64,000 nucleotides of DNA, from NCBI GenBank assembly GCA_013388835.1, contig JACAEL010000044.1:1-64000 (forward strand), written 5' to 3'. This document shows, in pieces, positions 1 through 64,000 of the stretch. How positions within the stretch are numbered: position 1 is the first letter of the stretch; the number at the start of each line of letters is the position of its first letter. The stretch comes from Candidatus Thorarchaeota archaeon (lineage in GTDB: Archaea > Asgardarchaeota > Thorarchaeia > Thorarchaeales > Thorarchaeaceae). The translations under genes and the position numbers were made by a program. The notes under the pieces are model-generated. The model was not told where the DNA came from and searched no databases. It saw only the letters and a list, made by a program, of their open reading frames with translations.

Positions 1-117
1 GAATAGGACTGTGTCAGAGATGTCACACTCATATGCTTGATGCAATGAATGCCTGCTGACCTGCAGAACAGGGTACGGGAGGTGCTAGGTGACCGGGCGG
101 CAGCATTATGTGGTGGG

Positions 118-143
118 AGCCCGCCTGATGAACAGGCAGGGCT
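118..143 (-). terminator. hairpin downstream of hydA
   Basis: Two GC-rich arms (118-127 and 133-143) pair with one bulged base around a 5-base loop. The hairpin lies about 40 bases past the hydA stop codon in the direction of transcription. It could end or stabilise the hydBGDA transcript. There is no clear U-tract, so this is an inference from position and structure. The rest of 1-180 shows no convincing gene. Confidence 0.35.
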
Positions 144-180
144 CTCTGCTGCACGCAGAAATGCAGCGTGTGCAGTGAGG

Positions 181-1485
181 CTAGTCTTCCGAGTCGAGGT
201 AGTTGACGGTCACCAGATGAGCGCTGCAGCTGATACACGGGTCGTAGGACCTGGCGATGATCTCAAACTGCAACTCAAGGTTCTCGGTCTGACGCCTCTG
301 CAGGAGGGTCTCACCACTCTTCCAGATGAATGCCTCAACATCATCGAGAAACATCGCAGTCGGTGTGATGTAGTCGGCAGCGGCTGTCTTACCATCCTTG
401 ATCTCGTAGTGATGAATGAGAGTACCTCTTGGTGCCTCGACGCCGCCTGTCCCTGATCCACTCTGTCTCGTCGGCTTTGCAATCGCGGGAGTCTCCATCT
501 GGAGGATCTTGTCAACGGTCTCGATTATGCCCTCCAGCGAGAAGACCATCTCGATGGCCTGGGCAAAGTTGTTGTACAGCGGGTTCTTGTACCATCTCGG
601 GTTGACGAGCTTCTTGTACGCCTCAGCAGCCTTGCCTTTGAACCGCTTGCCGAGAAGTAACACCCTGGCAATGGCGCCGACAGTGAAGGGCTTGCCCAAG
701 TACGTACTGCGCTTTGCAAAGCTGTGCCCAACCACTCGCTCTACGATGACCTTCTTGTAGTCCTCGACGCTGTGCTCCTTTCCATCCGATGTGAGAATGA
801 TGTCGCCGTAGTAGTCGTATCCGTCATGGGGGGGCTTCATGCAGAGGAACTGGGTCTCACGTTCCATGTGGTCCGGAATGTCCAGCCCTGCAAGGATATC
901 GATAGTCTGCATTGCAAAGGGCAGAAGCTCCTCGGCCTCGGCCTTCAGCTCCAGCAGGGTCTCTCGCGAGGGCAGTCTTCCGAATCCGCCCAAAATGGGG
1001 TTCTCACCGTGAACCATTCTTCCACCCATTGTGCGCATGACCTTGTTGCCAAACTTCTTGAGCTGGAGTGCCTTCTTGACGACCTCTCCGTGTTCAGCAG
1101 CCATTGCAACAGCATTGTCGTAGCCGAAGAAGTCGGGAAGAGCAAGGAAGAACACATGGAGACTGTGGCTCTCAATCATCTCCCCGTGGTGCATCAGGTG
1201 ACGATACTCCTGAGTGACCTCTGGAATGTTCACGCCCAGACACTTCTCCAGAGCTCGCAGGCTGGCAAACTTGTGAGACAGGTTGCATATCGCACATATT
1301 CGTGGCACAAGACTGAGGTCTTCTTCAGGGGTCTTTCCTATCACGAAGGTCTCAAAGAGGCGGGGCCCTTCCAATATGTCAACCTTGACATCGGTGACCT
1401 TCCCACCCTTGATGTCAACCTTTATGCCGCCATGGCCCTCGACACGCGCCAGCGGTTCAATGTGAATACTCTCTTTCTTTGACAT
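181..1485 (-). CDS. hydA: [NiFe] hydrogenase large (alpha) subunit, group 3b type
   Basis: This is the catalytic subunit carrying the Ni-Fe centre of a cytoplasmic bidirectional NAD(P)-linked hydrogenase/sulfhydrogenase. Both nickel-binding motifs are visible: RICAIC near the N-terminus (Cys64, Cys67) and DPCISC at the C-terminus (Cys417, Cys420, followed by His423). The 434-residue length is normal for the family. Eleven residues follow His423. In this family that tail is removed by a maturation protease, which is not encoded here. It is the last gene of hydB-hydG-hydD-hydA, starting 20 bases after hydD. The order and the FAD/NAD gamma subunit point to group 3b rather than F420- or heterodisulfide-linked groups. 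Confidence 0.93.
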   Translation of the reverse strand: MSKKESIHIEPLARVEGHGGIKVDIKGGKVTDVKVDILEGPRLFETFVIGKTPEEDLSLVPRICAICNLSHKFASLRALEKCLGVNIPEVTQEYRHLMHHGEMIESHSLHVFFLALPDFFGYDNAVAMAAEHGEVVKKALQLKKFGNKVMRTMGGRMVHGENPILGGFGRLPSRETLLELKAEAEELLPFAMQTIDILAGLDIPDHMERETQFLCMKPPHDGYDYYGDIILTSDGKEHSVEDYKKVIVERVVGHSFAKRSTYLGKPFTVGAIARVLLLGKRFKGKAAEAYKKLVNPRWYKNPLYNNFAQAIEMVFSLEGIIETVDKILQMETPAIAKPTRQSGSGTGGVEAPRGTLIHHYEIKDGKTAAADYITPTAMFLDDVEAFIWKSGETLLQRRQTENLELQFEIIARSYDPCISCSAHLVTVNYLDSED

Positions 1486-1505
1486 TCAGTGTACCTCCAT
1501 TGTGT

Positions 1506-2288
1506 CTAGATGTCCTTGATGAATTCCAGTATCTTGTGACCGCCATAGTTCTTGATACGGCGAAACACCTCTTCTTTGCTCAGTCCAAAGCTCTGGAGGA
1601 GCTCGAAGTGCTGTCGGAAGTTGCCATCCGCCTGTGGACCCCAGCAGCCCACGCACGGCAGACCATGGTTCGGACATGCAGAGCCGCAGCCACCCTTCGT
1701 GAGCGGTCCGAAACAGAGTTTCTTGTCCAGCAATAGACAGCGGTTCTCATGAAGCTTGCACTCGTGGCAGACAGGATGCAAGGAGGGCTCAGGATCCGCC
1801 CCATGCAGCAACCGGGATATGAGCGCGAAGGCCTGTTGCGAGTCAATTGGGCAACCCGGCAGATAGTAGTCCACCGTCACATGCGCATCGATTGGCGCGG
1901 CCTCGATAGGGTCCGTGATGAACTTCACTTCACCGTATACGTCCCTCAGACGCTTGGCAAAGCTGCCATCGTTTGCGAACATAGCCTGTGGACCACCACT
2001 CACCGCACAGTTGCCTATTGCAACCAGTATCTTGGCCCTCTTCCGAATCTCCTGAATGTGCTCGCGCTCCTCTTCAGTGCTGATGCTACCCTCAACAAAC
2101 GCCACGTCTAGGTCCCCTTCAGGCGGGTTGCTTGAGGCCATCACAAATGACCTGATGTCCGCGGCGGCGAAGAGGTTCAGTATCTCATCCTCCGTGTGTA
2201 TCAGAATGAGCTGGTCACCGGCACAACCGGTGAAGCCGTACACACCAATCCTCGGCTTCTGAACTGGAGTATCTTTGACCTTTGCCAT
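1506..2288 (-). CDS. hydD: [NiFe] hydrogenase small (delta) subunit
   Basis: This is the electron-transfer subunit that relays electrons from the Ni-Fe site through iron-sulfur clusters to the HydG/HydB pair. Cluster ligands are visible in order: TGCAGD near residue 15, GNCAVSGG near 90, LPGCP near 145, then a C-terminal series (CHEC, C, C, CGSACP, CVGC) as in family members with three [4Fe-4S] clusters. The 260-residue length is normal. The ATG abuts the hydG stop codon with no gap, so translation is probably coupled. Family assignment is firm. Confidence 0.92.
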   Translation of the reverse strand: MAKVKDTPVQKPRIGVYGFTGCAGDQLILIHTEDEILNLFAAADIRSFVMASSNPPEGDLDVAFVEGSISTEEEREHIQEIRKRAKILVAIGNCAVSGGPQAMFANDGSFAKRLRDVYGEVKFITDPIEAAPIDAHVTVDYYLPGCPIDSQQAFALISRLLHGADPEPSLHPVCHECKLHENRCLLLDKKLCFGPLTKGGCGSACPNHGLPCVGCWGPQADGNFRQHFELLQSFGLSKEEVFRRIKNYGGHKILEFIKDI

Positions 2289-3140
2289 CTAGATCAACTC
2301 CCTGAAGTGTATGGTGTCCCAGTAAGTGAACACAGGTCCACTCGTGCATGTGTAGAGGTTGTCAAGTGCACAGTGTCCACACTTACCTACACCGCATTTC
2401 ATCTTCCTCTCGAGTGATAGCTGAATCTGATTCTTGGGGATCTTCAGGTTCAGCAGTTCCTTTATGACGAACTTGTACATGACAGGAGGACCGCAGACGA
2501 CCGCGTTGAGCTTCAGTGGGTCGAGTCTGGGCAGGTTCTTGAACAGTGTTGTGACCACACCGACATTCTCGGTCCAATTGCCACCGTCCACCTTGTCAAC
2601 GGTGTAGAAACACTCTATGTCCCGTCGGTCCTTCAGCTGGAAGAACTCGGTCTGGAACAGGATCTCATCAGGTCGCCTTGCCCCGTAGAGGAAGAAGAGC
2701 TGCCCGAAGTCGTCACGGTTGTCGAGCACATAGTATAGGATGGACCGCAGGGGGATGACTCCGAGACCTCCAGCAACGATGATCAGGTCCTTGCCTCGCA
2801 TCTGGTCCAGTCTGAAGCCATTACCATACGGGCCGCGAATATAGATGATGTCATTGTCACTCTTGGTGAACAGCACCTCTGTGAGTTTCCCCACTTTTCT
2901 GACACCCATCTCGAGAATCCCGGGTCGGCTTGGCGTGGATGATATCGAAAACGGTGCTTCACCGACACCGGGCAGCGACAACATGAGGAACTGACCGGGG
3001 TTATAGGTGAACGACATTGCCCTCTTGACATCTAGGAATCGGACTTGGAAGAAGCGATGGTCCTTTATCAGGTCGTATTGCCTCACGATTCTGGCAGCTT
3101 CAGGCTGGAATGGATTCTCAATACCGATTTCAACGCTCAT
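2289..3140 (-). CDS. hydG: sulfhydrogenase gamma subunit, FAD/NAD(P)-binding with 2Fe-2S
   Basis: This is the flavoprotein that exchanges electrons between the hydrogenase and NAD(P)H. It is ferredoxin reductase-like: an FAD-binding barrel ending in APFSISS, a nucleotide-binding domain with GGLGVIPL, and a C-terminal 2Fe-2S site (CGVGKCGHC, then C about a dozen residues on). The open frame extends upstream, but the start is set at 3140. There the stop of hydB and an ATG share one base (TGATG), and the protein then begins like other HydG proteins. The result is 283 residues, the usual length. Confidence 0.9.
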   Translation of the reverse strand: MSVEIGIENPFQPEAARIVRQYDLIKDHRFFQVRFLDVKRAMSFTYNPGQFLMLSLPGVGEAPFSISSTPSRPGILEMGVRKVGKLTEVLFTKSDNDIIYIRGPYGNGFRLDQMRGKDLIIVAGGLGVIPLRSILYYVLDNRDDFGQLFFLYGARRPDEILFQTEFFQLKDRRDIECFYTVDKVDGGNWTENVGVVTTLFKNLPRLDPLKLNAVVCGPPVMYKFVIKELLNLKIPKNQIQLSLERKMKCGVGKCGHCALDNLYTCTSGPVFTYWDTIHFRELI

Positions 3141-4168
3141 CACTTGGGCACCTCCCTTGCAGACAGCGCTTGTGAAACAGTCAGGACATTGATGTCCACG
3201 GGACATGTGTCTACGCATCGTCCACATCCCACACAGGAGGGACGACCGTACTCCTTCCCGAAGGTCTTCAGCTTGTGCGTGTACCAGAGCTTCAGTCGAT
3301 CGGCTCTAGTGGCCCTGAAGTTGTGACCTCCAGCAACCAGACTGTAGTCTACAAACATGCAGCTGTCCCACATCCTCTCGCGTCGTCCACTCACCTTGTT
3401 GCTCACGTCTAGCACATCGGTGGTGTCATAGCAGTTACACGTTGGACAGACCATGGAACACTGGCCACAAGAGAGGCACTTCTTACCGAACTGCTCCCAT
3501 ATCTCCGAGTTGTAGCTGAGCTCCATCAAGTCTGGCATGTTACGAAAGGCGAAGGACTTCTTGAACGCCAAGTTCCTCTTCTCTCGCCAGGCAACATACT
3601 TGGCGATGTCTTCGTGTGTGACCTCGTCCTCGAAGAACTCATCATGGCACAGGATCATGTCATGGCCGAGACTTGACCCAACCCATACCAGGTAGAACTG
3701 GTCCAGGTCAATGAAGAACAGGTCGTATCCTTCCTCTACTATGTCGGTCCCGGTGGAAGTGCAGAGCGAGTTCTCAGTAGGCATGCAGGAGAAACCGAGG
3801 ATTGCACTGTTGTGCCTCAGTTGTGAGTAGTACGGGTCCGGAGGGTCGGCCATGAAGACATCGTCAAGTCGGAGAAGACTGTGAATCTCACACGGGTGAA
3901 CTCCAATTATCACCCGCTTCTCCACCATCGAGTAGTCAGGCTGAAAACCAGACTCGCCAAACCTGAACATGTCGAACTTCATCGGGTGAAAGAGCTTCTT
4001 GATGGGTATCAGAGGATGCTCATCAGAAAAGACAGCTTCACTGATGCTCTCTATGGGACCATACGTCAGGACTCCATTCTTCCTGACTGGAGCGTAGAGC
4101 CTGCCGAACTGCCCCAAGCACTCAAGGAAAGGCTCGAGGAACTTCTTGTACATCTTGATGATGCGCAC
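3140..4168 (-). CDS. hydB: sulfhydrogenase beta subunit, 4Fe-4S protein
   Basis: This iron-sulfur subunit bridges the flavin subunit and, in sulfhydrogenases, is associated with sulfur or polysulfide reduction. Two ferredoxin-type cluster motifs lie in the C-terminal half: CLSCGQCSMVCP and CVGCGRCVDTCP. It is the first gene of the operon. The GTG at 4168 has AGGTG about 8 bases upstream. The ATG at 4153 is an alternative without such a site. The length of 342 residues matches the family. Together the four genes encode a complete heterotetramer. Confidence 0.9.
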   Translation of the reverse strand: MRIIKMYKKFLEPFLECLGQFGRLYAPVRKNGVLTYGPIESISEAVFSDEHPLIPIKKLFHPMKFDMFRFGESGFQPDYSMVEKRVIIGVHPCEIHSLLRLDDVFMADPPDPYYSQLRHNSAILGFSCMPTENSLCTSTGTDIVEEGYDLFFIDLDQFYLVWVGSSLGHDMILCHDEFFEDEVTHEDIAKYVAWREKRNLAFKKSFAFRNMPDLMELSYNSEIWEQFGKKCLSCGQCSMVCPTCNCYDTTDVLDVSNKVSGRRERMWDSCMFVDYSLVAGGHNFRATRADRLKLWYTHKLKTFGKEYGRPSCVGCGRCVDTCPVDINVLTVSQALSAREVPK

Positions 4169-4217
4169 TGCTATGCACCTGTGTCAGTGATTACGCCGAA
4201 GGGCGTCCACCTCGTCC

Positions 4218-4228
4218 CCTAATTAACC
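4218..4228 (-). promoter_or_regulatory. TATA-like element upstream of hydB
   Basis: The minus strand reads GGTTAATTAGG about 50-60 bases before the hydB GTG. This would place a start site about 25 bases further down, with a short leader carrying the AGGTG ribosome binding site. Assigned from position and AT content only. Confidence 0.3.
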
Positions 4229-4530
4229 CTATTGCACGTACGCGCACACGTTCACGAGATTCTCTTCTGATTGAAGTCACACAGCGGAACCGTCTTGACT
4301 GTCGATAGTCGGACAGCATGGTAACATCCTGAGTGAGTTTCAGTACAGATGTGCATCAGTGCACTTCAGAAGACTTTTGAAGTAGAGGGCCGAATGATAG
4401 CACTGGTGGGCTGCTCGCAAGGAACCTCATGGTGATAAGTCTACCAATGTCACCACCCCCCAACAAAGAAGAACCCTTGCTTGCGTCCACCAACCTACTC
4501 TGCACCGGGGTGTGAACCTGCACGAGTGGC
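4229..4530. other. intergenic region between hydB and the methyltransferase gene
   Basis: No gene is seen in this divergent gap of about 300 bases. It holds two small inverted repeats: GTGCA/TGCAC at 4351-4364 and CTTCA/TGAAG at 4364-4382. They could be operator or RNA structure for either flanking gene. Nothing in the sequence ties them to a known regulator. Confidence 0.4.
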
Positions 4531-5193
4531 ATGAGAGACTACTATGGAGCCAGACTGGCTGCGTCCCGCTTGAGGAGGTGTTATCAGATAGCCTCCCCCC
4601 GAGTGCAGCAGTATCTCAATGCTGAGATTGACCATGTGCTGGAACGTCTTGGTGAGTCTAAAGATGTGTTGGAACTTGGCTGCGGATATGGTCGTGTGCT
4701 CGCAAGACTGAAGAACTCCGCCAGACGAGTTGTCGGGATTGACACATCGCTCGCCAGCCTGCTGGATGGACGAGCTGCTGGTGAATACGGCCTTGCCCAG
4801 ATGAATGCGGTCAGTACGGGCTTCATTGACCGCTGCTTTGACGTTGTCGTCTGCATCCAGAATGGCATCTCAGCCTTCAGAGTCGACCCCTCGCATCTCA
4901 TTCGGGAGAGTGTACGCATCACGAGAGCGGGGGGACTGTGTCTCTTCTCGACATACTCGGAGAAGTTCTGGCAGGAGAGACTCGACTGGTTCAAGGCTCA
5001 GGCGGATGAGGGACTGATTGGAGAGATAGACTGGAAGAGGACACATGACGGGGTGATTGTCTGTGAAGACGGCTTTGAAGCCAAGACGTTCTCTCGGGAG
5101 GACTTCTTCAGACTGGGCTCAGCAACCGGACAGGAGTTTAAACTGGTGGAGGTGGACGATTCAAGCCTCTTCCTTGAAATCGAGGTTCAGTAG
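4531..5193 (+). CDS. class I SAM-dependent methyltransferase
   Basis: The protein has a Rossmann-type methyltransferase fold. LELGCGYG near residue 47 is the SAM-binding loop, followed by an acidic strand end (VVGID) and a post-motif region VVVCIQNG. The substrate cannot be told from sequence. With 220 residues it is a single-domain enzyme of the Methyltransf_11/25 kind often seen with small molecules. It stands alone, divergent from the hydrogenase operon and convergent with the MFS gene. No strong ribosome binding site is visible, so translation may be leaderless. Confidence 0.8.
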   Translation: MRDYYGARLAASRLRRCYQIASPRVQQYLNAEIDHVLERLGESKDVLELGCGYGRVLARLKNSARRVVGIDTSLASLLDGRAAGEYGLAQMNAVSTGFIDRCFDVVVCIQNGISAFRVDPSHLIRESVRITRAGGLCLFSTYSEKFWQERLDWFKAQADEGLIGEIDWKRTHDGVIVCEDGFEAKTFSREDFFRLGSATGQEFKLVEVDDSSLFLEIEVQ

Positions 5194-5217
5194 CGTCTGA
5201 CTGTCTGAGACTACTAG

Positions 5218-6780
5218 CTAATCTACCTGTTCACGGTCATCCTCAGCGCATGTGTCCTTTTTCTCTTGATGTCCCATCCGTTTCAGAGCGACCTTGATAG
5301 AAGACAACGGGACAGAGATGGAGTGGCGTAGTCCGTCAACAGTGGAGAGTGTCTTGACGTTCCTTCGGGTCTCAGACACAATGGCCTCTATGACCATCTT
5401 CTCATCGACCTCGCCGGTCTCCTTGACAAGTGCGAGGCGATGGAGAGCGTAGAAGCCCAGTAGAGCGGATCCAACGAACACAAAGTCCAGCCCAGTCAGG
5501 TCCAGCTTGATTGGGATGTGCCAGTCAGGGTGGGTCGGGTCAGTGCCACTGATAAGGTCGAAACCCATGCTGAGCGTCTTGTCTGCAAGCAACGTCGCTA
5601 ATACACCACCTACAAGCGGTGCGACAAGGCCGGCCACCGCTATTGCAATCCCTCGCGCAGCAAGATACGACTGTGCCTCGCCACGAGGCGCCAACTTCAG
5701 GCCAATGTTACTGGAAGTGAGGTTCACTCCTGCAGCAGAGATTCCGGTTATGATATGAATCAGCAGCAGAAAGGGGATTAGGGCTGGTGTGCCCTTCGCA
5801 TACTTGGACAGCACCCACAAGAAGGTACCTAGCATGAAGAGAGGGACAGTGACAAGAAGAACCGACTTATTAGAGAACCTGTCTGAGAGTCGTCCCCAAA
5901 ATCGGAGGAAGAGTATGCTCATCACCTGAGTCGAAGCAGACAGGGCCGTGGCAACTGGCAGTCCCACATTCAGTAGGCTTCCGTCGAGTAGATACACCGC
6001 AAAGAACGGAGCAGCGAGAGCTGTGCTGAAGCTCCATGTCGCGGAGAAGAGCATGAGGTTCCTGAAGTTCTCGTCCCGGTAGGGCTCTCCCAGAAGGCTT
6101 GAGAAGCTTGGTCTTGGTCCCGGAGGAGCCATCTCCGGCTCTGGAAGCACATGGATGTAGTAGACTGTAATCACACCAACGGCGAAGGCGGTGACAAAGA
6201 GCACGCTGTAGGCATATGCGGGAGGTCCCACATTCAGAGCGTTCCACACGCCGACGAAGTAGCCACCGAGGAGTGACACAATCACGGCCACGACAGCTCC
6301 GATGGTCATGCGCTTTGAGAAGAAGACGCCCATCCGGTCCTGAGGCACCAGGTCTCTGAGCCATGAGTTCCAGCTTGGCGAGCCAATGGCTACGAACATG
6401 GCTTGCACACCGACAAGGACCGTGAAGAGAAGGACGCCCAGCTCAGACGTCGATATGAATGGGATGAGAGCCATGAACAGGATTGCAATCCTGCTGGACA
6501 GGATCGTGTAGACGTTGATGGGCTTTCTCGTCTTGTATTTGACGGTCAGGTAGAGGGCGGGGACTTGAGCCAGCTGCGAAAAGGACGGGATTGCTGCGAG
6601 AATCCCGATGACGTACACAGGAGCCCCCAGCAGTATGGCGAATCCAATGAGGAAGACGCCCTCTGTGAGCGTAAGCTTGACCTGGCTGACCACCATGATC
6701 TTCAGCAGTGTCCGCAGAGCGAACTCAGTATCATCCTGTGAGAGTGCCTTTGGTTCGGGCTCCAAGTCGGACTCCTCCAT
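5218..6780 (-). CDS. MFS-type permease
   Basis: This is a polytopic membrane protein of about 520 residues with roughly twelve hydrophobic segments in two halves separated by a cytoplasmic loop. The layout is typical of the major facilitator superfamily. The segment WLRDLVPQDRMGVFFSKR after the fourth or fifth helix resembles the conserved loop between helices in efflux-type members. The substrate is unknown. The frame opens at a TTG (6819), but the ATG at 6780, giving MEESDLEPEP, is preferred. The C-terminal tail of about 80 residues is charged and probably cytoplasmic. Confidence 0.8.
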   Translation of the reverse strand: MEESDLEPEPKALSQDDTEFALRTLLKIMVVSQVKLTLTEGVFLIGFAILLGAPVYVIGILAAIPSFSQLAQVPALYLTVKYKTRKPINVYTILSSRIAILFMALIPFISTSELGVLLFTVLVGVQAMFVAIGSPSWNSWLRDLVPQDRMGVFFSKRMTIGAVVAVIVSLLGGYFVGVWNALNVGPPAYAYSVLFVTAFAVGVITVYYIHVLPEPEMAPPGPRPSFSSLLGEPYRDENFRNLMLFSATWSFSTALAAPFFAVYLLDGSLLNVGLPVATALSASTQVMSILFLRFWGRLSDRFSNKSVLLVTVPLFMLGTFLWVLSKYAKGTPALIPFLLLIHIITGISAAGVNLTSSNIGLKLAPRGEAQSYLAARGIAIAVAGLVAPLVGGVLATLLADKTLSMGFDLISGTDPTHPDWHIPIKLDLTGLDFVFVGSALLGFYALHRLALVKETGEVDEKMVIEAIVSETRRNVKTLSTVDGLRHSISVPLSSIKVALKRMGHQEKKDTCAEDDREQVD

Positions 6781-6871
6781 TGTGTTGTCAAATAGAGCCT
6801 TTGTGAGGACAATGAACAACCCTTAAGATGCCGAGCGTTTGTCGCAGGGTTAGGTCAGAGGTGCCTCTTAT

Positions 6872-7195
6872 ATGGCTTGGTGCGTGCTCGTGAAGGGACA
6901 TTGTCGTGGAAGGAACTGTGACTACTGGGCACGAGTGAGACTGCGAAAGATGACCAGCGATGAGGTGTTCAATGCTCTCTGCGACGGCGTGCATCGGTGC
7001 ATGTCAGGGCACGCCGACTTGGACTCCGCAATGGAGCAGTACTGGTCGGAATTTGGCCTCAGGGATAGAGTGAGGCTCAGTAGAGAGGACTCTGAGCTGC
7101 ACGACAAGCTCAGGGCCATAGAAGAGCGCCTACGCGTGTCGTTCAGGGGACAGGGATCATGTTGCCCGGATTCAGTAACCACAGTGGGTCGATAA
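6872..7195 (+). CDS. small cysteine-containing protein of unknown function
   Basis: I do not recognise this family. The 107-residue product opens with a compact cysteine cluster (Cys4, Cys11, Cys16) in a basic context, which could bind a metal. A predicted helical, charged remainder follows, rich in Glu and Arg. The ATG at 6872 has GAGGTG 8 bases upstream, which supports a real gene. The composition is protein-like, whereas the opposite strand gives a serine-rich frame. Its last 53 bases overlap the 3' end of the convergent FAD oxidase gene. Confidence 0.55.
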   Translation: MAWCVLVKGHCRGRNCDYWARVRLRKMTSDEVFNALCDGVHRCMSGHADLDSAMEQYWSEFGLRDRVRLSREDSELHDKLRAIEERLRVSFRGQGSCCPDSVTTVGR

Positions 7196-8780
7196 CTCGC
7201 TTGACACGCTGTATCTGAGCAATGCCTTCTGGTCCGTACATCATCTCAAGGAACGGTCGCTTCAGCTTCCCAATGCCGTGTTCTGCGGCCACCGTGCCGC
7301 CAAGCTCCACCGCCCTCTTTGCGAATAGCATGTAGTTCTCCATCCCCTGTCGGACCTCTTCGTTGTTCCGCGGAATCATGTTCACGTGGAGGTGATTGTT
7401 GCCAATGTGGCCGAAGATGACGTACTCCATCCCTTGTGCATCAAGAGTCTCGCGATAGAACGCCAGATAGTCCCGCAAGGCTTCGTCTGGAACAGCCATG
7501 TCAGTGCCAATCTTGTGCACCTCGTGGAACTGCTGCTTGCGTTGGGCAATCAACCCGTTTACAGTCTCCGGAACAAAGTGGCGCACCGTCTTCATCTTCT
7601 CAAGCTCGGCTCGGTCCAGGCCGGCCCAGCTGGACTCGGAGGAAGAGTTGTGTCGATTCAAGACCTCCTCGAGTGCCATTACCTTCTCCTCCATCTCCGC
7701 CTCGGTATATGGGAACTCAAAGAAGACAATCGCTCTGGTGTCAGGTTTGAGTGCGGGGACCTTGATTCCTGCAGCACCCGCCTTCTCACGAATCATGGTG
7801 ACCGCATTGGAGTCGAAGTACTCCAAGAAGTCCATCTGGATTGGAGATTCTGGAGACCGCGCGTCGCACACGAAGCCCACCGCGTCATCCTCGCTGGGAA
7901 AGAAGGCCATGACTGTCATCATGTTCTCCGGCAGTGGATGTAGACCCAGCTCGACGAGTGTGAAGACACCAAGAATACCCTCTGAACCGATGAACAGGTC
8001 AATCAAGTCCATGTCTGGCTCTGCATAGAGCCCAGCTGCGTTCTTGGTCCTGGGCATCACATATGATGGCACCTGAATCTCGACCTTCTTGCCGTCACTC
8101 AGTAGCACCTCGAACTTGCCGCCATTTGCGAACACCTTGCCACGGTGAATGTCGAGCACGTCGCCATTCATCAGTACCACCCGGACTCTGCGGACCCACT
8201 CCCTCACGGCGCCATATCGGAACGTCTTCGCACCAGAGGCGTTGCAGGCCACAATCCCACCAAGCCAAGCGCTGGTCTCGGTGGGGTCCACGGGGAATGT
8301 GTAGTCGGTGGACTCTGCCATGAACCGCTGGAGAGCCTTCTCCTGCTCGGGTGTACCATTCCCCCTTATCGAATCGAGCCGCTTCGTCGTAACCACCTTT
8401 ACCAAGTCCTCAAGCAACACGCCGGGCTGAGCACCAATAGAGTACAGGCCTCCGGACTCGTCATAGGACATGTAGAGGAGCCTGTTCATCCGCTCCAGAT
8501 TGAGTATGATGCCCCCAAGCGGTACTGCTGCTCCGGTCAGGCCTGTTCGACCTCCCTGAACGGTCACGGGTCGTCCAGCCTGCTGGGCATGGCGAAGGAC
8601 AGTAGCAACCTCTTCTTCAGTGGCGGGAAACACTATCTCTTCGGCCACACCGTCAAAGGAATGCGACTCGTCATCAAGGTACAGCGCATAGGTATCCTTG
8701 ATCTCAGACGGGTCTGTCACTCGCTTCATCTTAGACAGGTCGGCACTGTTGACAGCACTTGCAGTGATGCAGTTGGTCAA
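7143..8780 (-). CDS. FAD-linked oxidase, GlcD/D-lactate dehydrogenase family
   Basis: This is a flavoprotein of the vanillyl-alcohol oxidase superfamily that oxidises 2-hydroxy acids such as D-lactate or glycolate. The N-terminal FAD domain shows VQGGRTGLTGAAVP (near residue 75). The C-terminal substrate domain ends with GHIGNNHLHVN and the segment EHGIGKLKR, both typical of the FAD-oxidase C domain. The length of 545 residues fits the family. No partner iron-sulfur subunit (GlcF-like) or lactate permease lies next to it, so the electron acceptor is unknown. A shorter start at residue 18 is possible. Confidence 0.85.
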   Translation of the reverse strand: MTNCITASAVNSADLSKMKRVTDPSEIKDTYALYLDDESHSFDGVAEEIVFPATEEEVATVLRHAQQAGRPVTVQGGRTGLTGAAVPLGGIILNLERMNRLLYMSYDESGGLYSIGAQPGVLLEDLVKVVTTKRLDSIRGNGTPEQEKALQRFMAESTDYTFPVDPTETSAWLGGIVACNASGAKTFRYGAVREWVRRVRVVLMNGDVLDIHRGKVFANGGKFEVLLSDGKKVEIQVPSYVMPRTKNAAGLYAEPDMDLIDLFIGSEGILGVFTLVELGLHPLPENMMTVMAFFPSEDDAVGFVCDARSPESPIQMDFLEYFDSNAVTMIREKAGAAGIKVPALKPDTRAIVFFEFPYTEAEMEEKVMALEEVLNRHNSSSESSWAGLDRAELEKMKTVRHFVPETVNGLIAQRKQQFHEVHKIGTDMAVPDEALRDYLAFYRETLDAQGMEYVIFGHIGNNHLHVNMIPRNNEEVRQGMENYMLFAKRAVELGGTVAAEHGIGKLKRPFLEMMYGPEGIAQIQRVKRVIDPLWLLNPGNMIPVP

Positions 8781-8864
8781 GAGAGCTCCTCCGAGTAGCT
8801 TTTTACTCTGAGATGCTACCAGCGTGTAGGATATGAACTATTGGATTGGGTGGTCGTCTTCAAG

Positions 8865-9767
8865 ATGAGACTCGCGGCAGTTTCCGACATTCATGTCAGA
8901 CCGGACGGAAGTGATGCAGGCCTACTGAGAGAACTGAAGACCCGCATCGAGGAACTGGGCCCTGATGCCCTTGTGGTGGCAGGGGACATTAGCAGCCATC
9001 TGACAGTCCTAAGGGAGACCCTGTCGGCACTTGCGATGGGGATACCGTGCCTATATGTCGCTGGCAATCACGACATCTGGTTCGAGAAGGAGACCAATCA
9101 AGGGTCACTGGAAAAGTACTCGAGACTGATTGGCGAGGCTTGCAGACAGACCGGCTGGACTCATCTTCCGGACGGGTCCTACGTCATGGGGGATGTGGCA
9201 TTCATCGGTTCAATTGGATGGTCGGACTACTCCTTTCGTCGCGAGGAACTAGGCATTCCGCTTCGGAATTATGAGATGAAGGAGTACAGGGGCTCAACAT
9301 GGTTCGACCTGTTTCAGGTGGACTGGGACTTCACAGACGTAGAGGCGACGAATCTATTCAACCGGAAGATTGCATACGACCTCTCTACACTGCCAAGACA
9401 TGTAAAGCACGTCGTGTACGTGTCGCACCACCTCCCCTTCCGAGAGCTGACCCTATACAAGGACAGACTGCCTTGGGACTTCTTCAGTGCATACATGGGA
9501 GCCCGGAGCACTGGGGAGCTTCTCCGGCAAGACAAGAGGGTGATTCTCACAATATCCGGTCACTCGCATATACGAAATGTCGTGCGGCTGAACGGAATCA
9601 CAGCAGTCTCAGTCCCTGTCGGATACGGGAGGCCAGAGGAAGCAGGACTTGCAGAGTTTGCAAGAAAGGCAGTAGCCTGCATTGATATTGACGGGAGCGA
9701 GGTCAAGCTGCTCGACTTTGTTCGAGGCGACATATGCGAAGGGCTTCCCTACGGCGTTTCAGATTAG
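8865..9767 (+). CDS. calcineurin-like metallophosphoesterase
   Basis: All metal-ligand motifs of the superfamily are present in order: DIHVR near the start, AGDISSH, GNHDIW, SHH near residue 190 and SGHSH near residue 235. The protein should therefore be a two-metal hydrolase of phosphoesters. The natural substrate is not predictable. The start is placed at the ATG at 8865, because the upstream TTG adds eight residues ahead of the first strand MRLAAVSDIH. The product of 300 residues is standard. The gene is divergent from the FAD oxidase gene. Confidence 0.85.
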   Translation: MRLAAVSDIHVRPDGSDAGLLRELKTRIEELGPDALVVAGDISSHLTVLRETLSALAMGIPCLYVAGNHDIWFEKETNQGSLEKYSRLIGEACRQTGWTHLPDGSYVMGDVAFIGSIGWSDYSFRREELGIPLRNYEMKEYRGSTWFDLFQVDWDFTDVEATNLFNRKIAYDLSTLPRHVKHVVYVSHHLPFRELTLYKDRLPWDFFSAYMGARSTGELLRQDKRVILTISGHSHIRNVVRLNGITAVSVPVGYGRPEEAGLAEFARKAVACIDIDGSEVKLLDFVRGDICEGLPYGVSD

Positions 9768-10088
9768 AAGAGGTCAGCAAGCAGTCAGAGAGATGCACCA
9801 GCTCAGGCATCCTACTGCATTCGAGTGGAGGGGAGTCAGGGACACCACCAGTGCTAGCAAGCGATACAAGCAGTCTGGTCAGTCGCGGTGCTCTCAGAGG
9901 AACGAGAACAGAGGGGGGGCGCCCCGCCCCCGTCCAACGCCGCCGGGAGGACGAGCATCTACAGGGCGCGAGGACGCCCGTTAGTATTACTGTCAAATAC
10001 CTATTTTTGGCTTTGCAATTAGACAGTTTGTTACCACTTGTATGTAACAGCACTCGATTAATATGCGCACAGGTCTATGAACTAAGAA
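9768..10088. other. intergenic region with a very GC-rich patch
   Basis: No convincing protein gene is seen in these 320 bases. Between about 9890 and 9980 the composition is far richer in G and C than the surroundings. It includes a run of seven G (9913-9919) that can pair with CCCCC at 9927-9931. The following 80 bases are AT-rich and contain TTAATATG near 10056-10063, about 26 bases before the GTG of the next gene. That is a fitting TATA element for a leaderless transcript. The GC patch could be a terminator for the upstream gene or a structured RNA. I could not match it to RNase P or SRP RNA. Confidence 0.4.
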
Positions 10089-10601
10089 GTGGAGGCCAGA
10101 ACACTGCCACGTAGAGCTCGTTGTCCGCACTGTGACCGTCTCTTCGATATAGAGACTCTCGACCAGCATGTGTTCAAGTGTCGCAGTCGCAGAAACAGCA
10201 GTAGCCTTGAGGAGAAGGTGGGAAAAGGAAAGGTCTTGGTCGTCGATGGCAACAACATCGCCTATTCCGCTTCACAGAGTGGGATACCTCAGGTTCAGAC
10301 TTTGCGGGCTGCAATACGTAGCCTTAGGAACAATGACTATAGACCACTTGTTCTGGTGTCAGCCGCACTGATTCACAATGTGGACGAACCGGACGAGCTG
10401 CAAGCAATGATATCTGCAGGAGACATCATCCAGGTGTCGCGGGGGCAGAATGATGACTTGGCAATAATCCGGATGTCACAGGAGAAGTACGCAGACATAG
10501 TGACCAACGACAGGTTTCTCGACTGGCTTGACAGGTATCCATGGCTCAGCAGCAGAGTCCGGAGGTACAGACTGACTCCGTCCGGGATCATTCTGGTATG
10601 A
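10089..10601 (+). CDS. zinc-finger plus NYN/PIN-like ribonuclease
   Basis: The first 30 residues carry a C2HC-like finger (CPHC, then H and C about 13 and 17 residues on). A NYN/PIN-type nuclease domain follows, beginning VLVVDGNNIAYS. Conserved acidic residues lie in VDEPDEL, GQNDDLAII and VTNDRFLDW, as in the Zc3h12a-like branch of RNases. Predicted role: metal-dependent RNA cleavage, with the finger binding RNA. It starts at GTG with no ribosome binding site. A TATA-like TTAATATG lies 26 bases upstream, suggesting leaderless translation. Confidence 0.65.
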   Translation: MEARTLPRRARCPHCDRLFDIETLDQHVFKCRSRRNSSSLEEKVGKGKVLVVDGNNIAYSASQSGIPQVQTLRAAIRSLRNNDYRPLVLVSAALIHNVDEPDELQAMISAGDIIQVSRGQNDDLAIIRMSQEKYADIVTNDRFLDWLDRYPWLSSRVRRYRLTPSGIILV

Positions 10602-10652
10602 GTGTAACTTCCCGGGTACAGTTGCTTCGAAAGCGTTAAAATCGGTGAGCCA

Positions 10653-12455
10653 ATGCACGCTTGGGAGGTAGACCCCCCGGTGAAGGCCAAGGAACTACGA
10701 GCGATGTACCTGGAGTTCTTCAGGCAGAAGAAACACAAGATAATAGGTTCGTCATCACTACTGCCCGAAAACGACCCGACAGTACTATTCACGACCGCAG
10801 GCATGCATCCGCTCGTCCCATTTCTCTTGGGCCAGCCTCATCCGCAGGGAACGCGTATTGCCAACTGCCAGAAGTGCATAAGGACGACCGATATCGAGTC
10901 CGTGGGAGACCCCAGTCACCTCACATTCTTCGAAATGCTCGGAAACTGGAGTTTGGGCGACTACTGGAAGAAGGAGGCAATCTCATGGAGCTATGAGTTC
11001 CTGACCTCCAAGAAGTGGTTGGGCTTCGACCCCGCAAGACTGTCAGTGACCGTCTTCGCAGGGGACGGTGACGTGCCTCGCGATGACGAGTCCGCACAGA
11101 TATGGAGAGAGCTCGGCATCCCAGAGGAGAGGATATACTTCCTTCCAAAGGAGGACAACTGGTGGGGCCCCGCTGGACTAGTCGGTCCCTGCGGCCCGTG
11201 CACAGAGATGTTCATCGAGATTGACAGCGTCCCCCCGTGTGGTCCACAGTGCAGACCCGGATGCCACTGCGGCCACTACTTCGAGGTGTGGAATGATGTC
11301 TTCATGCAGTACAACAAGACGGTGGATGGAAAGTACGTTCTTCTGGGACGCCGTAATGTTGACACGGGAATGGGAGTCGAGCGTACCACTGCAATGCTGC
11401 AGGGAGCTCCGACAGTATATGACACCGAGCTGTTCAGACCTCTGACTGACAAGATCAAGGCCCTATCAGGAAAGGAGGAGTTCTCGGAATACGACATGCG
11501 CCAGGTGCGGATTATCGCAGACCACGTCAAGTCTGCAGTGATGATAATGTCAGATGACAGAAGGATATCACCATCCAATGTCGAGCACGGGTACATAGTC
11601 CGACGACTACTCCGCAAGGCAATCCTCAGTGCAGACAAGCTGGGCATATCCGCAGGAGTCCTAGAGGACCTTGCTGGGACTGTGGTCGAGATGTACAAGG
11701 ACATCTACGAGGAGGTCCTAAGAAACCGAGAGTTTGTCCTGCAGAACCTGCGCGACGAAGAGAGAAAGTTCCGTAACACACTGGGAAAGGCATTGAAGAA
11801 ACTGAAGCAGACGCTTGATGAGACCGGTACTGTGACCGGTAAAGACGCGTTCGTCCTCTTCACGAGCTTCGGACTGCCTCTTGAGATGACCAGAGAGATA
11901 GCGGAAGAGAGTGGGGTAAGAATAGACATAGACGAGTTCAGGAGAGAGTTCGAGCACCACAGAGACATCTCAAGGACGGCGACTCAGGGGAAGTTCAAGG
12001 GTGGTCTTGCAGACCACAGCGAAGAGATCACAAAGCTTCACACTGCGACGCACCTGCTGCAGGCAGCCCTGAGGAAGGTCCTAGGCGAGTCTGTCAGACA
12101 GATGGGCAGCAACATCACCCGGGAGAGGCTCCGCTTTGACTTCACGTTCTTCAGAAGACTGACACCCGAGGAGATACAGCGAGTCGAGGACCTTGTCAAC
12201 GAGGTGATAGCGGCGGACTGCAAAGTGACCCGGACCGTAATGAAGTACGATGAGGCAATTGCAGCGGGAGCCCTTGCGTTCTTCAAGGACACATATGGTG
12301 ATGAGGTCTCGGTGTACTCAGTGGAGGGCTTCAGCATGGAGGTCTGCGGAGGGCCGCACGTTGAGCGTACTGGTGTCCTGAAGAAGTTCAAGATCAAGGA
12401 CCAAGAGAGTATTGGGTCTGGTCTCATGAGGATAAGGGCAGTCCTTCTCCCGTGA
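10653..12455 (+). CDS. alaS: alanyl-tRNA synthetase, short form without C-Ala domain
   Basis: The protein contains the class II catalytic core (TAGMHPLVPF, TFFEMLGNWS, DTGMGVERT), the tRNA-recognition helices and the editing domain with its zinc ligands HTATH (about 462-466) and CGGPH (about 565-569). It then stops at residue 600. The usual C-terminal coiled coil and DHHA1-type C-Ala domain are absent. The wording of the core motifs is bacterial, like the short AlaRS proteins of small-genome bacteria, rather than archaeal. It could be a second AlaRS or a transferred replacement. The reading frame is intact, so this is not a truncation by mutation. Confidence 0.88.
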   Translation: MHAWEVDPPVKAKELRAMYLEFFRQKKHKIIGSSSLLPENDPTVLFTTAGMHPLVPFLLGQPHPQGTRIANCQKCIRTTDIESVGDPSHLTFFEMLGNWSLGDYWKKEAISWSYEFLTSKKWLGFDPARLSVTVFAGDGDVPRDDESAQIWRELGIPEERIYFLPKEDNWWGPAGLVGPCGPCTEMFIEIDSVPPCGPQCRPGCHCGHYFEVWNDVFMQYNKTVDGKYVLLGRRNVDTGMGVERTTAMLQGAPTVYDTELFRPLTDKIKALSGKEEFSEYDMRQVRIIADHVKSAVMIMSDDRRISPSNVEHGYIVRRLLRKAILSADKLGISAGVLEDLAGTVVEMYKDIYEEVLRNREFVLQNLRDEERKFRNTLGKALKKLKQTLDETGTVTGKDAFVLFTSFGLPLEMTREIAEESGVRIDIDEFRREFEHHRDISRTATQGKFKGGLADHSEEITKLHTATHLLQAALRKVLGESVRQMGSNITRERLRFDFTFFRRLTPEEIQRVEDLVNEVIAADCKVTRTVMKYDEAIAAGALAFFKDTYGDEVSVYSVEGFSMEVCGGPHVERTGVLKKFKIKDQESIGSGLMRIRAVLLP

Positions 12456-12703
12456 TAGGAAGGGCGAGGACCAACCACAGGGCCGGTATAGGGAGTCCGG
12501 CCTCTGAGGAGATTCGGGCCGCCCACGAGATCACCACGAGACCCCCATGCGGCCACTCTGGCCTATCCATGCCATCTTGACTGGCGCTCAGTCCAAGCTG
12601 TGATTGTCACATGGAAGTGTGTTGAGTTGTTGTGCCGGCCCCAACCACAGAAACAGACTTAGGCGCCCAGCACAGACGCAGATGCACTATGAACTGAGAT
12701 GTG

Positions 12704-13369
12704 ATGGTCGTGAGTGCGTTCTCGAAGATTCTCGGCCTCGGTGACAAGGCCCTGCAGGACCAGGCGGATATGCTGCTACTCAGACTGGCCAAGACAATGC
12801 AAGTGGCAAGTGCAAGACTGTTTGACTGTGTCACCGGCTGGACGGAAAGGGACATGGACCGGGCGCGTACAATAGAGGGAGAGATAGTCCAGCTTGAGCG
12901 TCAGGGCGATGCAATAGTCGACGAGATTGTCGAGAGCATCTTTGCAAAGAACGCGTATCCGCCGCAGCAGACCCAAGAGAGATACGAACTGGTGAAGCGG
13001 ATCGATGATGTGATTGACGCTGCCGAGCGGGCTGCGAAACTGATTGGTGCCATCAGGTCAAGGTCACCTCCTGACGGGCTAAAGGCAATCGCAGAGAAGT
13101 GCTGGAACTGCACCGACTTGCTGCAGGACGCCATCAAGCACATCCTCACAGACTTCAAGGCTGCATGGGACCTCTCGAGGAGAATTGAGGTGATACGCGA
13201 AGAGACCCGCGACATGCACTATTCCCTCTTGGAACGACTGATGAACTCGTCAGTCGACCTCAGCGAGGCTCTTCTCGCTCATCGCCTCGGTGAGCAGATC
13301 ATCGCGGTGGCCATAGCTGCCGAGGAGGTCTCAGACTTCATACGGACGCTGGTCGTCAAGTACATGTAG
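12704..13369 (+). CDS. DUF47/PhoU-like protein, phosphate transporter partner
   Basis: This all-helical protein of 221 residues has the DUF47 (Pit accessory) signature. Charged PhoU-like helices include RTIEGEIVQLERQGDAIVDEI and a C-terminal helix ending in IAAEEVSDFIRTLV. It sits one base before the PiT permease gene, the standard partnership in archaea and bacteria. It probably controls or couples phosphate uptake at the cytoplasmic face. The frame opens with GTG at 12701, and the ATG one codon later is the likelier start. Confidence 0.85.
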   Translation: MVVSAFSKILGLGDKALQDQADMLLLRLAKTMQVASARLFDCVTGWTERDMDRARTIEGEIVQLERQGDAIVDEIVESIFAKNAYPPQQTQERYELVKRIDDVIDAAERAAKLIGAIRSRSPPDGLKAIAEKCWNCTDLLQDAIKHILTDFKAAWDLSRRIEVIREETRDMHYSLLERLMNSSVDLSEALLAHRLGEQIIAVAIAAEEVSDFIRTLVVKYM

Positions 13370-13370
13370 C

Positions 13371-14423
13371 ATGGGGATGAGCGGCGTGGAAGTCCTGCTA
13401 CTAGTGGTGATGCTAGCTTTCGGCTTTCTGGTTGCGTTTGCGATAGGCAGCAACGATGAGGCCATGAGTCCGGCAGTGGGGTCAAAGGTCCTGACTCTCC
13501 GGACCGCAGTATGTCTGGGCGCATGCATCAGTCTGGTTGGGGCGCTCTCACTGGGCGGCAATGTGTCAGCGAAGGTTGGTTCAGACCTCATTGGAGGCCG
13601 TTCTCTGACCACTGCGATGGTCCTTGCGATTCTCCTCGCAATGTCACTCTGGCTTCTCGTGGTCTCGGCTGCCAGAGGACTCCCCATTAGCACTACTCAG
13701 TGTATCGTTGGTTCAGTGATTGGTGCAGTCCTGATAGCAGCGGTAGTGGAGACTGGCGACTGGGGAGTGAATGCGGTGAGTTGGGCGGTAGTTGCAGAGA
13801 TACTCGCGGGGTGGCTCGTCTCGCCAGTCATCGGATTCCTCGTCAGTGCAGCAGTCATAACAGTCATCCGAAGGACACAGCGAAGAGTCAAGGGCCTGAC
13901 AGGAGTAGAGAGGCAGGAGAAACTCGCGTCCTATGCATTGGTGGTCTTTCTCATCTGGACGACTCTCAGCAGAGGAGGCAATGATGTTGCCAATGCGGTG
14001 GCACCACTGGTCTCAGTACCAGAGTTTCAAGGGACCGCCAACATAGGACCACTTGTCGTCCCCGCAGTCCACATTCCCTTGCTTGTGGGCGGCATTGGAA
14101 TGGGAGCGGGTCTCATAGTGGTTGGTCGAAAGGTCATCAAGACGCTGGCCACGGAGGTCGTCACGCTCTCGCCCACGACAGCACTCTCGGCAAGTGTATC
14201 AGTCTCGCTAGTCCTCTTCTTCGGTACTCTTCTCGGCTTTCCGCTGAGCGGAACCCATGTGCTGGTCGCGGCATTGATTGCAGTGGGATGGGTGGAGAGC
14301 AAGCCACTGCAGCGTAAGCAGGTGATGGAGATAGTCACATCATGGATAATAACAGTCCCGCTGTCTGCGCTACTTGCAGCGGGTATGCTCGTGCTCCTCT
14401 GCCACCTCTTTCCGGGACTCTGA
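13371..14423 (+). CDS. pit: PiT-family inorganic phosphate transporter
   Basis: This is an integral membrane symporter of 350 residues with about ten helices and the inverted PiT repeat. The N-terminal signature is FAIGSNDEAMSPAVGS and the C-terminal one RGGNDVANAVAPLV. Substrate should be phosphate, or possibly sulfate, taken up with a cation. Its ATG lies one base after the DUF47 stop codon. The first repeat deviates from the usual GANDVANA by carrying Glu-Ala-Met, worth noting when modelling specificity. It is convergent with the MBL-fold gene, 15 bases away. Confidence 0.88.
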   Translation: MGMSGVEVLLLVVMLAFGFLVAFAIGSNDEAMSPAVGSKVLTLRTAVCLGACISLVGALSLGGNVSAKVGSDLIGGRSLTTAMVLAILLAMSLWLLVVSAARGLPISTTQCIVGSVIGAVLIAAVVETGDWGVNAVSWAVVAEILAGWLVSPVIGFLVSAAVITVIRRTQRRVKGLTGVERQEKLASYALVVFLIWTTLSRGGNDVANAVAPLVSVPEFQGTANIGPLVVPAVHIPLLVGGIGMGAGLIVVGRKVIKTLATEVVTLSPTTALSASVSVSLVLFFGTLLGFPLSGTHVLVAALIAVGWVESKPLQRKQVMEIVTSWIITVPLSALLAAGMLVLLCHLFPGL

Positions 14424-14438
14424 ACATCAGTGCTACGA

Positions 14439-15179
14439 TTATGGGTGCTGTTGCGTTTCAACGCCCGGTGGCATCTTGTGAATCAGCAAGTACTCCTTTG
14501 CAAGGGACCCCAGCTGCCGTGCCTCGCCCTCCGTGAGATGCACACGGGGGCCTTCTTGGGGAGCGACCTGATGTGTGGCCTCAATCACAGCCAGATCCGC
14601 CCCCCGCACTACCGTCTCGGCAGCAGGACAGAGGCGAGTGTCCCCCGTATAGGCTATCGTAGTCTGACCGACCTGCACCCTAAAACCAAGAGCAGGCATT
14701 GGTGAGTCGCACTCGCGGGTGTTTTCGAGCCCAAAATGCTCAACATCAATCGCCTGTATCTTGAAGAAGTCCGTGTCGAACCCCGCACCACGACCCACCT
14801 CATGGTAGAAGAGCCTGAAGGGCATCGACTCTCTGTATGCGGTCCTGAAACCTGTGACTATGGTCTGGGCCTCAACGCAGCCCATGGGAAACAGAATGTT
14901 GAGAGGAGAGTTGCGCTTGAGCATCCTCATGAATCCGAGAAGGGCATGAAGCCCACCTACATGGTCGAAGTGGCCATGGCTTATCGCTATGAGGTCTATC
15001 TCCTTCACAAAGTCCGTCTGTCCTGTGGAAACGAGGTCTCGTAGAGCCCCGTCACCCACATCCATTAGCATCATCTTGCCCGTGAACTTGGAGTACACAA
15101 CCAGAGTGGTGCTTACACCTGCTATGCTATATGGTACGTGCACCCGGACTTCATCGTTTTCCCACACGACCAATGTCAT
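14439..15179 (-). CDS. metallo-beta-lactamase fold hydrolase
   Basis: This 246-residue MBL-fold protein has the zinc motif SHGHFDHVGG (near residue 85), a later aspartate in YTGDTRLC and a histidine in VIEATH, as in RNase Z-like and UlaG-like branches. The first motif position is Ser-His-Gly-His, which still provides HxHxDH. The substrate is unknown. A promoter probably lies in the 90-base gap between it and the upstream membrane protein gene. Confidence 0.8.
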   Translation of the reverse strand: MTLVVWENDEVRVHVPYSIAGVSTTLVVYSKFTGKMMLMDVGDGALRDLVSTGQTDFVKEIDLIAISHGHFDHVGGLHALLGFMRMLKRNSPLNILFPMGCVEAQTIVTGFRTAYRESMPFRLFYHEVGRGAGFDTDFFKIQAIDVEHFGLENTRECDSPMPALGFRVQVGQTTIAYTGDTRLCPAAETVVRGADLAVIEATHQVAPQEGPRVHLTEGEARQLGSLAKEYLLIHKMPPGVETQQHP

Positions 15180-15272
15180 CTACCTCGCCATGGAGTCACT
15201 GCATGATATGACGCGCCCACAGAAAAATGTCGTGGCGACGGAGGTGTCATCGTTCACCTCCGTCAAGTCGCT

Positions 15273-16499
15273 CTACTGCTCATAGCCAAGTGGCGGCACT
15301 CTTGCAAGCCACAGCATGAAGTAGCCAATGAATACCGACACTGCGAGACCTACGGTGGCCAACAGCAGTACATCGATCCAAGAGGGGGCGGCACCACCGA
15401 ACATCTGCATCCAGCTCCAGTATGTGCCTGACAGAGTCATCCCGGAGAACGCGACCTTCTTCAGAGGCACCTTAACGCTCTTTGTCTGAAAGACCCCCAT
15501 CTCAGTCAGTGCTGCTGCAAGAGCACCACCCTTCTGCGGGTTGAGTCGGAGTCGCTTTGAGAACCTTCCGACTGGTACCTTCGACTTGGGACGGACCACC
15601 TGCAACGCCCTGGGAGCGTATTCGGCTATGTCTTCTGAGAAGTACTTCAGTGCAGCTGCATGGTCCGTGCCACACTTGGCACATGACTGAGCACCTTCTT
15701 TCCATTTCTTGCCACACTTGGGACACCTCTTGCCATCCCATGAACTGCTAGCAGCCTTGCTGACTCTGCTGACCAGCTCTTCCTTGCCCACCTTCTCAGC
15801 ATCCTTTTTGGGCTTCCTTCGCAGCACGACTGCAGCGGGAAAGATGCCCACACCCGCCGCGGTCTTGCCCTTCCGCATCTTCCGAGCAGCGAGTATCCCT
15901 TGCTGAAAGTCGTCAAGGGCCAACAGTAAGCTGAATACCGCCATCGCCGTAAAGCCCACGGTGATAGCACCCGAAACCGAAGCTATGGAGGCAAGGCCTC
16001 CTGAACCAATGTGTAGAACAAAGTCATCCGTGATGGTCACGTTGGCGGTGGGCGTGGCCTGAAGGGCATAGATGAAGGCAAAGTAACCTGTGATTGTACC
16101 TGTAAAGAGTGTAATCCCACCAATGCTGAGCAGTGATCCAAGTGGAATGGAGGTGTTGAGCAAGTCCTGTGCTGTGCCCGATGGGAGGGGAACACCAAAG
16201 GAGAATGGCTGGTTAATCAGCGGGACTCCAAGGTAGGTCATTACAAAGGCACCCGACTTTAGGACTATGTCGGCGCCCGTGTCAATTCTGAGCTCTATCA
16301 CAAGACTCCCTGCGGGGTCTACGAAGATTGGACTGGTGCTGTTGGAGTCTGCGATAGAGACACCGTTGATCTCCATCTGAAAGGCAAGGTTAGCGTCACC
16401 ACTCCAGCCGGGAGGTTGGGCCTCCACAGGTGACAGTAGCGCGGACCACAAGAAAAGAGTCACCAACAGGAGGGGGATAATCGGCAAGTGATTTCTCAT
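15273..16499 (-). CDS. secreted/membrane protein with internal zinc ribbon
   Basis: I do not recognise the family. The 408-residue protein has an N-terminal signal peptide (to about residue 27) and a beta-rich extracellular domain of about 150 residues. A transmembrane helix follows near 185-205. A basic cytoplasmic region contains a zinc ribbon (CPKCGKKW and CAKCG, near 260-277). A final transmembrane helix lies near 375-400. An outer sensor domain joined to a cytoplasmic zinc ribbon suggests signalling or a scaffold role. That is inference only. Confidence 0.6.
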   Translation of the reverse strand: MRNHLPIIPLLLVTLFLWSALLSPVEAQPPGWSGDANLAFQMEINGVSIADSNSTSPIFVDPAGSLVIELRIDTGADIVLKSGAFVMTYLGVPLINQPFSFGVPLPSGTAQDLLNTSIPLGSLLSIGGITLFTGTITGYFAFIYALQATPTANVTITDDFVLHIGSGGLASIASVSGAITVGFTAMAVFSLLLALDDFQQGILAARKMRKGKTAAGVGIFPAAVVLRRKPKKDAEKVGKEELVSRVSKAASSSWDGKRCPKCGKKWKEGAQSCAKCGTDHAAALKYFSEDIAEYAPRALQVVRPKSKVPVGRFSKRLRLNPQKGGALAAALTEMGVFQTKSVKVPLKKVAFSGMTLSGTYWSWMQMFGGAAPSWIDVLLLATVGLAVSVFIGYFMLWLARVPPLGYEQ

Positions 16500-16623
16500 C
16501 TGAATGCGTCTCCTAGAGGGGCATGGGTACGCTGACCTTTAACGCTTTTGTGAACGGTGACAATGCGGACTTCAACATGCTCATCTCGATGCCTTAGCGC
16601 GCAGATGCTCGCTCGTGTCATGT

Positions 16624-18060
16624 TCAGGGCTCAGGAGCCGCACCCCGGCCCAGGTGCTTCCGCGCTCGCCTCATCTGCCTCCGTCGCTCCAACTCGACTC
16701 GCCTCCTGTTGAAGACCCATATGGCTGGAGTGGCCAGCACCACTGCGAGAGCGACCCACGGCAGACCGGCGACCACAGCGGACAGGTCAGGAAGCGGAAA
16801 GAACGGACCAGGCGAGGTCCGGCTCGGGGTGATGGTGATGGTGCCCCACTGTGTGATGCCCCACTCACTGCAGATGTAGTCCAGCCACCACTGCGGAATA
16901 CTCCAGACGGGCGCCTCGACGACCGAGAAGTCCTCGTCAAGTCGGTAGGTCTCATTGTACATGTAGAGGATGTGTGTGGCTTCCACGGCACAGGCAAGCC
17001 TCTCTTGGTCCAAGTCCGCTTCCGGATAGCCGACAAACGCTCCATGCATGTGCTTCTGCAGGTCGAGCACCCATTTGGCCATCTTGTCACTGTCAATGAG
17101 CTCCTTGCGGTCCAGCAGTTCCAGTGACCACGCTATCCGCTGTGTCACGCGCAGGTCCCTTGTGATGTCACAGCCCCTCACCGGGTCCCACCACTCCAAG
17201 AGGTACTGTGCGGTCCGGTCCCGGCTCGTCTCATCAAGCACTCCTAGCATGTCCGCAACCATGATGCCAGCCGGTATCACGAAGATGTTCGCTTTGGTCC
17301 CCACAACGTTCGAGTACCATCCCGCACTCTCGTTGTGACATGCTGACAGGAACGCCTTCGCCCTCTCAAGGTCAGCATCATGCAGTCTGCCTGCGATACG
17401 GAGCGTGTCGAGCGCAAAGTAGGTGGCGACAAGTTCAGACCTCTTACCGAGGTCTCCGTAGTCCCACACGAAGCCACCGTCAGGCTGCTGGAGGCCCAGC
17501 ACGTATTGAACGTTGGCATCCACGTCAATGAGCGACCCCAGACCGATTTCTGGGACGAATGTCAACGCATCCAGACAGGTACCAACAGATGCACCCAAAG
17601 TCTTAGTGAGATTGAGCAGCCCGTTGTGAATCAGACCAGACACGAAGCCTCTGCTGCTCGTCCAGTCCACAGACGATGTGCGATTGATGTACTTGAGGGT
17701 CTCGTAGGCTTCGCGAAGCGAACTGTAGTCCGGCAGCGTCCCATCAGGCTCGAAGGGCGGGGGGGCCTGAAGCCACCCGTGGAAGTACCCCTCCGGAGCC
17801 TGTAGCGCCTTCACGTAGGTGACTATCGCCTCGCGTCTCGTGGTCAGGTAGGAGGATGGCTGGAAAGGCTGTGTCTGTAGTGGTCGCTCGTTGTCCCCGG
17901 CAGGTTGACAACACGGCTCACAGTTTGCAACGAGCACTGACGTGAACGAGGCAGACACAAGCCATGTGCAGAGGAAGAGGACTGACAGGACCACCCTCCG
18001 GTCCGTAGTCGGGCAAGAGCGCTCTCTCAGGTGGTCATTGAGGAGGTGTGGTCCTGTCAA
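16624..18060 (-). CDS. surface-anchored alpha-toroid (prenyltransferase/cyclase-like) protein
   Basis: After a signal segment (about residues 22-42) the protein is built from alpha-hairpin repeats with the pattern QQPDGGFVWDYGD and ELVATYFALDTLRIAG. This pattern belongs to the terpenoid-cyclase/prenyltransferase alpha-alpha toroid fold. A C-terminal transmembrane helix near 430-450 is followed by an Arg-rich tail, so the toroid should face outside. No cyclase DxDD motif is seen. A binding or proteinase-inhibitor-like role is as likely as catalysis. It starts at TTG with GAGAGAGG 8 bases upstream, 20 bases after the CHAT-like gene, so the two form an operon. Confidence 0.6.
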   Translation of the reverse strand: MTGPHLLNDHLRERSCPTTDRRVVLSVLFLCTWLVSASFTSVLVANCEPCCQPAGDNERPLQTQPFQPSSYLTTRREAIVTYVKALQAPEGYFHGWLQAPPPFEPDGTLPDYSSLREAYETLKYINRTSSVDWTSSRGFVSGLIHNGLLNLTKTLGASVGTCLDALTFVPEIGLGSLIDVDANVQYVLGLQQPDGGFVWDYGDLGKRSELVATYFALDTLRIAGRLHDADLERAKAFLSACHNESAGWYSNVVGTKANIFVIPAGIMVADMLGVLDETSRDRTAQYLLEWWDPVRGCDITRDLRVTQRIAWSLELLDRKELIDSDKMAKWVLDLQKHMHGAFVGYPEADLDQERLACAVEATHILYMYNETYRLDEDFSVVEAPVWSIPQWWLDYICSEWGITQWGTITITPSRTSPGPFFPLPDLSAVVAGLPWVALAVVLATPAIWVFNRRRVELERRRQMRRARKHLGRGAAPEP

Positions 18061-18080
18061 TCAGTTGCGCCTCTCTCTAT

Positions 18081-19058
18081 CTAGAAGGGCAGCGGCTCTC
18101 CGCCACCGCCACCGCCACCACCACTACTCCAGTAGGTCAGACCGTCGACACTCTGCCCACACCTGACAACATTGTAGTAGGCGCTGTTCATCGCGTTGAC
18201 AAAGGTCTGCCATGATACATTAGTGTATAACTGAACGATGGCGGTGAGGATTATCCCGAGATATGTGCCAGCAGGCCCAAAGATCACAGACAGTAGTGCG
18301 CTGATTGCTCCAACAATCACACCAATGACAAAGCTCTGCCACAGGGCAGCCAATGCCTGATCACAGATGACCTGGTGGATCCCATCTCTCGCTAGGCTGT
18401 ATGCCTCATCCGACTGTATGCCACCGTCCTCCCCATTCTGCCACAGATGCGCCATCCAGAACAGCGATGCGAACAGTGCTGCACCACCTGCATCGACTAT
18501 GTCCTTGTAGCCAATCACCTGTTGCACTCCGGACTTTGACATGATGGCGGTGGGCAGGTTATTGTCCTGAACTCCGTCGTGACCCATGCTGTTGCACGCG
18601 CTCAGAACGACGAGCCTGCAGCTGAATCCTTGGAAGGACCATTTGACAACTTCAGAGCGCTTCAGTTGACCATCGTACAGTTGAACAGAGGACTCTCCAG
18701 CAGACCAGTTCCCGTGGGCAGCGACATGAAGCCGGACCGTGCTTGACAGGAACGACTGGAACTTGGCAATCGTGGCGGCCGCACCCTCCGCGAGCTTGTC
18801 AGATATGCACGCATCAGGTATCTGATCAAGGACTGCCTTGACGGCCTCGTAGTCCTTGTGAACAGCGTCCGACGAGGACACCGGGGTCATGAGGCCCATG
18901 CTGTGTTGTATCGCCTTTGGATACAGGAGCACGTCCTGCTGCATCTGCATCGCCATCTCGTGCTGCTGCACGTACACCATCACGGGCAGGAAAGCGGTCA
19001 GCAGTATCAGTGGAATCACAACATAGATCACGGCGAGAGTGTGTCTCTCTTTACTCAT
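18081..19058 (-). CDS. membrane-anchored CHAT/caspase-like protein
   Basis: An N-terminal membrane anchor (residues about 9-30) is followed by a clan CD-like core. His115 sits in HVAAHG and Cys155 in VLSACNS, the His/Cys dyad spacing and contexts seen in CHAT and caspase-type peptidases. Next comes a conserved-looking segment VQQVIGYKDIVDAGGAALF. A hydrophobic hairpin near 245-285 and a tail with eight consecutive Gly end the protein. It is the first gene of an operon with the alpha-toroid protein, which may be substrate or partner. Activity and orientation in the membrane are inferred. Confidence 0.55.
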   Translation of the reverse strand: MSKERHTLAVIYVVIPLILLTAFLPVMVYVQQHEMAMQMQQDVLLYPKAIQHSMGLMTPVSSSDAVHKDYEAVKAVLDQIPDACISDKLAEGAAATIAKFQSFLSSTVRLHVAAHGNWSAGESSVQLYDGQLKRSEVVKWSFQGFSCRLVVLSACNSMGHDGVQDNNLPTAIMSKSGVQQVIGYKDIVDAGGAALFASLFWMAHLWQNGEDGGIQSDEAYSLARDGIHQVICDQALAALWQSFVIGVIVGAISALLSVIFGPAGTYLGIILTAIVQLYTNVSWQTFVNAMNSAYYNVVRCGQSVDGLTYWSSGGGGGGGGEPLPF

Positions 19059-19160
19059 CCCTTCTCAACCCTGGCACGACCGTACCGTCACTGTAGTATG
19101 ACCATACACTTATATTTTTTTGAAAGCATAGCGACATCTTTTATTAAATTGGGATGAGCA

Positions 19161-19238
19161 TGGTGCCCCGGCCGGGATTTGAACCCGGGTCGCAGGAGCG
19201 AAAGTCCTAAATGCTGGGCCGGACTACACCACCGGGGC
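19161..19238 (-). tRNA. tRNA-Glu (TTC), uninterrupted, CCA encoded
   Basis: The minus strand folds into a complete cloverleaf. The acceptor is GCCCCGG/CCGGGGC. The D arm has GTGTAGTCCGG. The anticodon arm is TAGGA/TCCTG around CTTTCGC, giving anticodon TTC. The T arm has loop TTCAAAT. Discriminator A (19164) is followed by an encoded CCA (19161-19163). No intron is present. A shared promoter box lies 29-37 bases upstream. Confidence 0.95.
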
Positions 19239-19266
19239 TTGGCGGGAGGATGCTCGAATTAGCTGT

Positions 19267-19275
19267 TATTAACGT
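19267..19275 (-). promoter_or_regulatory. tRNA promoter box ACGTTAATA
   Basis: The minus strand carries ACGTTAATA 29-37 bases upstream of the tRNA-Glu gene. The same nonamer precedes the CAT-anticodon tRNA and tRNA-Asn at nearly the same distance, so it is probably the TATA/BRE element of these genes. Confidence 0.6.
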
Positions 19276-19285
19276 TATGTAACGA

Positions 19286-19744
19286 TTAGCTAGATTCTGT
19301 ATCCATGCACCTCGTGCGGAGTAGGGGGCTGCCGCTCAACCTGTCTGCAGAACACTCCATCTGCTTCTCTGTAGTTAGAGACAACACAGGCATTTCTCTC
19401 TCCTTGCTGACAGAGCTTGCCACATGCGGTTTCTCTCTGCGAAGCTGCATAGCGCTACTGAGGAATGAGGACGCACCATCAGGCTCAAGCGAGGCATCAC
19501 CGGTGGACTCCCTGAGTAACAGAGACCTGAGATCACTCTCCGAAGGAAGGCCACACAGGGTATGGGCTGTCGACATCAGAGTGGGAACCATTCGAACACC
19601 ATAGACCTCGGAGAAGACTTCTTGGCGCTCGATGTCAACCTCGACGACGGTGACCTGAATGCCCAAAGACACCAACTCCTCTTGGAGCATGTCCCTTACA
19701 AGGTCGCACCATATGCAATGCTTGGACTTGAACAAGAGGATCAT
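19286..19744 (-). CDS. thioredoxin/glutaredoxin-fold protein
   Basis: The N-terminal 80 residues form a thioredoxin-like domain with redox motif CIWC at residues 10-13 and the cis-Pro in VRMVPTL near residue 55. Predicted role: cytoplasmic dithiol exchange. The remaining 70 residues are low in hydrophobics and rich in Ser, Glu and Arg, without a recognised domain, and are probably disordered. It lies between tRNA-Glu and the CAT-anticodon tRNA, transcribed toward the former. Confidence 0.75.
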   Translation of the reverse strand: MILLFKSKHCIWCDLVRDMLQEELVSLGIQVTVVEVDIERQEVFSEVYGVRMVPTLMSTAHTLCGLPSESDLRSLLLRESTGDASLEPDGASSFLSSAMQLRREKPHVASSVSKEREMPVLSLTTEKQMECSADRLSGSPLLRTRCMDTESS

Positions 19745-19871
19745 TGGGGACTACACGCACCGCGTTCCTTTGACCGTGGTATTGGCGGAGGAATTTAAGG
19801 TCCGAAGATAGCAGCGTCCTAGCGACACGATTCTGGAGAACTAGTACAGAACCAGCACAGTACTCTGCACA

Positions 19872-19880
19872 ACGTTAATA
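19872..19880 (+). promoter_or_regulatory. tRNA promoter box ACGTTAATA
   Basis: ACGTTAATA lies 33-41 bases upstream of the CAT-anticodon tRNA. It is identical to the boxes upstream of tRNA-Glu and tRNA-Asn. Confidence 0.6.
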
Positions 19881-19912
19881 TCCAAAACTTCTTGGTCCTC
19901 TTCCGCAAACGC

Positions 19913-19986
19913 GGGCCCGTAGCTCAGCTTGGTAGAGCAGCAGGCTCATAACCTGTCCGTCACGAGTCCGAGTCTCGTCGGGCCCA
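19913..19986 (+). tRNA. tRNA with anticodon CAT (Ile2 or elongator Met)
   Basis: A full 74-nt cloverleaf is present: acceptor GGGCCCG/CGGGCCC, D arm GCTC/GAGC, anticodon stem GCAGG/CCTGT with loop CTCATAA, variable CCGTC, T stem ACGAG/CTCGT. Anticodon CAT could be Met or the modified Ile2 tRNA. The acceptor sequence looks more like Ile2 than an elongator Met, and it is not an initiator. The T loop is TCCGAGT, so position 55 (19968) is C instead of the near-universal T. Only ACC of the CCA end is encoded. Confidence 0.88.
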
Positions 19987-20178
19987 CCTTCATCTTTCTC
20001 CATACCACTCTGCACTCCAGCGGAACCGTGATGTAATCAGACTCATTTCGCGTCGCAGCAAGGCGTTTGACCGTCCCTTCAACAAGCCCGTCATCGATAG
20101 TATGGTCGATTTCGTGTCAGACTGCATAAAGTCCCGAAGAGAATTAGGAAGCCAGATGAGATGGCGCCGCCGAGAGGG

Positions 20179-20208
20179 CTCTCGGACCACTCGGAAGTCG
20201 AGCAGTAC
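20179..20208 (-). other. tRNA-Asn intron 3 (T loop, 59/60), 30 nt
   Basis: Inside the intron ACTGCTCG pairs with CGAGTGGT around a 5-base loop. Exon TTCG (54-57) pairs with intron CGAG. AGG and AGC form 3-base bulges next to the T stem, a near-canonical bulge-helix-bulge. Cutting after the second bulge base on each side gives the T loop TTCGAGC. Confidence 0.8.
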
Positions 20209-20224
20209 CTCGAACCTCTGACCA

Positions 20225-20254
20225 CAAGTCGCCCGTCACGGAGTGTCACGAGCT
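20225..20254 (-). other. tRNA-Asn intron 2 (variable region, 43/44), 30 nt
   Basis: The intron folds with GCTCGT pairing to ACGGGC and an inner CAC/GTG. Exon AGTT (38-41) can pair with intron GACT, leaving bulges GTA and TGT. Cutting after the second bulge base joins position 43 to TGGTC. The outer helix is weak, so the exact ends are provisional. Confidence 0.6.
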
Positions 20255-20260
20255 ACAACT

Positions 20261-20292
20261 GTCTGGCTCTCGGCCGATTGACGGACCGAGCA
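20261..20292 (-). other. tRNA-Asn intron 1 (37/38), 32 nt
   Basis: This is the canonical archaeal intron site, one base 3' of the anticodon. Within the intron CTCGG pairs with CCGAG, or alternatively GCTC with GAGC. Exon CTG (32-34) pairs with intron CAG, with bulges TTAT and ACA. The central helix is 3 bp, so the motif is relaxed. Confidence 0.75.
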
Positions 20293-20356
20293 TAACAGGC
20301 TGTCGCTCTACCGACTGAGCCACGGCGGCTCAAGCGAGGAAACGACCAAGTGCGAA

Positions 20357-20365
20357 TATTAACGT
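20357..20365 (-). promoter_or_regulatory. tRNA promoter box ACGTTAATA
   Basis: The minus strand carries ACGTTAATA 28-36 bases upstream of the tRNA-Asn gene, the third copy of this box in the tRNA cluster. Confidence 0.6.
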
Positions 20366-20483
20366 TGCTGTTGAGAGGTTTGTGAGAGTCTGACTTCTGG
20401 ACTGCTGTTACAACCAACCTCGGGCCTTAGGCACTCGCGTCGACTGACGCCAGTCCGTAGCACGGTTTGTATACCTCCCGGTT

Positions 20484-21281
20484 CTATCCACCGAACAGAA
20501 AACTGAACACGTTGTCAAGAGTCATCATGACGAAGAAGCCGACCATGATCCCCCATGTGGCCAGCCTTTCATTTCCTCCAGAATGGCTTTCGGGTACCAT
20601 CTCATCGCCAACGACGAACACCATAGCACCCGCGGCGAACGCCAATCCGTAGGGAAGCAGTGTGACAGCCAACGTGATGACCGACACGCCCAGCAGGCCA
20701 CCCACAGGCTCCACAAGACCAGTGACAAGTGCCACTCCTGCTGCGTACCTCCTAGAGTAGCCCTCCCTCACCATGGGTGCTGCGACAGCAAGACCCTCTG
20801 GCACATTCTGCATACCGATTGCCACCGCCACAGAGATGCCCGTAGCTATGTCACTCGTGCTGAAAGAGACCCCCACTGCAAGCCCCTCGGGGAAGTTGTG
20901 GATTGTGATTGCCAAGATGAGTAACCACACGCGGGTCATTCCGGAGGCAGGACCTTCGTGTCCCTTGCGAAAGTGGTCATGCGGGATGTACTTGTCCGAA
21001 GCATGGACAAAGGTCCCACCAAGCACGAAGCCCAAGCCAACAACTGTGATTACCTGAGTCCAGTCACCGGTAGGCGCTATGGCGTCTATTGCGGGGACAA
21101 GAAGGCTGAAGCCCGATGCAGCAAGCATCACGCCCGCTGCGAATCCCAGCATTACGTCTAGGGTCCGCCTGCTGAAGTCATTCTTCAGGAAGATGGGGAC
21201 TGCACCCAAGCCTGTAGCAACTCCTGCAAGCAGGCTGGCCAAGAAACCCATGCCAAACGGTGTGTCAAAGAAGGCCTGCAT
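20484..21281 (-). CDS. ZIP-family divalent metal transporter
   Basis: This 265-residue membrane protein has eight predicted helices. The ZIP signatures in helices 4 and 5 are present: HNFPEGLAVGVSFS and GMQNVPEGLAVAAPM, whose His/Asn/Glu residues line the metal path. The loop after helix 3 is short and contains HASDKYIPHDHFRKGH, a His-rich stretch that may bind metal. Predicted function: uptake of zinc or another divalent cation. It is monocistronic, divergent from the next gene. Confidence 0.88.
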   Translation of the reverse strand: MQAFFDTPFGMGFLASLLAGVATGLGAVPIFLKNDFSRRTLDVMLGFAAGVMLAASGFSLLVPAIDAIAPTGDWTQVITVVGLGFVLGGTFVHASDKYIPHDHFRKGHEGPASGMTRVWLLILAITIHNFPEGLAVGVSFSTSDIATGISVAVAIGMQNVPEGLAVAAPMVREGYSRRYAAGVALVTGLVEPVGGLLGVSVITLAVTLLPYGLAFAAGAMVFVVGDEMVPESHSGGNERLATWGIMVGFFVMMTLDNVFSFLFGG

Positions 21282-21383
21282 AGGAGACTGTCGGGCATCA
21301 GGCGGGTTTTACTCCTTCCGGTGCTGTGTCTCTGATAGTACAGGACGACAACTCTGAAAAGGGCACCGCATCGTGGCAGAGTC

Positions 21384-22019
21384 ATGTCACCTCTCGATGA
21401 TGACCACACAAGGATGCTTGAGTGGTGTCCACTTATCCACGAGGATGACTATACGAAGATTGGAGCCTCGGAACTGGAACTGCATCGCATGAGCAACGCC
21501 TATGATGACTGGCGCGCTGCAATGAGAGGAAAGTCAAGTAGTGATACTACCGGGGTCCTTCTGGACAGGATTCGGATGCTCATGATAGGAGTCGGTATTT
21601 CCTGTGGCCAAAACCGCGAACTGGCCGAGCGCGTCCAAGCGGTGGTGTCCCAGAGGCTTCGGAGTCTGGCAGTGAAGTACGCTCAGGGACTTCCGGGGAC
21701 GACTGGGACTGAGATAAGAATCAGGGGCGCACTAATCAGGTTCTTCTCCACTCTTAGATTCACTCGTGACTTGGACCCCCGAGAGGAGATACAGCAAGCT
21801 CTACGAGAAACACCACCATCTGCACATGATGCAAGAGTGGCAGAGATTCTTAGCAGGGTGCTTCGAACACAGTCGGAAATGGAGAAGAGAGTCAGACAAG
21901 AGGGGGATAATGTCCTAGGCCTCATAAGTCCCGCACTTCGCAGCGCTGCAGTCATTCTCCAGAAGATATATGAACGACTCATGAGTCCTGATCCTTGGGG
22001 AAACGATAGCGACAGATGA
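21384..22019 (+). CDS. hypothetical protein, helical
   Basis: I do not recognise a family. The 211-residue protein is predicted soluble and almost entirely helical, with many Arg and Glu residues and no cysteine cluster beyond isolated Cys. There is no signal peptide or membrane segment. It stands between the divergent ZIP gene and the convergent Vps29-like gene, whose stop codon is only 3 bases away. The composition and absence of low-complexity stretches support a real gene. Confidence 0.6.
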   Translation: MSPLDDDHTRMLEWCPLIHEDDYTKIGASELELHRMSNAYDDWRAAMRGKSSSDTTGVLLDRIRMLMIGVGISCGQNRELAERVQAVVSQRLRSLAVKYAQGLPGTTGTEIRIRGALIRFFSTLRFTRDLDPREEIQQALRETPPSAHDARVAEILSRVLRTQSEMEKRVRQEGDNVLGLISPALRSAAVILQKIYERLMSPDPWGNDSDR

Positions 22020-22022
22020 ACG

Positions 22023-22601
22023 CTAGAGACTTGTCATCGCGCCATTAGACTTCCGGAACAGTGCGGTGGACACTCTATCGGTCTTCCAATTGGTCAAGTA
22101 GAGAGTCACCTTGACAGAACTCCGGTCAATCTCCAGCTCAATGAAACTCGCATCTTTTCTGCCACCCCAACCTCCCGTGGCTCCTGTCACTGTGCCGGGG
22201 TTGAGAAAGAGCCGCCCTGCATGTGGCTTTACGGTTGGCTCGTGTGTATGCCCATGGACCGTGATGTCGGCGCCGACATGAGCTGCAATCTCAGAGAGCT
22301 GTTCTATATTTCCTCTTGGTCTGAGTTCCGTGCCATGCAGCAAAAGGATTACAAGCTCATCAACCGTAACTTCACAGTGAAAGTCACGGGGCGCGCCCAC
22401 GTCCATATTTCCTTGCACGATGAAAGACTGAGGCAAAGGCGGCAAGACTGACCTCATGGCCGCCTCTTCCACCAGGTCTCCCGTCACAAGAGCCATGTCG
22501 TAGTGAGTCTTTCGGATGCGTGAGTCAAAGGACTCCGGGATGGAGTCCGCACGAGTCGGTATGTGAGTGTCACCAAACACTAGGACTCGCTTCAATGCCA
22601 T
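22023..22601 (-). CDS. Vps29/YfcE-like metallophosphoesterase
   Basis: The 192-residue protein has the compact single-domain phosphoesterase fold. Metal-site motifs are FGDTHIPTRADSIP, TGDLVEE, GNMDVG, LLHGTE and HGHTHEP, then LNPGTVTGA. The opening segment and the NPGxxTGA ending closely resemble eukaryotic Vps29 of retromer as well as archaeal MJ0936-type phosphodiesterases. All metal ligands remain, so hydrolase activity is likely. The start is ATG at 22601, overlapping the stop of the MutS-like gene by one base (TGATG), so the two are translationally coupled. Confidence 0.8.
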   Translation of the reverse strand: MALKRVLVFGDTHIPTRADSIPESFDSRIRKTHYDMALVTGDLVEEAAMRSVLPPLPQSFIVQGNMDVGAPRDFHCEVTVDELVILLLHGTELRPRGNIEQLSEIAAHVGADITVHGHTHEPTVKPHAGRLFLNPGTVTGATGGWGGRKDASFIELEIDRSSVKVTLYLTNWKTDRVSTALFRKSNGAMTSL

Positions 22602-24811
22602 CAAGACCTCTCTCTCTGGGTGGGTGAACGGGCTTGGCTCAGATGCTCAAGTATTCTCTCAAAGACCTCTCTCTTCTGGCCCTTTGCAAGTTTTGCAAGA
22701 CGTTCCACAATCAGTTCTGGAGTGCTCCTGGCAAGATGCCCGAATCTGGGAGTTCGGTCTACTATGAGTTCAAGGTTTTCATCAAGACCCCGTGCTTCGA
22801 TACCATCTATTCGGACGGGAGCATGTGTGACTGCCTTAATCTCCTTCGCCAGATGGCTGCAGATGACAGTCGAGCTGTTGGGGTCGCTCTGAAGAATCTC
22901 GAGCAGGCCTGCAATGACGTTGGCTGCACTGCCGGGTTCAGTGATTGCCTCCACCTCATCGAAGAGCGCCAGCTTGGCCTTGTCGGATGTGACTATGTCC
23001 GCGAACTGTTTCAGAGTGGTCTCAAATGCTCCCGCACTGACCATGCCACGGCTCTTGTAGAAGAAGTAGACCTCATCAAATGGCCTCAGATGTGCCTCTT
23101 CTGCAGGCACTGGAAACCCAGCCTGTGCTAGTGTGACGACTTGGGCGAGGGTCTGAATTGTCGTCGTCTTGCCACCACTGTTCGCGCCAGACAGTATTGC
23201 GCAGTTCTCACCGTTCGTGCCAGCTGGTCGCACCGGCGTCTTGCCGATGGCATAGTCGATAGGCTGAACTGCCCCGTGTTTCTCCTTCAGCATACTCTCC
23301 ACTAAGAACAGGTTGCGAGCACCACGGACACCCACACCGGTGTAGTCGAGTGATAGGACTGGTGTGGTCAGTCTGTAGTCGGCTCCGAATAGGCCGACTG
23401 CAAGAAACAGGTCGAACTCGAGGAGTGTGTGAACTGCATCGCTGACCGTCTGCCTCAACGACTCTAGCTGACCAGCGAACTTCCGGATTAGTCTGAACTC
23501 TCGCTCAGCATATGCCCGCCTGAGCTTGTCTTCCAAGTCGTTGATTTGCTGAGGCACTAATGTGACCGGGAGCGCCAAGTCCTCACTAATCAGGCCAGTG
23601 ACCCACTCCGCCTCTCTTGGGGTGAGTCCCAGCATCTTGATCAGCCTGTCCTCTGCCTCACGAATCGTGTTCGTGAATACTTCCACTATGTCAGGAGGAA
23701 GCATGTTCCTTAGGGCGCCGCTGTCGGCACCGTCAAGGTCCATCGACTGCAGAATACTGATTATCTGCTGACCGCCCAGTGTGACCTTGCTCTTGGAGAT
23801 TCGCGTTGTTATCTCTTCATTGAGCCATGCTTCGGTCTCAGCGATGGCAGTGGTGAATGTCTTGGTTGCATTGCGGTAACGGTCTAGGTCTGCATCGACA
23901 CCTACGGCGACTTCGCCCTCTTCGTTCAGATTGGTTATGATTCTCGCAACTTCCGAGATCTTGTTGAAGTCTATGCCCCTGACGAATGTCTCTACTGAGG
24001 CATTGGTGGGCACACTCTTGATTAGTTCGGCGAGTCGACCAGCAGCCTCAATAACTCGGTAGTTCCGGGCATAGAAGCTGACTGTACGCTCAGGAACTAT
24101 GTCGTCAATCTTCCACTCCTTTCCAAGAATCTCAACATTAGAAAGGGCATCCATAGACTCGTCATAGAATCCACTTGGTGAAACATAGATTACCAAGTCG
24201 TAGCCCTGAGAGTAGTCTGCCCCCTTCTCACCCTCAGACAGCACATAGACGGGACACCACTTGTCAACACCCTCGTTAATGAGTTTGTCAAACACCGCAT
24301 CGTCGTTCGTTATCACAACTCTGCCCTGTAGCCTACGAGGTTGTGTACGCCGAAGGAGAGCCCGAATCTGACTGAGGTCCTTCCTGAGAGCTGCTCTCTG
24401 TTCGTCAGTAAGGTGCATTGCCATCTCCATGGCGTCAGCGAAGTACTTCTGCCGTTCCATGATGACATCAAGCTTGGACGGTGGCAGGGGGAAGTACAGG
24501 AAGAGCTTGTCTCGTGCGTATGCAGTGTTCGCATATCCCCTTATGATTTCCAGTGTCATGTCGTATATCTTGCGGATGTCCCCGCTCCGCAGGATCATGT
24601 TTGCACTTGCGCCGAACTGGACCTCAAAGGCGCTCTTCACGATGTTAATGGCCTGCTTATCGCCCAGACCTGGGACAGAGGACACAAGGTCCACTCGAGA
24701 GTCTAGAATCACCTTGAGAGCAACGGCCTCAGTCCCGAAGTGCTCAATCAGGGCGGCCTTGAGCTTTTCGCCCACACCCGGTATCTCTGATAGACTCGAG
24801 ATGCTCATTGT
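22601..24811 (-). CDS. MutS-family ATPase with N-terminal helix-hairpin-helix, no Smr domain
   Basis: The protein starts with helix-hairpin-helix DNA-binding motifs (IPGVGEKLKAAL and VPGLGDKQAINI). A long helical MutS-core-like region follows, then an ABC-type ATPase with Walker A GANSGGKTTT near residue 540 and Walker B LALFDEVEAIT. It lacks the mismatch-recognition domain and the C-terminal Smr nuclease of MutS2. It thus fits archaeal MutS-like proteins of undefined role in recombination or repair. The ATG at 24811 has GGGGA upstream. The frame extends further, but those residues are not domain-like. Confidence 0.8.
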   Translation of the reverse strand, partial: TMSISSLSEIPGVGEKLKAALIEHFGTEAVALKVILDSRVDLVSSVPGLGDKQAINIVKSAFEVQFGASANMILRSGDIRKIYDMTLEIIRGYANTAYARDKLFLYFPLPPSKLDVIMERQKYFADAMEMAMHLTDEQRAALRKDLSQIRALLRRTQPRRLQGRVVITNDDAVFDKLINEGVDKWCPVYVLSEGEKGADYSQGYDLVIYVSPSGFYDESMDALSNVEILGKEWKIDDIVPERTVSFYARNYRVIEAAGRLAELIKSVPTNASVETFVRGIDFNKISEVARIITNLNEEGEVAVGVDADLDRYRNATKTFTTAIAETEAWLNEEITTRISKSKVTLGGQQIISILQSMDLDGADSGALRNMLPPDIVEVFTNTIREAEDRLIKMLGLTPREAEWVTGLISEDLALPVTLVPQQINDLEDKLRRAYAEREFRLIRKFAGQLESLRQTVSDAVHTLLEFDLFLAVGLFGADYRLTTPVLSLDYTGVGVRGARNLFLVESMLKEKHGAVQPIDYAIGKTPVRPAGTNGENCAILSGANSGGKTTTIQTLAQVVTLAQAGFPVPAEEAHLRPFDEVYFFYKSRGMVSAGAFETTLKQFADIVTSDKAKLALFDEVEAITEPGSAANVIAGLLEILQSDPNSSTVICSHLAKEIKAVTHAPVRIDGIEARGLDENLELIVDRTPRFGHLARSTPELIVERLAKLAKGQKREVFERILEHLSQARSPTQRERS

Positions 24812-24983
24812 TGATTCCCCTGTATCACCGTGGCTGTCTGCTGGAGAGGAGGTCAACCTAAAAACATTGACTCTCGGAGCTCCGTATGCTGACCACCCAC
24901 CTTCATTAGGCTGAGAGTCCACTGACTCTCCTAGCCAATCGCTTCTCACTCTCGGCCCCGGCATAGTATCCTCAGGCACATGT

Positions 24984-26471
24984 CTAGTAAGAGCGTGCTA
25001 TATAGACCACTGACTTTGCCGGCCGACCGCAGACCAGACAGACTCCGTCCCAGGACTCGTCAGCATCAATACGGGTCCCTCGAATCTCTCCGCCAGTCTT
25101 GTCCTTGACCTCATCTCCACAAGGCTTTCCGTCCATCTCGGTCGTGCAGAACGGGGACCGCGCAATCTTCCCCCGCTCTAGAGCATCCTGAACTGCACTG
25201 AGTGTGTCTGCGTCGACGACTAGGCCCTCGAATCTGCTCTCAGCTGCTCTGCGGAGTGAGTGGTCAATCTCCTCGCCGAGAGCCTTGACTCGCTTTACAA
25301 GGACATCAAGGAGGACTGACTCACGCTTCATCAGGTCACGACGGAACAGAGCGACCTTCCGCTCATTCATCTCGCGCGGACCAATCTCTGCTCTGATTGG
25401 GACACCTTTCATCTCCCACCAGTTGTACTTCCACCCGGGCGTGGCATCACGGTCATCAAGATAGACGCGGACACCTCCGGCACGGAGCTTCTTCTCCACC
25501 GCACGGCAGTACTTCAGGACCTCCTCTCGGTTGTTGCTCTTGAATATCGGTACGATGACAACCTGATATGGTGACAGCTTGTACGGCAGTCTCAGACCTT
25601 TGTCGTCGCCGTGTATAGAGATCATCGCGCCGTATATTCTGGAGATTGCGGGACCATAGCAGGTCTGGTATGCAAAGAGAGGCTGGTTGGTATCATCGAG
25701 GTACTTGATGTCGAATGCACGGGCGAAGTTGTCGCCCAGATTGTGTGTGGAAGGCAGCTGTATCACTTTGCCATCGGGCATGAGGGTGTCAGCGGCAAAG
25801 GTATCAACTCCACCGGGAAACTTGTCCCACTGGGTCCTTCGAAAGACCATGACTGGAAGACCATAGTACTCTGTCACCACCTCTTTTGTGGTTTCAAGGT
25901 CTTCCCTCACCTGTGCTTGGGCCTCTTCATAAGTCGCAAAGACGTTGTGTGACTCAATCCAGAGGAATTCCCGGCCTCTCAGGAAGGGACGTGTGCTCTT
26001 CACCTCGGACCTGAAGACCGAACAGCGCTGATACCTCTTGAGGGGCAGGTCACGCCAGCTTCGAATCCATAGTGAGTACATCGGATATATCGCGGTCTCG
26101 CTGGTTGGTCTCAAGGCGAGGCGCTCCTCAAGCTTCTCACCTGTGCCAATCTCGCTTATCCAGAACACTTGAGGAGTGAACCCCTCGACATGCTCCGCTT
26201 CCTTCGTCAGGTTGCTCTCAGGAATCACAGTGGGAAAGATCATAGGCTGATGACCCTTCCTTTGGAGTACTGACTCGAGGAGGTCAAACATTATCTCCAT
26301 GGTCATGACACTCCAAGGCATGAATGGTGTGAAGCCCTTCACACCATAACGGATGTCCGCAAGTTCGGCTACCCTGCATATCTCAGAATACCAGTTCGGA
26401 AAGTCCTCTTCCTTGCTGATCTGAAAGATCACTTCCTCCTTCTCATCCGGCCTCTCTTCACGCCCGCTCAT
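24984..26471 (-). CDS. proS: prolyl-tRNA synthetase, archaeal/eukaryotic type
   Basis: This class II synthetase charges tRNA-Pro. Motif 2 is visible around RYQRCSVFRSE and the preceding RPTSETAIYPMY. The anticodon-binding domain follows. A C-terminal zinc-binding domain has Cys in CTTEMDGKPCGDE and CLVCGRP, and the chain ends in Tyr as in this subclass. At 495 residues it has normal length and no bacterial-type editing insertion. The gene is separated from the MutS-like gene by about 170 bases. Confidence 0.94.
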   Translation of the reverse strand: MSGREERPDEKEEVIFQISKEEDFPNWYSEICRVAELADIRYGVKGFTPFMPWSVMTMEIMFDLLESVLQRKGHQPMIFPTVIPESNLTKEAEHVEGFTPQVFWISEIGTGEKLEERLALRPTSETAIYPMYSLWIRSWRDLPLKRYQRCSVFRSEVKSTRPFLRGREFLWIESHNVFATYEEAQAQVREDLETTKEVVTEYYGLPVMVFRRTQWDKFPGGVDTFAADTLMPDGKVIQLPSTHNLGDNFARAFDIKYLDDTNQPLFAYQTCYGPAISRIYGAMISIHGDDKGLRLPYKLSPYQVVIVPIFKSNNREEVLKYCRAVEKKLRAGGVRVYLDDRDATPGWKYNWWEMKGVPIRAEIGPREMNERKVALFRRDLMKRESVLLDVLVKRVKALGEEIDHSLRRAAESRFEGLVVDADTLSAVQDALERGKIARSPFCTTEMDGKPCGDEVKDKTGGEIRGTRIDADESWDGVCLVCGRPAKSVVYIARSY

Positions 26472-26618
26472 GACATCTTCCTCTGGATTGATAGAATCAT
26501 CGGGAACTGGCTAGGACAGAAGAACAACAGTCTACTGATACGGAACGCAATCACCTAGCATAGCATTCACCTAGTTTCTCGTCTTGCTGTGGTCACCTAT
26601 ATGAACTCTACTCTTTGC

Positions 26619-27140
26619 TCAGCGCTTTGTGGTGACTTCACCTATGACTCGTACTCGCTCGTCCAGTTGATGTTTCTTGATAAAGTCCACCACGGCATCA
26701 GGTACGAGAGATTCCCACTCGCCGTTCCATCGCATCAGGTCACGGACGTGAGTGCCACTGTAGTTGGTGCGCTGAAGGAGCCTTGTGTCGTCTACTGGGA
26801 TGCCGGCATCAACGAACAACTGGCGAACCAGTGGGTTATGGGTATATGCCTTGTCGAAGTATGGCACAAAAGAACGAAGATGTGAAACCCACAGGGGATG
26901 TATGTTGACGTCGGACAGGGGGACTATGTCGATGCGGTCAAGAGGAAGACCCTCTGCCATAATAGCGGCCTTGAGCATCATTAGGCGCTCGCCACCTGTG
27001 AAGGGATTGTCAGGGGTATGGGAGTATTGCGCGCTGCCGATGACTATCACCAATTCCTCGCCCTTCTCAACAATCTGCTTCAGTGTATGAACGTGACCCT
27101 TGTGAACAGGCTGGAAGCGGCCAATGAAGACGGACCTCAT
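26619..27140 (-). CDS. nadM: nicotinamide-nucleotide adenylyltransferase
   Basis: The enzyme joins NMN and ATP to NAD+. It has the archaeal NMNAT layout of about 170 residues: GRFQPVHKGH at the N-terminus (nucleotidyltransferase HxGH-type motif), then GSAQYSHTPDNPFTGGER, and the C-terminal motif YSGTHVRDLM that binds the phosphates. The ATG at 27140 gives the canonical MRSVFIGRFQP start. A GTG three codons earlier is less likely. Confidence 0.93.
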   Translation of the reverse strand: MRSVFIGRFQPVHKGHVHTLKQIVEKGEELVIVIGSAQYSHTPDNPFTGGERLMMLKAAIMAEGLPLDRIDIVPLSDVNIHPLWVSHLRSFVPYFDKAYTHNPLVRQLFVDAGIPVDDTRLLQRTNYSGTHVRDLMRWNGEWESLVPDAVVDFIKKHQLDERVRVIGEVTTKR

Positions 27141-27245
27141 GCAGACCACATCTGGATGAATCCGACTCCCAGATAAGAGTTAGGTAACCGAGGTCACACG
27201 TACTTGAGAAGCACTTAATTGGTTGACTTGCCAAAAGGTAAGGGG

Positions 27246-28310
27246 ATGATAGAGATTGATGGTTCTTTTGGTGAAGGCGGCGGACAGATTCTCCGTACGG
27301 CAGTTGGGCTCTCTGCCCTCACTATGAAACCTATCAGAATCACCCGTATACGAGCTGGCCGACCGCAACCGGGGTTGAAGAAGCAGCATCTGGCAGGAGT
27401 CGAACTTGTCGGACATCTTGTCAACGCAGACATACATGGACTCGAAGTAGGAAGCCAAGAGATAACATTCATACCTCGAGAGAGAAGGGGCGGCAGGTTG
27501 TCCTATGATGTTGGTAGTGCAGGGTCGATCTCGCTGGTCTTGCAGGCAGTCCTTCCACCAGCAGTCGTCTCACAGGAACGCGTGCAACTTGATCTCAGGG
27601 GTGGGACTGATGTTGCATGGAGCCCTCCGGTGGACTACATGAGAAACGTGTTCTCGTTTGTGATTGCCAAGATGGGGCCTACAATCGAGATTGAGCAGAT
27701 GCAGAGAGGACATTATCCCAAGGGAGGTGGACGAGTGAGGTGCTCGGTCAGTCCGGTCGAAACACTTGCCACTCTTGATGCAGTGGACTTCGGCACCGTG
27801 AAGCAAGTCCATGGTGTGTCCCACTGTGTGCGTCTCCCATCACATATTGCCAAGCGGCAGTCTGCTTCCTGCGAGAGTCTCCTGAAGGAGAAAGGCCTGC
27901 GGGAGGTTCAGATTCGCGAGGAAACATATCCGGTGGACCGTGATCCCCACTTGGGCCCCGGAAGTGGCATTGTATTGTGGGCAGATTCAGATAGCGGAAA
28001 CAGGATAGGCGCGGACAGCCTTGGAGCCAGAGAGAAGAGTGCAGAGGAAGTGGGAAAGGAGGCGGCTATGCGTCTGCTGAATGCACTGTCAACGGGAAGA
28101 GCTGTGGATCCGTTTCTCGCGGACATGTTGGTCCCCTATCTTGGAATGGCCCAGGGCAGAAGCTGCATTGGAGTCTGCGAGGTCACATCGCATCTGCTGA
28201 CGAATGTCTGGGCTGCAGAACGTATAATCGGCGCGAGCATACGCCTGGAGGGTGCCTTAGGAGAGCAGGGGGTCCTGACAGTGGAGGGCTCAGCGCTGAG
28301 AACGCATTGA
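27246..28310 (+). CDS. rtcA: RNA 3'-terminal phosphate cyclase
   Basis: RtcA converts an RNA 3'-phosphate into a 2',3'-cyclic phosphate using ATP. Signature segments are GSFGEGGGQILRTAVGLSA at the N-terminus, RAGRPQPGLKKQHLAG and the conserved YPKGGGRV in the middle. The C-terminal catalytic histidine region is around SHLLTNVWAAE. Length 354 is standard. The start is ATG 27246 with GGTAAGGGG just upstream. In an organism with heavily split tRNA genes, an RNA-end-processing enzyme here is of interest, though the neighbourhood gives no direct link. Confidence 0.93.
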   Translation: MIEIDGSFGEGGGQILRTAVGLSALTMKPIRITRIRAGRPQPGLKKQHLAGVELVGHLVNADIHGLEVGSQEITFIPRERRGGRLSYDVGSAGSISLVLQAVLPPAVVSQERVQLDLRGGTDVAWSPPVDYMRNVFSFVIAKMGPTIEIEQMQRGHYPKGGGRVRCSVSPVETLATLDAVDFGTVKQVHGVSHCVRLPSHIAKRQSASCESLLKEKGLREVQIREETYPVDRDPHLGPGSGIVLWADSDSGNRIGADSLGAREKSAEEVGKEAAMRLLNALSTGRAVDPFLADMLVPYLGMAQGRSCIGVCEVTSHLLTNVWAAERIIGASIRLEGALGEQGVLTVEGSALRTH

Positions 28311-28319
28311 GGACCGGTC

Positions 28320-29354
28320 TCAGTCCGGACTAGAAGTGGGAGTAGACTCTTCCAAGTCCACTTCACTGAGCGCTTCTTGCATCAGTTCTGCGACACCAGT
28401 CCCACTGGACGCGACAATCTCGAAAGCGCCAGGCAACTTGGCTCTTGCAACGGCCAAGTGGTCACTGGGCGTGATATCCACTTTGTTGAGGACGATCACG
28501 GTTGGCGTCAGGGGAAAGCTCCGTTTCACTTCAGAATACAGGTTCATCTGTTCTTCAAATGTCCAACCGCAGGTCTCAGATGCGTCAAGCATAAACAGAA
28601 TCACATTAGCGAGATACTTTACTGCGGCAATCGCCTTCTTCTCAATCTCGTTGCGTTGAGACATGGGTCGATCCAAGATGCCAGGTGTGTCTACAATCTG
28701 AATCGTCTGGTTGCCAACTGTAAGATGCCCCACAATCACTTCCTTGGTGGTGAAAGGGTAGTAGGCAATCTCGGGCTCGGCGGTGGACACTGCACGCACA
28801 AGCGTGGACTTCCCAACATTGGGAAACCCTGCACACACAATGGTGGGTATCGTGGTGTTCACTCCTGGGAGGCGGACTAGCACCCTTCTGGCTTCTATCA
28901 TCAGGTCAAGGTTGCCAGCCGTAGCACGTACTATCGAGGATATTCTTCCCTTTGCGGCACGCCTTGCTCGTTTCATCTCACGAATATCAGTCGCAGTCTT
29001 CAGCTGTGCAATGTGACGGTCAGCTATGTTCTCTATTGGCCTGGTCGAGTTATAGACGGCGCCTAGGGCTTGTTTCAGCTTGTCAACACCTACAATCAAA
29101 TCAGTGAGTTCGTAGTAGAAGGGATGAAGCTTCTCAAGAGTGGGAAACCCCTCAACGGCGTCACGCAGTCTCGACTTGACCTGCTTTGCAAACTCCTGTA
29201 CTCGCGCAATCTCTCTGATGCGAGTCCTCTCTAGCCGTGGCAGTCTCAGAGAACTCTTCATGCTCAGCTTGTAGGACCGATTCTGGGCAAGTTCAAGAAT
29301 CTCTTGAGCCGAGTGGATTGTTTGCAGGCGCGAATACGGGTTGAGATAGGACAA
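28320..29354 (-). CDS. NOG1-family ribosome biogenesis GTPase
   Basis: This OBG/NOG1-type GTPase carries a long N-terminal helical domain (IREIARVQEFAK to HPFYYELTDLIVGVDKLK). The G motifs are GFPNVGKST (G1, near residue 180), TTKE (G2), DTPGILDRP (G3) and NKVD (G4). It resembles eukaryotic nucleolar GTP-binding protein 1, which acts in 60S subunit assembly, without its C-terminal extension. The start is TTG at 29354. Any later ATG would remove the conserved N-terminal helix. Confidence 0.88.
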   Translation of the reverse strand: MSYLNPYSRLQTIHSAQEILELAQNRSYKLSMKSSLRLPRLERTRIREIARVQEFAKQVKSRLRDAVEGFPTLEKLHPFYYELTDLIVGVDKLKQALGAVYNSTRPIENIADRHIAQLKTATDIREMKRARRAAKGRISSIVRATAGNLDLMIEARRVLVRLPGVNTTIPTIVCAGFPNVGKSTLVRAVSTAEPEIAYYPFTTKEVIVGHLTVGNQTIQIVDTPGILDRPMSQRNEIEKKAIAAVKYLANVILFMLDASETCGWTFEEQMNLYSEVKRSFPLTPTVIVLNKVDITPSDHLAVARAKLPGAFEIVASSGTGVAELMQEALSEVDLEESTPTSSPD

Positions 29355-29466
29355 TCAGAGCATCTCCAGAGTGACCGTGTCTGAGCGGTCGTCTTACGGT
29401 TCTAGGTAAAGCCTTTAAAACAAATGCAACTGACCAAGTACGTCCACTCAAGATAGAGGTTTGAGT

Positions 29467-30057
29467 ATGTCACTACCTACCGGTGCAACAGTTGTTGGCA
29501 TCAAGTGTGCAGACGGGGCGGTCGTCGCTACCGACTCGCTAATCACATGGGGCACACTAGTGCTCAGCGAGAAAGGAGTCAAAGCATTCAAGTTGTCAGA
29601 CAACATCGTCCTTGCATCAGCAGGGCTTACATCAGACTATCAGAAGTTAGTGGACATGCTACAGGCACGTATCAGGCTCTATGAGCTGGATGAGAGAAGA
29701 CCAATTAGCCTGAAGGCGCTATCCAAAATGGTGGCCAACACGCTATACTCTAGGAAACTCAATCCGCTGTACGTGCAGACCGTGATTGTGGGAGTGGACC
29801 AGGATGGAGCAGGTCTCTACACGCTCGACATGGGCGGATCGCTCATACCTGACGAATTCACGGCTGCGGGCAGTGGAACGGAGGTGGCCTATGGTGTGCT
29901 GGAGAGGCAATACAAAAAGGGTCTGACCGTGAAGGAAGGTCAGGAGATTGCCGTCAGCGCTGTGAAGGCGGCCATTGCGAGAGACATCCAGTCAGGTGGT
30001 GCAATTCGCCTGATGACTGTGACCAGCGATGGCGTTACCGAGCAGGTAGTCAGCTAG
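29467..30057 (+). CDS. psmB: proteasome beta subunit homologue lacking Thr1
   Basis: The fold and motifs are those of the 20S proteasome beta subunit: VVGIKCADG, ATDS (Asp17), K33 in SEKGVK, and the GSG loop in AAGSGTEVAYGVLE. By alignment the residue at position 1, normally the nucleophile Thr after the cleavage site Gly, is Ala (MSLPTG then A-T-V-V-G). The leader is only six residues. The protein is therefore probably a non-catalytic beta subunit. ATG 29467 has GAGGT six bases upstream. Confidence 0.85.
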   Translation: MSLPTGATVVGIKCADGAVVATDSLITWGTLVLSEKGVKAFKLSDNIVLASAGLTSDYQKLVDMLQARIRLYELDERRPISLKALSKMVANTLYSRKLNPLYVQTVIVGVDQDGAGLYTLDMGGSLIPDEFTAAGSGTEVAYGVLERQYKKGLTVKEGQEIAVSAVKAAIARDIQSGGAIRLMTVTSDGVTEQVVS

Positions 30058-30063
30058 TAGTGC

Positions 30064-31335
30064 GTGCAGTTCAAAGTGGGCGCCATATCACTCATTTTCC
30101 GGTACACCCAGCACTCGAGATACAGCATCGCTGCATTGTTGGGCGCAATTGAAGTGGACCCAAGACTAAGCGACTTGGAGATTCATGTCCCCCGCAATCT
30201 CTCCTCTGAAATGATTCGCGGTCTGCAAGAGCGAACACAAGTCATTGTGGCCTACTCAGCCATGAGCACCCAGTTTCAGAGTATAGCGCAGGAATGCTCG
30301 CGGTTGAGAAGGGAGTTTGGCAGGGACATCACGATAGTCGGAGGAGGTCCCCATGCGACGGCTCGACCTAAAGAGATGCTCGGTGCCGGTTTCGACTATG
30401 TGGTGGTTGGCGAGGGAGAAAGAACATTTCCACAGCTCCTATGCCATATGCAGGACGACAAGGATCCACAAAGCATCCCAGGAGTTGTAGGACGTGCCTC
30501 ACAGACCTATCCAAGACCCTCAGACCTTTCAAGAGTTCAACTCGATGACTACCCACCCTTTGCTCTTGATATGAACATAGTTGGCCCAATCGAAGTGACC
30601 AGAGGATGCCCATTCCACTGCAAGTTCTGTGCGACACCGTTCATCTCAGGAGGAGTTGTAAGACACCGTTCAGTGGAGATGGTTGCACATTGGCTTGCAG
30701 AGGCTGTGAAGAGGAGGGGCTTCAGACGAGCATGGCTCCTGTCGCCCAACGCACTATGCTATGGTGGTCATGGACGGCAGACCGAAACAGACAGACTGGA
30801 GAGGCTCCTAAGCAGTGTGACCGGAGTCGAAGGACTGGAAGAGGTGTTCTTCGGAGCATTCCCATCGGAGGTGCGACCAGAGTTCGTGACTCGAAGGGCG
30901 TTGGAGATCATGCGGCACTATGTAGCCAACAAGACCATCCAGATAGGCCTTCAGTCAGGGAGTGACAGAGTACTTGAAGATGCTAACCGACACCATACAG
31001 TTGAAGACGGCATCGAGGCAGCAAGAATCGCTTTTGACTGCGGCTTCATCCCTCATGTCGACTTCATCTTTGGACTGCCAGGGGAGAGATTCGAAGACCA
31101 ACAGAAGAGCCTTGAGGTCTGTCAATCACTGATTGAGATTGGAGCACAGATTCACAGCCATGTGTTCATGCCGTTGCCCGGTAGTGAATACGAGCGTTTT
31201 CCGCCCGGAAAGATTAGCAGTGAAACCAGAGCAGTGCTGGGGGATCTCTCGCGACGGGGAATGTTGACTGGGGCATGGGATAACCAAGAGCGGCTGGCAC
31301 AGGAACTGCACGGGCACGGCGATGGTGAGTATTGA
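30064..31335 (+). CDS. B12-binding/radical SAM protein
   Basis: The N-terminal 130 residues form a cobalamin-binding-like Rossmann domain (ITIVGGGPHATARP). A radical SAM core follows with cluster motif CPFHCKFC (CxxxCxxC, near residue 180) and later segments IQIGLQSGSDRVL and HVDFIFGLPGE. It resembles the MJ1487/TIGR04013 group, whose reaction is not known. It begins with GTG six bases after the proteasome gene, so the two are likely cotranscribed. Confidence 0.8.
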   Translation: MQFKVGAISLIFRYTQHSRYSIAALLGAIEVDPRLSDLEIHVPRNLSSEMIRGLQERTQVIVAYSAMSTQFQSIAQECSRLRREFGRDITIVGGGPHATARPKEMLGAGFDYVVVGEGERTFPQLLCHMQDDKDPQSIPGVVGRASQTYPRPSDLSRVQLDDYPPFALDMNIVGPIEVTRGCPFHCKFCATPFISGGVVRHRSVEMVAHWLAEAVKRRGFRRAWLLSPNALCYGGHGRQTETDRLERLLSSVTGVEGLEEVFFGAFPSEVRPEFVTRRALEIMRHYVANKTIQIGLQSGSDRVLEDANRHHTVEDGIEAARIAFDCGFIPHVDFIFGLPGERFEDQQKSLEVCQSLIEIGAQIHSHVFMPLPGSEYERFPPGKISSETRAVLGDLSRRGMLTGAWDNQERLAQELHGHGDGEY

Positions 31336-31400
31336 CCTTAGGCCTCAATAACAAACGCTGATAAGTCCGGGGACTGTCTGGAGTGCGAACACCCTTGACA

Positions 31401-32360
31401 ATGCCAAGTGAACTAGAACTACGTCTCAGACGGCAGGGGTACCACATTCTCGGTGGTCACGGAGCATTCAAGGCTTGCCAGTGGCAAAGGAAAAGCCTTC
31501 TTGAAGGAAGGTCATGTTACAAGGAGCGGTTCTATGGCATTGCATCACACAGATGCCTGCAGATGACCCCCGTTGTCGACAAATGTACTCAACAATGTCG
31601 CTTCTGCTGGCGTGTGACACCCTCCGACATTGGAGTGGAGTGGGACCAACTGACGACCAATCGTGGCTCGATACTGGAACCCGATGACCTAATCGACGCA
31701 GTTTTTGAGGCGAATCTCCGGTCGCTTGGAGGGTACAATCCTGCGGTGGCTCCAAGTGTCAAACCAGAGAAATGGCGGGAGGCGAGAGAACCGAAGCACA
31801 TAGCGGTTTCACTGGCAGGAGAGCCCACACTCTATCCGTATCTCAGTGACTTGATTGATGCAATTAGGCAGAGGGGAATGACGTCGTTTGTAGTGACCAA
31901 TGGCACAATGCCTGAGGTGATTGCAGACATGACTCCGCCGACTCAACTGTACTTGACACTGGCTGCTCCTGATGAAGAGACCTACAGGAACCTCTGCAGA
32001 CCAATAGTGAAGGGGGCGTGGGAGAGAGTCAAGGAGAGTCAGAGAATGCTTGGCTCGCTCAACTGCAGGACTGTGAACAGACTCACGATGGTCGCCTCAT
32101 GGAACATGGGTGACGTCGAGTCGTACTCGAAGCTCATTCGTATGGGCGAACCTAACTTTGTTGAAGCGAAGGGATACATGTTTCTCGGGTTCTCCCGTTC
32201 CCGGATGAGTCGGGCGAACTCTCCATCTCATGACATCATACGCGAGTTCTCAGAAAGACTCTCTGACAGCTGTGGATACTATCTCATTGATGAACAAGTC
32301 GAGAGCCGGGTGGTGCTGTTGTCCCGGAGCAAAGAGATAAAGAAACTAGAACACACATGA
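31401..32360 (+). CDS. taw1: 4-demethylwyosine synthase (Taw1/TYW1)
   Basis: This radical SAM enzyme condenses N1-methylguanosine-37 of tRNA-Phe with pyruvate to make the tricyclic base of wyosine. Cluster motif CTQQCRFCWR is near residue 65, and FYGIASHRCLQMTP precedes it, as in archaeal Taw1. It lacks the N-terminal flavodoxin domain of eukaryotic TYW1, as expected. It works after Trm5, also encoded here. The start is placed at ATG 31401 (MPSELELRLRRQGYH). A GTG at 31383 is possible. The stop overlaps the translin gene by 4 bases. Confidence 0.92.
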   Translation: MPSELELRLRRQGYHILGGHGAFKACQWQRKSLLEGRSCYKERFYGIASHRCLQMTPVVDKCTQQCRFCWRVTPSDIGVEWDQLTTNRGSILEPDDLIDAVFEANLRSLGGYNPAVAPSVKPEKWREAREPKHIAVSLAGEPTLYPYLSDLIDAIRQRGMTSFVVTNGTMPEVIADMTPPTQLYLTLAAPDEETYRNLCRPIVKGAWERVKESQRMLGSLNCRTVNRLTMVASWNMGDVESYSKLIRMGEPNFVEAKGYMFLGFSRSRMSRANSPSHDIIREFSERLSDSCGYYLIDEQVESRVVLLSRSKEIKKLEHT

Positions 32361-33004
32361 GTCTGGGAATAGAAGTGACCCTTTCAGACATTCTTGCTTC
32401 CGTAAGGAAGGAAATCGAGGCTGATGACAGCGTAAGAGAGAGAGTACTCCCGCTCGGACGGGATGTCGTCAGGATGTGCAGTCAAGCAATTAAGGCGATG
32501 CACAGACGACAGTTTGACGAGGCTTCAGAGCAGGTTTCACAAGCTGCTGAGGTGCTTCGGAAAGCGACACAAGAGACTACTACGAGCTCGTTCATCTCAA
32601 GGAGTAGATTGCTGGACACAGCATACCAAGAACTTACAGAGGCAACGAGCCTATTGTCGCTCCTCATCGGGAGTGGATTTGTGCATCCAGACACCTATGG
32701 GATACCTAGTAGACCCTATCTGACAGGACTAGCTGACACAATAGGCGAACTCAGGAGAGCGGCGCTTGACCACATAAGAGAGGGAGAGACAGAGAGAGCG
32801 TCCACGCTGCTGACAATCATGGAGGAAATACTGGACGAGCTTCAGGCCTTTGACTATCCAGAGGCACTGATACCAGACCTAAGACGCAAGTGTGACGTCG
32901 CAAGGAGCCTGATTGAAAGAACGCGAGGCGAGCTGACCTCTGCGGTCCAGCAGGAAAAGCTAATCTGTGAAATCAGGGCCTTTGAGAAACGTCTTCAGGC
33001 CTAG
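32357..33004 (+). CDS. translin-family protein
   Basis: This all-helical 215-residue protein has the translin signature: the helix YLTGLADTIGELRRAALDHIREGE followed by EILDELQAFDYPEALIPDLRRKCDVARSLIERTRGEL. Family members bind and cleave short single-stranded RNA or DNA. Archaeal ones form octamers and can process RNA. ATGA overlap with taw1 and only 15 bases to ribK indicate a taw1-translin-ribK operon. Conserved acidic catalytic residues were not individually checked. Confidence 0.85.
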   Translation: MSLGIEVTLSDILASVRKEIEADDSVRERVLPLGRDVVRMCSQAIKAMHRRQFDEASEQVSQAAEVLRKATQETTTSSFISRSRLLDTAYQELTEATSLLSLLIGSGFVHPDTYGIPSRPYLTGLADTIGELRRAALDHIREGETERASTLLTIMEEILDELQAFDYPEALIPDLRRKCDVARSLIERTRGELTSAVQQEKLICEIRAFEKRLQA

Positions 33005-33019
33005 CCCAGGGGGACCATT

Positions 33020-33700
33020 ATGCTGACTCCCGAGGTGTTGTTCACGCTCTATGCGCTAGCTAAGAGAGGAGCGGTACATAAGAGATGCAATCTGACGACG
33101 ACCGAACTGGGAACGCTTCTTGGAGTCAGCCAACAGACTGCCTCCCGGAGAATCTCGGCATGTGTCAGCGAGGGCCTCCTCGAGAGAGCACACACAGCAA
33201 GGGGAGTGAGCGTGCAACTGACAGAGAAGGGGCAGAAGGAGCTGCTCGAAGTACTTACAACACTCGAAATTGCATTCACCGCACCAAGCGATGAGATAGT
33301 CATAGAGGGCACTGTTGTGACTGGCTTGGGTGAGGGAGCGTACTATGTCGAGGTATATGCCGAAAGGTTCAGGGAGAAACTAGGCTTCGCTCCATTCCCG
33401 GGAACTCTGAATGTGAAGGTGAGGAACGACGAGTCCCTGAAGGCCGTGACGATGATGAAGCACACACCACCACTGGTTGTGAGGGGCTTCATGCACGATG
33501 GCCGAACCTTTGGGGATGTGATCTGCTACAGAGTCCGAATCAATGGCAGTACCGACGGAGCAGTGGTGATTGCTCAGAGAACACACCACAGTCCGGAGAT
33601 TCTCGAGGTCATATCTCCAGTCAATCTACGGAAGTCCCTAGGCTTGAACGAACACAGCGAGGTCACACTCTCGGTTATACCACTTCACATGGCAGTATGA
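33020..33700 (+). CDS. ribK: CTP-dependent riboflavin kinase with N-terminal HTH
   Basis: The N-terminal 90 residues are a winged helix (LGVSQQTASRRISACVSEGLLER). The C-terminal 130 are the RibK (DUF120) domain with GEGAYYVEV, GFAPFPGTLNVKV and SVNLRKSLGL-type segments, which phosphorylate riboflavin with CTP to give FMN. The fused DNA-binding domain, as in other archaea, suggests autoregulation of flavin genes. ATG 33020 follows a GGGGG-containing leader. It is the last gene of the taw1-translin-ribK operon. Confidence 0.9.
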   Translation: MLTPEVLFTLYALAKRGAVHKRCNLTTTELGTLLGVSQQTASRRISACVSEGLLERAHTARGVSVQLTEKGQKELLEVLTTLEIAFTAPSDEIVIEGTVVTGLGEGAYYVEVYAERFREKLGFAPFPGTLNVKVRNDESLKAVTMMKHTPPLVVRGFMHDGRTFGDVICYRVRINGSTDGAVVIAQRTHHSPEILEVISPVNLRKSLGLNEHSEVTLSVIPLHMAV

Positions 33701-33711
33701 TACTGTGATTC

Positions 33712-34386
33712 TCAGCCGTATTCGCCAGTGAGCGGAACAAAGGCAACTCCACCCCAGTTCTTACGGGTAACTCTGGAGTCAAGATCCTTCTCAACAAAGA
33801 GTAGCTCTTGGTAGAAACCACGGGGGCCCACGGGAATCAGTAGGATACCCCCGGGACGGAGCTGCTGGATTAGGGGACGGGGTATGTCAGGTGCAGCAGC
33901 AGCGACCAGTATGCGGTCGAAGGGAGCCTTTTCCTCAAGCCCTTTTCCGCCATCGCCATGAATGACGGTCACTCTTTCTTTGTAACCGCATCGGGACAGG
34001 TTGGCGGTCGCAAAGTCCACTAGAGGTTTCACTATCTCGACTGTATAGACGTGACCTGGTTTCGAAGCGCCCTCGGGAGATACAATCTCGGCGCACAGAG
34101 CTGCATGATACCCTGAGCCAGTCCCCACCTCCAGCACAGTAAGCCCCACCTTAAGTCCGAGACCCTCGCACATGATTGCGCACATATGAGGAGCAGATAT
34201 CGTTTGACCATGGAACAGCGGCAAGGGGGTGTCACGATATGCTTCATCCCTCATCTCAGGAAGGACAAACTCCTCTCGTGGAACCCGTCTCATGTCACGT
34301 TCGACGTCTTCACTTCGAAGATATCCACTTGCCTTAAGTCGTTGAATGAGATGTTCTTTTTCCTTGGCAAGGGAACTCGCGGACAT
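33712..34386 (-). CDS. pcm: protein-L-isoaspartate O-methyltransferase
   Basis: The enzyme repairs isoaspartyl residues in aged proteins. It shows the PCMT marks: TISAPHMCAIMCEGLGLKVG, the SAM loop LEVGTGSGYHAAL (near residue 80) and the late segment FDRILVAAAAPDIPRPL. Length 224 is standard. It is convergent with ribK (11 bases between stops) and divergent from the DUF371 gene. Confidence 0.92.
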   Translation of the reverse strand: MSASSLAKEKEHLIQRLKASGYLRSEDVERDMRRVPREEFVLPEMRDEAYRDTPLPLFHGQTISAPHMCAIMCEGLGLKVGLTVLEVGTGSGYHAALCAEIVSPEGASKPGHVYTVEIVKPLVDFATANLSRCGYKERVTVIHGDGGKGLEEKAPFDRILVAAAAPDIPRPLIQQLRPGGILLIPVGPRGFYQELLFVEKDLDSRVTRKNWGGVAFVPLTGEYG

Positions 34387-34441
34387 GGAGAACTAGTGGC
34401 TATTGCGACTTCCTCAATAAAAGCTTGACAGGTGCCAGCGG

Positions 34442-34870
34442 TTGATTCAACGGATATCTTTCACAGCTCACGGTCACGAGAATGTCATCGGAAACCATCA
34501 GACCACGCTTGAGATAACCAAAGAAACCCACCTCTCTAGAAAGGGGACGTGTATCATCGCAGTCGGTGCGGACCTTGCACTATCCGAAATGAGCAGTGAG
34601 ATAAGGGGCCTTGCTATATCCCCGGCGACAAGAATCGTCCTTAGAATGTCAGCAGGAGGCCATACGGAAACAGTGAGAGGGAGAGGGAGTGGAGGGTTGA
34701 CATACATGGACTCCATCAGCATGGTAGTACGGAAGAGCTCGTACGAGTGTGGCCGCACTCTGATGGTGCTGGCAGACAAAGCAGCCTCAGACCTCAACCG
34801 CGCGTTTGTCAGAGCGCTTAGCGACTCGTCGATGGAACTGGAGTGCGAGATCACCTACATCACCGGATGA
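34442..34870 (+). CDS. DUF371 family protein
   Basis: This 142-residue protein has the opening FTAHGHENVIGNHQTTLEITKE and the later CIIAVGADLAL, characteristic of the archaeal DUF371 family. Function is unknown in the family. The start is TTG at 34442, since no ATG precedes the conserved first strand. The last 11 bases overlap the convergent trm5 gene. Confidence 0.8.
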   Translation: MIQRISFTAHGHENVIGNHQTTLEITKETHLSRKGTCIIAVGADLALSEMSSEIRGLAISPATRIVLRMSAGGHTETVRGRGSGGLTYMDSISMVVRKSSYECGRTLMVLADKAASDLNRAFVRALSDSSMELECEITYITG

Positions 34871-35945
34871 CGATGTCAGCAACAACCTGATACTCGTAGG
34901 GAGCGCTCTCACGTACTTTGCGGACCGAAGAGATCTCGACTACATCCCGTCCCGTGTCGGAGACAAGTGACAGTACTCTGTCCTCCAATGTTGTTTCAAG
35001 TTCGTGTTCAGGCAGGAAATCGTAATAGTGCGCAACACCATTCTTCTGTAGAGCGCTGCAGGCCACACCCATGAACCGAGCTGCCTGAGAGGGGTGGTTC
35101 ATTATGACTCTGCTCACACTTCTACTGCAGATTCTGGTCGAAACGAACTCGCGAACGTCCCCGACAAAGGGCTGAATCTTCCCGACTAGCTTGTTCATAC
35201 CAATGCTGCGAACAAGAAGGGCTATTGCATCGGGGTTGATGTCGACGGCGTAGACTGTTGCACTTGTTCTCTTGGCGATGTGAAGAGCGAACGGACCCAC
35301 TCCCGTGAACATGTCAAGCACTGTTTCATCATCTTGCACAAGCCCTGCAACACGATTGTGTTCCTCAAGGAGCCGCGGACTGAAGTACGCCTTTGCAAGG
35401 TCAACAGCAATCCTGCAACCGTACTCGGTGTGTATCGTGTCGGTCTTGTCCAACCCGGACAGGCACTCATATTGGCGGACTCTCGTGGTTCCCGAAACAG
35501 CGCCTCTCTTCACAAGCACGGTAGACAGGTGCCTGTGGAGCTTGTGGAATGCTTGACCAATCGCCCTCTCATGAGTTGCCAACGTAGCAGGTATGTCAAG
35601 CACTGCTATATCTCCGACCAAATCGTAGGCGCGCGGAAGAAGCTTCAACTCATCAGGCGTCAGCCTGTCACAGAGGAGTTCCTCAAGACTGTGATGAAGC
35701 GATGTCACGGGAAGGAACTCGCCTTCGCCAATCTCCAATTCGTCTACGTCCACAATTGAGGATAGTAGAGGCAGGCTCAGTGACTGACTGAGAGGTAGCG
35801 CAAGACGCTCCCCATCAGACCGTATCTGGTATGTGGTGTCGAGAAGTCCTCTGTCGAGGAGCATACGTCGAACCTGTTCCCCCATTCTTAGGGGTACGCG
35901 AACACATGGGCGCCTCGATGACATCGCACATCTCGAGTAGACCAT
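34860..35945 (-). CDS. trm5: tRNA (guanine37-N1)-methyltransferase Trm5
   Basis: Trm5 methylates G37 next to the anticodon, the first step of wyosine formation in tRNA-Phe and a frame-maintenance modification elsewhere. The N-terminal region is followed by SGLDKTDTIHTEYGCRIAVDLAKAYFSPRL. The SAM site is in VLDMFTGVGPFALHIA (near residue 215), with YAVDINPDA. The catalytic NxPx motif reads NHPS near residue 300. Its co-occurrence with taw1 3 kb away covers two consecutive steps. Confidence 0.9.
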   Translation of the reverse strand: MVYSRCAMSSRRPCVRVPLRMGEQVRRMLLDRGLLDTTYQIRSDGERLALPLSQSLSLPLLSSIVDVDELEIGEGEFLPVTSLHHSLEELLCDRLTPDELKLLPRAYDLVGDIAVLDIPATLATHERAIGQAFHKLHRHLSTVLVKRGAVSGTTRVRQYECLSGLDKTDTIHTEYGCRIAVDLAKAYFSPRLLEEHNRVAGLVQDDETVLDMFTGVGPFALHIAKRTSATVYAVDINPDAIALLVRSIGMNKLVGKIQPFVGDVREFVSTRICSRSVSRVIMNHPSQAARFMGVACSALQKNGVAHYYDFLPEHELETTLEDRVLSLVSDTGRDVVEISSVRKVRESAPYEYQVVADIVIR

Positions 35946-35969
35946 ATCCCCTATGACACTTGCGCCATT

Positions 35970-37043
35970 CTACAGAAGACGCATGTACTCAGACCCAGCA
36001 CCGTTCATGGAGCCAATCATGACCTGAGTGAAGGGTTCGCGAATCCCGTCTTGCGGAACCACGGACTGCAACATTCCCTTGACTTGGACCACATCCCCAG
36101 ACCGTAGGAGACCTCTGAATGCACCCTCGTATATGATCAGCCGGCTTACACCATTGCGAGGGTCAGTCGAGTCAGTTGTACATGGGTATATGGATGGAGT
36201 GAATAGGCCGAACCGGTCGTCGATTATCTTGACGACCGTAGTGACTGGTTCATGTCCTAACGTCGTGTATCTTTCAGCACCGTGAAGTATAGGCGCCTCA
36301 TCCGGTAAAAGAACCGGTGTGATGCCAACGCAGTGGCCGTTCAGATGGATGCCGGTCCTCCTTTCAAGCAGTCTGTGTATGTCCGTATTGGTGAGCTCAG
36401 GAGACCTGTTGAGCATTCGAGCGGCCGTGGCCGCCCAGTCTTCATCACGACGTAGTGTGATAGAGTCGGAAGCCTTCTCTAGTGTCTGGTAGCCTTTCTG
36501 GAGTGCCCAAGACGCTTCAAGACCGTAGACGTTCATGTTGAGGTCTGAGAATAATGGGTCATGAGCCTTCCAGAGTACACTCCCAGTCACACCCAGACGA
36601 GAGTATGGGAGTCCTAGGTGAGTGTTAAGTTCATGCGACAGACTGGCAGCTCGCTCTTCCAGGATGTCTTTGGGGCCAGAGTCGATTATCTCTTTCAGTC
36701 GGTCTTCTGGACTGAAATAGAATGCAATCTCCGACCGGGGCACTTCGGGAAGCCGAGTTCCGAAGTGATGGTCATAGGTGATGTACTGAGGGGGGAGCTC
36801 GGTCAAGCCGCTGACAAATGAAGCGACGCCCCCCCAGAACACACGCTGATAACAAGAAGCACCTTTCCGCCACTTGCCTGCAGAGTGAGGGATGTACTTC
36901 AAAATAGAGAGAACCCTGTCCGATGGCTGTATGTGCCCAAGAGTCACAAACACACGACCATACTTGTCGTGAAACACGTCTCGATCCCGCAACACAGCTG
37001 GCAGTGACTTGATGGCATACTCGGCGGCCGTGAGATTATTCAA
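35970..37043 (-). CDS. predicted nucleotidyltransferase, COG1665-like
   Basis: The 357-residue protein begins DRDVFHDKYGRVFVTLGHIQPSDRV and then shows RKGASCYQRVFWGGV. The later GVTGSVLWKAHDPLFSDLNMNVYG resembles the GS...D.D core of the nucleotidyltransferase superfamily. An archaeal protein family annotated as predicted nucleotidyltransferase (COG1665) has this architecture. The substrate is unknown. The start is TTG, 25 bases after the trm5 frame in the same direction. It is divergent from the glycosyltransferase gene. Confidence 0.65.
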   Translation of the reverse strand: MNNLTAAEYAIKSLPAVLRDRDVFHDKYGRVFVTLGHIQPSDRVLSILKYIPHSAGKWRKGASCYQRVFWGGVASFVSGLTELPPQYITYDHHFGTRLPEVPRSEIAFYFSPEDRLKEIIDSGPKDILEERAASLSHELNTHLGLPYSRLGVTGSVLWKAHDPLFSDLNMNVYGLEASWALQKGYQTLEKASDSITLRRDEDWAATAARMLNRSPELTNTDIHRLLERRTGIHLNGHCVGITPVLLPDEAPILHGAERYTTLGHEPVTTVVKIIDDRFGLFTPSIYPCTTDSTDPRNGVSRLIIYEGAFRGLLRSGDVVQVKGMLQSVVPQDGIREPFTQVMIGSMNGAGSEYMRLL

Positions 37044-37100
37044 CAGTCAATTCCTCAGTAGATGCTGCATGCAAGGGCTCGAAGGACCACTCGATTGACA

Positions 37101-38327
37101 ATGAGAATACTGCACCTGTGTGACAGCCTTAATCCTGCCGGTCTTGGAGGATATGAGGCTTATATTCACTATCTGTCTGCAGAGCTAGAGAGGAGAGGTC
37201 ATAGGTCAACGGTTGTGACTCAAAGCCCCCATCGAGACTCGCCATCTGTCATCAAGAGAGAACACTATGAAGTTCGACAGCTTAGGGGGAATCTGCTCGA
37301 GGCTCGTAAGTGGGAGTTCTACAAGCTGCCTAAGGAGGAACGGGCAGCGGCCGTCACGAGCATGTTCGCTCATGGTGACTTGGAGGAGGATGTGGACCTT
37401 CTGCGCGAGGAGCTCGAGCAACTCTTGACCGGTCTCCAACCAGCAGTAGTCCACGCACACAGCACATATGTGGTGTTCAATCGAGTGTTGGACCAGATTC
37501 GCCGCAGAGGCGGACTGGACAGCACCCCACTCATCGCGACTGTGCATGGGCTTCCAAAGCCATTGATACTCCCCAGTGGACAGGCAACAACGGATTACGA
37601 GCAGTTCTCCTCAGTCTGTCCCTTTGATATGATCTTGGGAGTGAGTGATGCAGTCACTAATACAATTCGGACGCTACGGGGACCGTGTGGCAGATCGGGT
37701 AGGACAAGGACGCTGTACATCGGGGTGGACACTCGCACATTCCGGCCCCTAGAGTGTAAGAAGGAGTGGCACATGGCATTTATGGGGCGTCTTGAAGAGT
37801 CCAAAGGCGTCGACCTCATTCCAGATTTGATCAGCAGGCTCAGAATGAAGGTGCCCGGGTTCAGAGCGGTCATCACGGGGGATGGCTCGTACAGGAACAC
37901 CTTGTTGTCAATGTTGAAGCGGTCCGGTCTCATTTCTTGTGTGAGCTACCTAGGAGTGGTACCATGGGACGAAGTGAGCCGAGTGGTCAACCAGAGTAGG
38001 GTCTTTGTCTATCCCTCCAGGAGTGAGCCATTCGGGCTCTCAATCGTAGAGGCCATGGCCTGCGGAGTCCCAGTGGTTTCCAGTAATATCGACGGACCAA
38101 GAGAGATTGTTACGAGCGGGTTCGACGGAGTTCTTGTGCCCCCAGGTAACGCAGGAGACCTCGCAGATGTCATTGAAGTGTTGCTACGTGATGACACACT
38201 CAGGCTTCGGATAGGCAAGAATGCAAGGGCGACCGTGGAGAAGAGATTCAGCCTGTCAGAACACGCCAGCTCGCTCTTGGGAGTCTATCACAATGCAATC
38301 GGAAGTATGTCACAGCGCGACAACTGA
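37101..38327 (+). CDS. glycosyltransferase family 4
   Basis: This GT-B glycosyltransferase opens with MRILHLCDSLNPAGLGGYEAYIHYLS (GG acceptor loop). The donor-side signature is MGRLEESKGVDLIPDLI and, near residue 320, SEPFGLSIVEAMACGVPVVSSNIDGP with the E-x7-E pair. The sugar is unknown. It may make glycan for lipids or for the AglB substrate. The frame opens at an ATG 39 bases earlier, but 37101 gives the family start. Confidence 0.87.
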   Translation: MRILHLCDSLNPAGLGGYEAYIHYLSAELERRGHRSTVVTQSPHRDSPSVIKREHYEVRQLRGNLLEARKWEFYKLPKEERAAAVTSMFAHGDLEEDVDLLREELEQLLTGLQPAVVHAHSTYVVFNRVLDQIRRRGGLDSTPLIATVHGLPKPLILPSGQATTDYEQFSSVCPFDMILGVSDAVTNTIRTLRGPCGRSGRTRTLYIGVDTRTFRPLECKKEWHMAFMGRLEESKGVDLIPDLISRLRMKVPGFRAVITGDGSYRNTLLSMLKRSGLISCVSYLGVVPWDEVSRVVNQSRVFVYPSRSEPFGLSIVEAMACGVPVVSSNIDGPREIVTSGFDGVLVPPGNAGDLADVIEVLLRDDTLRLRIGKNARATVEKRFSLSEHASSLLGVYHNAIGSMSQRDN

Positions 38328-38364
38328 GGAAGAATGATTTGCATGCCACAAGAAAAAAGAGGGG

Positions 38365-38382
38365 TGTGGGAGGAGTCCCACA
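38365..38382. terminator. hairpin between convergent genes
   Basis: A perfect 7-bp inverted repeat, TGTGGGA/TCCCACA, surrounds a GGAG loop. It lies in the 60-base gap between the stop codons of the glycosyltransferase and peroxiredoxin genes, a likely shared transcription-end structure. An A-rich run flanks it at 38351-38357. Confidence 0.45.
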
Positions 38383-38388
38383 GAGAAA

Positions 38389-39039
38389 CTACAGCTTCTT
38401 CTTGCAGAAGAACCAGTCCGCGCAGTCATAGCCTTCGCTGAAACGCTTGTCAGCATCGGCGGATGTCTTTGGAGGTGGCACAATCACCGCATCCCCAGGT
38501 TGCCAGTTCGCAGGGGTAGCCACTGAATACTTGTCAGAGGTCTGGAAAGCGTCAATCATACGCAGGATCTCATGCATGTTTCTGCCATTGCTCAGTGGAT
38601 AGTAGATTAGGCCTCGCAGCTTGAAGTGAGGGTCGATGAAGAACACGGCACGGACTGCAGCAGTGCTACTCTGTGCAGGATGAATCATGCCATACTTCCT
38701 CGCCACATTCATTGACAGGTCTTCGATTATGGGAAACGGAATCTCCTTCCCGAGCTTCTCCTTAATGGTCCGTACCCATGCGATATGGGAGTAGATGCTG
38801 TCGATACTGAGTCCAATCAACTTCACGTTTCGCTTCTGAAGTTCAGGGAAGATGTCTGCAAATGCCATGAACTCTGTGGTGCAGACGGGTGTGAAGTCCG
38901 CAGGATGACTGAACAGTATGACCCAGCTGTTCTTGGCCCACTCAGAGAACTTGACTGGACCATGGGTTGTGTTTGCTTCGAAGTCTGGAGCGGTTTCTCC
39001 AATGAGCAGCATTCTTGGTTGGTATTCTTGAGGTTCCAT
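38389..39039 (-). CDS. peroxiredoxin (AhpC/TSA, Prx6-type)
   Basis: This thiol peroxidase has the peroxidatic cysteine in FTPVCTTEF near residue 46. The long C-terminal arm typical of archaeal Prx6-like enzymes carries two more Cys near the end (DCADWFFC). Length is 216 residues from ATG 39039, which has AGGTG 9 bases upstream. A start 39 bases earlier lacks such a site. It is divergent from the Fur/PerR gene and probably under its control. Confidence 0.88.
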   Translation of the reverse strand: MEPQEYQPRMLLIGETAPDFEANTTHGPVKFSEWAKNSWVILFSHPADFTPVCTTEFMAFADIFPELQKRNVKLIGLSIDSIYSHIAWVRTIKEKLGKEIPFPIIEDLSMNVARKYGMIHPAQSSTAAVRAVFFIDPHFKLRGLIYYPLSNGRNMHEILRMIDAFQTSDKYSVATPANWQPGDAVIVPPPKTSADADKRFSEGYDCADWFFCKKKL

Positions 39040-39062
39040 CTCGGTTTCACCTACCGCACGAC

Positions 39063-39076
39063 GGAGAACGTTCTCC
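39063..39076. promoter_or_regulatory. 14-bp palindrome upstream of the peroxiredoxin gene
   Basis: GGAGAACGTTCTCC is a perfect palindrome 24-37 bases before the preferred peroxiredoxin start. A TATA-like TATAATTAAG lies about 40 bases further upstream on the minus strand. A Fur/PerR-type operator is a reasonable guess. Confidence 0.4.
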
Positions 39077-39158
39077 ATTCCAATGGGCTCGCAATCAGTC
39101 CTGAGAACGCCCCGTCTTAATTATAGTGCATATACGGTTCTACTTAAGATTACTTATT

Positions 39159-39172
39159 AATGACAAATCATT
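39159..39172. promoter_or_regulatory. Fur-box-like inverted repeat upstream of the fur-type gene
   Basis: AATGA-CAAA-TCATT lies about 45 bases before the Fur-family ATG and overlaps the AT-rich probable TATA region TTATTAATG. Its half-sites resemble those of Fur/PerR boxes, suggesting autoregulation. Confidence 0.4.
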
Positions 39173-39213
39173 CTCAATTGGCACGGCGTCAATGAACCAA
39201 GAGGCAACCAACG

Positions 39214-39693
39214 ATGATGGACTTGGAGGAAGTGACCAAACGGATTCGCTGGAGTAGACATCGAGCCACTCCTCAGCGTCTGGCAGTGTATGAGGCCCTC
39301 TGCAACGCAGGCTCTCATCCAACTGTAACTGAGATATACGAGTGCGCTAGGAGGCGGGATCCCACAATCAGTCTGGCCACTGTCTACAAGACGCTGCAGC
39401 TCTTTCTTGACATTGGAATTGTACGAGAGATGGGCTATCGGAATGGGTCAACCAGATACGACCCAGAGATGGCGGTTCATCTGAATCTGGTGTGTATAAA
39501 GTGTGGTTGTGTGGACGACTATGAGGTCGACCTGGCAGACACTCTCTCAGATGTTAGTGCTAGGACTGGTTTTCTAATCAGAGAGCACCGCTTCGAGATA
39601 CATGGAGTATGCTCAAAGTGTAAGCTGCACACACAGACCTATCCCAGCCGGTCATGTTCTAATGCGGTTGGGCGCGGCTCTGTCGTAGATTAA
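39214..39693 (+). CDS. Fur/PerR-family metal-dependent repressor
   Basis: This winged-helix regulator has TPQRLAVYEALCNAGSHPTVTEIYECARR and SLATVYKTLQLFLDIGIV in the DNA-binding domain. Metal sites are in the dimerisation domain: HLNLVCIKCG and CSKCK are the structural-zinc CxxC pairs, and histidines such as HRFEIHG are the regulatory site. With 159 residues it has normal length. It is divergent from the peroxiredoxin gene, which suggests a PerR-like peroxide role. Its last 42 bases overlap the convergent membrane-protein gene. Confidence 0.85.
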   Translation: MMDLEEVTKRIRWSRHRATPQRLAVYEALCNAGSHPTVTEIYECARRRDPTISLATVYKTLQLFLDIGIVREMGYRNGSTRYDPEMAVHLNLVCIKCGCVDDYEVDLADTLSDVSARTGFLIREHRFEIHGVCSKCKLHTQTYPSRSCSNAVGRGSVVD

Positions 39694-40272
39694 TTGCCAG
39701 AGTCTGGCTGCAACAGGAGTGAGTAGGAATACTGATGGCAGGCCTAGAGTTAGCATTGGGAGCAGTACGAAACCGAGAAGGACCAAGGGAGAGTATACTA
39801 TCACAAGGAAACCGACAGCGACAGTGAGCATTGTCATTAAGAGATAGCCGACAACTGCGGTCAGAGATAGCATTGCCAGCGAGCGACCGTTCTTCAAGTC
39901 ATATGATCGAGCACCGACAATCAATCCCATTACTCCCGCAGCGAGTGCAGGAAGTGTCATTGCCAAGACCGTGCCATGGAAAAGGCCGTTCAGGACGTGG
40001 CCGAGATAGCCCGTCACAAAACCAGCAAGAGGACCTCTGATGGCAGCCACCAAAGCAATGATGACAACTGCAGGACTGAAACCGAGCACGAACAGCGAAA
40101 CCACTAGGTGAGGTAGTGGCAGTGTCAACAGCCACGCATACAAGACCGCACCAAGTGCTCCCGTGGTCAAGGTAAGTAAGATGGCACTCCGGCTATCAAG
40201 GCGGGCCATTCTGAATACGGACCTCGCATGTGTTGTGCTGGTAGGAATTGAAATGGGCGTATTGTCTGACAA
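39652..40272 (-). CDS. ECF-type transporter S-component-like membrane protein
   Basis: This 206-residue membrane protein has about six hydrophobic helices. The helix pattern and a Gly/His motif (GYLGHVLNGLFHGTV) are reminiscent of substrate-binding S components of ECF vitamin transporters. The substrate is unknown, and no ATPase pair is next to it. The start is TTG 40272, with a strong GGAGGTG five bases upstream. It begins 12 bases after the LDI-like gene on the same strand. Confidence 0.55.
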   Translation of the reverse strand: MSDNTPISIPTSTTHARSVFRMARLDSRSAILLTLTTGALGAVLYAWLLTLPLPHLVVSLFVLGFSPAVVIIALVAAIRGPLAGFVTGYLGHVLNGLFHGTVLAMTLPALAAGVMGLIVGARSYDLKNGRSLAMLSLTAVVGYLLMTMLTVAVGFLVIVYSPLVLLGFVLLPMLTLGLPSVFLLTPVAARLWQLIYDRAAPNRIRT

Positions 40273-40284
40273 TATTCCACCTCC

Positions 40285-41916
40285 TCATCGAATGACTAGA
40301 TTGTAGGTGCCCGGCTGAAGCGTGAGTGTGTGACCGCCGCCAACGGCCGACAACTCCGCGATTGCCGCCCCACCCGAGTATGCTCTGGGAGTGTGAGCGA
40401 AGTTATCAAATCTCAATGTGGCAGGTCGGTCTACTTGTATGTTGAGGATGAACGCACTCTTCTGTGAATCCCACACTGCCTGATAGATCCAGATGTTCTC
40501 ATCGTCCGCTTGGCTGATATATGGGTAACTCCAGAACTCCGTTGGTCGAGCATCTGCGAGCATCCGTACAGTCACAGGTGTGGTGGCCCACAGTGAACCG
40601 AACGCGAGAGGAACCTGGAGGAATGGAAGTGCCGCAGAGGTATCGAAGTGCATACTCCGACCATCTTGGGACCAAATCTTGTTGTATGGGCTGTAAACGA
40701 AGTTGTAGAGGCGCTGAAGTGTATGAAAGTCGCCTTGCTGCTTGGCAAGAGCCATTGTGAACAATGTGCCGAGCATATCGAAGGTGCCAAAGCCCCTCTG
40801 ATTGTTGTATGTGTCAAGCATGTACATCTGGTCGTTGGAGATCTCTTTCCCGAAGTGTTCAAGGAAGACGGGATAATCGTGTCTTGTTTCATTCTCTTGA
40901 ATGTACTCAAGGAAGGTCAGTGCCCATCCATTGCAATAGGAGGATACTTTCGGGCGACCATCCCGTATGTATCTGTCCTGTGACAGACCGGGAAAGGGCT
41001 GGGCAGGTCCCTCAGTGGGTTGAACATAGCCCATAGGCTTCATCGTGTAGTATCCGTCGGTGAACAAGCCGTACTGATCTTGCATGACGTTATTGATGAA
41101 ATAGAGGCCATAGTCCCACATACCGTCTTCAAAGTAGTGGGTGCCGTACAGGTTGTCGTAGAGTACCGTGCAGTACATGGGAATGCTATTGCATTGGACA
41201 AAGACAATGTATGGCTCGCACGGAATTAGACCCGTGTTCCATATCCCGTCGGCATCCGCATGACCATATCCGTCAGTCGTGAGAGAATTGTTCCAGTCTG
41301 CAACGAACCATGACAGCTCGTCTGTCATTAACCCCGTGTTGAAATTACGTTCATACAGCGCCATCATCAGAGCATAATGACCCGTCCACATGATGTTGGC
41401 TGGTCCCCTGAAACCGCCCATGTATAGTCCACTTGAGTTGGAGGGGTCGGGCCAGTAGTACTCTACGAAGTTGTATGATGGATGCATCCACTCGGTATAC
41501 TCAATGGAGTTGTTTCCATACTCTGCAACAGTCGTGTTCATCCGCTTGATCAGAGAATAGGCGAAGTTATGATACGCGCTAGTGCGATAGCCCGGAGTTG
41601 ACTCGAAGAAACTGGCTGTTGCATATGCCATGAAGGCAAGTACATAATGGAGTAGTCCGTGAAACTCCTCTGGTGCGTTCCATCCGTTCCAGGAACCGTA
41701 GCCCTGCCCCGTGACGAGACTGTCTATGTAGTTGAAGAGCCCTATCTGTTCATGACTAAGGTATGGATAGTCCGCAAAGTTGTATACAACTCCGTCAATC
41801 ACCTGTACACTCAACGTTGTCATCGGACCGGGGAGGTTGTTGAACGTCATTCCCGCCAAGACTATGGAGATCGTGAGCGTTGCGATGAAGTACTTGTTCC
41901 TTGAAGCTGAGGTCAT
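40285..41916 (-). CDS. linalool dehydratase/isomerase-like secreted protein
   Basis: After an N-terminal hydrophobic anchor (residues about 8-26), the 543-residue protein shows the LDI-type helical-toroid signature. IMWTGHYALMMALYE lies near residue 178. Then comes CEPYIVFVQCNSI near 231-243, whose two cysteines match catalytic cysteines of linalool dehydratase-isomerase, followed by YGTHYFEDGMWDYGLYF and SSYCNGWALTFLEYI. Predicted to act outside the membrane. The true substrate is unknown and need not be linalool. ATG 41916 with GGTG upstream is preferred over an earlier in-frame start. Confidence 0.65.
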   Translation of the reverse strand: MTSASRNKYFIATLTISIVLAGMTFNNLPGPMTTLSVQVIDGVVYNFADYPYLSHEQIGLFNYIDSLVTGQGYGSWNGWNAPEEFHGLLHYVLAFMAYATASFFESTPGYRTSAYHNFAYSLIKRMNTTVAEYGNNSIEYTEWMHPSYNFVEYYWPDPSNSSGLYMGGFRGPANIMWTGHYALMMALYERNFNTGLMTDELSWFVADWNNSLTTDGYGHADADGIWNTGLIPCEPYIVFVQCNSIPMYCTVLYDNLYGTHYFEDGMWDYGLYFINNVMQDQYGLFTDGYYTMKPMGYVQPTEGPAQPFPGLSQDRYIRDGRPKVSSYCNGWALTFLEYIQENETRHDYPVFLEHFGKEISNDQMYMLDTYNNQRGFGTFDMLGTLFTMALAKQQGDFHTLQRLYNFVYSPYNKIWSQDGRSMHFDTSAALPFLQVPLAFGSLWATTPVTVRMLADARPTEFWSYPYISQADDENIWIYQAVWDSQKSAFILNIQVDRPATLRFDNFAHTPRAYSGGAAIAELSAVGGGHTLTLQPGTYNLVIR

Positions 41917-41975
41917 GGCTGCACCAGCTGGAGTGTTCGTCGGGAGAATCCTAGAGAGAAGAGCCGAACCAAGAT

Positions 41976-41990
41976 AAAAGCCTTTTATAA
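41976..41990. promoter_or_regulatory. bidirectional TATA region
   Basis: AAAAGCCTTTTATAA gives a TATA element on the plus strand (TTTTATAA) and on the minus strand (TTATAAAAGG). It sits between the LDI-like gene and the divergent surface-protein cassette. The distances to ATG 41916 and TTG 42041 fit two diverging transcripts. Confidence 0.5.
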
Positions 41991-42040
41991 TGCCGTCACA
42001 CACATCGGCAATTGACGGACAGGAAGCTGGCATTTATCAG

Positions 42041-42448
42041 TTGAAGAATCGAACAATAACAGTCGGTGTGAGTGTTGCATTTGTGGCACTTCTGGCCACT
42101 GCAATTCTAGCGACTGTCTTCGAGGACGATGCGGGTCCGAACATCTACGAGGTGGACATAGTGCCAGCGATACCAAAAGCAGGAGACAGTGTCAGCTTTG
42201 TGATTTACTGCATAGACCCCTCCGGTGTTTCGGGTGCAGTGCTGCACATCGCAACGAACGGCGGAGAGTGGGTCGAACAAGAGATGAGATTCTATGCGTG
42301 TCTCTGCATAGCCGGTGGTAGGTGGGTTGGTTCATTCGGGCCCGTTTCCATTGGAGACGGCATCAGCCTCTACGCGACTGCGTATGACGGGTCACCGACG
42401 AGGAATTCAGCAAACACACAGACATTCACAATAAACATCAATGCATAG
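42041..42448 (+). CDS. secreted Ig-like beta-domain protein
   Basis: A short protein of about 135 residues. An N-terminal signal anchor (KNRTITVGVSVAFVALLATAIL) is followed by one beta-sandwich-like domain with CIDPSGVSGAVLHIATNGGEW and a final strand pattern QTFTININA. It probably faces outside. TTG 42041 is preferred because the TATA element overlaps the upstream ATG at 41990. It is the first gene of the six-gene cassette that ends with an ABC ATPase. Confidence 0.55.
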   Translation: MKNRTITVGVSVAFVALLATAILATVFEDDAGPNIYEVDIVPAIPKAGDSVSFVIYCIDPSGVSGAVLHIATNGGEWVEQEMRFYACLCIAGGRWVGSFGPVSIGDGISLYATAYDGSPTRNSANTQTFTININA

Positions 42449-42463
42449 GAGAGAAATGCAATA

Positions 42464-42661
42464 TTGAAGTTCGTAGGAATAGTCTACTTGGTTATACTAG
42501 CGCTTGGACTCTTGGTGGCATTGGCGCCTTGGACCTTCGCCCCGGTCTGCATGACAGAAATGAGGTGTTGGACAACCCGAAACGTCGAAACTGTCTTGGG
42601 AGCGGCTGTCGCGGTTCTGGCAATAGCGGGGCTATACAAGAGCCTTGAGTCGTCCACCTAG
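42464..42661 (+). CDS. DUF4418-like small membrane protein
   Basis: A 65-residue protein with two transmembrane helices separated by a loop APWTFAPVCMTEMRCW. The conserved PVC...M.CW element matches the DUF4418 family, whose function is unknown. It begins with TTG, 15 bases after the previous gene. The two loop cysteines facing the outside may bind metal or form a disulfide, consistent with the NosL-like neighbour. Confidence 0.6.
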   Translation: MKFVGIVYLVILALGLLVALAPWTFAPVCMTEMRCWTTRNVETVLGAAVAVLAIAGLYKSLESST

Positions 42662-42675
42662 GCGGTGCCTGCAGC

Positions 42676-43146
42676 TTGAACTCTGCCCAGCGCAATGCCA
42701 TGCAGATCGTGGTTGTCATTCTAGTCTGCTCTAGTATTCTCGCATACACATTCACTCTTGAAACACATGTCTATTGTGACTGGACTGGACTTGAGATTCA
42801 GGAACGACTTGGTCATGAGGTGACCTTCATGTTCCATAACGGGACTCGAACGCACTACTGTTGCGTGAATGTGTCGTTGCTAGCATTCTATTGGTTAGTG
42901 TCACATGAGACAATCAACCAACTGGACAGAATAACGGTCCACTGCCCCATGTGCGGGATGCTCATGGACTGGGACGATTCGATGATAGTATGGGTCTATT
43001 CCACCCATTACCTAAACCCAACAACACTTGCACCCACCATCGTGCCCTTGTGCAGAAACGTTGAGGGGCAGGAACTGTGTGAGGGACACTTCATGAATCG
43101 TTACGGGGGTGTGATTACGGAGTGCCCATACGTGTGGCCTAACTAG
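42676..43146 (+). CDS. NosL-like membrane-anchored cysteine protein
   Basis: An N-terminal membrane segment is followed by a domain with repeated Cys motifs: YCDWTGLEI, THYCCVN and CPMCGMLMDW, later C near the end. CPMCGM and the overall layout resemble NosL-type copper-binding accessory proteins, but similarity is limited. It starts at TTG 42676, and an ATG at 42700 is possible. It is embedded between DUF4418 and FtsX/LolD genes, an association that suggests metal delivery or export. Confidence 0.5.
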   Translation: MNSAQRNAMQIVVVILVCSSILAYTFTLETHVYCDWTGLEIQERLGHEVTFMFHNGTRTHYCCVNVSLLAFYWLVSHETINQLDRITVHCPMCGMLMDWDDSMIVWVYSTHYLNPTTLAPTIVPLCRNVEGQELCEGHFMNRYGGVITECPYVWPN

Positions 43147-43156
43147 GTGGTACTCG

Positions 43157-43573
43157 ATGAGAAGACTGCACATAGTATCGTTTCTTGCTGTCATGGTTAC
43201 ACTCAGCTCTGTGCTCGTGCTTCTTGAATCACAAGGGTCCGGCACCGTGGGAGTGTGGCCCCTTGTGGAGCTTGGACCTGCAATAGTACAGGATTCGTAC
43301 ACCGTACGTGTACCGATGTTGGAGTCACCATTCGGGATGATTGGAGATGTACCAGGAGGCTATTCACTATACCTAGGGAACCCCTTGCAGGGCAGACCGA
43401 TGGTATTTCCAGGCAGCATTCCACATGCTCAAGGCGACATGCACATCATCGGGCCTCCGCATCAGGAGGGACCAGTAGCCCTCGCAGTCGCGATGGTGCT
43501 CGTGCCACTGCTGACCTTGGTGCTCCTCGGGAGGAGGTCATATGGCGCTCAACAGACACGTCAACCTAGCTAA
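43157..43573 (+). CDS. small surface protein with signal peptide and C-terminal anchor
   Basis: I do not recognise the family. The 138-residue protein has a signal peptide (to about residue 25), a Pro/Gly-rich exposed region of about 70 residues and a C-terminal helix (VALAVAMVLVPLLTLVLLG) followed by a basic stop-transfer tail. ATG 43157 has GGTGG upstream. The end overlaps the FtsX gene by 32 bases, so it is cotranscribed with the ABC transporter. Confidence 0.6.
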   Translation: MRRLHIVSFLAVMVTLSSVLVLLESQGSGTVGVWPLVELGPAIVQDSYTVRVPMLESPFGMIGDVPGGYSLYLGNPLQGRPMVFPGSIPHAQGDMHIIGPPHQEGPVALAVAMVLVPLLTLVLLGRRSYGAQQTRQPS

Positions 43574-44756
43574 CTATGCCCTTGGCAACGTCCTGAAGTA
43601 CAGGGCACGTTCAATGGCGATAGTGGCCCTGCTGATGGCCTCATCGGGTCTGCTCTGCTCGGTCGAAATCGTCAGAGAGGGTGTCATGACAGATGTCAAG
43701 GCATCACTGGACAACGGACCTGATGTGATTGTCCAGAAACTAGTCGCTGGAAGACAGGTCCCGCTACCGGATGAGTGGGTGGCGGAGATTGCAGACGTCC
43801 CGGGGGTACGGGTCAGCACGCCCCGTGTCTGGGGGTACGTGGATGTGGGTGGCGGGATGCTCATGACCATCGTCGGTGTCAATGTCACAGAATACAGCAG
43901 CCTAGTTGGCGTAATCGGGACAGAAATCGTGGGTGATGGCCGCTTCCTGAATGACAACGCGACCAGAGAACTTGTGATTGGTCAGGGGATAGCGGACCTG
44001 ATGCGCAATGCAGCAAGTCCTGTTCAGATTGGGGTCGGTTCGAGAATAGCACTGATCGCATATGACGGAGGACTGCTGGAGTTCACCGTCGTGGGGGTAT
44101 TCGAGAGCAGCTCAACTATCTACAGCTATGACATGATTCTGACAGACATCAGCAGTGCTCGGGAGCTGTTCGGGATGGACAATATGAGCTGTACTGATGT
44201 CGCAGTTTGGGTGGACTATGGTACGAATGTCAACAGTATAGCGCTTGCCATCGAGGGTCTTCAAGCAGAGGCGCGCGTGCTGACGAGGGATGCAATCAGG
44301 TCTACGAGCATGGCCACATACGGTACAAGGGCAGGCATCGTAGCCATCGTGTGGGCGGTCTTCCTAGTGTCCGTGGTGATGCTTATGTTCTCAACCTCAA
44401 GCGCAGGGGCTGATGAGGCACGCAGAGAGGTGGGTCTGCTCAAGGCGCTGGGATTCAGCACGGTGGATGTGCTCGAGATCAGGATGGTGGAGGCATTGGT
44501 CTTGGGCCTGCTCGGAGGCAGTCTTGGAATCTCAGCAGCGATACTGTTCGACTATGTACTGGGTGCTCCACTGCTCGCTGGGTATCTCTTGGGGTGGAGC
44601 ACATATCTCCTGAACTCTGGCCTGCCTCTGGCCATCTCTGCTGAAACGTGCATCGAGGTCTACGCAACGACATTAGTACCAGTGCTTGTGGCTACGGTGG
44701 TACCTGCATGGCGGAATGCAATCACGGACCCGGATCAAGTCTTGAGAGGAGTGTAG
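43542..44756 (+). CDS. FtsX/MacB-type ABC transporter permease
   Basis: The 404-residue protein has the MacB/LolCE topology. One N-terminal helix is followed by an extracytoplasmic domain of about 200 residues. The FtsX domain of three helices follows (from about residue 265), with REVGLLKALGFS between helices as in the family. It pairs with the LolD-type ATPase four bases downstream. Such transporters export lipoproteins, lipids or peptides, or transmit force, rather than import. A strong GGAGGAGGT precedes the ATG. Confidence 0.85.
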   Translation: MALNRHVNLANYALGNVLKYRARSMAIVALLMASSGLLCSVEIVREGVMTDVKASLDNGPDVIVQKLVAGRQVPLPDEWVAEIADVPGVRVSTPRVWGYVDVGGGMLMTIVGVNVTEYSSLVGVIGTEIVGDGRFLNDNATRELVIGQGIADLMRNAASPVQIGVGSRIALIAYDGGLLEFTVVGVFESSSTIYSYDMILTDISSARELFGMDNMSCTDVAVWVDYGTNVNSIALAIEGLQAEARVLTRDAIRSTSMATYGTRAGIVAIVWAVFLVSVVMLMFSTSSAGADEARREVGLLKALGFSTVDVLEIRMVEALVLGLLGGSLGISAAILFDYVLGAPLLAGYLLGWSTYLLNSGLPLAISAETCIEVYATTLVPVLVATVVPAWRNAITDPDQVLRGV

Positions 44757-44760
44757 CAAG

Positions 44761-45447
44761 GTGGCGCTAGTCGAAGTCCAGGACGTTTGGAAGACGTACT
44801 ACAGACGTAACGGACAACAAGTACACGCACTGCGCGGGGTCACCTTGAAGATAGAAGAGGGACACCTGACCGGAATCGCAGGCTCCAGCGGCTCCGGCAA
44901 GACGACACTACTCTCACTGATAGGACTCCTTTCGAAACCAAGCAGCGGAAGCATATCAATTGACGGGATTGACGTGTCAGGTATGTCCGACATCTTTAGG
45001 AGCCGGATGAGGAGAGAGAAGATCGGTCAGGTCTTTCAGTCACAGTATCTCGTTCCCCACCTTACAGCTGTAGAGAATGTCGCATTACCCAAGATGTGCA
45101 CGGACATCTCCCGCTCAGCTGCCGAGAGGCAAGCTGTGGACATCCTAGAACACCTCGATATGGGTCACAGGCTGCACTTCAGAGTTGCTGAACTCAGCGG
45201 CGGCGAACTGCAGAGGGTTAGCATTGCAAGAGCGCTAATCAACTCCCCAAAGGTAGTTCTTGCAGACGAACCAAGTAGCGCCATCGACGAGTCTCTCACT
45301 CTCAGTCTATTGCGCTTGCTCAAGGGTATGTGTAAAGACGAAGGACTGACGGTTGTTGTTGCCTCGCATGATCCAATCGTGCTCAAGTGGGCAGACAGAA
45401 TCCACAGGCTTGACAGCGGTAAGCTGCTGGAGAATGGCACTAAATGA
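44761..45447 (+). CDS. LolD/MacB-type ABC transporter ATPase
   Basis: This 228-residue ATPase has Walker A GSSGSGKTT (near 42), Q-loop VFQSQYLVPHLTAVEN, signature LSGGELQRVSIARAL, Walker B VVLADEPSSAID and the H-loop ASHDP. The LVPHLTAVENV wording is typical of the MacB/LolD branch that works with FtsX permeases. It starts at GTG four bases after the permease. The end overlaps the convergent membrane gene by 8 bases. Confidence 0.92.
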   Translation: MALVEVQDVWKTYYRRNGQQVHALRGVTLKIEEGHLTGIAGSSGSGKTTLLSLIGLLSKPSSGSISIDGIDVSGMSDIFRSRMRREKIGQVFQSQYLVPHLTAVENVALPKMCTDISRSAAERQAVDILEHLDMGHRLHFRVAELSGGELQRVSIARALINSPKVVLADEPSSAIDESLTLSLLRLLKGMCKDEGLTVVVASHDPIVLKWADRIHRLDSGKLLENGTK

Positions 45448-46420
45448 CTAGCAGGAGATGGGACAGCATAGAAACCAGACTGAATGTGATGGACAGAGAG
45501 GCAGTCTTACGCAGGACGGAGCCCATGTCTGCCAGTAGCTCATTCGGGAGGTGATTCCTGCTCCACACGAACTCGACAAGGAGTCGCCATACGGTGGCTG
45601 CCACGCCTAGCCAGATTAGTGCTGAGAACAGGGCAGTGTCAGGGTACTCTTGGAAGAGACAGAAGGGGCAATGATGATTCGGGAGCCCCAGTACAAGCGG
45701 CGCATAACTGTCATGCAGTGTAATGAGATAGAGCAACCCAGCTGCTGCCGCTAGCATCCCTGTGAGGACACGCATGACTCGAACCTGCCAGGGAACCCAC
45801 TGCACTGCGGCAAGCATTATGAGTATGAGAAGGGTCATGATCATGATGAGGGGGCCCGAGCCGGCACCTAGCAGGGACGACGGAGTGAATGGCGGACTCA
45901 CATCGTACAGACTTGAGCAACAGGGGGCGTAGACTGGTTGAATCACCAGCACCGTCAGAACATCGCTTGCGCCATCAGCAAGAAGCAGAGGGAGCAGGAC
46001 CACAGCGAAGGACCTTGCCAGAGCGGGCAGGATTGGCAGGCCGGGGTGTTTTCGGTTGGCAAGCTCTACAACAATCCAAGCACCGTAGGCAAATGGTAGG
46101 AGGACCTTAAACCCAAGAGCGAATACTGTGTAGGGACTGCCGACATTCAGTACACCGTAGGCGCACATGGCCCCCGGACAGAAGGGTACCAGCGACTGAA
46201 CCATCCAGAAGAAGAGAGGCACCCCGAGAATCCGAGCAAGAAGGACAATGAATGCAATCATCGAGAGGAGGTAGTACTTCTCCTCAGCCCTGCTTCTCGA
46301 CTCTGTGTCGCCCTGTGACTGCTCCAGTATCTCTGAGGCTACCAGTCCGCCATAGATAGCGAGTGCTATGGATAGCAGTCCGACTACCAGCAGTATCACT
46401 GTACCGACTGTAACAATCAT
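45440..46420 (-). CDS. polytopic membrane protein with paired cysteines
   Basis: I do not recognise the family. The 326-residue protein has about nine predicted helices. Cysteine pairs lie in loops: VPFCPGAMC, APCCSS and HHCPFC. Paired loop cysteines are a feature of thiol-redox or metal-handling membrane proteins. It is convergent with the NosL/DUF4418/ABC cassette, which shares this cysteine-rich theme. It may belong to the same function on its own promoter. Confidence 0.6.
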   Translation of the reverse strand: MIVTVGTVILLVVGLLSIALAIYGGLVASEILEQSQGDTESRSRAEEKYYLLSMIAFIVLLARILGVPLFFWMVQSLVPFCPGAMCAYGVLNVGSPYTVFALGFKVLLPFAYGAWIVVELANRKHPGLPILPALARSFAVVLLPLLLADGASDVLTVLVIQPVYAPCCSSLYDVSPPFTPSSLLGAGSGPLIMIMTLLILIMLAAVQWVPWQVRVMRVLTGMLAAAAGLLYLITLHDSYAPLVLGLPNHHCPFCLFQEYPDTALFSALIWLGVAATVWRLLVEFVWSRNHLPNELLADMGSVLRKTASLSITFSLVSMLSHLLLVI

Positions 46421-46501
46421 CTGTGCGGCCCCTGTGCAGCAGTCTTACGGAGTATTGCTCTAAAGGCTTGCCGACTGCTAGCCCGTTACAGAATCTCTTA
46501 A

Positions 46502-47140
46502 ATGAACCGTGAATGCCGCAAGGACATGAGATTTGGGCCACTAGTATGGGCCATAGACAAAATGAGGGATTATATCTATAGAAGAGTAAACGCGCGGCGG
46601 GCAGGTTTCGTGCTGCAAGCTGTTGTGCTTGTGATACTGATGACCATCGCACCGTTGGTGACAATCGCCATGTCCATGGATTTGAAACAGCCCGCAACCA
46701 TTGTCGACCTTGCTGTGGCCGGGGTGACGGAGAACTCTATCACTCTCAGATGGACAGCACCAGGGAACAACGTGTACGATGGCAACGCGACAAGCTATGT
46801 TGAGAAGTACTCGACCACTGGAAACATAACCGGGGCTGAGTGGGACTCTGCGACAACATACACACAGTCGTGGACTCCTGCCAAGAACGGTACCGCAGAG
46901 GCAAGAGAGAGCACAGGTCTGGCCACGGATCAGACTTACTGGTTTGCTGTGATTGCCTACGACGGAATTAACTACGGTCAGGTGTCGAACAGCCCCAGCG
47001 GCAAGACGAACAGCCCGGCCGCAATCACAACCACAACACCGGAACCAAGCGGAAATCCCGCAGAGCATATCCTGCTGGCAATCATAGCAGGTGCAGTCGT
47101 CGCAGTCAGTGCGGTCTACTTTGTCAGAAGAAGACAGTAG
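46502..47140 (+). CDS. fibronectin type III surface protein
   Basis: The protein has an N-terminal hydrophobic signal anchor (about residues 35-56). A single FN3-like beta domain follows: AVAGVTENSITLRWTAPG to TYWFAVIAYDG. A Thr/Pro/Ser-rich linker then leads to a C-terminal helix with a basic end (YFVRRRQ). It is probably cell-surface and glycosylated. The start is uncertain: a TATA-like GGATTATATC near 46566 could place the true start after residue 30. Confidence 0.6.
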   Translation: MNRECRKDMRFGPLVWAIDKMRDYIYRRVNARRAGFVLQAVVLVILMTIAPLVTIAMSMDLKQPATIVDLAVAGVTENSITLRWTAPGNNVYDGNATSYVEKYSTTGNITGAEWDSATTYTQSWTPAKNGTAEARESTGLATDQTYWFAVIAYDGINYGQVSNSPSGKTNSPAAITTTTPEPSGNPAEHILLAIIAGAVVAVSAVYFVRRRQ

Positions 47141-47458
47141 ATTGCGGTGGACACACCACTCGTTGAGGGCCGCATCGGCTGCGGCCCCTCTGGCTCTTTC
47201 CTTCAGATATCTGAGGGGGCGGACCTCCAGACCATTGTGTCCAGACAGAAGACGGGAGGGACAACTCTCTTGGAACACCTGAAGAAGGCGAGAACAAGAT
47301 ACTCACTGATCTCATCCCTTACATTCAGCTGCTCAAGTAGCTCCCTTAAGAGCGCAAGCGGACTATGTGCTTCGTAAAGAGTGCAGTGTAGTAGTAGGCA
47401 CAAGTCATGTGAGTGAAGAGGATGCTGTGAGCAGGCTCCATGACATGGGAGAACATAA
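47141..47458. other. intergenic region downstream of the FN3 gene
   Basis: No gene is seen. The region holds a strong hairpin (47165-47190) and a palindrome CAGATATCTG near 47205-47216. The rest shows no ORF of protein-like composition. It ends at the 3' end of the tRNA-Lys gene. Confidence 0.4.
47165..47190 (+). terminator. GC-rich hairpin after the FN3 gene
   Basis: GAGGGCCGCA pairs with TGCGGCCCCTC (one bulged C) around TCGGC, 25 bases past the FN3 stop codon. A T-rich stretch follows at 47196-47202. A transcription terminator is the simplest reading. Confidence 0.5.
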
Positions 47459-47477
47459 TGGCGGGCCAGGGGGGACT

Positions 47478-47507
47478 TCTAGGCCAACAGCTAGGAACTA
47501 GCTGATG
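47478..47507 (-). other. tRNA-Lys intron 3 (T loop), 30 nt
   Basis: The intron contains a perfect 7-bp hairpin, CAGCTAG/CTAGCTG with loop TTC. Exon TTC (54-56) can pair with GAA near the 3' site. Cutting between 57 and 58 (or 56 and 57) gives T loop TTCAAGT. The exact boundary is ambiguous by one base. Confidence 0.75.
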
Positions 47508-47527
47508 TGAACCCCCGACCAACAAGT

Positions 47528-47559
47528 CTCTCTTCCCCACAGCACAGGACTGTGGAGCG
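47528..47559 (-). other. tRNA-Lys intron 2 (37/38), 32 nt
   Basis: CTCCACAG pairs with CTGTGGGG inside the intron. Exon CTCT (32-35) pairs with intron AGAG, with 3-base bulges on each side next to the anticodon stem ACAGG/CTTGT. This is a canonical bulge-helix-bulge at the canonical site. Confidence 0.85.
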
Positions 47560-47575
47560 TAAGAGCCTGTCGCTA

Positions 47576-47604
47576 TCGGCGGCGTGAGCCGTCGCTCTTG
47601 CCAA
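47576..47604 (-). other. tRNA-Lys intron 1 (D loop), 29 nt
   Basis: The insert separates A21 from the 3' half of the D stem. It holds a hairpin (GGC/GCC and GAGC/GCTC). Without its removal the D stem GCTA/TAGC cannot close. The flanking bulge-helix-bulge is weak, so the cut sites could shift by one base. Confidence 0.7.
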
Positions 47605-47626
47605 TACCTGGCTTAGCCACTGGCCC

Positions 47627-47946
47627 GCATTTCAGTTTGTGTTCCGCTTCCAGTTATAGAGATTTCGGAGCGCACGGGTCTGTTGCACAAGTCAGACGTT
47701 GAATTCCCATGGTTGAAATTGAAGCAGGGAGTGGCTCTAGTGTCCATGCTCGGTGCAAATCAAGCAATGCTGGTTCCTCTTCCGACTCCGGACTTGATTT
47801 CTGCAACAGAGCTGGAATGCGCGACACCGCCATAAGCTGAGTTGTTCATCTGATGGCGCACCTCCACAAATGCCACCAGAGATTCCGCCGGGCGTGGATA
47901 ATGCCTGGATTGGATCGTCTGCCATCAGAGGGGCTTCGGCCAGATA
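47627..47946. other. intergenic region upstream of tRNA-Lys
   Basis: It contains the tRNA-Lys promoter region (TATA-like element near 47651-47660). Otherwise I see no convincing gene. A short minus-strand frame (47737-47925) has mixed, cysteine-rich composition and no recognisable domain. Confidence 0.4.
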
Positions 47947-48921
47947 CTACGTTGACAGTCGGCTGAGTCGTGAGATTACGTCTTCAGCCTCAGCCATCAC
48001 TCTGTCCAGCAGTTCCCTGACTGTGGGAATGTCTCTCACCAATCCCACGCCCTGTCCACAGGCGACCACTCCAAGGTCAATGTCGCCGTTCCTGTACATC
48101 TCCTCGGCCTTGTCACCAGCAGCCACTTGAATGAGCTTGAAGAGTGGGGCACCTTGTGACTCCAGTTCCAATAGACGCTGTGCTGCGCCGTTCTTCCACA
48201 CCCTGTGAGTATTGCCGACAGAACGCAGGACCAAGCATGTGTCAGTTTCTGCTGCTTTGACGAACGCTTGCTTGAGTTGATTGTGGATGGGGCACTCCTT
48301 CGTCGCCATCATCCTAGTGCCCATGATTACTCCTTCAGCACCCAATGCTAGGACTGCGGCCACACCACGTCCATCGGCCACTCCACCTCCGGCTATCACA
48401 GGTACGTCCACCGCGTCGACTACAGATGGCGTCATGACCAGCGTACCAATGTCCAGAGTACCAGTCGCACCACCGTTCTCATATCCGACGACTGTGATTA
48501 TGTCAGCACCAAGAGATGCCCCCTTCAGCGCATACCTCACACCAGCACACTTGTGAATCCAGATAGCACCGCTGTTCTTGAACTTGGGGACCAGTTCCTC
48601 AGGGGCCTTGTGCCCACTCGTCTCAATGACCTTCACGCCCTCAGCTATGGTAGCATCGACGTAGTCCTCCAGCTTATCTTGAGGCATGAGTGCTGGAAAC
48701 AGATTGATGTTGACTGCGAATGGTTGGCTAGTGAGAGACCGCGTCCGCTGGATTGCATCACGCAGGTCATCCGGTGACCTGTAGTTCGCGCTGGCCAATA
48801 CTGCGCAAGCACCAGCATTACTGGCTGCTGCGACGAACTCGGGATTAGATATTCTCGCCATGGTCCCAGCAACAATCGGATACTTGCAGCCCAACATCTC
48901 AGTTACTCTGGTCTTGATCAT
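47947..48921 (-). CDS. nitronate monooxygenase/FabK-like FMN enzyme
   Basis: A TIM-barrel flavoprotein of the 2-nitropropane dioxygenase family. It begins RVTEMLGCKYPIVAGTMARISNPEFVAAASNAG. Phosphate-binding segments for FMN are VIAGGGVADGRGVAAVLALGAEGVIMGTRMMA, and GYENGGATG lies in the middle. Length 324 is standard. It could detoxify nitronates or act as an enoyl reductase, and the sequence does not decide. It is monocistronic. Confidence 0.85.
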   Translation of the reverse strand: MIKTRVTEMLGCKYPIVAGTMARISNPEFVAAASNAGACAVLASANYRSPDDLRDAIQRTRSLTSQPFAVNINLFPALMPQDKLEDYVDATIAEGVKVIETSGHKAPEELVPKFKNSGAIWIHKCAGVRYALKGASLGADIITVVGYENGGATGTLDIGTLVMTPSVVDAVDVPVIAGGGVADGRGVAAVLALGAEGVIMGTRMMATKECPIHNQLKQAFVKAAETDTCLVLRSVGNTHRVWKNGAAQRLLELESQGAPLFKLIQVAAGDKAEEMYRNGDIDLGVVACGQGVGLVRDIPTVRELLDRVMAEAEDVISRLSRLST

Positions 48922-49028
48922 TTAGGTCACCACAAGGTGCGCGTACTCATCGCGTTTTCTCAAACAGACCACATTGCATAATGAGCGGTTGAGACCACGC
49001 TATTGAAACTTGTGCCGGTTTGCACATT

Positions 49029-49499
49029 CTAGGACGGATAGGTCTGAACTATGTCTTCTTCCTTGAGTGTTATGCTCTTTGCCAGCGGCAGACCTTTTCT
49101 CAGCCACCTACTGCCCAGTCTCCATGCAGGAGGATGGCTGGGACGAGCATCGCTCAGATGGAGTGGCATGAGAAGCAGTCCAATGATGTTGAGCAGTCTG
49201 CCTTGCGCGTACAGCGACTCATGAGGCCCATGATGAAAAGAAGAGAAGACAGACCAGCGTAGCCTCGAAGGTAGGAGTTGGTGTGAACAGGCTCGCACTC
49301 GTAGAGGCCTCTGCTGTCCTCGGTAGGAAGTGAGTAGTGACTAATCCCGCGTCTTGAAGTGTCCAACCGAGCGATGAAAGACAAAGATTGGAACCACTTC
49401 GGTGTTCTGGAACAGCGGGAGCCAGAGCATGAGAGCAAAGACCAAGTCTGCAATCAGAATCGTCAAGAGCAGAGCTAGAGCAGCTGCCATTCGAGCCAT
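49029..49499 (-). pseudogene. broken small membrane-protein gene
   Basis: From ATG 49499 a 52-residue frame begins MARMAAALALLLTILIADLV, a clear membrane helix, and ends at TAG (49341-49343). The same frame continues after the TAG to another stop at 49029. It has a protein-like end containing RLLNIIGLLLMPLHLSDA and KSITLKEEDIV. Between them another frame carries a hydrophobic stretch (FEATLVCLLFFSSWA) and looks more natural. This is best explained by a gene with a stop and two compensating frameshifts, or one real 52-residue protein plus debris. The rest of 48922-49680 holds only the glyA promoter region (CATATAAC near 49617). Confidence 0.4.
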
Positions 49500-49680
49500 G
49501 TGGTTCAGACGCCATGATCAATATGTGAGCATGGAACCCGGCAAGAGGTTACATGAAAACATTCCTAGTATCACACGCAATCATGCAGGCTGTGCTCTGG
49601 GGAGTACTCGTCGCAACTCATATAACGATGACAGAGTGTGCGGACTGCAGGACCTCACAAGAAGACACGGGGTGCCATGA

Positions 49681-51003
49681 TTGAGCGAGCACAAGAAACT
49701 CTACGACAAGGTGTTTGACCTAATCGAGAAGCATGACAACTGGATGACGAGGACGATTAACCTGATTGCATCAGAGAATGTGTCCTCGCCAGCCGTGAGG
49801 TCAGCCATAGTGTCCGACTTCAGGGATCGATATGCGGAGGGGTGGCCAGGAGAGCGTGTATATGCAGGCTGTACCTACATCGACGAGGTTGAGCTGATAT
49901 GTATCGACCTCGCCAAGAAACTCTTTCGTGCGGAGTTCGCAGACGTGCGCCCAGTCTCTGGGGTGGTTGCAAACCTAATGATGTATACAGCTGTCATGCA
50001 ACCAATGGACAGGATGATGGCCCTGTCAATCTCACACGGTGGCCACATATCCCACGCACGGGAGAACCTTGGCGGAACGGCCGGACAGATCAGAGGTCAC
50101 AAGGTCCAGAACTGGGAGTTCGATGAGAAGGAGTTCAACATCGATGTTGATGCAAGTCTGAAGAAGATTCGAGAACTCCACGAGGAGGGGAAGGATGTCA
50201 AGTTCCTGCTCTTTGGCGGTAGTGTCTTCTTGTTCCCGCATCCTGTAAGGGAATTTCGCGACATCGCCAGCGAATACGGACTGAAGATTGGATATGACTC
50301 GGCCCATGTGTCCGGACTGATTGCAGCCAACAGGTTCCAAGACCCGCTCAGGGAGGGTGCGGACGTGATGACTGCGTCAACCCACAAGACCATGCCTGGA
50401 CCACAGCATGGAATTGTGCTGGCCAAAACAGAGCTTGCAGACCAGCTCAAGCGTGCTGCGTTTCCGGGCCTTATGAGCAACCATCACCTTCACAACGTGG
50501 CGGGGCTTGCGGTGGCACTGGCTGAGATGACTGAGTTTGGTGAAGCCTACTGTGACCAGATACTGAAGAATGCAAGAGCACTTGCACAGGCCCTACATGA
50601 AAGAGGCTGGAGAGTGGTGGCTGAAGAGAAGGGGTTCACTCGTTCCCATCAGATTCTGGTGGACATCACAGAAACACCAATGAAAGACGGCCGGACAGTT
50701 GAAGAAGAACTGGAGAAGGCAAACATAATCATCAATAGGAACCTTCTGCCATGGGATCCAAAACGTGGTAGAGACTACAAGAGCCCTGGCGGCATCAGAC
50801 TTGGAGTGAGTGAGATGACGCGACTCGGTATGAAGGAGTCAGAGATGGATGCAATAGCCGAGTATATGCACCGGGTGGTGGTCAAGGGTGAGTCTGTGAA
50901 GAAGGTCGCAGATGAAGTCGCCCAATTCCGGAAGGAGTACCAGAAGGTGCACTTTGCGTTTGAGAGTTCAACACCCGCCTATGCGCACTTAAGATTCAGG
51001 TAG
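49681..51003 (+). CDS. glyA: serine hydroxymethyltransferase
   Basis: This PLP enzyme interconverts serine and glycine with transfer of a C1 unit to a tetrahydropterin. Signatures: NLIASENVSSPAVR, RYAEGWPGERVYAGC, SHGGHISHARENLGG, YDSAHVSGLIA and the PLP lysine in TASTHKTMPGPQHG (near residue 235). Length 440 fits archaeal SHMT. It starts at TTG 49681 with GGTG six bases upstream. Functionally it joins gcvT/gcvH and the pterin genes 7-10 kb downstream. Confidence 0.94.
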   Translation: MSEHKKLYDKVFDLIEKHDNWMTRTINLIASENVSSPAVRSAIVSDFRDRYAEGWPGERVYAGCTYIDEVELICIDLAKKLFRAEFADVRPVSGVVANLMMYTAVMQPMDRMMALSISHGGHISHARENLGGTAGQIRGHKVQNWEFDEKEFNIDVDASLKKIRELHEEGKDVKFLLFGGSVFLFPHPVREFRDIASEYGLKIGYDSAHVSGLIAANRFQDPLREGADVMTASTHKTMPGPQHGIVLAKTELADQLKRAAFPGLMSNHHLHNVAGLAVALAEMTEFGEAYCDQILKNARALAQALHERGWRVVAEEKGFTRSHQILVDITETPMKDGRTVEEELEKANIIINRNLLPWDPKRGRDYKSPGGIRLGVSEMTRLGMKESEMDAIAEYMHRVVVKGESVKKVADEVAQFRKEYQKVHFAFESSTPAYAHLRFR

Positions 51004-51039
51004 GGCTGAGAGAGCCCTGCCCATTGCGGGGGAAGTGTC

Positions 51040-51336
51040 ATGGACACGAAGGATGCACAGGAACTCATGCGCCGATTATACCTCGACAGAGACAGGGATA
51101 GAGGGATTGAGGGCACACTCCTGCGCACATTCCAAGAACTCTCGGAACTCACTGAGGCAATCATGAGTAAATCATCCCACGAGGAAATCACATCAGAGAT
51201 GGCGGATGCCTTTGCTTGGCTCTGCTCAGTAGCCAACCTGCTTGACATCGACTTGTCAGACGCGCTTCTCTCCAAGTACAGAAACACATGCCCAAGGTGC
51301 CTTCACTCTCCCTGCAACTGTACCGATGAGCCATAG
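51040..51336 (+). CDS. MazG-like nucleotide pyrophosphohydrolase with C-terminal zinc motif
   Basis: The 98-residue helical protein carries the MazG-type acidic motifs (ELSELTEAI and EEITSEMADAFAWL), which bind magnesium and cleave nucleoside triphosphates to monophosphates. A C-terminal CPRCLHSPCNC cluster is added, probably one zinc. It should be a house-cleaning enzyme for non-canonical nucleotides. It follows glyA by 36 bases in the same direction. Confidence 0.8.
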   Translation: MDTKDAQELMRRLYLDRDRDRGIEGTLLRTFQELSELTEAIMSKSSHEEITSEMADAFAWLCSVANLLDIDLSDALLSKYRNTCPRCLHSPCNCTDEP

Positions 51337-51418
51337 CCAGAACGCAGAGGCCACAGATGTCAAAAGGATTAAAAGATGAACATCAAAGGTCTCAGAGAGC
51401 CTAGGAGGCGCACGACAA

Positions 51419-51598
51419 ATGCCAAAGACTGTCAAGAAGCGCAGTAGAGGAAAAGGTGAGGGTCCGCTTCCCGGCGGAGCAGGCCTGATAAGGTTCTTCG
51501 AAGACGAGACTCCTGGCATCAAGGTGAGCCCAAGCATTGTTGTAATCATCGCGACCCTGCTGGTAATCGCAACAGTGGTTGCGCACCTCTTTGCCTGA
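51419..51598 (+). CDS. secG: protein translocase subunit Sec61-beta
   Basis: This short gene encodes 59 residues: a basic N-terminus, the conserved GAGLIRFFEDETPGIKVSP, and one C-terminal membrane helix (SIVVIIATLLVIATVVAHLF). That is the standard archaeal Sec61-beta. It associates with SecY/SecE in the protein-conducting channel. It lies between the MazG-like gene and the ribosomal cluster. Confidence 0.93.
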   Translation: MPKTVKKRSRGKGEGPLPGGAGLIRFFEDETPGIKVSPSIVVIIATLLVIATVVAHLFA

Positions 51599-51680
51599 TT
51601 GCCTTTCTCCGGAATCCATGTGCTAAGGATTATAAGCAGCACAAGTGCGGAGCCGATGGCTCCAGTGATGGTGATTGAAC

Positions 51681-51962
51681 ATGAGAGTTGCTACGGAACG
51701 TCGAACATATTGCCCGCGTTGCAAGAATTACACGGTCCATCAGGTTTCCGCATACAAGAAGGGTAAAGACAGGACCATGGCAGAGGGGGCTCGCAGAATG
51801 GTACGCAGGACGAGAGGATACGGTTCCTTCCCAAAGCCAATCCAGAAGCGATTCTCCAAGACCACCAAGAAGACCATGTTCAAGGTGAAGTGCAAGGACT
51901 GCGGATACATACTTCAGACTAAGGGGATGCGTCTCAAGAAGGTGGACCTGGAACGCGTCTAG
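51681..51962 (+). CDS. rpl44e: ribosomal protein L44e
   Basis: This 93-residue zinc-ribbon protein of the large subunit near the E site starts at ATG 51681 with GGTGA seven bases upstream. The zinc ligands are CPRC (RRTYCPRCK) and CKDC (KVKCKDCGY). The basic GSFPKPIQKRFSKTTKK segment in the middle contacts tRNA. First gene of the L44e-S27e-aIF2a-Nop10 cluster. Confidence 0.95.
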   Translation: MRVATERRTYCPRCKNYTVHQVSAYKKGKDRTMAEGARRMVRRTRGYGSFPKPIQKRFSKTTKKTMFKVKCKDCGYILQTKGMRLKKVDLERV

Positions 51963-52092
51963 GGCGTTACTCGAAATGACACTCAGGACATGGTATTGTC
52001 GATAGAGTTATAATGACACATCCTTCCATCGACAGAGAGTCCCGTCGGGATCTGTTTATGCCACGTCTGGCAGCCTCCTAATCCAGCTAGAG

Positions 52093-52302
52093 ATGGTGAA
52101 GCCCTTGGTCAAGGAAGTCGTACAACAACCAAAGTCACGATTCATTAGGGTAAAATGCCTTGATTGTGAGAACGAGCAGATAATATTCGGTCATGCGACC
52201 ACCGAAGTGAAATGCCTCAAGTGCTCCAAGACCCTAGCCAGACCCACAGGGGGAAAGGCGAGGTTGGAACCCACCGCAAGGGAATTAGAGGTACTTTCGT
52301 AG
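52093..52302 (+). CDS. rps27e: ribosomal protein S27e
   Basis: A 69-residue small-subunit protein with the C4 zinc finger (CLDC and CLKC) and the conserved [22 protein letters not shown]. It is 130 bases after L44e and just before aIF2-alpha, the usual archaeal order. Confidence 0.95.
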
Positions 52303-52345
52303 GAGCCCTTTGGTCACCATACGCCCCCACCATGAGGTGATTCGG

Positions 52346-53137
52346 ATGGTAATGAAGAGAGTCGAATGGCCTCAGGTAGACGAGTATGTCGTCGCCGTTG
52401 CCACGAAGGTCACATCCTATGGGGCATACGTCAATCTACTAGAGTATGGTGACAAGGAGGGGTTCATCCACATATCTGAGATCAGTAGTACGTGGGTCAG
52501 AAACATTCGAAATCACATCCACGAGAATCAGCGCGTTGTGGTCAAGGTACTTCAAGTCGACACTCAGAAGAAACACATAGATCTCTCTCTCAGAAGGGTA
52601 TCCACGGAGGCCAAGAGAGCCAAGAACAACGAGTGGAAGAGGGCACAGAAAGCCGAAAAGCTCCTCGAGATTCTCGCAAAGGAGAACAACATGTCCCTCG
52701 AGGAGGTCTATAGGGAAGTCGGATGGCCTATGGAGGACTACTTTGGGGAGATATACAAGGGTCTTGAGAAGACAGCTGATGCAGGAGCAGCAGTTCTTGA
52801 ACCACTCGCATTCCCGAAAACGCTTCGCGACCAGATAGTGGAGCTTGCCAAGACTAGGATTGAGGTTCCGTCGGTCGAGATTGATGGCGAACTGGCAGTT
52901 CAAGTACCGACCCCGGACGGAGTAGAAGTGATAAAGAAGGCGCTCATGGATGGTCTCGAGAAGGCAGAGGGGGAAAAGGCATCTGTCGAGATTTATGCGC
53001 TCGGGGCGCCAATGTACAAGCTTAGGATTACAAGTCCCGATTACAAGATGGCTGAAGACCTACTGGCTCTCGTCCTAGAGACAATAAAGAAACCAGTTGA
53101 GAGCAAGGGGGGAACAGTATCCTTCACCCGGAAGTAG
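52346..53137 (+). CDS. translation initiation factor aIF2 subunit alpha
   Basis: The alpha subunit of the heterotrimer that brings initiator tRNA to the ribosome. It has an N-terminal S1 domain (WPQVDEYVVAVATKVTSYGAYVNLLEYGDKEGFIHISEIS), a helical domain and a C-terminal alpha-beta domain that binds the gamma subunit. ATG 52346 has GAGGTGA five bases upstream and gives 263 residues, the usual length. The regulatory Ser/SRRR region of eukaryotic eIF2-alpha appears here as SSTWVRNIR. Confidence 0.94.
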   Translation: MVMKRVEWPQVDEYVVAVATKVTSYGAYVNLLEYGDKEGFIHISEISSTWVRNIRNHIHENQRVVVKVLQVDTQKKHIDLSLRRVSTEAKRAKNNEWKRAQKAEKLLEILAKENNMSLEEVYREVGWPMEDYFGEIYKGLEKTADAGAAVLEPLAFPKTLRDQIVELAKTRIEVPSVEIDGELAVQVPTPDGVEVIKKALMDGLEKAEGEKASVEIYALGAPMYKLRITSPDYKMAEDLLALVLETIKKPVESKGGTVSFTRK

Positions 53138-53146
53138 GTAGTTGAA

Positions 53147-53320
53147 ATGACTCACCTCTACAAGTGTGTCGAATGCGGCGAATACACTCTGAACGAGTCA
53201 AAATGCCCAAGATGTGGGGGGCGCGTCAGAAGTCCTGAGCCAGCACGATACAGCCCCACAGACAGGTATGGCGAGTATCGGAGGAGAGCCAAGAAGAAGA
53301 CGCTCTTGTCAGAGCCATAG
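53147..53320 (+). CDS. nop10: H/ACA RNP protein Nop10
   Basis: A 57-residue zinc-ribbon protein with CVECGEYTL and CPRCGGR, followed by the conserved PARYSPTDRYGEYRRRAKK. It is part of the H/ACA ribonucleoprotein that guides rRNA pseudouridylation with Cbf5 and Gar1. It starts 10 bases after aIF2-alpha, as in many archaea. Confidence 0.95.
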   Translation: MTHLYKCVECGEYTLNESKCPRCGGRVRSPEPARYSPTDRYGEYRRRAKKKTLLSEP

Positions 53321-53384
53321 TTCCAAAACAAGGAGAGAGCGACCGCATAGAACAGTCGCTCGTCTCGTCTGTCATCTGTTGTGC

Positions 53385-56168
53385 CTAGTATAGATCCACT
53401 GGGACCCAGAAGGTCTTCCACGATGAAGCGAAGGTCGGCTCGCCAGTCCTAATGTTGTTCCAGAACAGCAGACGAATCTCGTAGTTCATGCCGGGAGCCA
53501 TGTACAGATCCTGAACATCATGGTTTTGAAGTGGAAGCAGGAACTCAACAACCCTGTTTCCAGCAGCATAGCGAGTAACATTGGCACCTGAAACATCGGC
53601 AGTCCACTTGCCCGAGTAGTCTACGTGTCCGTCATAGTATGGATTCCCATTGTAACCCACGACATGTATGTCAGGATTGGAGGTGACGCCTCGTGGAGCG
53701 AGCTGAATGCCAAGTGCATCATCGCTGAAGACGTACTCCGCCATCTCGATACCATAGTAGATATGGGTTGCATTGGCTCGTGTGTAGACCTTGGCATTGT
53801 AGCCTCCGCCAAACACCACATCATAACTTCTGAATGCTTTCTCTTCACTTGAGATGTTGCCATTCAGGCGAACACTTGACAGAGAGGCCTTCTCAAGCTG
53901 CCAGTCGGCTGCTGTCTTGTTCTGGTACTGATACAGCATGGTATAGTCGATCTTGTAGATCTTGACTGTCCCTCGCGTTGAGCTTATGAACACGGGCTCA
54001 AATGCCCCGTAGAGCGAACTGGGAATGCTGCTTGCCCAACGACTATCCTGTTCATATTGGGCGACGTTGTTCGGGTTCAGATAGACATTGTCGAATTCCG
54101 CTCTGGCCTGCGAAAGACCCATCTGGCTAATCTCGTTGGTGTCACGCGGCTCACCGTATAGCATCAACTTGTAGAGTGTGGACTGGAAGAAGGCATCGGT
54201 TGTCCATTCCTCCTCCTCTGTTGGTGTTGACGGGTTGTCACCGAGGTAGGTCGCATCATCAATCAGACTTGAGCCAAAACGGTCTTCGGCAATTCGAACC
54301 ATCCAGGGCCATTTGCCATCATCGCCGCCAACTCCTGTGCGATGTCCCCAGTACACAAGCACATGAGATGCGTTCCAGCGGTGGAATGTCTTCAGTGACT
54401 CTGTCAGGTTCAGAGCCATGAGGGCATACCCCATTAGCGCTATCTGAGTCGAATTGAATGTTGCATTGTCGACGATTGTACGTCCACCGGCTGCGCTATT
54501 TATCCAGTACCCGTAGTCCCACCAGCTTGCGATTGTTGCATATGACGGCAGAACATTCCTAATGAAGCTCGCTGCAGTCTGCCAGTCAGTCCATTCGGTG
54601 CCCGTTGATACAGAGCCGGCCGCGAAGTCGGGTCGACCTTGTTGCTGGATGTTGCTACTGTAGGCCACACCGCCGAAGATTGAAACAGAGAGCAAAACCC
54701 CAACAATCGCATAGGCCAAGATTGTGTGCTCCGAGGTCAGTGAGGAACTCACTCTGAATCTGCGCCGCTCAAAGGCGGCCTTCTGTGTCACCACCTTGGC
54801 GAAGGGCGACAGGATCTGGTTAACTGCAATGGCAGACAAAACCGCAACGCCAGGGGCCAGAATGAGGCCAAGCCTAATCATGCTGCCTGCAAAGTACACA
54901 GAGGTCACACCATAGAGGAAAATCATCCAGTCCTCGTCTCGGCCCCTCCTGAAGACAAAGTAGAGACCCAGTGGGAAGAAGAATATGAGGGTGGAGAGAA
55001 CATTGTAGAAGCTTGCCCAAGGGGTTGGAAGGTGCTCGGCTACAGAGGCGAAGATTCGCTGGTCCAGTCGGAAGAACGGATTTATGACAGTGAGGAACTT
55101 CGCTCCTAAGGTCAGGAAGGGGGTAGAGCTGGCTGTGGTGATAGATAGACTCAAGTTGTCGGTATAGAGGAAGTAGCCGCCCACACCCAACAACGGGGCG
55201 GTGAGTCCGAGCAGGAGGGGTCTCATGTGTGGCGCCAGTGCCACAGCCGCCGAAGCACGGTACTTCGCGACGCGCAACCATATCTCGTAGGCCGCGAGCA
55301 GTCCTGCGACACCAATCGGAACGAGAATTCCGAAGGATGTGAGCTCTCGAAAACCATTCCTTGGCACGAGATTGCCCATGAATAGTCCGAGGGAGATTGT
55401 GATCAGATAAGTGGACATTAGTTGTCTGCTGTATCGACCTCCAACAAGCATTAGGAATGCGTACATGGCAAACAGGTCCAACAGGAAACTTGATGCCCCC
55501 CAAGAACCAAGGAGATATCCAAGTGCGACTCCCGCGGCAACTGCAGAGGGGAGGGAGTCCCTTTTGATGCTCCGCACAAAGAAGAATAGCGCGAGCACGA
55601 TGGCAAAAACACCAACGCACTCGTTGTCATAGAAGCCAGTCATTGTTCGCTGGAGGTAAGCAGGCATATAACCCATGAACAGAGCGCTCAACAGTCCAAC
55701 ACTGTTGTTTGAAATCTCGCGGCCAAGGAAGAAGGCGACAATGGTTGTAATAGCACCCATGAACGCGGGCATGATTATGGAGACCATCGTGACATCCACA
55801 TCTATGCCAAGTCCGGTGAGGACGAAGTAGAAGAAGGCGCTAGTGAACGGCACACCAATATAGGTCGCCTCAGTGAGATTCCTGCCGAAAGGCTGCCATA
55901 CTGTATCATCGTACCAATTGAAGAAGGCGCCATATCCATTCTCGACTATGTACTTAGTCACCTTGAGCTGGTACCACGGGTCGAACGCACGTACTATGGG
56001 TTGGGCATCAATCAGAGGGAGTAAGCGTATCAGAAGAGCCGTTATGAAAATCAGTGTCAGAATTGACGCCACGAGAACGGTGCTACGGGAAATCTTCGCC
56101 TTTGGTCTATGAATTGCCTGTCGCAAGAACCGCATGCCAGACCTCTTGATTCTGGTGTACATGGACAT
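53385..56168 (-). CDS. aglB: oligosaccharyltransferase catalytic subunit AglB/STT3
   Basis: Transfers a lipid-linked glycan to Asn in N-X-S/T of exported proteins. The 927-residue chain has about 13 membrane helices, with RAFDPWYQLKVTKYIVENG (first DxD-type acid) and FYDNECVG in outer loops. The WWDYGYWI motif near residue 550 starts the C-terminal globular domain. That motif defines the family. A candidate partner subunit (OSTC-like) is encoded 4 kb away. It is convergent with the ribosomal cluster. Confidence 0.95.
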   Translation of the reverse strand: MSMYTRIKRSGMRFLRQAIHRPKAKISRSTVLVASILTLIFITALLIRLLPLIDAQPIVRAFDPWYQLKVTKYIVENGYGAFFNWYDDTVWQPFGRNLTEATYIGVPFTSAFFYFVLTGLGIDVDVTMVSIIMPAFMGAITTIVAFFLGREISNNSVGLLSALFMGYMPAYLQRTMTGFYDNECVGVFAIVLALFFFVRSIKRDSLPSAVAAGVALGYLLGSWGASSFLLDLFAMYAFLMLVGGRYSRQLMSTYLITISLGLFMGNLVPRNGFRELTSFGILVPIGVAGLLAAYEIWLRVAKYRASAAVALAPHMRPLLLGLTAPLLGVGGYFLYTDNLSLSITTASSTPFLTLGAKFLTVINPFFRLDQRIFASVAEHLPTPWASFYNVLSTLIFFFPLGLYFVFRRGRDEDWMIFLYGVTSVYFAGSMIRLGLILAPGVAVLSAIAVNQILSPFAKVVTQKAAFERRRFRVSSSLTSEHTILAYAIVGVLLSVSIFGGVAYSSNIQQQGRPDFAAGSVSTGTEWTDWQTAASFIRNVLPSYATIASWWDYGYWINSAAGGRTIVDNATFNSTQIALMGYALMALNLTESLKTFHRWNASHVLVYWGHRTGVGGDDGKWPWMVRIAEDRFGSSLIDDATYLGDNPSTPTEEEEWTTDAFFQSTLYKLMLYGEPRDTNEISQMGLSQARAEFDNVYLNPNNVAQYEQDSRWASSIPSSLYGAFEPVFISSTRGTVKIYKIDYTMLYQYQNKTAADWQLEKASLSSVRLNGNISSEEKAFRSYDVVFGGGYNAKVYTRANATHIYYGIEMAEYVFSDDALGIQLAPRGVTSNPDIHVVGYNGNPYYDGHVDYSGKWTADVSGANVTRYAAGNRVVEFLLPLQNHDVQDLYMAPGMNYEIRLLFWNNIRTGEPTFASSWKTFWVPVDLY

Positions 56169-56316
56169 ATACAGTGCTCACTCCGTTCAGGGTCTAATCT
56201 GACCGGGCAGAAAGAGGATGCGCTAAAAAGGTTGCGTTTGGAGGTACGGATGTACCAATCAGGACGGCACATACGTCCTCCTGTCACAATGTAGAGGAAG
56301 CACATGCCGAACCGGG

Positions 56317-56715
56317 TCAGAGTGTCTCTAGGAACTTGGCATAGGCCTTGCTGTCCATGAGCTTCGCCAAGTCCTCCTTGAGGGATGCGGGCCGAATCTT
56401 GAGCATCCAACCAGTACCATATGGGTCCTTGTTCACGAGCTCAGGAGCCTCCTCAAGTCGCTCGTTCACTTCAACGATCTCCCCAGATACGGGTGAAATG
56501 ACATCCGAGGAGGCCTTCATCGACTCCACGAGACCACAGACCTTGCCGGCATTGACAGTCGTACCGACATCGTTGACCTCGACAAAGGTGATTTCATGTA
56601 GAGAGTTCTGAGCATAGTCCGTGATTCCCACGGTCACAAGACCATCTTCAACTCTTGCCCACTCATGGTCCTTTGTGTAGTACAAACCATCCATGACTCT
56701 AGTCTTGTCTTTCAT
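56317..56715 (-). CDS. gcvH: glycine cleavage system H protein
   Basis: This lipoyl carrier shuttles the aminomethyl group between P, T and L proteins. It starts at ATG 56715 with GGAGGA upstream, giving YYTKDHEW near the N-terminus. The lipoylated Lys is in GLVESMKASSDVISP (near residue 65). The family ending GWMLKIRP is present. Length 132 is standard. It is cotranscribed with gcvT 44 bases upstream. The P and L proteins are not in the window. Confidence 0.94.
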   Translation of the reverse strand: MKDKTRVMDGLYYTKDHEWARVEDGLVTVGITDYAQNSLHEITFVEVNDVGTTVNAGKVCGLVESMKASSDVISPVSGEIVEVNERLEEAPELVNKDPYGTGWMLKIRPASLKEDLAKLMDSKAYAKFLETL

Positions 56716-56759
56716 CTGAAGTCCTCCATTAGTCATGCGACCGTCTAGGCCCACTTAAA

Positions 56760-57908
56760 TCAGTTACCATATCGCGCAGTCCGCCCCTCTCCAAAGAGGC
56801 TCGTATCGTAAAAGGGCCATTCTGTCACCTTGGCCCTTCGTAGACGACCCTTGATGTCTACCTCGACTAGGTCCCCCACGGCCACCGAGTCCGGTCTGAC
56901 ATAGGCGAGCGCAATCCCGTTGTTCAGGATTGGCGACATGCCGCCACTGGTCACCATTCCAATCTCATTTCCGCCCAGTAATACAGGGTAGTGTTCTCTA
57001 GGGATTCCCTTGTCAACCATCACTAGACCAATGCGTGTCTTGCGCACTGCACCGTCCTTGTGTGACTTGACCACATCGAAACCAATGTAATGAGGCTCCA
57101 CCTTGAACTTGACAGCATAGGGAATCTTTGCCTCTATAGGGGACGTGTCTTCATCGAGTTCGTGTCCATAGAGTACAAGTCCGGCTTCAAGTCTTGTCGA
57201 GTCCCTTGCGCCTAGACCACATGGCTTGACACCAAACTCGGCCCCCTGTTTCAGAAGCTCTTCCCAGAACCAGATGGCCTTCTTCTTCCCAGCGTCTGTG
57301 AGGGGAGTGTCCATTACAAGCACTTCACCACCCGCTTCCCCCGTATACCCCGTCCTGCACAGATATGCGTCAACGCCGGCCATCTTTAGTCTGTGACAGC
57401 TGAACCGAGGAAGCTCGGCGACGTCTTGCCCCGCCATCTTAGAGAGGAGGTCCAGCGCCCTAGGACCCTGGACCGCTATCATCGAGATTTGCTTCGACTT
57501 GTCCTCTACCTTAACGTCATACCTCTTAGCATGAGAGCTGAGATGTGCCCAAATCTTCGGGCCATTGCCCGCATTCGTGATCCAGATGAACTCGTACTCT
57601 CCCACTCGGTAGAGCATAAGGTCATCCATTATTCCACCCCGCTCATTCAGACAGGTCGAGTAATGCCCCTCATTCACGCCGAGTTTGGAAACGTTGTAGG
57701 TGGTCAGTGTCTGAAGGAAGACTACAGCTTGAGGACCGCTGATAAAGAAGCGTCGCATATGTGATGTGTCGAAGATGCCGACTGATTCGCGGACGGCCAT
57801 ATGTTCCTCACGAATGTCAGAGAAACGGACTGGCATCTCCCAGCCAGCGAAGTCGACTACATCACCGTGCGCCTTGTGCCAGTCATACAGCTGTGTTCGT
57901 TCCAGCAT
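56760..57908 (-). CDS. gcvT: glycine cleavage system T protein (aminomethyltransferase)
   Basis: Releases ammonia from the lipoyl-bound aminomethyl group and passes the methylene unit to a tetrahydropterin. Signatures: DFAGWEMPVRF at the N-terminus, GIFDTSHMRR, LNERGGIMDDLMLYR (with the conserved Asp), GYTGEAGGEV and GARDSTRLEAG. Length 382 is normal. First gene of gcvT-gcvH. Confidence 0.94.
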   Translation of the reverse strand: MLERTQLYDWHKAHGDVVDFAGWEMPVRFSDIREEHMAVRESVGIFDTSHMRRFFISGPQAVVFLQTLTTYNVSKLGVNEGHYSTCLNERGGIMDDLMLYRVGEYEFIWITNAGNGPKIWAHLSSHAKRYDVKVEDKSKQISMIAVQGPRALDLLSKMAGQDVAELPRFSCHRLKMAGVDAYLCRTGYTGEAGGEVLVMDTPLTDAGKKKAIWFWEELLKQGAEFGVKPCGLGARDSTRLEAGLVLYGHELDEDTSPIEAKIPYAVKFKVEPHYIGFDVVKSHKDGAVRKTRIGLVMVDKGIPREHYPVLLGGNEIGMVTSGGMSPILNNGIALAYVRPDSVAVGDLVEVDIKGRLRRAKVTEWPFYDTSLFGEGRTARYGN

Positions 57909-57997
57909 CTAGTACGCCTCAGAATATTGGAGGAATTCCGTCCAATCCGACTATGTTTTATCTCTTACTCTGCAGAACATCAATAGAGGAGCTAGCG

Positions 57998-59212
57998 TTG
58001 TTCAGTCAGAGTGTGACAATAGGGAAGATTCCGATTGGACGTGCGCACCCCATTAGGGTCATGGGCATAATCAATGTTTCACCCGAGTCATTCTACGGGA
58101 GCTCAGTTGTCACTGACTCGGAGGCAATCATAGAGAGAGCAAGACAGATGGAGCAAGACGGGGCAGACATTCTGGACATTGGGGCTGCCTCAACCGCACC
58201 CGCATCGTTGTATGGGACGAAGGTCGTGGATGAAGAGGAGGAAACAAGCAGGATTAGAACAGCCATTGAGAGTCTAGCAAGTGAAGTCCGCACTCCACTT
58301 TCTGTCGACACGACCTCCTCGCGAGTCGCGAGGGTGGCGCTAAGCTCAGGAGCTGCAGCGGTAAACGACGTGTCTGGGCTCAAGAGAGACCCGAATCTCG
58401 CGCACCTCGTGAAAGAGTACGATGTGCCGATAATCCTGATGGCCGGGTGTGAACCAACATTCAGAGGTTTTCAAGACACGCTGAGGGCGCTGCGTGAGGG
58501 GCTTGCGCGAGCTACAGAGGCAGGCATTGAGAGAAACAAGATAGTCATCGATCCGGGGTTTGGTTTTGGAAAGCCGACCAGCGCAGACATCGAGATTCTG
58601 GAGAACCTCGGTGCATTCACTTTATTGCGTCAGCCGGTTCTTGTTGGACTATCAAGGAAGGCATTTGTCGGGGCGATTCTGGGAGGACTGAGTCCTGATG
58701 ACCGTCTGGCAGGCACCATAGCAGTCACTACTCTGGCAGTCTCCAAGGGCGTGGATGTCATCCGAGTTCATGATGTGAAGGAGAGTAAGCAGACAGCAGT
58801 CATTGGAGATATCTTTCGTTCCAAGCAGTACAAGAGCAGCGGGTTTGTGGAATCGATTGGTCAACGAGATAGGATGGAGACAGAGGTGCTATTGCAGGAG
58901 ATTGGAGTGAGCCCGGAGATCAGGTCTGCGCTCTCTAGAAAGGCGTACTCTGTCAACATTATTGTGAACTCGGTCAAGCCTCCTGTTGCACTGATACTCA
59001 AACAGGAGATGTTGGCAGTAGGAGGTGATGCTGCATATCACTACGACACGATTGATCAGAACATTGAACACACAGATGTGCTCCTGATGGGAACACTTCG
59101 GCAGTTCGGACTCTTCGTTTCAAAAGCTTCAAAGATGAAGGAATTTGGGCTCAGTGAGATTGCAGGGATGATACGTGATGTTCTCACGGGCCAGATTCAC
59201 TCTGAGAGGTGA
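57998..59212 (+). CDS. folP: dihydropteroate synthase with archaeal C-terminal extension
   Basis: A TIM-barrel enzyme joining a pterin pyrophosphate to an arylamine. It has MGIINVSPESFYGSS, DILDIGAAST, SVDTTSSRVA, NDVSGL, DPGFGFGKP and LVGLSRKAF. The barrel ends near residue 280, and an extra 120-residue domain follows (VNIIVNSVKPPVALILKQEM and on), present in archaeal homologues and of unknown role. TTG 57998 with GAGGAG seven bases upstream is preferred. ATG 57953 is possible. It is cotranscribed with mptE. Confidence 0.85.
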   Translation: MFSQSVTIGKIPIGRAHPIRVMGIINVSPESFYGSSVVTDSEAIIERARQMEQDGADILDIGAASTAPASLYGTKVVDEEEETSRIRTAIESLASEVRTPLSVDTTSSRVARVALSSGAAAVNDVSGLKRDPNLAHLVKEYDVPIILMAGCEPTFRGFQDTLRALREGLARATEAGIERNKIVIDPGFGFGKPTSADIEILENLGAFTLLRQPVLVGLSRKAFVGAILGGLSPDDRLAGTIAVTTLAVSKGVDVIRVHDVKESKQTAVIGDIFRSKQYKSSGFVESIGQRDRMETEVLLQEIGVSPEIRSALSRKAYSVNIIVNSVKPPVALILKQEMLAVGGDAAYHYDTIDQNIEHTDVLLMGTLRQFGLFVSKASKMKEFGLSEIAGMIRDVLTGQIHSER

Positions 59213-59218
59213 GAGACG

Positions 59219-59929
59219 TTGGATTGGCAAGACTGGGAACCTATGTATCGGGACATCGTGCGTAGACTCGGTCTGGATGAGGATTCGGATCGAATGGCAA
59301 CGGCTCTGCTTACCCAACTGCTGATGGAAGTGAGTCCAGAGCCGCTGTTGCGGGAACTTGCCGACAAGATTAGAGGTCGGACTGTGATTGTGTATGGAGC
59401 AGGTCCGTCGCTCCCAAAGCACATCGAGGAGATACAATCGCAACCATCCCTCAAGTGTGCAACCCATGTGGCCGCGGATGGCGCTGTACGAGCCCTGAAC
59501 GATATGGGTGCTCGCTGCGACATACTTGTGACGGACCTGGATGGAATTGAATGTCGTATTGGGGACTACTCAGATGAGGGCGTACTACCAATAGTTCATG
59601 CCCACGGTGACAACATTCCGCTCATTAGGAAGCACCTGTCGGGGAGCCCCAGGACACTGGGCAGCACACAAGTCATGCCCACTGAGAGAGCGTTTTTGTG
59701 GGGAGGGTTTACTGATGGAGACAGAGCATGCCATATCGTGACGCACTACTCGCCCGTGAGAGTACTGCTGGCGGGCATGGATTTCGGGAGAACCGTAGGG
59801 AGATGGTCGAAGCCTTCACTCACCGAGAACCGCCCTGCGGACGCGAGGAAGAGAACAAAGATGCAGATTGGCATGGAACTCCTTGAGAGGCTCGCAAGTC
59901 GCACAGGACAGAACATCCTGTTCATGTGA
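59219..59929 (+). CDS. mptE: 6-hydroxymethyl-7,8-dihydropterin pyrophosphokinase MptE
   Basis: Archaeal-type pterin pyrophosphokinase (DUF115), unrelated to bacterial FolK. Signatures: VIVYGAGPSLPKHIEEI, THVAADGAVRALNDMGARCDILVTDLDG and VHAHGDNIP, which bind ATP, Mg and the pterin. It makes the substrate of the upstream dihydropteroate synthase, six bases away. TTG 59219 has GAGGTGA upstream. The pair supplies the tetrahydropterin for GlyA and GcvT. Confidence 0.9.
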   Translation: MDWQDWEPMYRDIVRRLGLDEDSDRMATALLTQLLMEVSPEPLLRELADKIRGRTVIVYGAGPSLPKHIEEIQSQPSLKCATHVAADGAVRALNDMGARCDILVTDLDGIECRIGDYSDEGVLPIVHAHGDNIPLIRKHLSGSPRTLGSTQVMPTERAFLWGGFTDGDRACHIVTHYSPVRVLLAGMDFGRTVGRWSKPSLTENRPADARKRTKMQIGMELLERLASRTGQNILFM

Positions 59930-60059
59930 CCGCATGAAGGGAAGAAGGTCCCGGACTTGCCCAATAGAATCGAAATGAGGCTTCAGCTAGCTCTTGTTTC
60001 ACTAGCATTTCGTTCTCTGGAACAGGAGAGTAGTGCAGCAACAATCACTACTGCTAGTG

Positions 60060-60473
60060 CTAGGACGTCTTCAACCCGTACATGTAGAACATTAGAAGAT
60101 AGGCCAAGCCCACCATGACAAAACCAGCTATCATGATGCGCATTGCACGACCGGGTTGAAAGACGAATTTCGAACCGTAGTAGAGGCTCCCAAGTCCGAG
60201 CGTGCCCATGGCAATCACAAATGAAACCACAACACCCTCTAGACCAAGCTGTGCTTCTGCGGTCGGAAGAATGAGAATTGGTTGACCACTTGACCCACCT
60301 GCGATAGGGGGTGGTGAACGAATCAGAGTGAAGACATTGCCTCCAAGAACATATAGGACGAAGAGAAACACTCCTCCAAAAACCAGCAGACTCGGCGGCC
60401 GGGATACTGTGCCGAATCGCGGTCTTGCAAGTCGCACATGTGGTCGGATGATGAGGCCTAGCCATAGAGGCAT
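60060..60473 (-). CDS. OSTC/OST3-like oligosaccharyltransferase membrane subunit
   Basis: A 137-residue protein with three predicted helices. A short N-terminus with paired Pro leads into RPPSLLVFGGVFLFVLYVLGG, then SPPPIAGGSSGQPI, GLEGVVVSFVIAMGTLGLG and a last helix. The order Pro-rich start, helix ending in a GG pair, PP-x-x-G loop and EG-x-x-S helix matches eukaryotic OSTC and the membrane part of OST3/OST6. ATG 60473 has GGTGA upstream. The longer frame is not conserved-looking. With AglB nearby, a role in N-glycosylation is likely. Confidence 0.65.
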   Translation of the reverse strand: MPLWLGLIIRPHVRLARPRFGTVSRPPSLLVFGGVFLFVLYVLGGNVFTLIRSPPPIAGGSSGQPILILPTAEAQLGLEGVVVSFVIAMGTLGLGSLYYGSKFVFQPGRAMRIMIAGFVMVGLAYLLMFYMYGLKTS

Positions 60474-60602
60474 TATGGGGTCACCAAGGGGCCCTCTCGG
60501 GCAGTCCACTTTTAAGAGTATCGAGACGTGTACCATTGTACGAGTACAACGACTCGCGTACCCAGCACAAGGAGTCCGTGAACATGTAGGAGTCGCTGAC
60601 TG

Positions 60603-62711
60603 ATGAAAATCATGGTGATAGCTGAGAAGCCAATGGCCGCAAAGAGGATAGCGACTGTGCTTGACAGCAATGAGGAACCAGAAGAGGTCAAGCACGGTGG
60701 CAGTTCGTACTTCAGGTGCAGACGTAACAATGATACCATCCATGTCGTATACGCACTCGGGCACCTGTATGAACTCCAACAGACAGAGAAGGGATGGACG
60801 TATCCCCGGTTGGATACCAGATGGGTGCCAAAGCATGAGGTGGACAAGAAGGCAGTAGAAACAAGACGTGCAATCAGTACCATCAAACACGTTGCAAAGA
60901 CTGCGGAACAGTATGTCGTGGCCACAGATCTTGATACAGAGGGGAGTCTGATCGGGTATCTGGTGGTCAAGTATGCGTGTGAGAAGGAACCCTATGAGGC
61001 CAAGAGAATGTGCTTCTCGACGCTCACGAAGGCCGACATTGAGAGGGCCTACGAGAACCCGCTGCCCACCTTAGACTTCCCTCTGATAGACGCGGGTCAT
61101 GTGCGCCATGAGATTGACTGGCTCTACGGAGTCAATCTTACAAGGGCACTCACGCTTGTTGTGAAGAGATTGACAGGTTGGTTCAAGATAGTTTCAACAG
61201 GAAGAGTTCAAGGCCCTGCACTTGCACTAGTAGCTAGACGAAACCAAGGAATCAGTCTATTCGTACCAACACCGTACTGGACCATCAAAATCGTGGGAGA
61301 GTTGGATGGGCAGGAAGTAGAACCAGAATACACACATGGTCGCATACGCTCACTTGTGGAAGCGGATGAGCTGGTCTCAAGTCTGCGTGGAAAGGAGGCC
61401 CTAGTAGAGAACATAGCAAGTAGACATATCACCCAGTCGCCCCCGGAACCGTTCAATCTGAGTGTCTTGCAGTCGGAAGCCTTCAGGTGTTTTGGTTTCA
61501 GACCAAGTCGCACTCTTGACATATCACAGAAGCTGTATTTGGACGCACTGATATCGTACCCTCGCACGAATAGTCAGCAGATACCGGAAGGCATTGATGT
61601 CAGGGGGATTTTGGCTGGGCTCCGTAGGCAGAGAACATATGCAAGCACTGTTGACGCACTGATCGCAGCCGACAGGATAATCCCCAGACAGGGAAAACAG
61701 ACGGACCCGGCCCATCCGGCGATACATCCAACCGGTGAGGCCCCTTCAAGGAAGCTGTCCACTCAGGAACAGAGAGTCTACGACTTGATTGTGAAGCGGT
61801 TCTTGGCCTCGCTTGGACCCTCTGCCGAGAAGGAGGCCCTTCGCGCGGACATCAGTGCGGAGGGCCACCAGCTACGTCTAAGGGGAATGACTACAGTCGA
61901 GGCGGGTTGGACAGCAACATACCAACCATACGTGTCTGTCGAGGACAGGCCGATGCCCTCTGTCACAGTTGGTGACAAGATAACCCTCGTATCCGTTGAG
62001 GCCAAGAGATGTCTGACGAAACCGCCCCCACACTATAACCCCTCAAGCCTTGTGAAGGCACTCGAAAAGGAGGGGTTGGGTACCAAGGGCACACGTGCCA
62101 AGATTGTCGACTCACTGAAGACTCGAGGATACACACTCAATGACCAGTTTGAGATGTCGAGCCTTGGTTATGCGGTCTATGAAACGCTCGAACGAGAGAT
62201 TCCAAGAATAGTGTCTGCAGAGTTCACACGAAGACTGGAGGAGAGGATGGAGTGCATACAGGAGGGACATGCCAGACGGGAAGACGTGCTGAGGGAGGCA
62301 AGGGAGGAGCTGCTTGAAGTCCTTAACGTCTTCAGCTCCAAGGAGGAAGCTATAGGAAGGGGACTAGTCGTGGGCCTCAAGAGGTACTGGACTGAAAGGG
62401 ACGAGATTGGATGGTGTCCAAAGTGCAAAGAGGGACGACTAGGCATAGTGACGTCACCGAAGACCCGCAAGAGGTTCTTGGGCTGTTCAAGATACAAGGA
62501 CGGGTGCGACCAGACGTTTCCCCTTCCACAGAAGGGAACAGTGATGCCTCTGAACCGAACGTGTGAGTTCTGTGGGCACCAGATGATCAGAGTGGTTTCA
62601 GGTCGGGGAGTCTGGGACACATGCATCAACTGGGCTCAATGTCCGGGAAGACAGGAGGACCTAAAGGTCCTAGAGGAACGCCGAAAGAAGAGGAGTATGC
62701 CTAAGGAGTGA
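60603..62711 (+). CDS. topA: DNA topoisomerase type IA
   Basis: Relaxes negative supercoils through a 5'-phosphotyrosyl intermediate. TOPRIM domain at the start (VIAEKPMAAKRIA and TDLDTEGSLIG, acidic metal site). The active Tyr lies in DALISYPRTNSQQIP (near residue 320). Two C-terminal zinc fingers are present (CPKC...CSRYKDGC and CEFC...CINWAQC). Length 702 fits archaeal topoisomerase I/III-like enzymes. ATG 60603, followed within 10 bases by a small zinc-protein gene. Confidence 0.92.
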   Translation: MKIMVIAEKPMAAKRIATVLDSNEEPEEVKHGGSSYFRCRRNNDTIHVVYALGHLYELQQTEKGWTYPRLDTRWVPKHEVDKKAVETRRAISTIKHVAKTAEQYVVATDLDTEGSLIGYLVVKYACEKEPYEAKRMCFSTLTKADIERAYENPLPTLDFPLIDAGHVRHEIDWLYGVNLTRALTLVVKRLTGWFKIVSTGRVQGPALALVARRNQGISLFVPTPYWTIKIVGELDGQEVEPEYTHGRIRSLVEADELVSSLRGKEALVENIASRHITQSPPEPFNLSVLQSEAFRCFGFRPSRTLDISQKLYLDALISYPRTNSQQIPEGIDVRGILAGLRRQRTYASTVDALIAADRIIPRQGKQTDPAHPAIHPTGEAPSRKLSTQEQRVYDLIVKRFLASLGPSAEKEALRADISAEGHQLRLRGMTTVEAGWTATYQPYVSVEDRPMPSVTVGDKITLVSVEAKRCLTKPPPHYNPSSLVKALEKEGLGTKGTRAKIVDSLKTRGYTLNDQFEMSSLGYAVYETLEREIPRIVSAEFTRRLEERMECIQEGHARREDVLREAREELLEVLNVFSSKEEAIGRGLVVGLKRYWTERDEIGWCPKCKEGRLGIVTSPKTRKRFLGCSRYKDGCDQTFPLPQKGTVMPLNRTCEFCGHQMIRVVSGRGVWDTCINWAQCPGRQEDLKVLEERRKKRSMPKE

Positions 62712-62720
62712 AAGTCAGAG

Positions 62721-62987
62721 ATGGGACTGTGTGACATATGTGGCAGAGACGCGGAGGACGGACAAACCTTGTGCAGATACCATGTCATGGCGCAGACGGT
62801 GCTACAAGAGAAGTTCGAGGAGTGGAGGACTGCACAGGACATGTCGTGGGAGGAGTACCTCAAGGAAGTCCTAGAGGCAGAAGACACGGGCGCATGGGTC
62901 AAGGACGTGATTGAGCACTCTCTTTCGAAAAGTGGGACCTCAGCGCCCCAGCAATCTCCATCATCACGTTTCTGTCCAGACCACTGA
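62721..62987 (+). CDS. small zinc-finger protein
   Basis: An 88-residue protein beginning CDICGRDAEDGQTLCRYH, a compact Cys3-His zinc site, followed by a helical region with WEEYLKEVLEAEDTGAWVKDVIEH. Similar small proteins occur next to informational genes in archaea, but I cannot name a function. It lies 9 bases after topA. Its 3' end overlaps the convergent PAC4-like frame by 89 bases. Confidence 0.6.
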   Translation: MGLCDICGRDAEDGQTLCRYHVMAQTVLQEKFEEWRTAQDMSWEEYLKEVLEAEDTGAWVKDVIEHSLSKSGTSAPQQSPSSRFCPDH

Positions 62988-63270
62988 CTGCGACCATAAG
63001 CATACATGTGCTATTCGTCAATACGGAAACCCGTTCTGCTATCGTTCGCACAAGAGTAGTGTCCAATCCAGTGCCAAGCAGCGACATTGATGTGTGGTCC
63101 CGGCTGCCTTCGACTGGAGGCGCTGCGATTGCGGAAACTCCGAAACGAAATGACTCCGAGTCCGTCACGAGCACAAGATAACCATTGGCGAGCCGGATTA
63201 TGCGAAACCTGAACAGTCCGTGAGGAAGGTTGCTTTCAAACTCGCAGGTATCATCACTAGTCAAATTCAA
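62899..63270 (-). CDS. PAC4-like proteasome assembly chaperone candidate
   Basis: The 123-residue protein has a strand-rich start (FRFRIIRLANGYLVLVTDS), then TSMSLLGTGLDTTLVRTIAERVSVLTN and a final helix. The order and wording resemble eukaryotic PAC4 (PSMG4), where a SLLG...DTT segment precedes a helix and a VS.NL-type strand. PAC3/PAC4 help build the alpha ring of the 20S proteasome. Family assignment is by pattern recognition only. It starts at TTG 63270. Confidence 0.45.
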   Translation of the reverse strand: MNLTSDDTCEFESNLPHGLFRFRIIRLANGYLVLVTDSESFRFGVSAIAAPPVEGSRDHTSMSLLGTGLDTTLVRTIAERVSVLTNSTCMLMVAVSGLDRNVMMEIAGALRSHFSKESAQSRP

Positions 63271-63349
63271 AGCACATCCAGCCCAACTGACTACTACAGA
63301 GATTGAACAACAGCATTATCAAGCTGCCTCAGTCACAGCGGAGATGGCC

Positions 63350-64000
63350 ATGGACGAGGCAAAACTATCCTACAATGACTTCTTCCCATACCCAGCGCCA
63401 AGAAGTGGACAGCTGGCCATGATGGAGTCAATCGAAGACGCGGTAAGGAGGGGGAAGCACATCTGTTGCGAGGCGCCCAACGGCTTTGGAAAGACTGTAG
63501 TCACGTTGGCAGGAGTATTGCCGTGGATAAAGGAGAACAGTGGCAGACTGCTCTATTGCGCAAGAACACACAGGCAGATCGACAGAGTCATGGAAGAGCT
63601 CTCGGCGATTTCAGAGCGCACGGATGTGGCGGGGGTTTCATTTAGAGGACGTCAACAAATGTGTCTCAACGAGTACCTAGTGAAGAACGCAGAGGCAGGC
63701 CTGTCCGCTAGCGAGATGTGCAGACATCTCAAGGCAGAGGGGCGGTGCCCCTACTATGAGAGGCTCAAGACACTCTCCGCACCCGAGGACATACTTGCAG
63801 ACATGACAACCCGTGTGCTGACCGCAACGGAGTTGATTAGGTTGGCGAGGAGGAGAGAGCTGTGTCCGTATGAGTTTGCGAAGAAGCTTGCCAGAGCGGT
63901 GGATGTTGTTGCTCTCTCCTACCTGTATATCTTCGACCCGTTCATACTAGAGTCGTTCCTTCCTGAGCTGGAGGTGCCCCTGTCCAGAGTTGTGCTTGTT
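63350..64000 (+). CDS. XPD/Rad3-type iron-sulfur DNA helicase, N-terminal part
   Basis: The gene runs off the window. Visible are Walker A EAPNGFGKT (near residue 45), LLYCARTHRQIDRVMEEL (motif Ia region) and four cysteines spaced as an Fe-S cluster domain: QQMC, EMC, RCPYY and ELCPYE. VVALSYLYIFDP is motif II surroundings. This fits archaeal XPD, a 5'-3' superfamily 2 helicase in repair or transcription. ATG 63350 with GGAG six bases upstream is preferred over the ATG two codons earlier. Confidence 0.88.
   Translation, partial: MDEAKLSYNDFFPYPAPRSGQLAMMESIEDAVRRGKHICCEAPNGFGKTVVTLAGVLPWIKENSGRLLYCARTHRQIDRVMEELSAISERTDVAGVSFRGRQQMCLNEYLVKNAEAGLSASEMCRHLKAEGRCPYYERLKTLSAPEDILADMTTRVLTATELIRLARRRELCPYEFAKKLARAVDVVALSYLYIFDPFILESFLPELEVPLSRVVLV

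Follow-up and report, generated by a model that had tools for sequence, protein, structure and literature searches.

A Thorarchaeota tRNA-Lys(CTT) gene of four exons and three small introns, with four-intron orthologs in two related genomes

Introduction

Intron-rich tRNA sets have been described in two Asgard lineages, the Atabeyarchaeia and Freyarchaeia. According to the report on them, supplements aside, 92-95% of their tRNA genes have introns, with more than half carrying several, often at non-canonical sites (PMC11291895). Multi-intron tRNA genes of the Thermoproteales hold up to three introns each (PMC4033280, PMC8450103), and introns in the D arm have been published for Aigarchaeota and Crenarchaeota (PMC3293823). 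Three is also the highest number of introns per archaeal tRNA gene that we located in the literature (PMC4033280, PMC8450103, PMC3293823); a search for archaeal tRNA genes with four returned only papers on organelles and eukaryotes, and the supplements of PMC11291895 may list one. Reviews tie two-subunit EndA enzymes to non-canonical introns (PMC4090602, PMC4033280).

Here we describe a tRNA-Lys(CTT) gene found in a 64,000-nt stretch of Thorarchaeota DNA (the window), part of a 3.0 Mb MAG (G000) in 125 contigs that is 97.6% complete. The gene, composed of four exons and three small introns, is a well-supported new case of a kind already reported in other Asgard lineages. Its relatives add four-intron orthologs, fast turnover of the introns, and an insert that interrupts the gene yet carries an intact copy.

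Results

Structure of the gene and its spliced product

A first-pass annotation of the window, made from the sequence alone, had proposed a tRNA-Lys(CTT) gene with three introns, one of them in the D arm. This core reading was right. No strand had been named; the gene runs on the minus strand, from 47626 to 47459 (Table 1). Read in that direction, the acceptor halves GGGCCAG and CTGGCCC pair and are accompanied by a G73 discriminator and an encoded CCA. The other described elements, namely D-stem halves GCTA and TAGC parted by 29 nt, a BHB (bulge-helix-bulge) at 37/38 and a 7-bp hairpin in the T loop, are likewise present in the sequence. Splicing had been predicted to restore a 77-nt tRNA with its conserved bases. 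When the three segments (29, 32 and 30 nt) were taken out in silico, the 77-nt form GGGCCAGTGGCTAAGCCAGGTATAGCGACAGGCTCTTAACTTGTTGGTCGGGGGTTCAAGTCCCCCCTGGCCCGCCA was obtained, which ARAGORN calls as tRNA-Lys(ctt) with conserved bases and anticodon complete.

Table 1. Features of the tRNA-Lys(CTT) locus and its surroundings in the window
Feature	Position	Strand	Basis or remark
Pre-tRNA-Lys(CTT) gene, 168 nt, CCA encoded	47459..47626	(-)	Sequence and covariance models
Exon 1, tRNA positions 1-22, 23 nt	47604..47626	(-)	Same sequence in most orthologs
D-arm intron, 29 nt, best register 22/23	47575..47603	(-)	BHB with 3/4 central and 3/5 inner pairs; absent in most orthologs
Exon 2, positions 23-37, contains anticodon CTT	47560..47574	(-)	
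Canonical anticodon-loop intron at 37/38, 32 nt	47528..47559	(-)	Full BHB, CUCU/AGAG central helix
Exon 3, positions 38-56	47509..47527	(-)	
T-arm intron, 30 nt, best register 56/57	47479..47508	(-)	BHB with 4/4 central and 4/5 inner pairs; absent in L030, L035, L041, L044, L045
Exon 4, positions 57-76 plus CCA	47459..47478	(-)	
Promoter-like BRE/TATA, CCGAAATCTCTATAAC	47653..47668	(-)	Conserved in nearly all orthologs, at a similar position
Serine hydroxymethyltransferase (SHMT) gene, divergent; synteny anchor, outside the tRNA	49681..51003	(+)	

In the standard BHB geometry of EndA substrates, a 4-bp central helix is accompanied by 3-nt bulges that are cut after the second base. Using this geometry, we scored each intron over 9 pairs (4 central and 5 inner). 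The 37/38 intron forms 4/4 central and 4/5 inner pairs, and the central helix is likewise complete at 56/57; the 22/23 junction is a relaxed BHB (3/4 central). The observed score was reached by 0.6% of shuffled introns for the 37/38 intron, 1.4% for the T-arm intron and 7% for the D-arm intron. Shifting the boundaries of the D-arm and T-arm introns by one or two bases leaves the product unchanged: registers 20/21 and 21/22 of the former and 57/58 of the latter yield the same tRNA. Since BHB geometry favours 22/23, the intron first assigned to the D loop probably sits immediately within the 3' D-stem strand.

Detection of the interrupted gene

The unspliced gene received no ARAGORN call and no Rfam match at the gathering score. 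The expectation that ordinary annotation overlooks it thus holds for these two tools; tRNAscan-SE 2.0 has a routine for such introns (PMC8450103). The first-pass annotation had also held that failure of covariance models to find a tRNA here would count against the gene, and the models do find it: one built from 11 relatives with the window gene left out (R2) matched exactly 47459-47626 on the minus strand (67.2 bits, E 1.9e-12). When 12 distinct mature sequences were aligned, every one of the 252 pair cells held a standard pair (100% paired), against 35-56% in slid controls, and 7 pairs were changed on both sides (0/500 shuffles).

Nearly frozen exons and labile introns among orthologs

We used the 168-nt gene to search the family's 47 genomes and obtained matches in 32. 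Thirty genes, the window gene among them, could be parsed fully; their exons are nearly invariant and their introns, 61 in total, are variable. These introns occupy the sites 22/23 (n = 4), 30/31 (n = 13), 37/38 (n = 14), 43/44 (n = 8), 53/54 (n = 4), 56/57 (n = 13), 58/59 (n = 3) and 59/60 (n = 2). A single intron is present in L030, L035 and L045 (37/38), in L041 (30/31) and in L044 (43/44), and four genomes have intronless Lys(ctt) genes (L136-L139, 104.5 bits). Where the D-arm and T-arm introns are lacking, the same exons are contiguous. Consequently, these natural intron-poor and intronless orthologs define the exon boundaries and the spliced product with no need to assume a fold. The window exons follow the family consensus in every letter but G59, which is A in nearly all relatives.

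A BHB of at least 7/9 pairs is formed by 55 of the 61 ortholog introns, compared with 3.8% of shuffles. At the 22/23 site, the introns of three other genomes (L042, L052 and L063) have a full 4-bp central helix, which backs the weak D-arm BHB of the window gene. By eye, the window D-arm intron is unlike the other 22/23 introns, and we claim no homology between them. We also asked whether the 22/23 intron arose only once: on a tree of the adjacent SHMT protein the site must change three times, and well-supported branches force two of these changes. The intron set of tRNA-Lys(CTT) changes quickly, and across the family introns are gained and lost at a small number of fixed sites. The 30/31 and 37/38 introns are mutually exclusive, occurring in 13 and 14 of the 30 genes with none having both; shared ancestry may explain this pattern.

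Four introns, at 22/23, 30/31, 43/44 and in the T arm, interrupt tRNA-Lys(CTT) in two genomes of one genus, G039 (L042:1329-1523(-)) and G038 (L052:1329-1523(-)), which are 96% and 99% complete. Both genes are 195 nt long and are matched over their full length by model R1, at 50.5 bits for L042 and 45.6 bits for L052. They have one intron more than the published maximum that we located, and this is the part of our results that exceeds the limits we located in print. G038 also has an intronless, bacterial-looking Lys(ctt) on another contig (L190, 45.9 bits against the clade model), which may be contamination.

In another relative (L106, G029:C435), an insert of about 7.5 kb, with a shared 4-bp core (TCGA), divides tRNA-Lys(CTT) into a 5' fragment at about 7627-7550(-) and a 3' fragment at about 60-1(-). 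When the flanks are joined, a perfect gene with two introns results. Within the insert are genes for an HNH nuclease and a Schlafen AlbA_2 protein, unknown ORFs and, at 5368-5534(+), an intact tRNA-Lys(CTT) with three introns. Decayed 5' fragments of tRNA-Lys(CTT) occur in L105 (G033:C244) and L107, at 1135, 2407 and 3181 in the former and at 3170 in the latter, all in reverse-complement coordinates; the contig of L105, too, encodes an HNH nuclease. These fragments are perhaps scars of repeated insertions.

Promoter, synteny and splicing proteins

Upstream of the gene, CCGAAATCTCTATAAC matches a BRE/TATA block (about ACCGCAATCTCTATAAACTG) found at about -42 to -27 in nearly all orthologs. The SHMT gene lies near the same tRNA gene in many relatives, mostly divergent as in the window, and the window SHMT protein shares about 75-85% identity with its counterparts in many Thorarchaeota MAGs, far more than with those of most other archaea. 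An ORF at 47947-48921(-) separates the tRNA and SHMT genes in the window; in several relatives the two are about 130-250 bases apart.

The genome encodes two EndA-family proteins (PF01974 twice) and one RtcB (PF01139, 597 bits). The C68 EndA protein is closest to an A. pernix catalytic subunit and keeps the Y, H (DHAPF) and K seen in 3P1Z; the C22 protein has Ser-Ala in place of the catalytic His. One subunit with the Tyr-His-Lys triad and one homolog without it is the make-up of (alpha-beta)2-type enzymes, from which a heterotetramer able to cut relaxed BHB motifs can be predicted.

Interrupted tRNA genes elsewhere in the genome

No second Lys(CTT) gene was detected in this 97.6% complete, 125-contig genome; a competing intact copy, with no transcript from this locus, had been named in the first-pass annotation as an objection to the gene. 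Because the MAG consists of 125 contigs, a second copy could possibly lie on missing DNA; it could also be too interrupted for detection. In the same genome, tRNA-Lys(TTT) (L021, G000:C22:22310-22480(-)) has three introns, at 30/31, 43/44 and 58/59, and introns in the D arm were called in six further tRNA genes (Pro-GGG, Arg-TCG, Arg-CCG, Arg-GCG, Ile-GAT and Gly-GCC). Those six calls came from a heuristic intron solver that allows one insertion per gene; it is sound for one-intron genes and was wrong for both three-intron Lys genes (CTT and TTT), which were resolved by alignment to orthologs. The view of the first-pass annotation that D-loop introns are uncommon even among intron-rich archaea fails in this lineage, given these six genes, the cases published for Aigarchaeota and Crenarchaeota (PMC3293823) and the account of multi-intron genes as the rule in other Asgard archaea, as far as PMC11291895 without its supplements describes it. 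Multi-intron tRNA genes are normal in this lineage.

Discussion

With a probability of about 0.95, we read the locus as a functional, and apparently the only, tRNA-Lys(CUU) gene of this genome, whose three BHB introns would be cut out by EndA, with RtcB joining the exons, and are evolutionarily labile. By all sequence evidence the locus is functional, and its splicing would proceed as follows. The gene's own BRE/TATA promoter would drive a 168-nt precursor; a two-subunit EndA (alpha plus a His-less beta) would cut the introns at 22/23, 37/38 and 56/57; RtcB would ligate the four exons into the 77-nt tRNA; and the mature tRNA-Lys(CUU) would decode AAG codons. The sequence, the structure left after removal of the segments, the conserved exons and promoter, the compensatory pairs and the presence of genes for the enzymes are shown directly; transcription, cutting, ligation and charging are what we infer for this tRNA.

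Two other readings were considered. The locus might be a decaying tRNA pseudogene broken by insertions, given that truncated 5' copies of the tRNA do occur in relatives (L105, L106 and L107) and that ordinary tRNA finders fail to recognise it. We regard this as very unlikely, because the exons follow the family consensus letter by letter save G59, the inserts are BHB-shaped and excise cleanly, the promoter is intact and this is the sole Lys(CTT) gene detected in the genome. Alternatively, only two introns would be removed, and the extra D-arm bases would be retained as a long D loop or an extra arm. Of the three BHBs, that of the D arm is indeed the weakest (3/4 central and 3/5 inner pairs, a score reached by 7% of shuffles), but 26 of the 30 orthologs lack those bases, the 22/23 introns of L042, L052 and L063 have the full central helix, and inserts in the D arm recur in six more tRNA genes of the same genome; retention is therefore extremely improbable.

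One syntenic gene with almost frozen exons and 0 to 4 introns across about 30 related genomes is a natural series for the gain and loss of BHB introns. Asgard tRNA introns also bear on the origin of eukaryotic tRNA introns and of their splicing endonuclease. In practical terms, tRNA counts of Asgard MAGs are too low where such interrupted genes escape detection. It is somewhat more likely than not that Thorarchaeota tRNA genes are the most heavily interrupted known, with up to four BHB introns in Lys(CTT) (L042/G039 and L052/G038), turnover at a small number of fixed sites in a single family, and at least one inserted element that splits the gene but brings along an intact copy interrupted in a different way.

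Among known systems, the Atabeyarchaeia and Freyarchaeia are alike in being Asgard archaea with intron-rich tRNA sets; they are, however, other Asgard lineages, and their report, supplements aside, describes neither a Thorarchaeota Lys(CTT) nor a four-intron gene (PMC11291895). The broad-specificity (alpha-beta)2 enzymes of Crenarchaeota resemble the host pair, a catalytic alpha and a beta without the catalytic histidine. In Caldiarchaeum, the same arms are interrupted (D, V and T-arm introns) and some genes are multi-intron, but the phylum is another and introns occur in 13/45 tRNA genes, three of them with several (PMC3293823). The tRNA-Ile(UAU) of the red alga Cyanidioschyzon merolae also has three introns, in the D, anticodon and T arms; this is a eukaryote, and we claim no sequence relationship (PMC9602550). 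The Thermoproteales share a two-subunit EndA and small BHB introns, which occupy both canonical and non-canonical sites (PMC4033280, PMC8450103), whereas here the host is an Asgard archaeon, introns are gained and lost in a single orthologous gene across about 30 genomes of one family, and in two relatives that gene has four introns.
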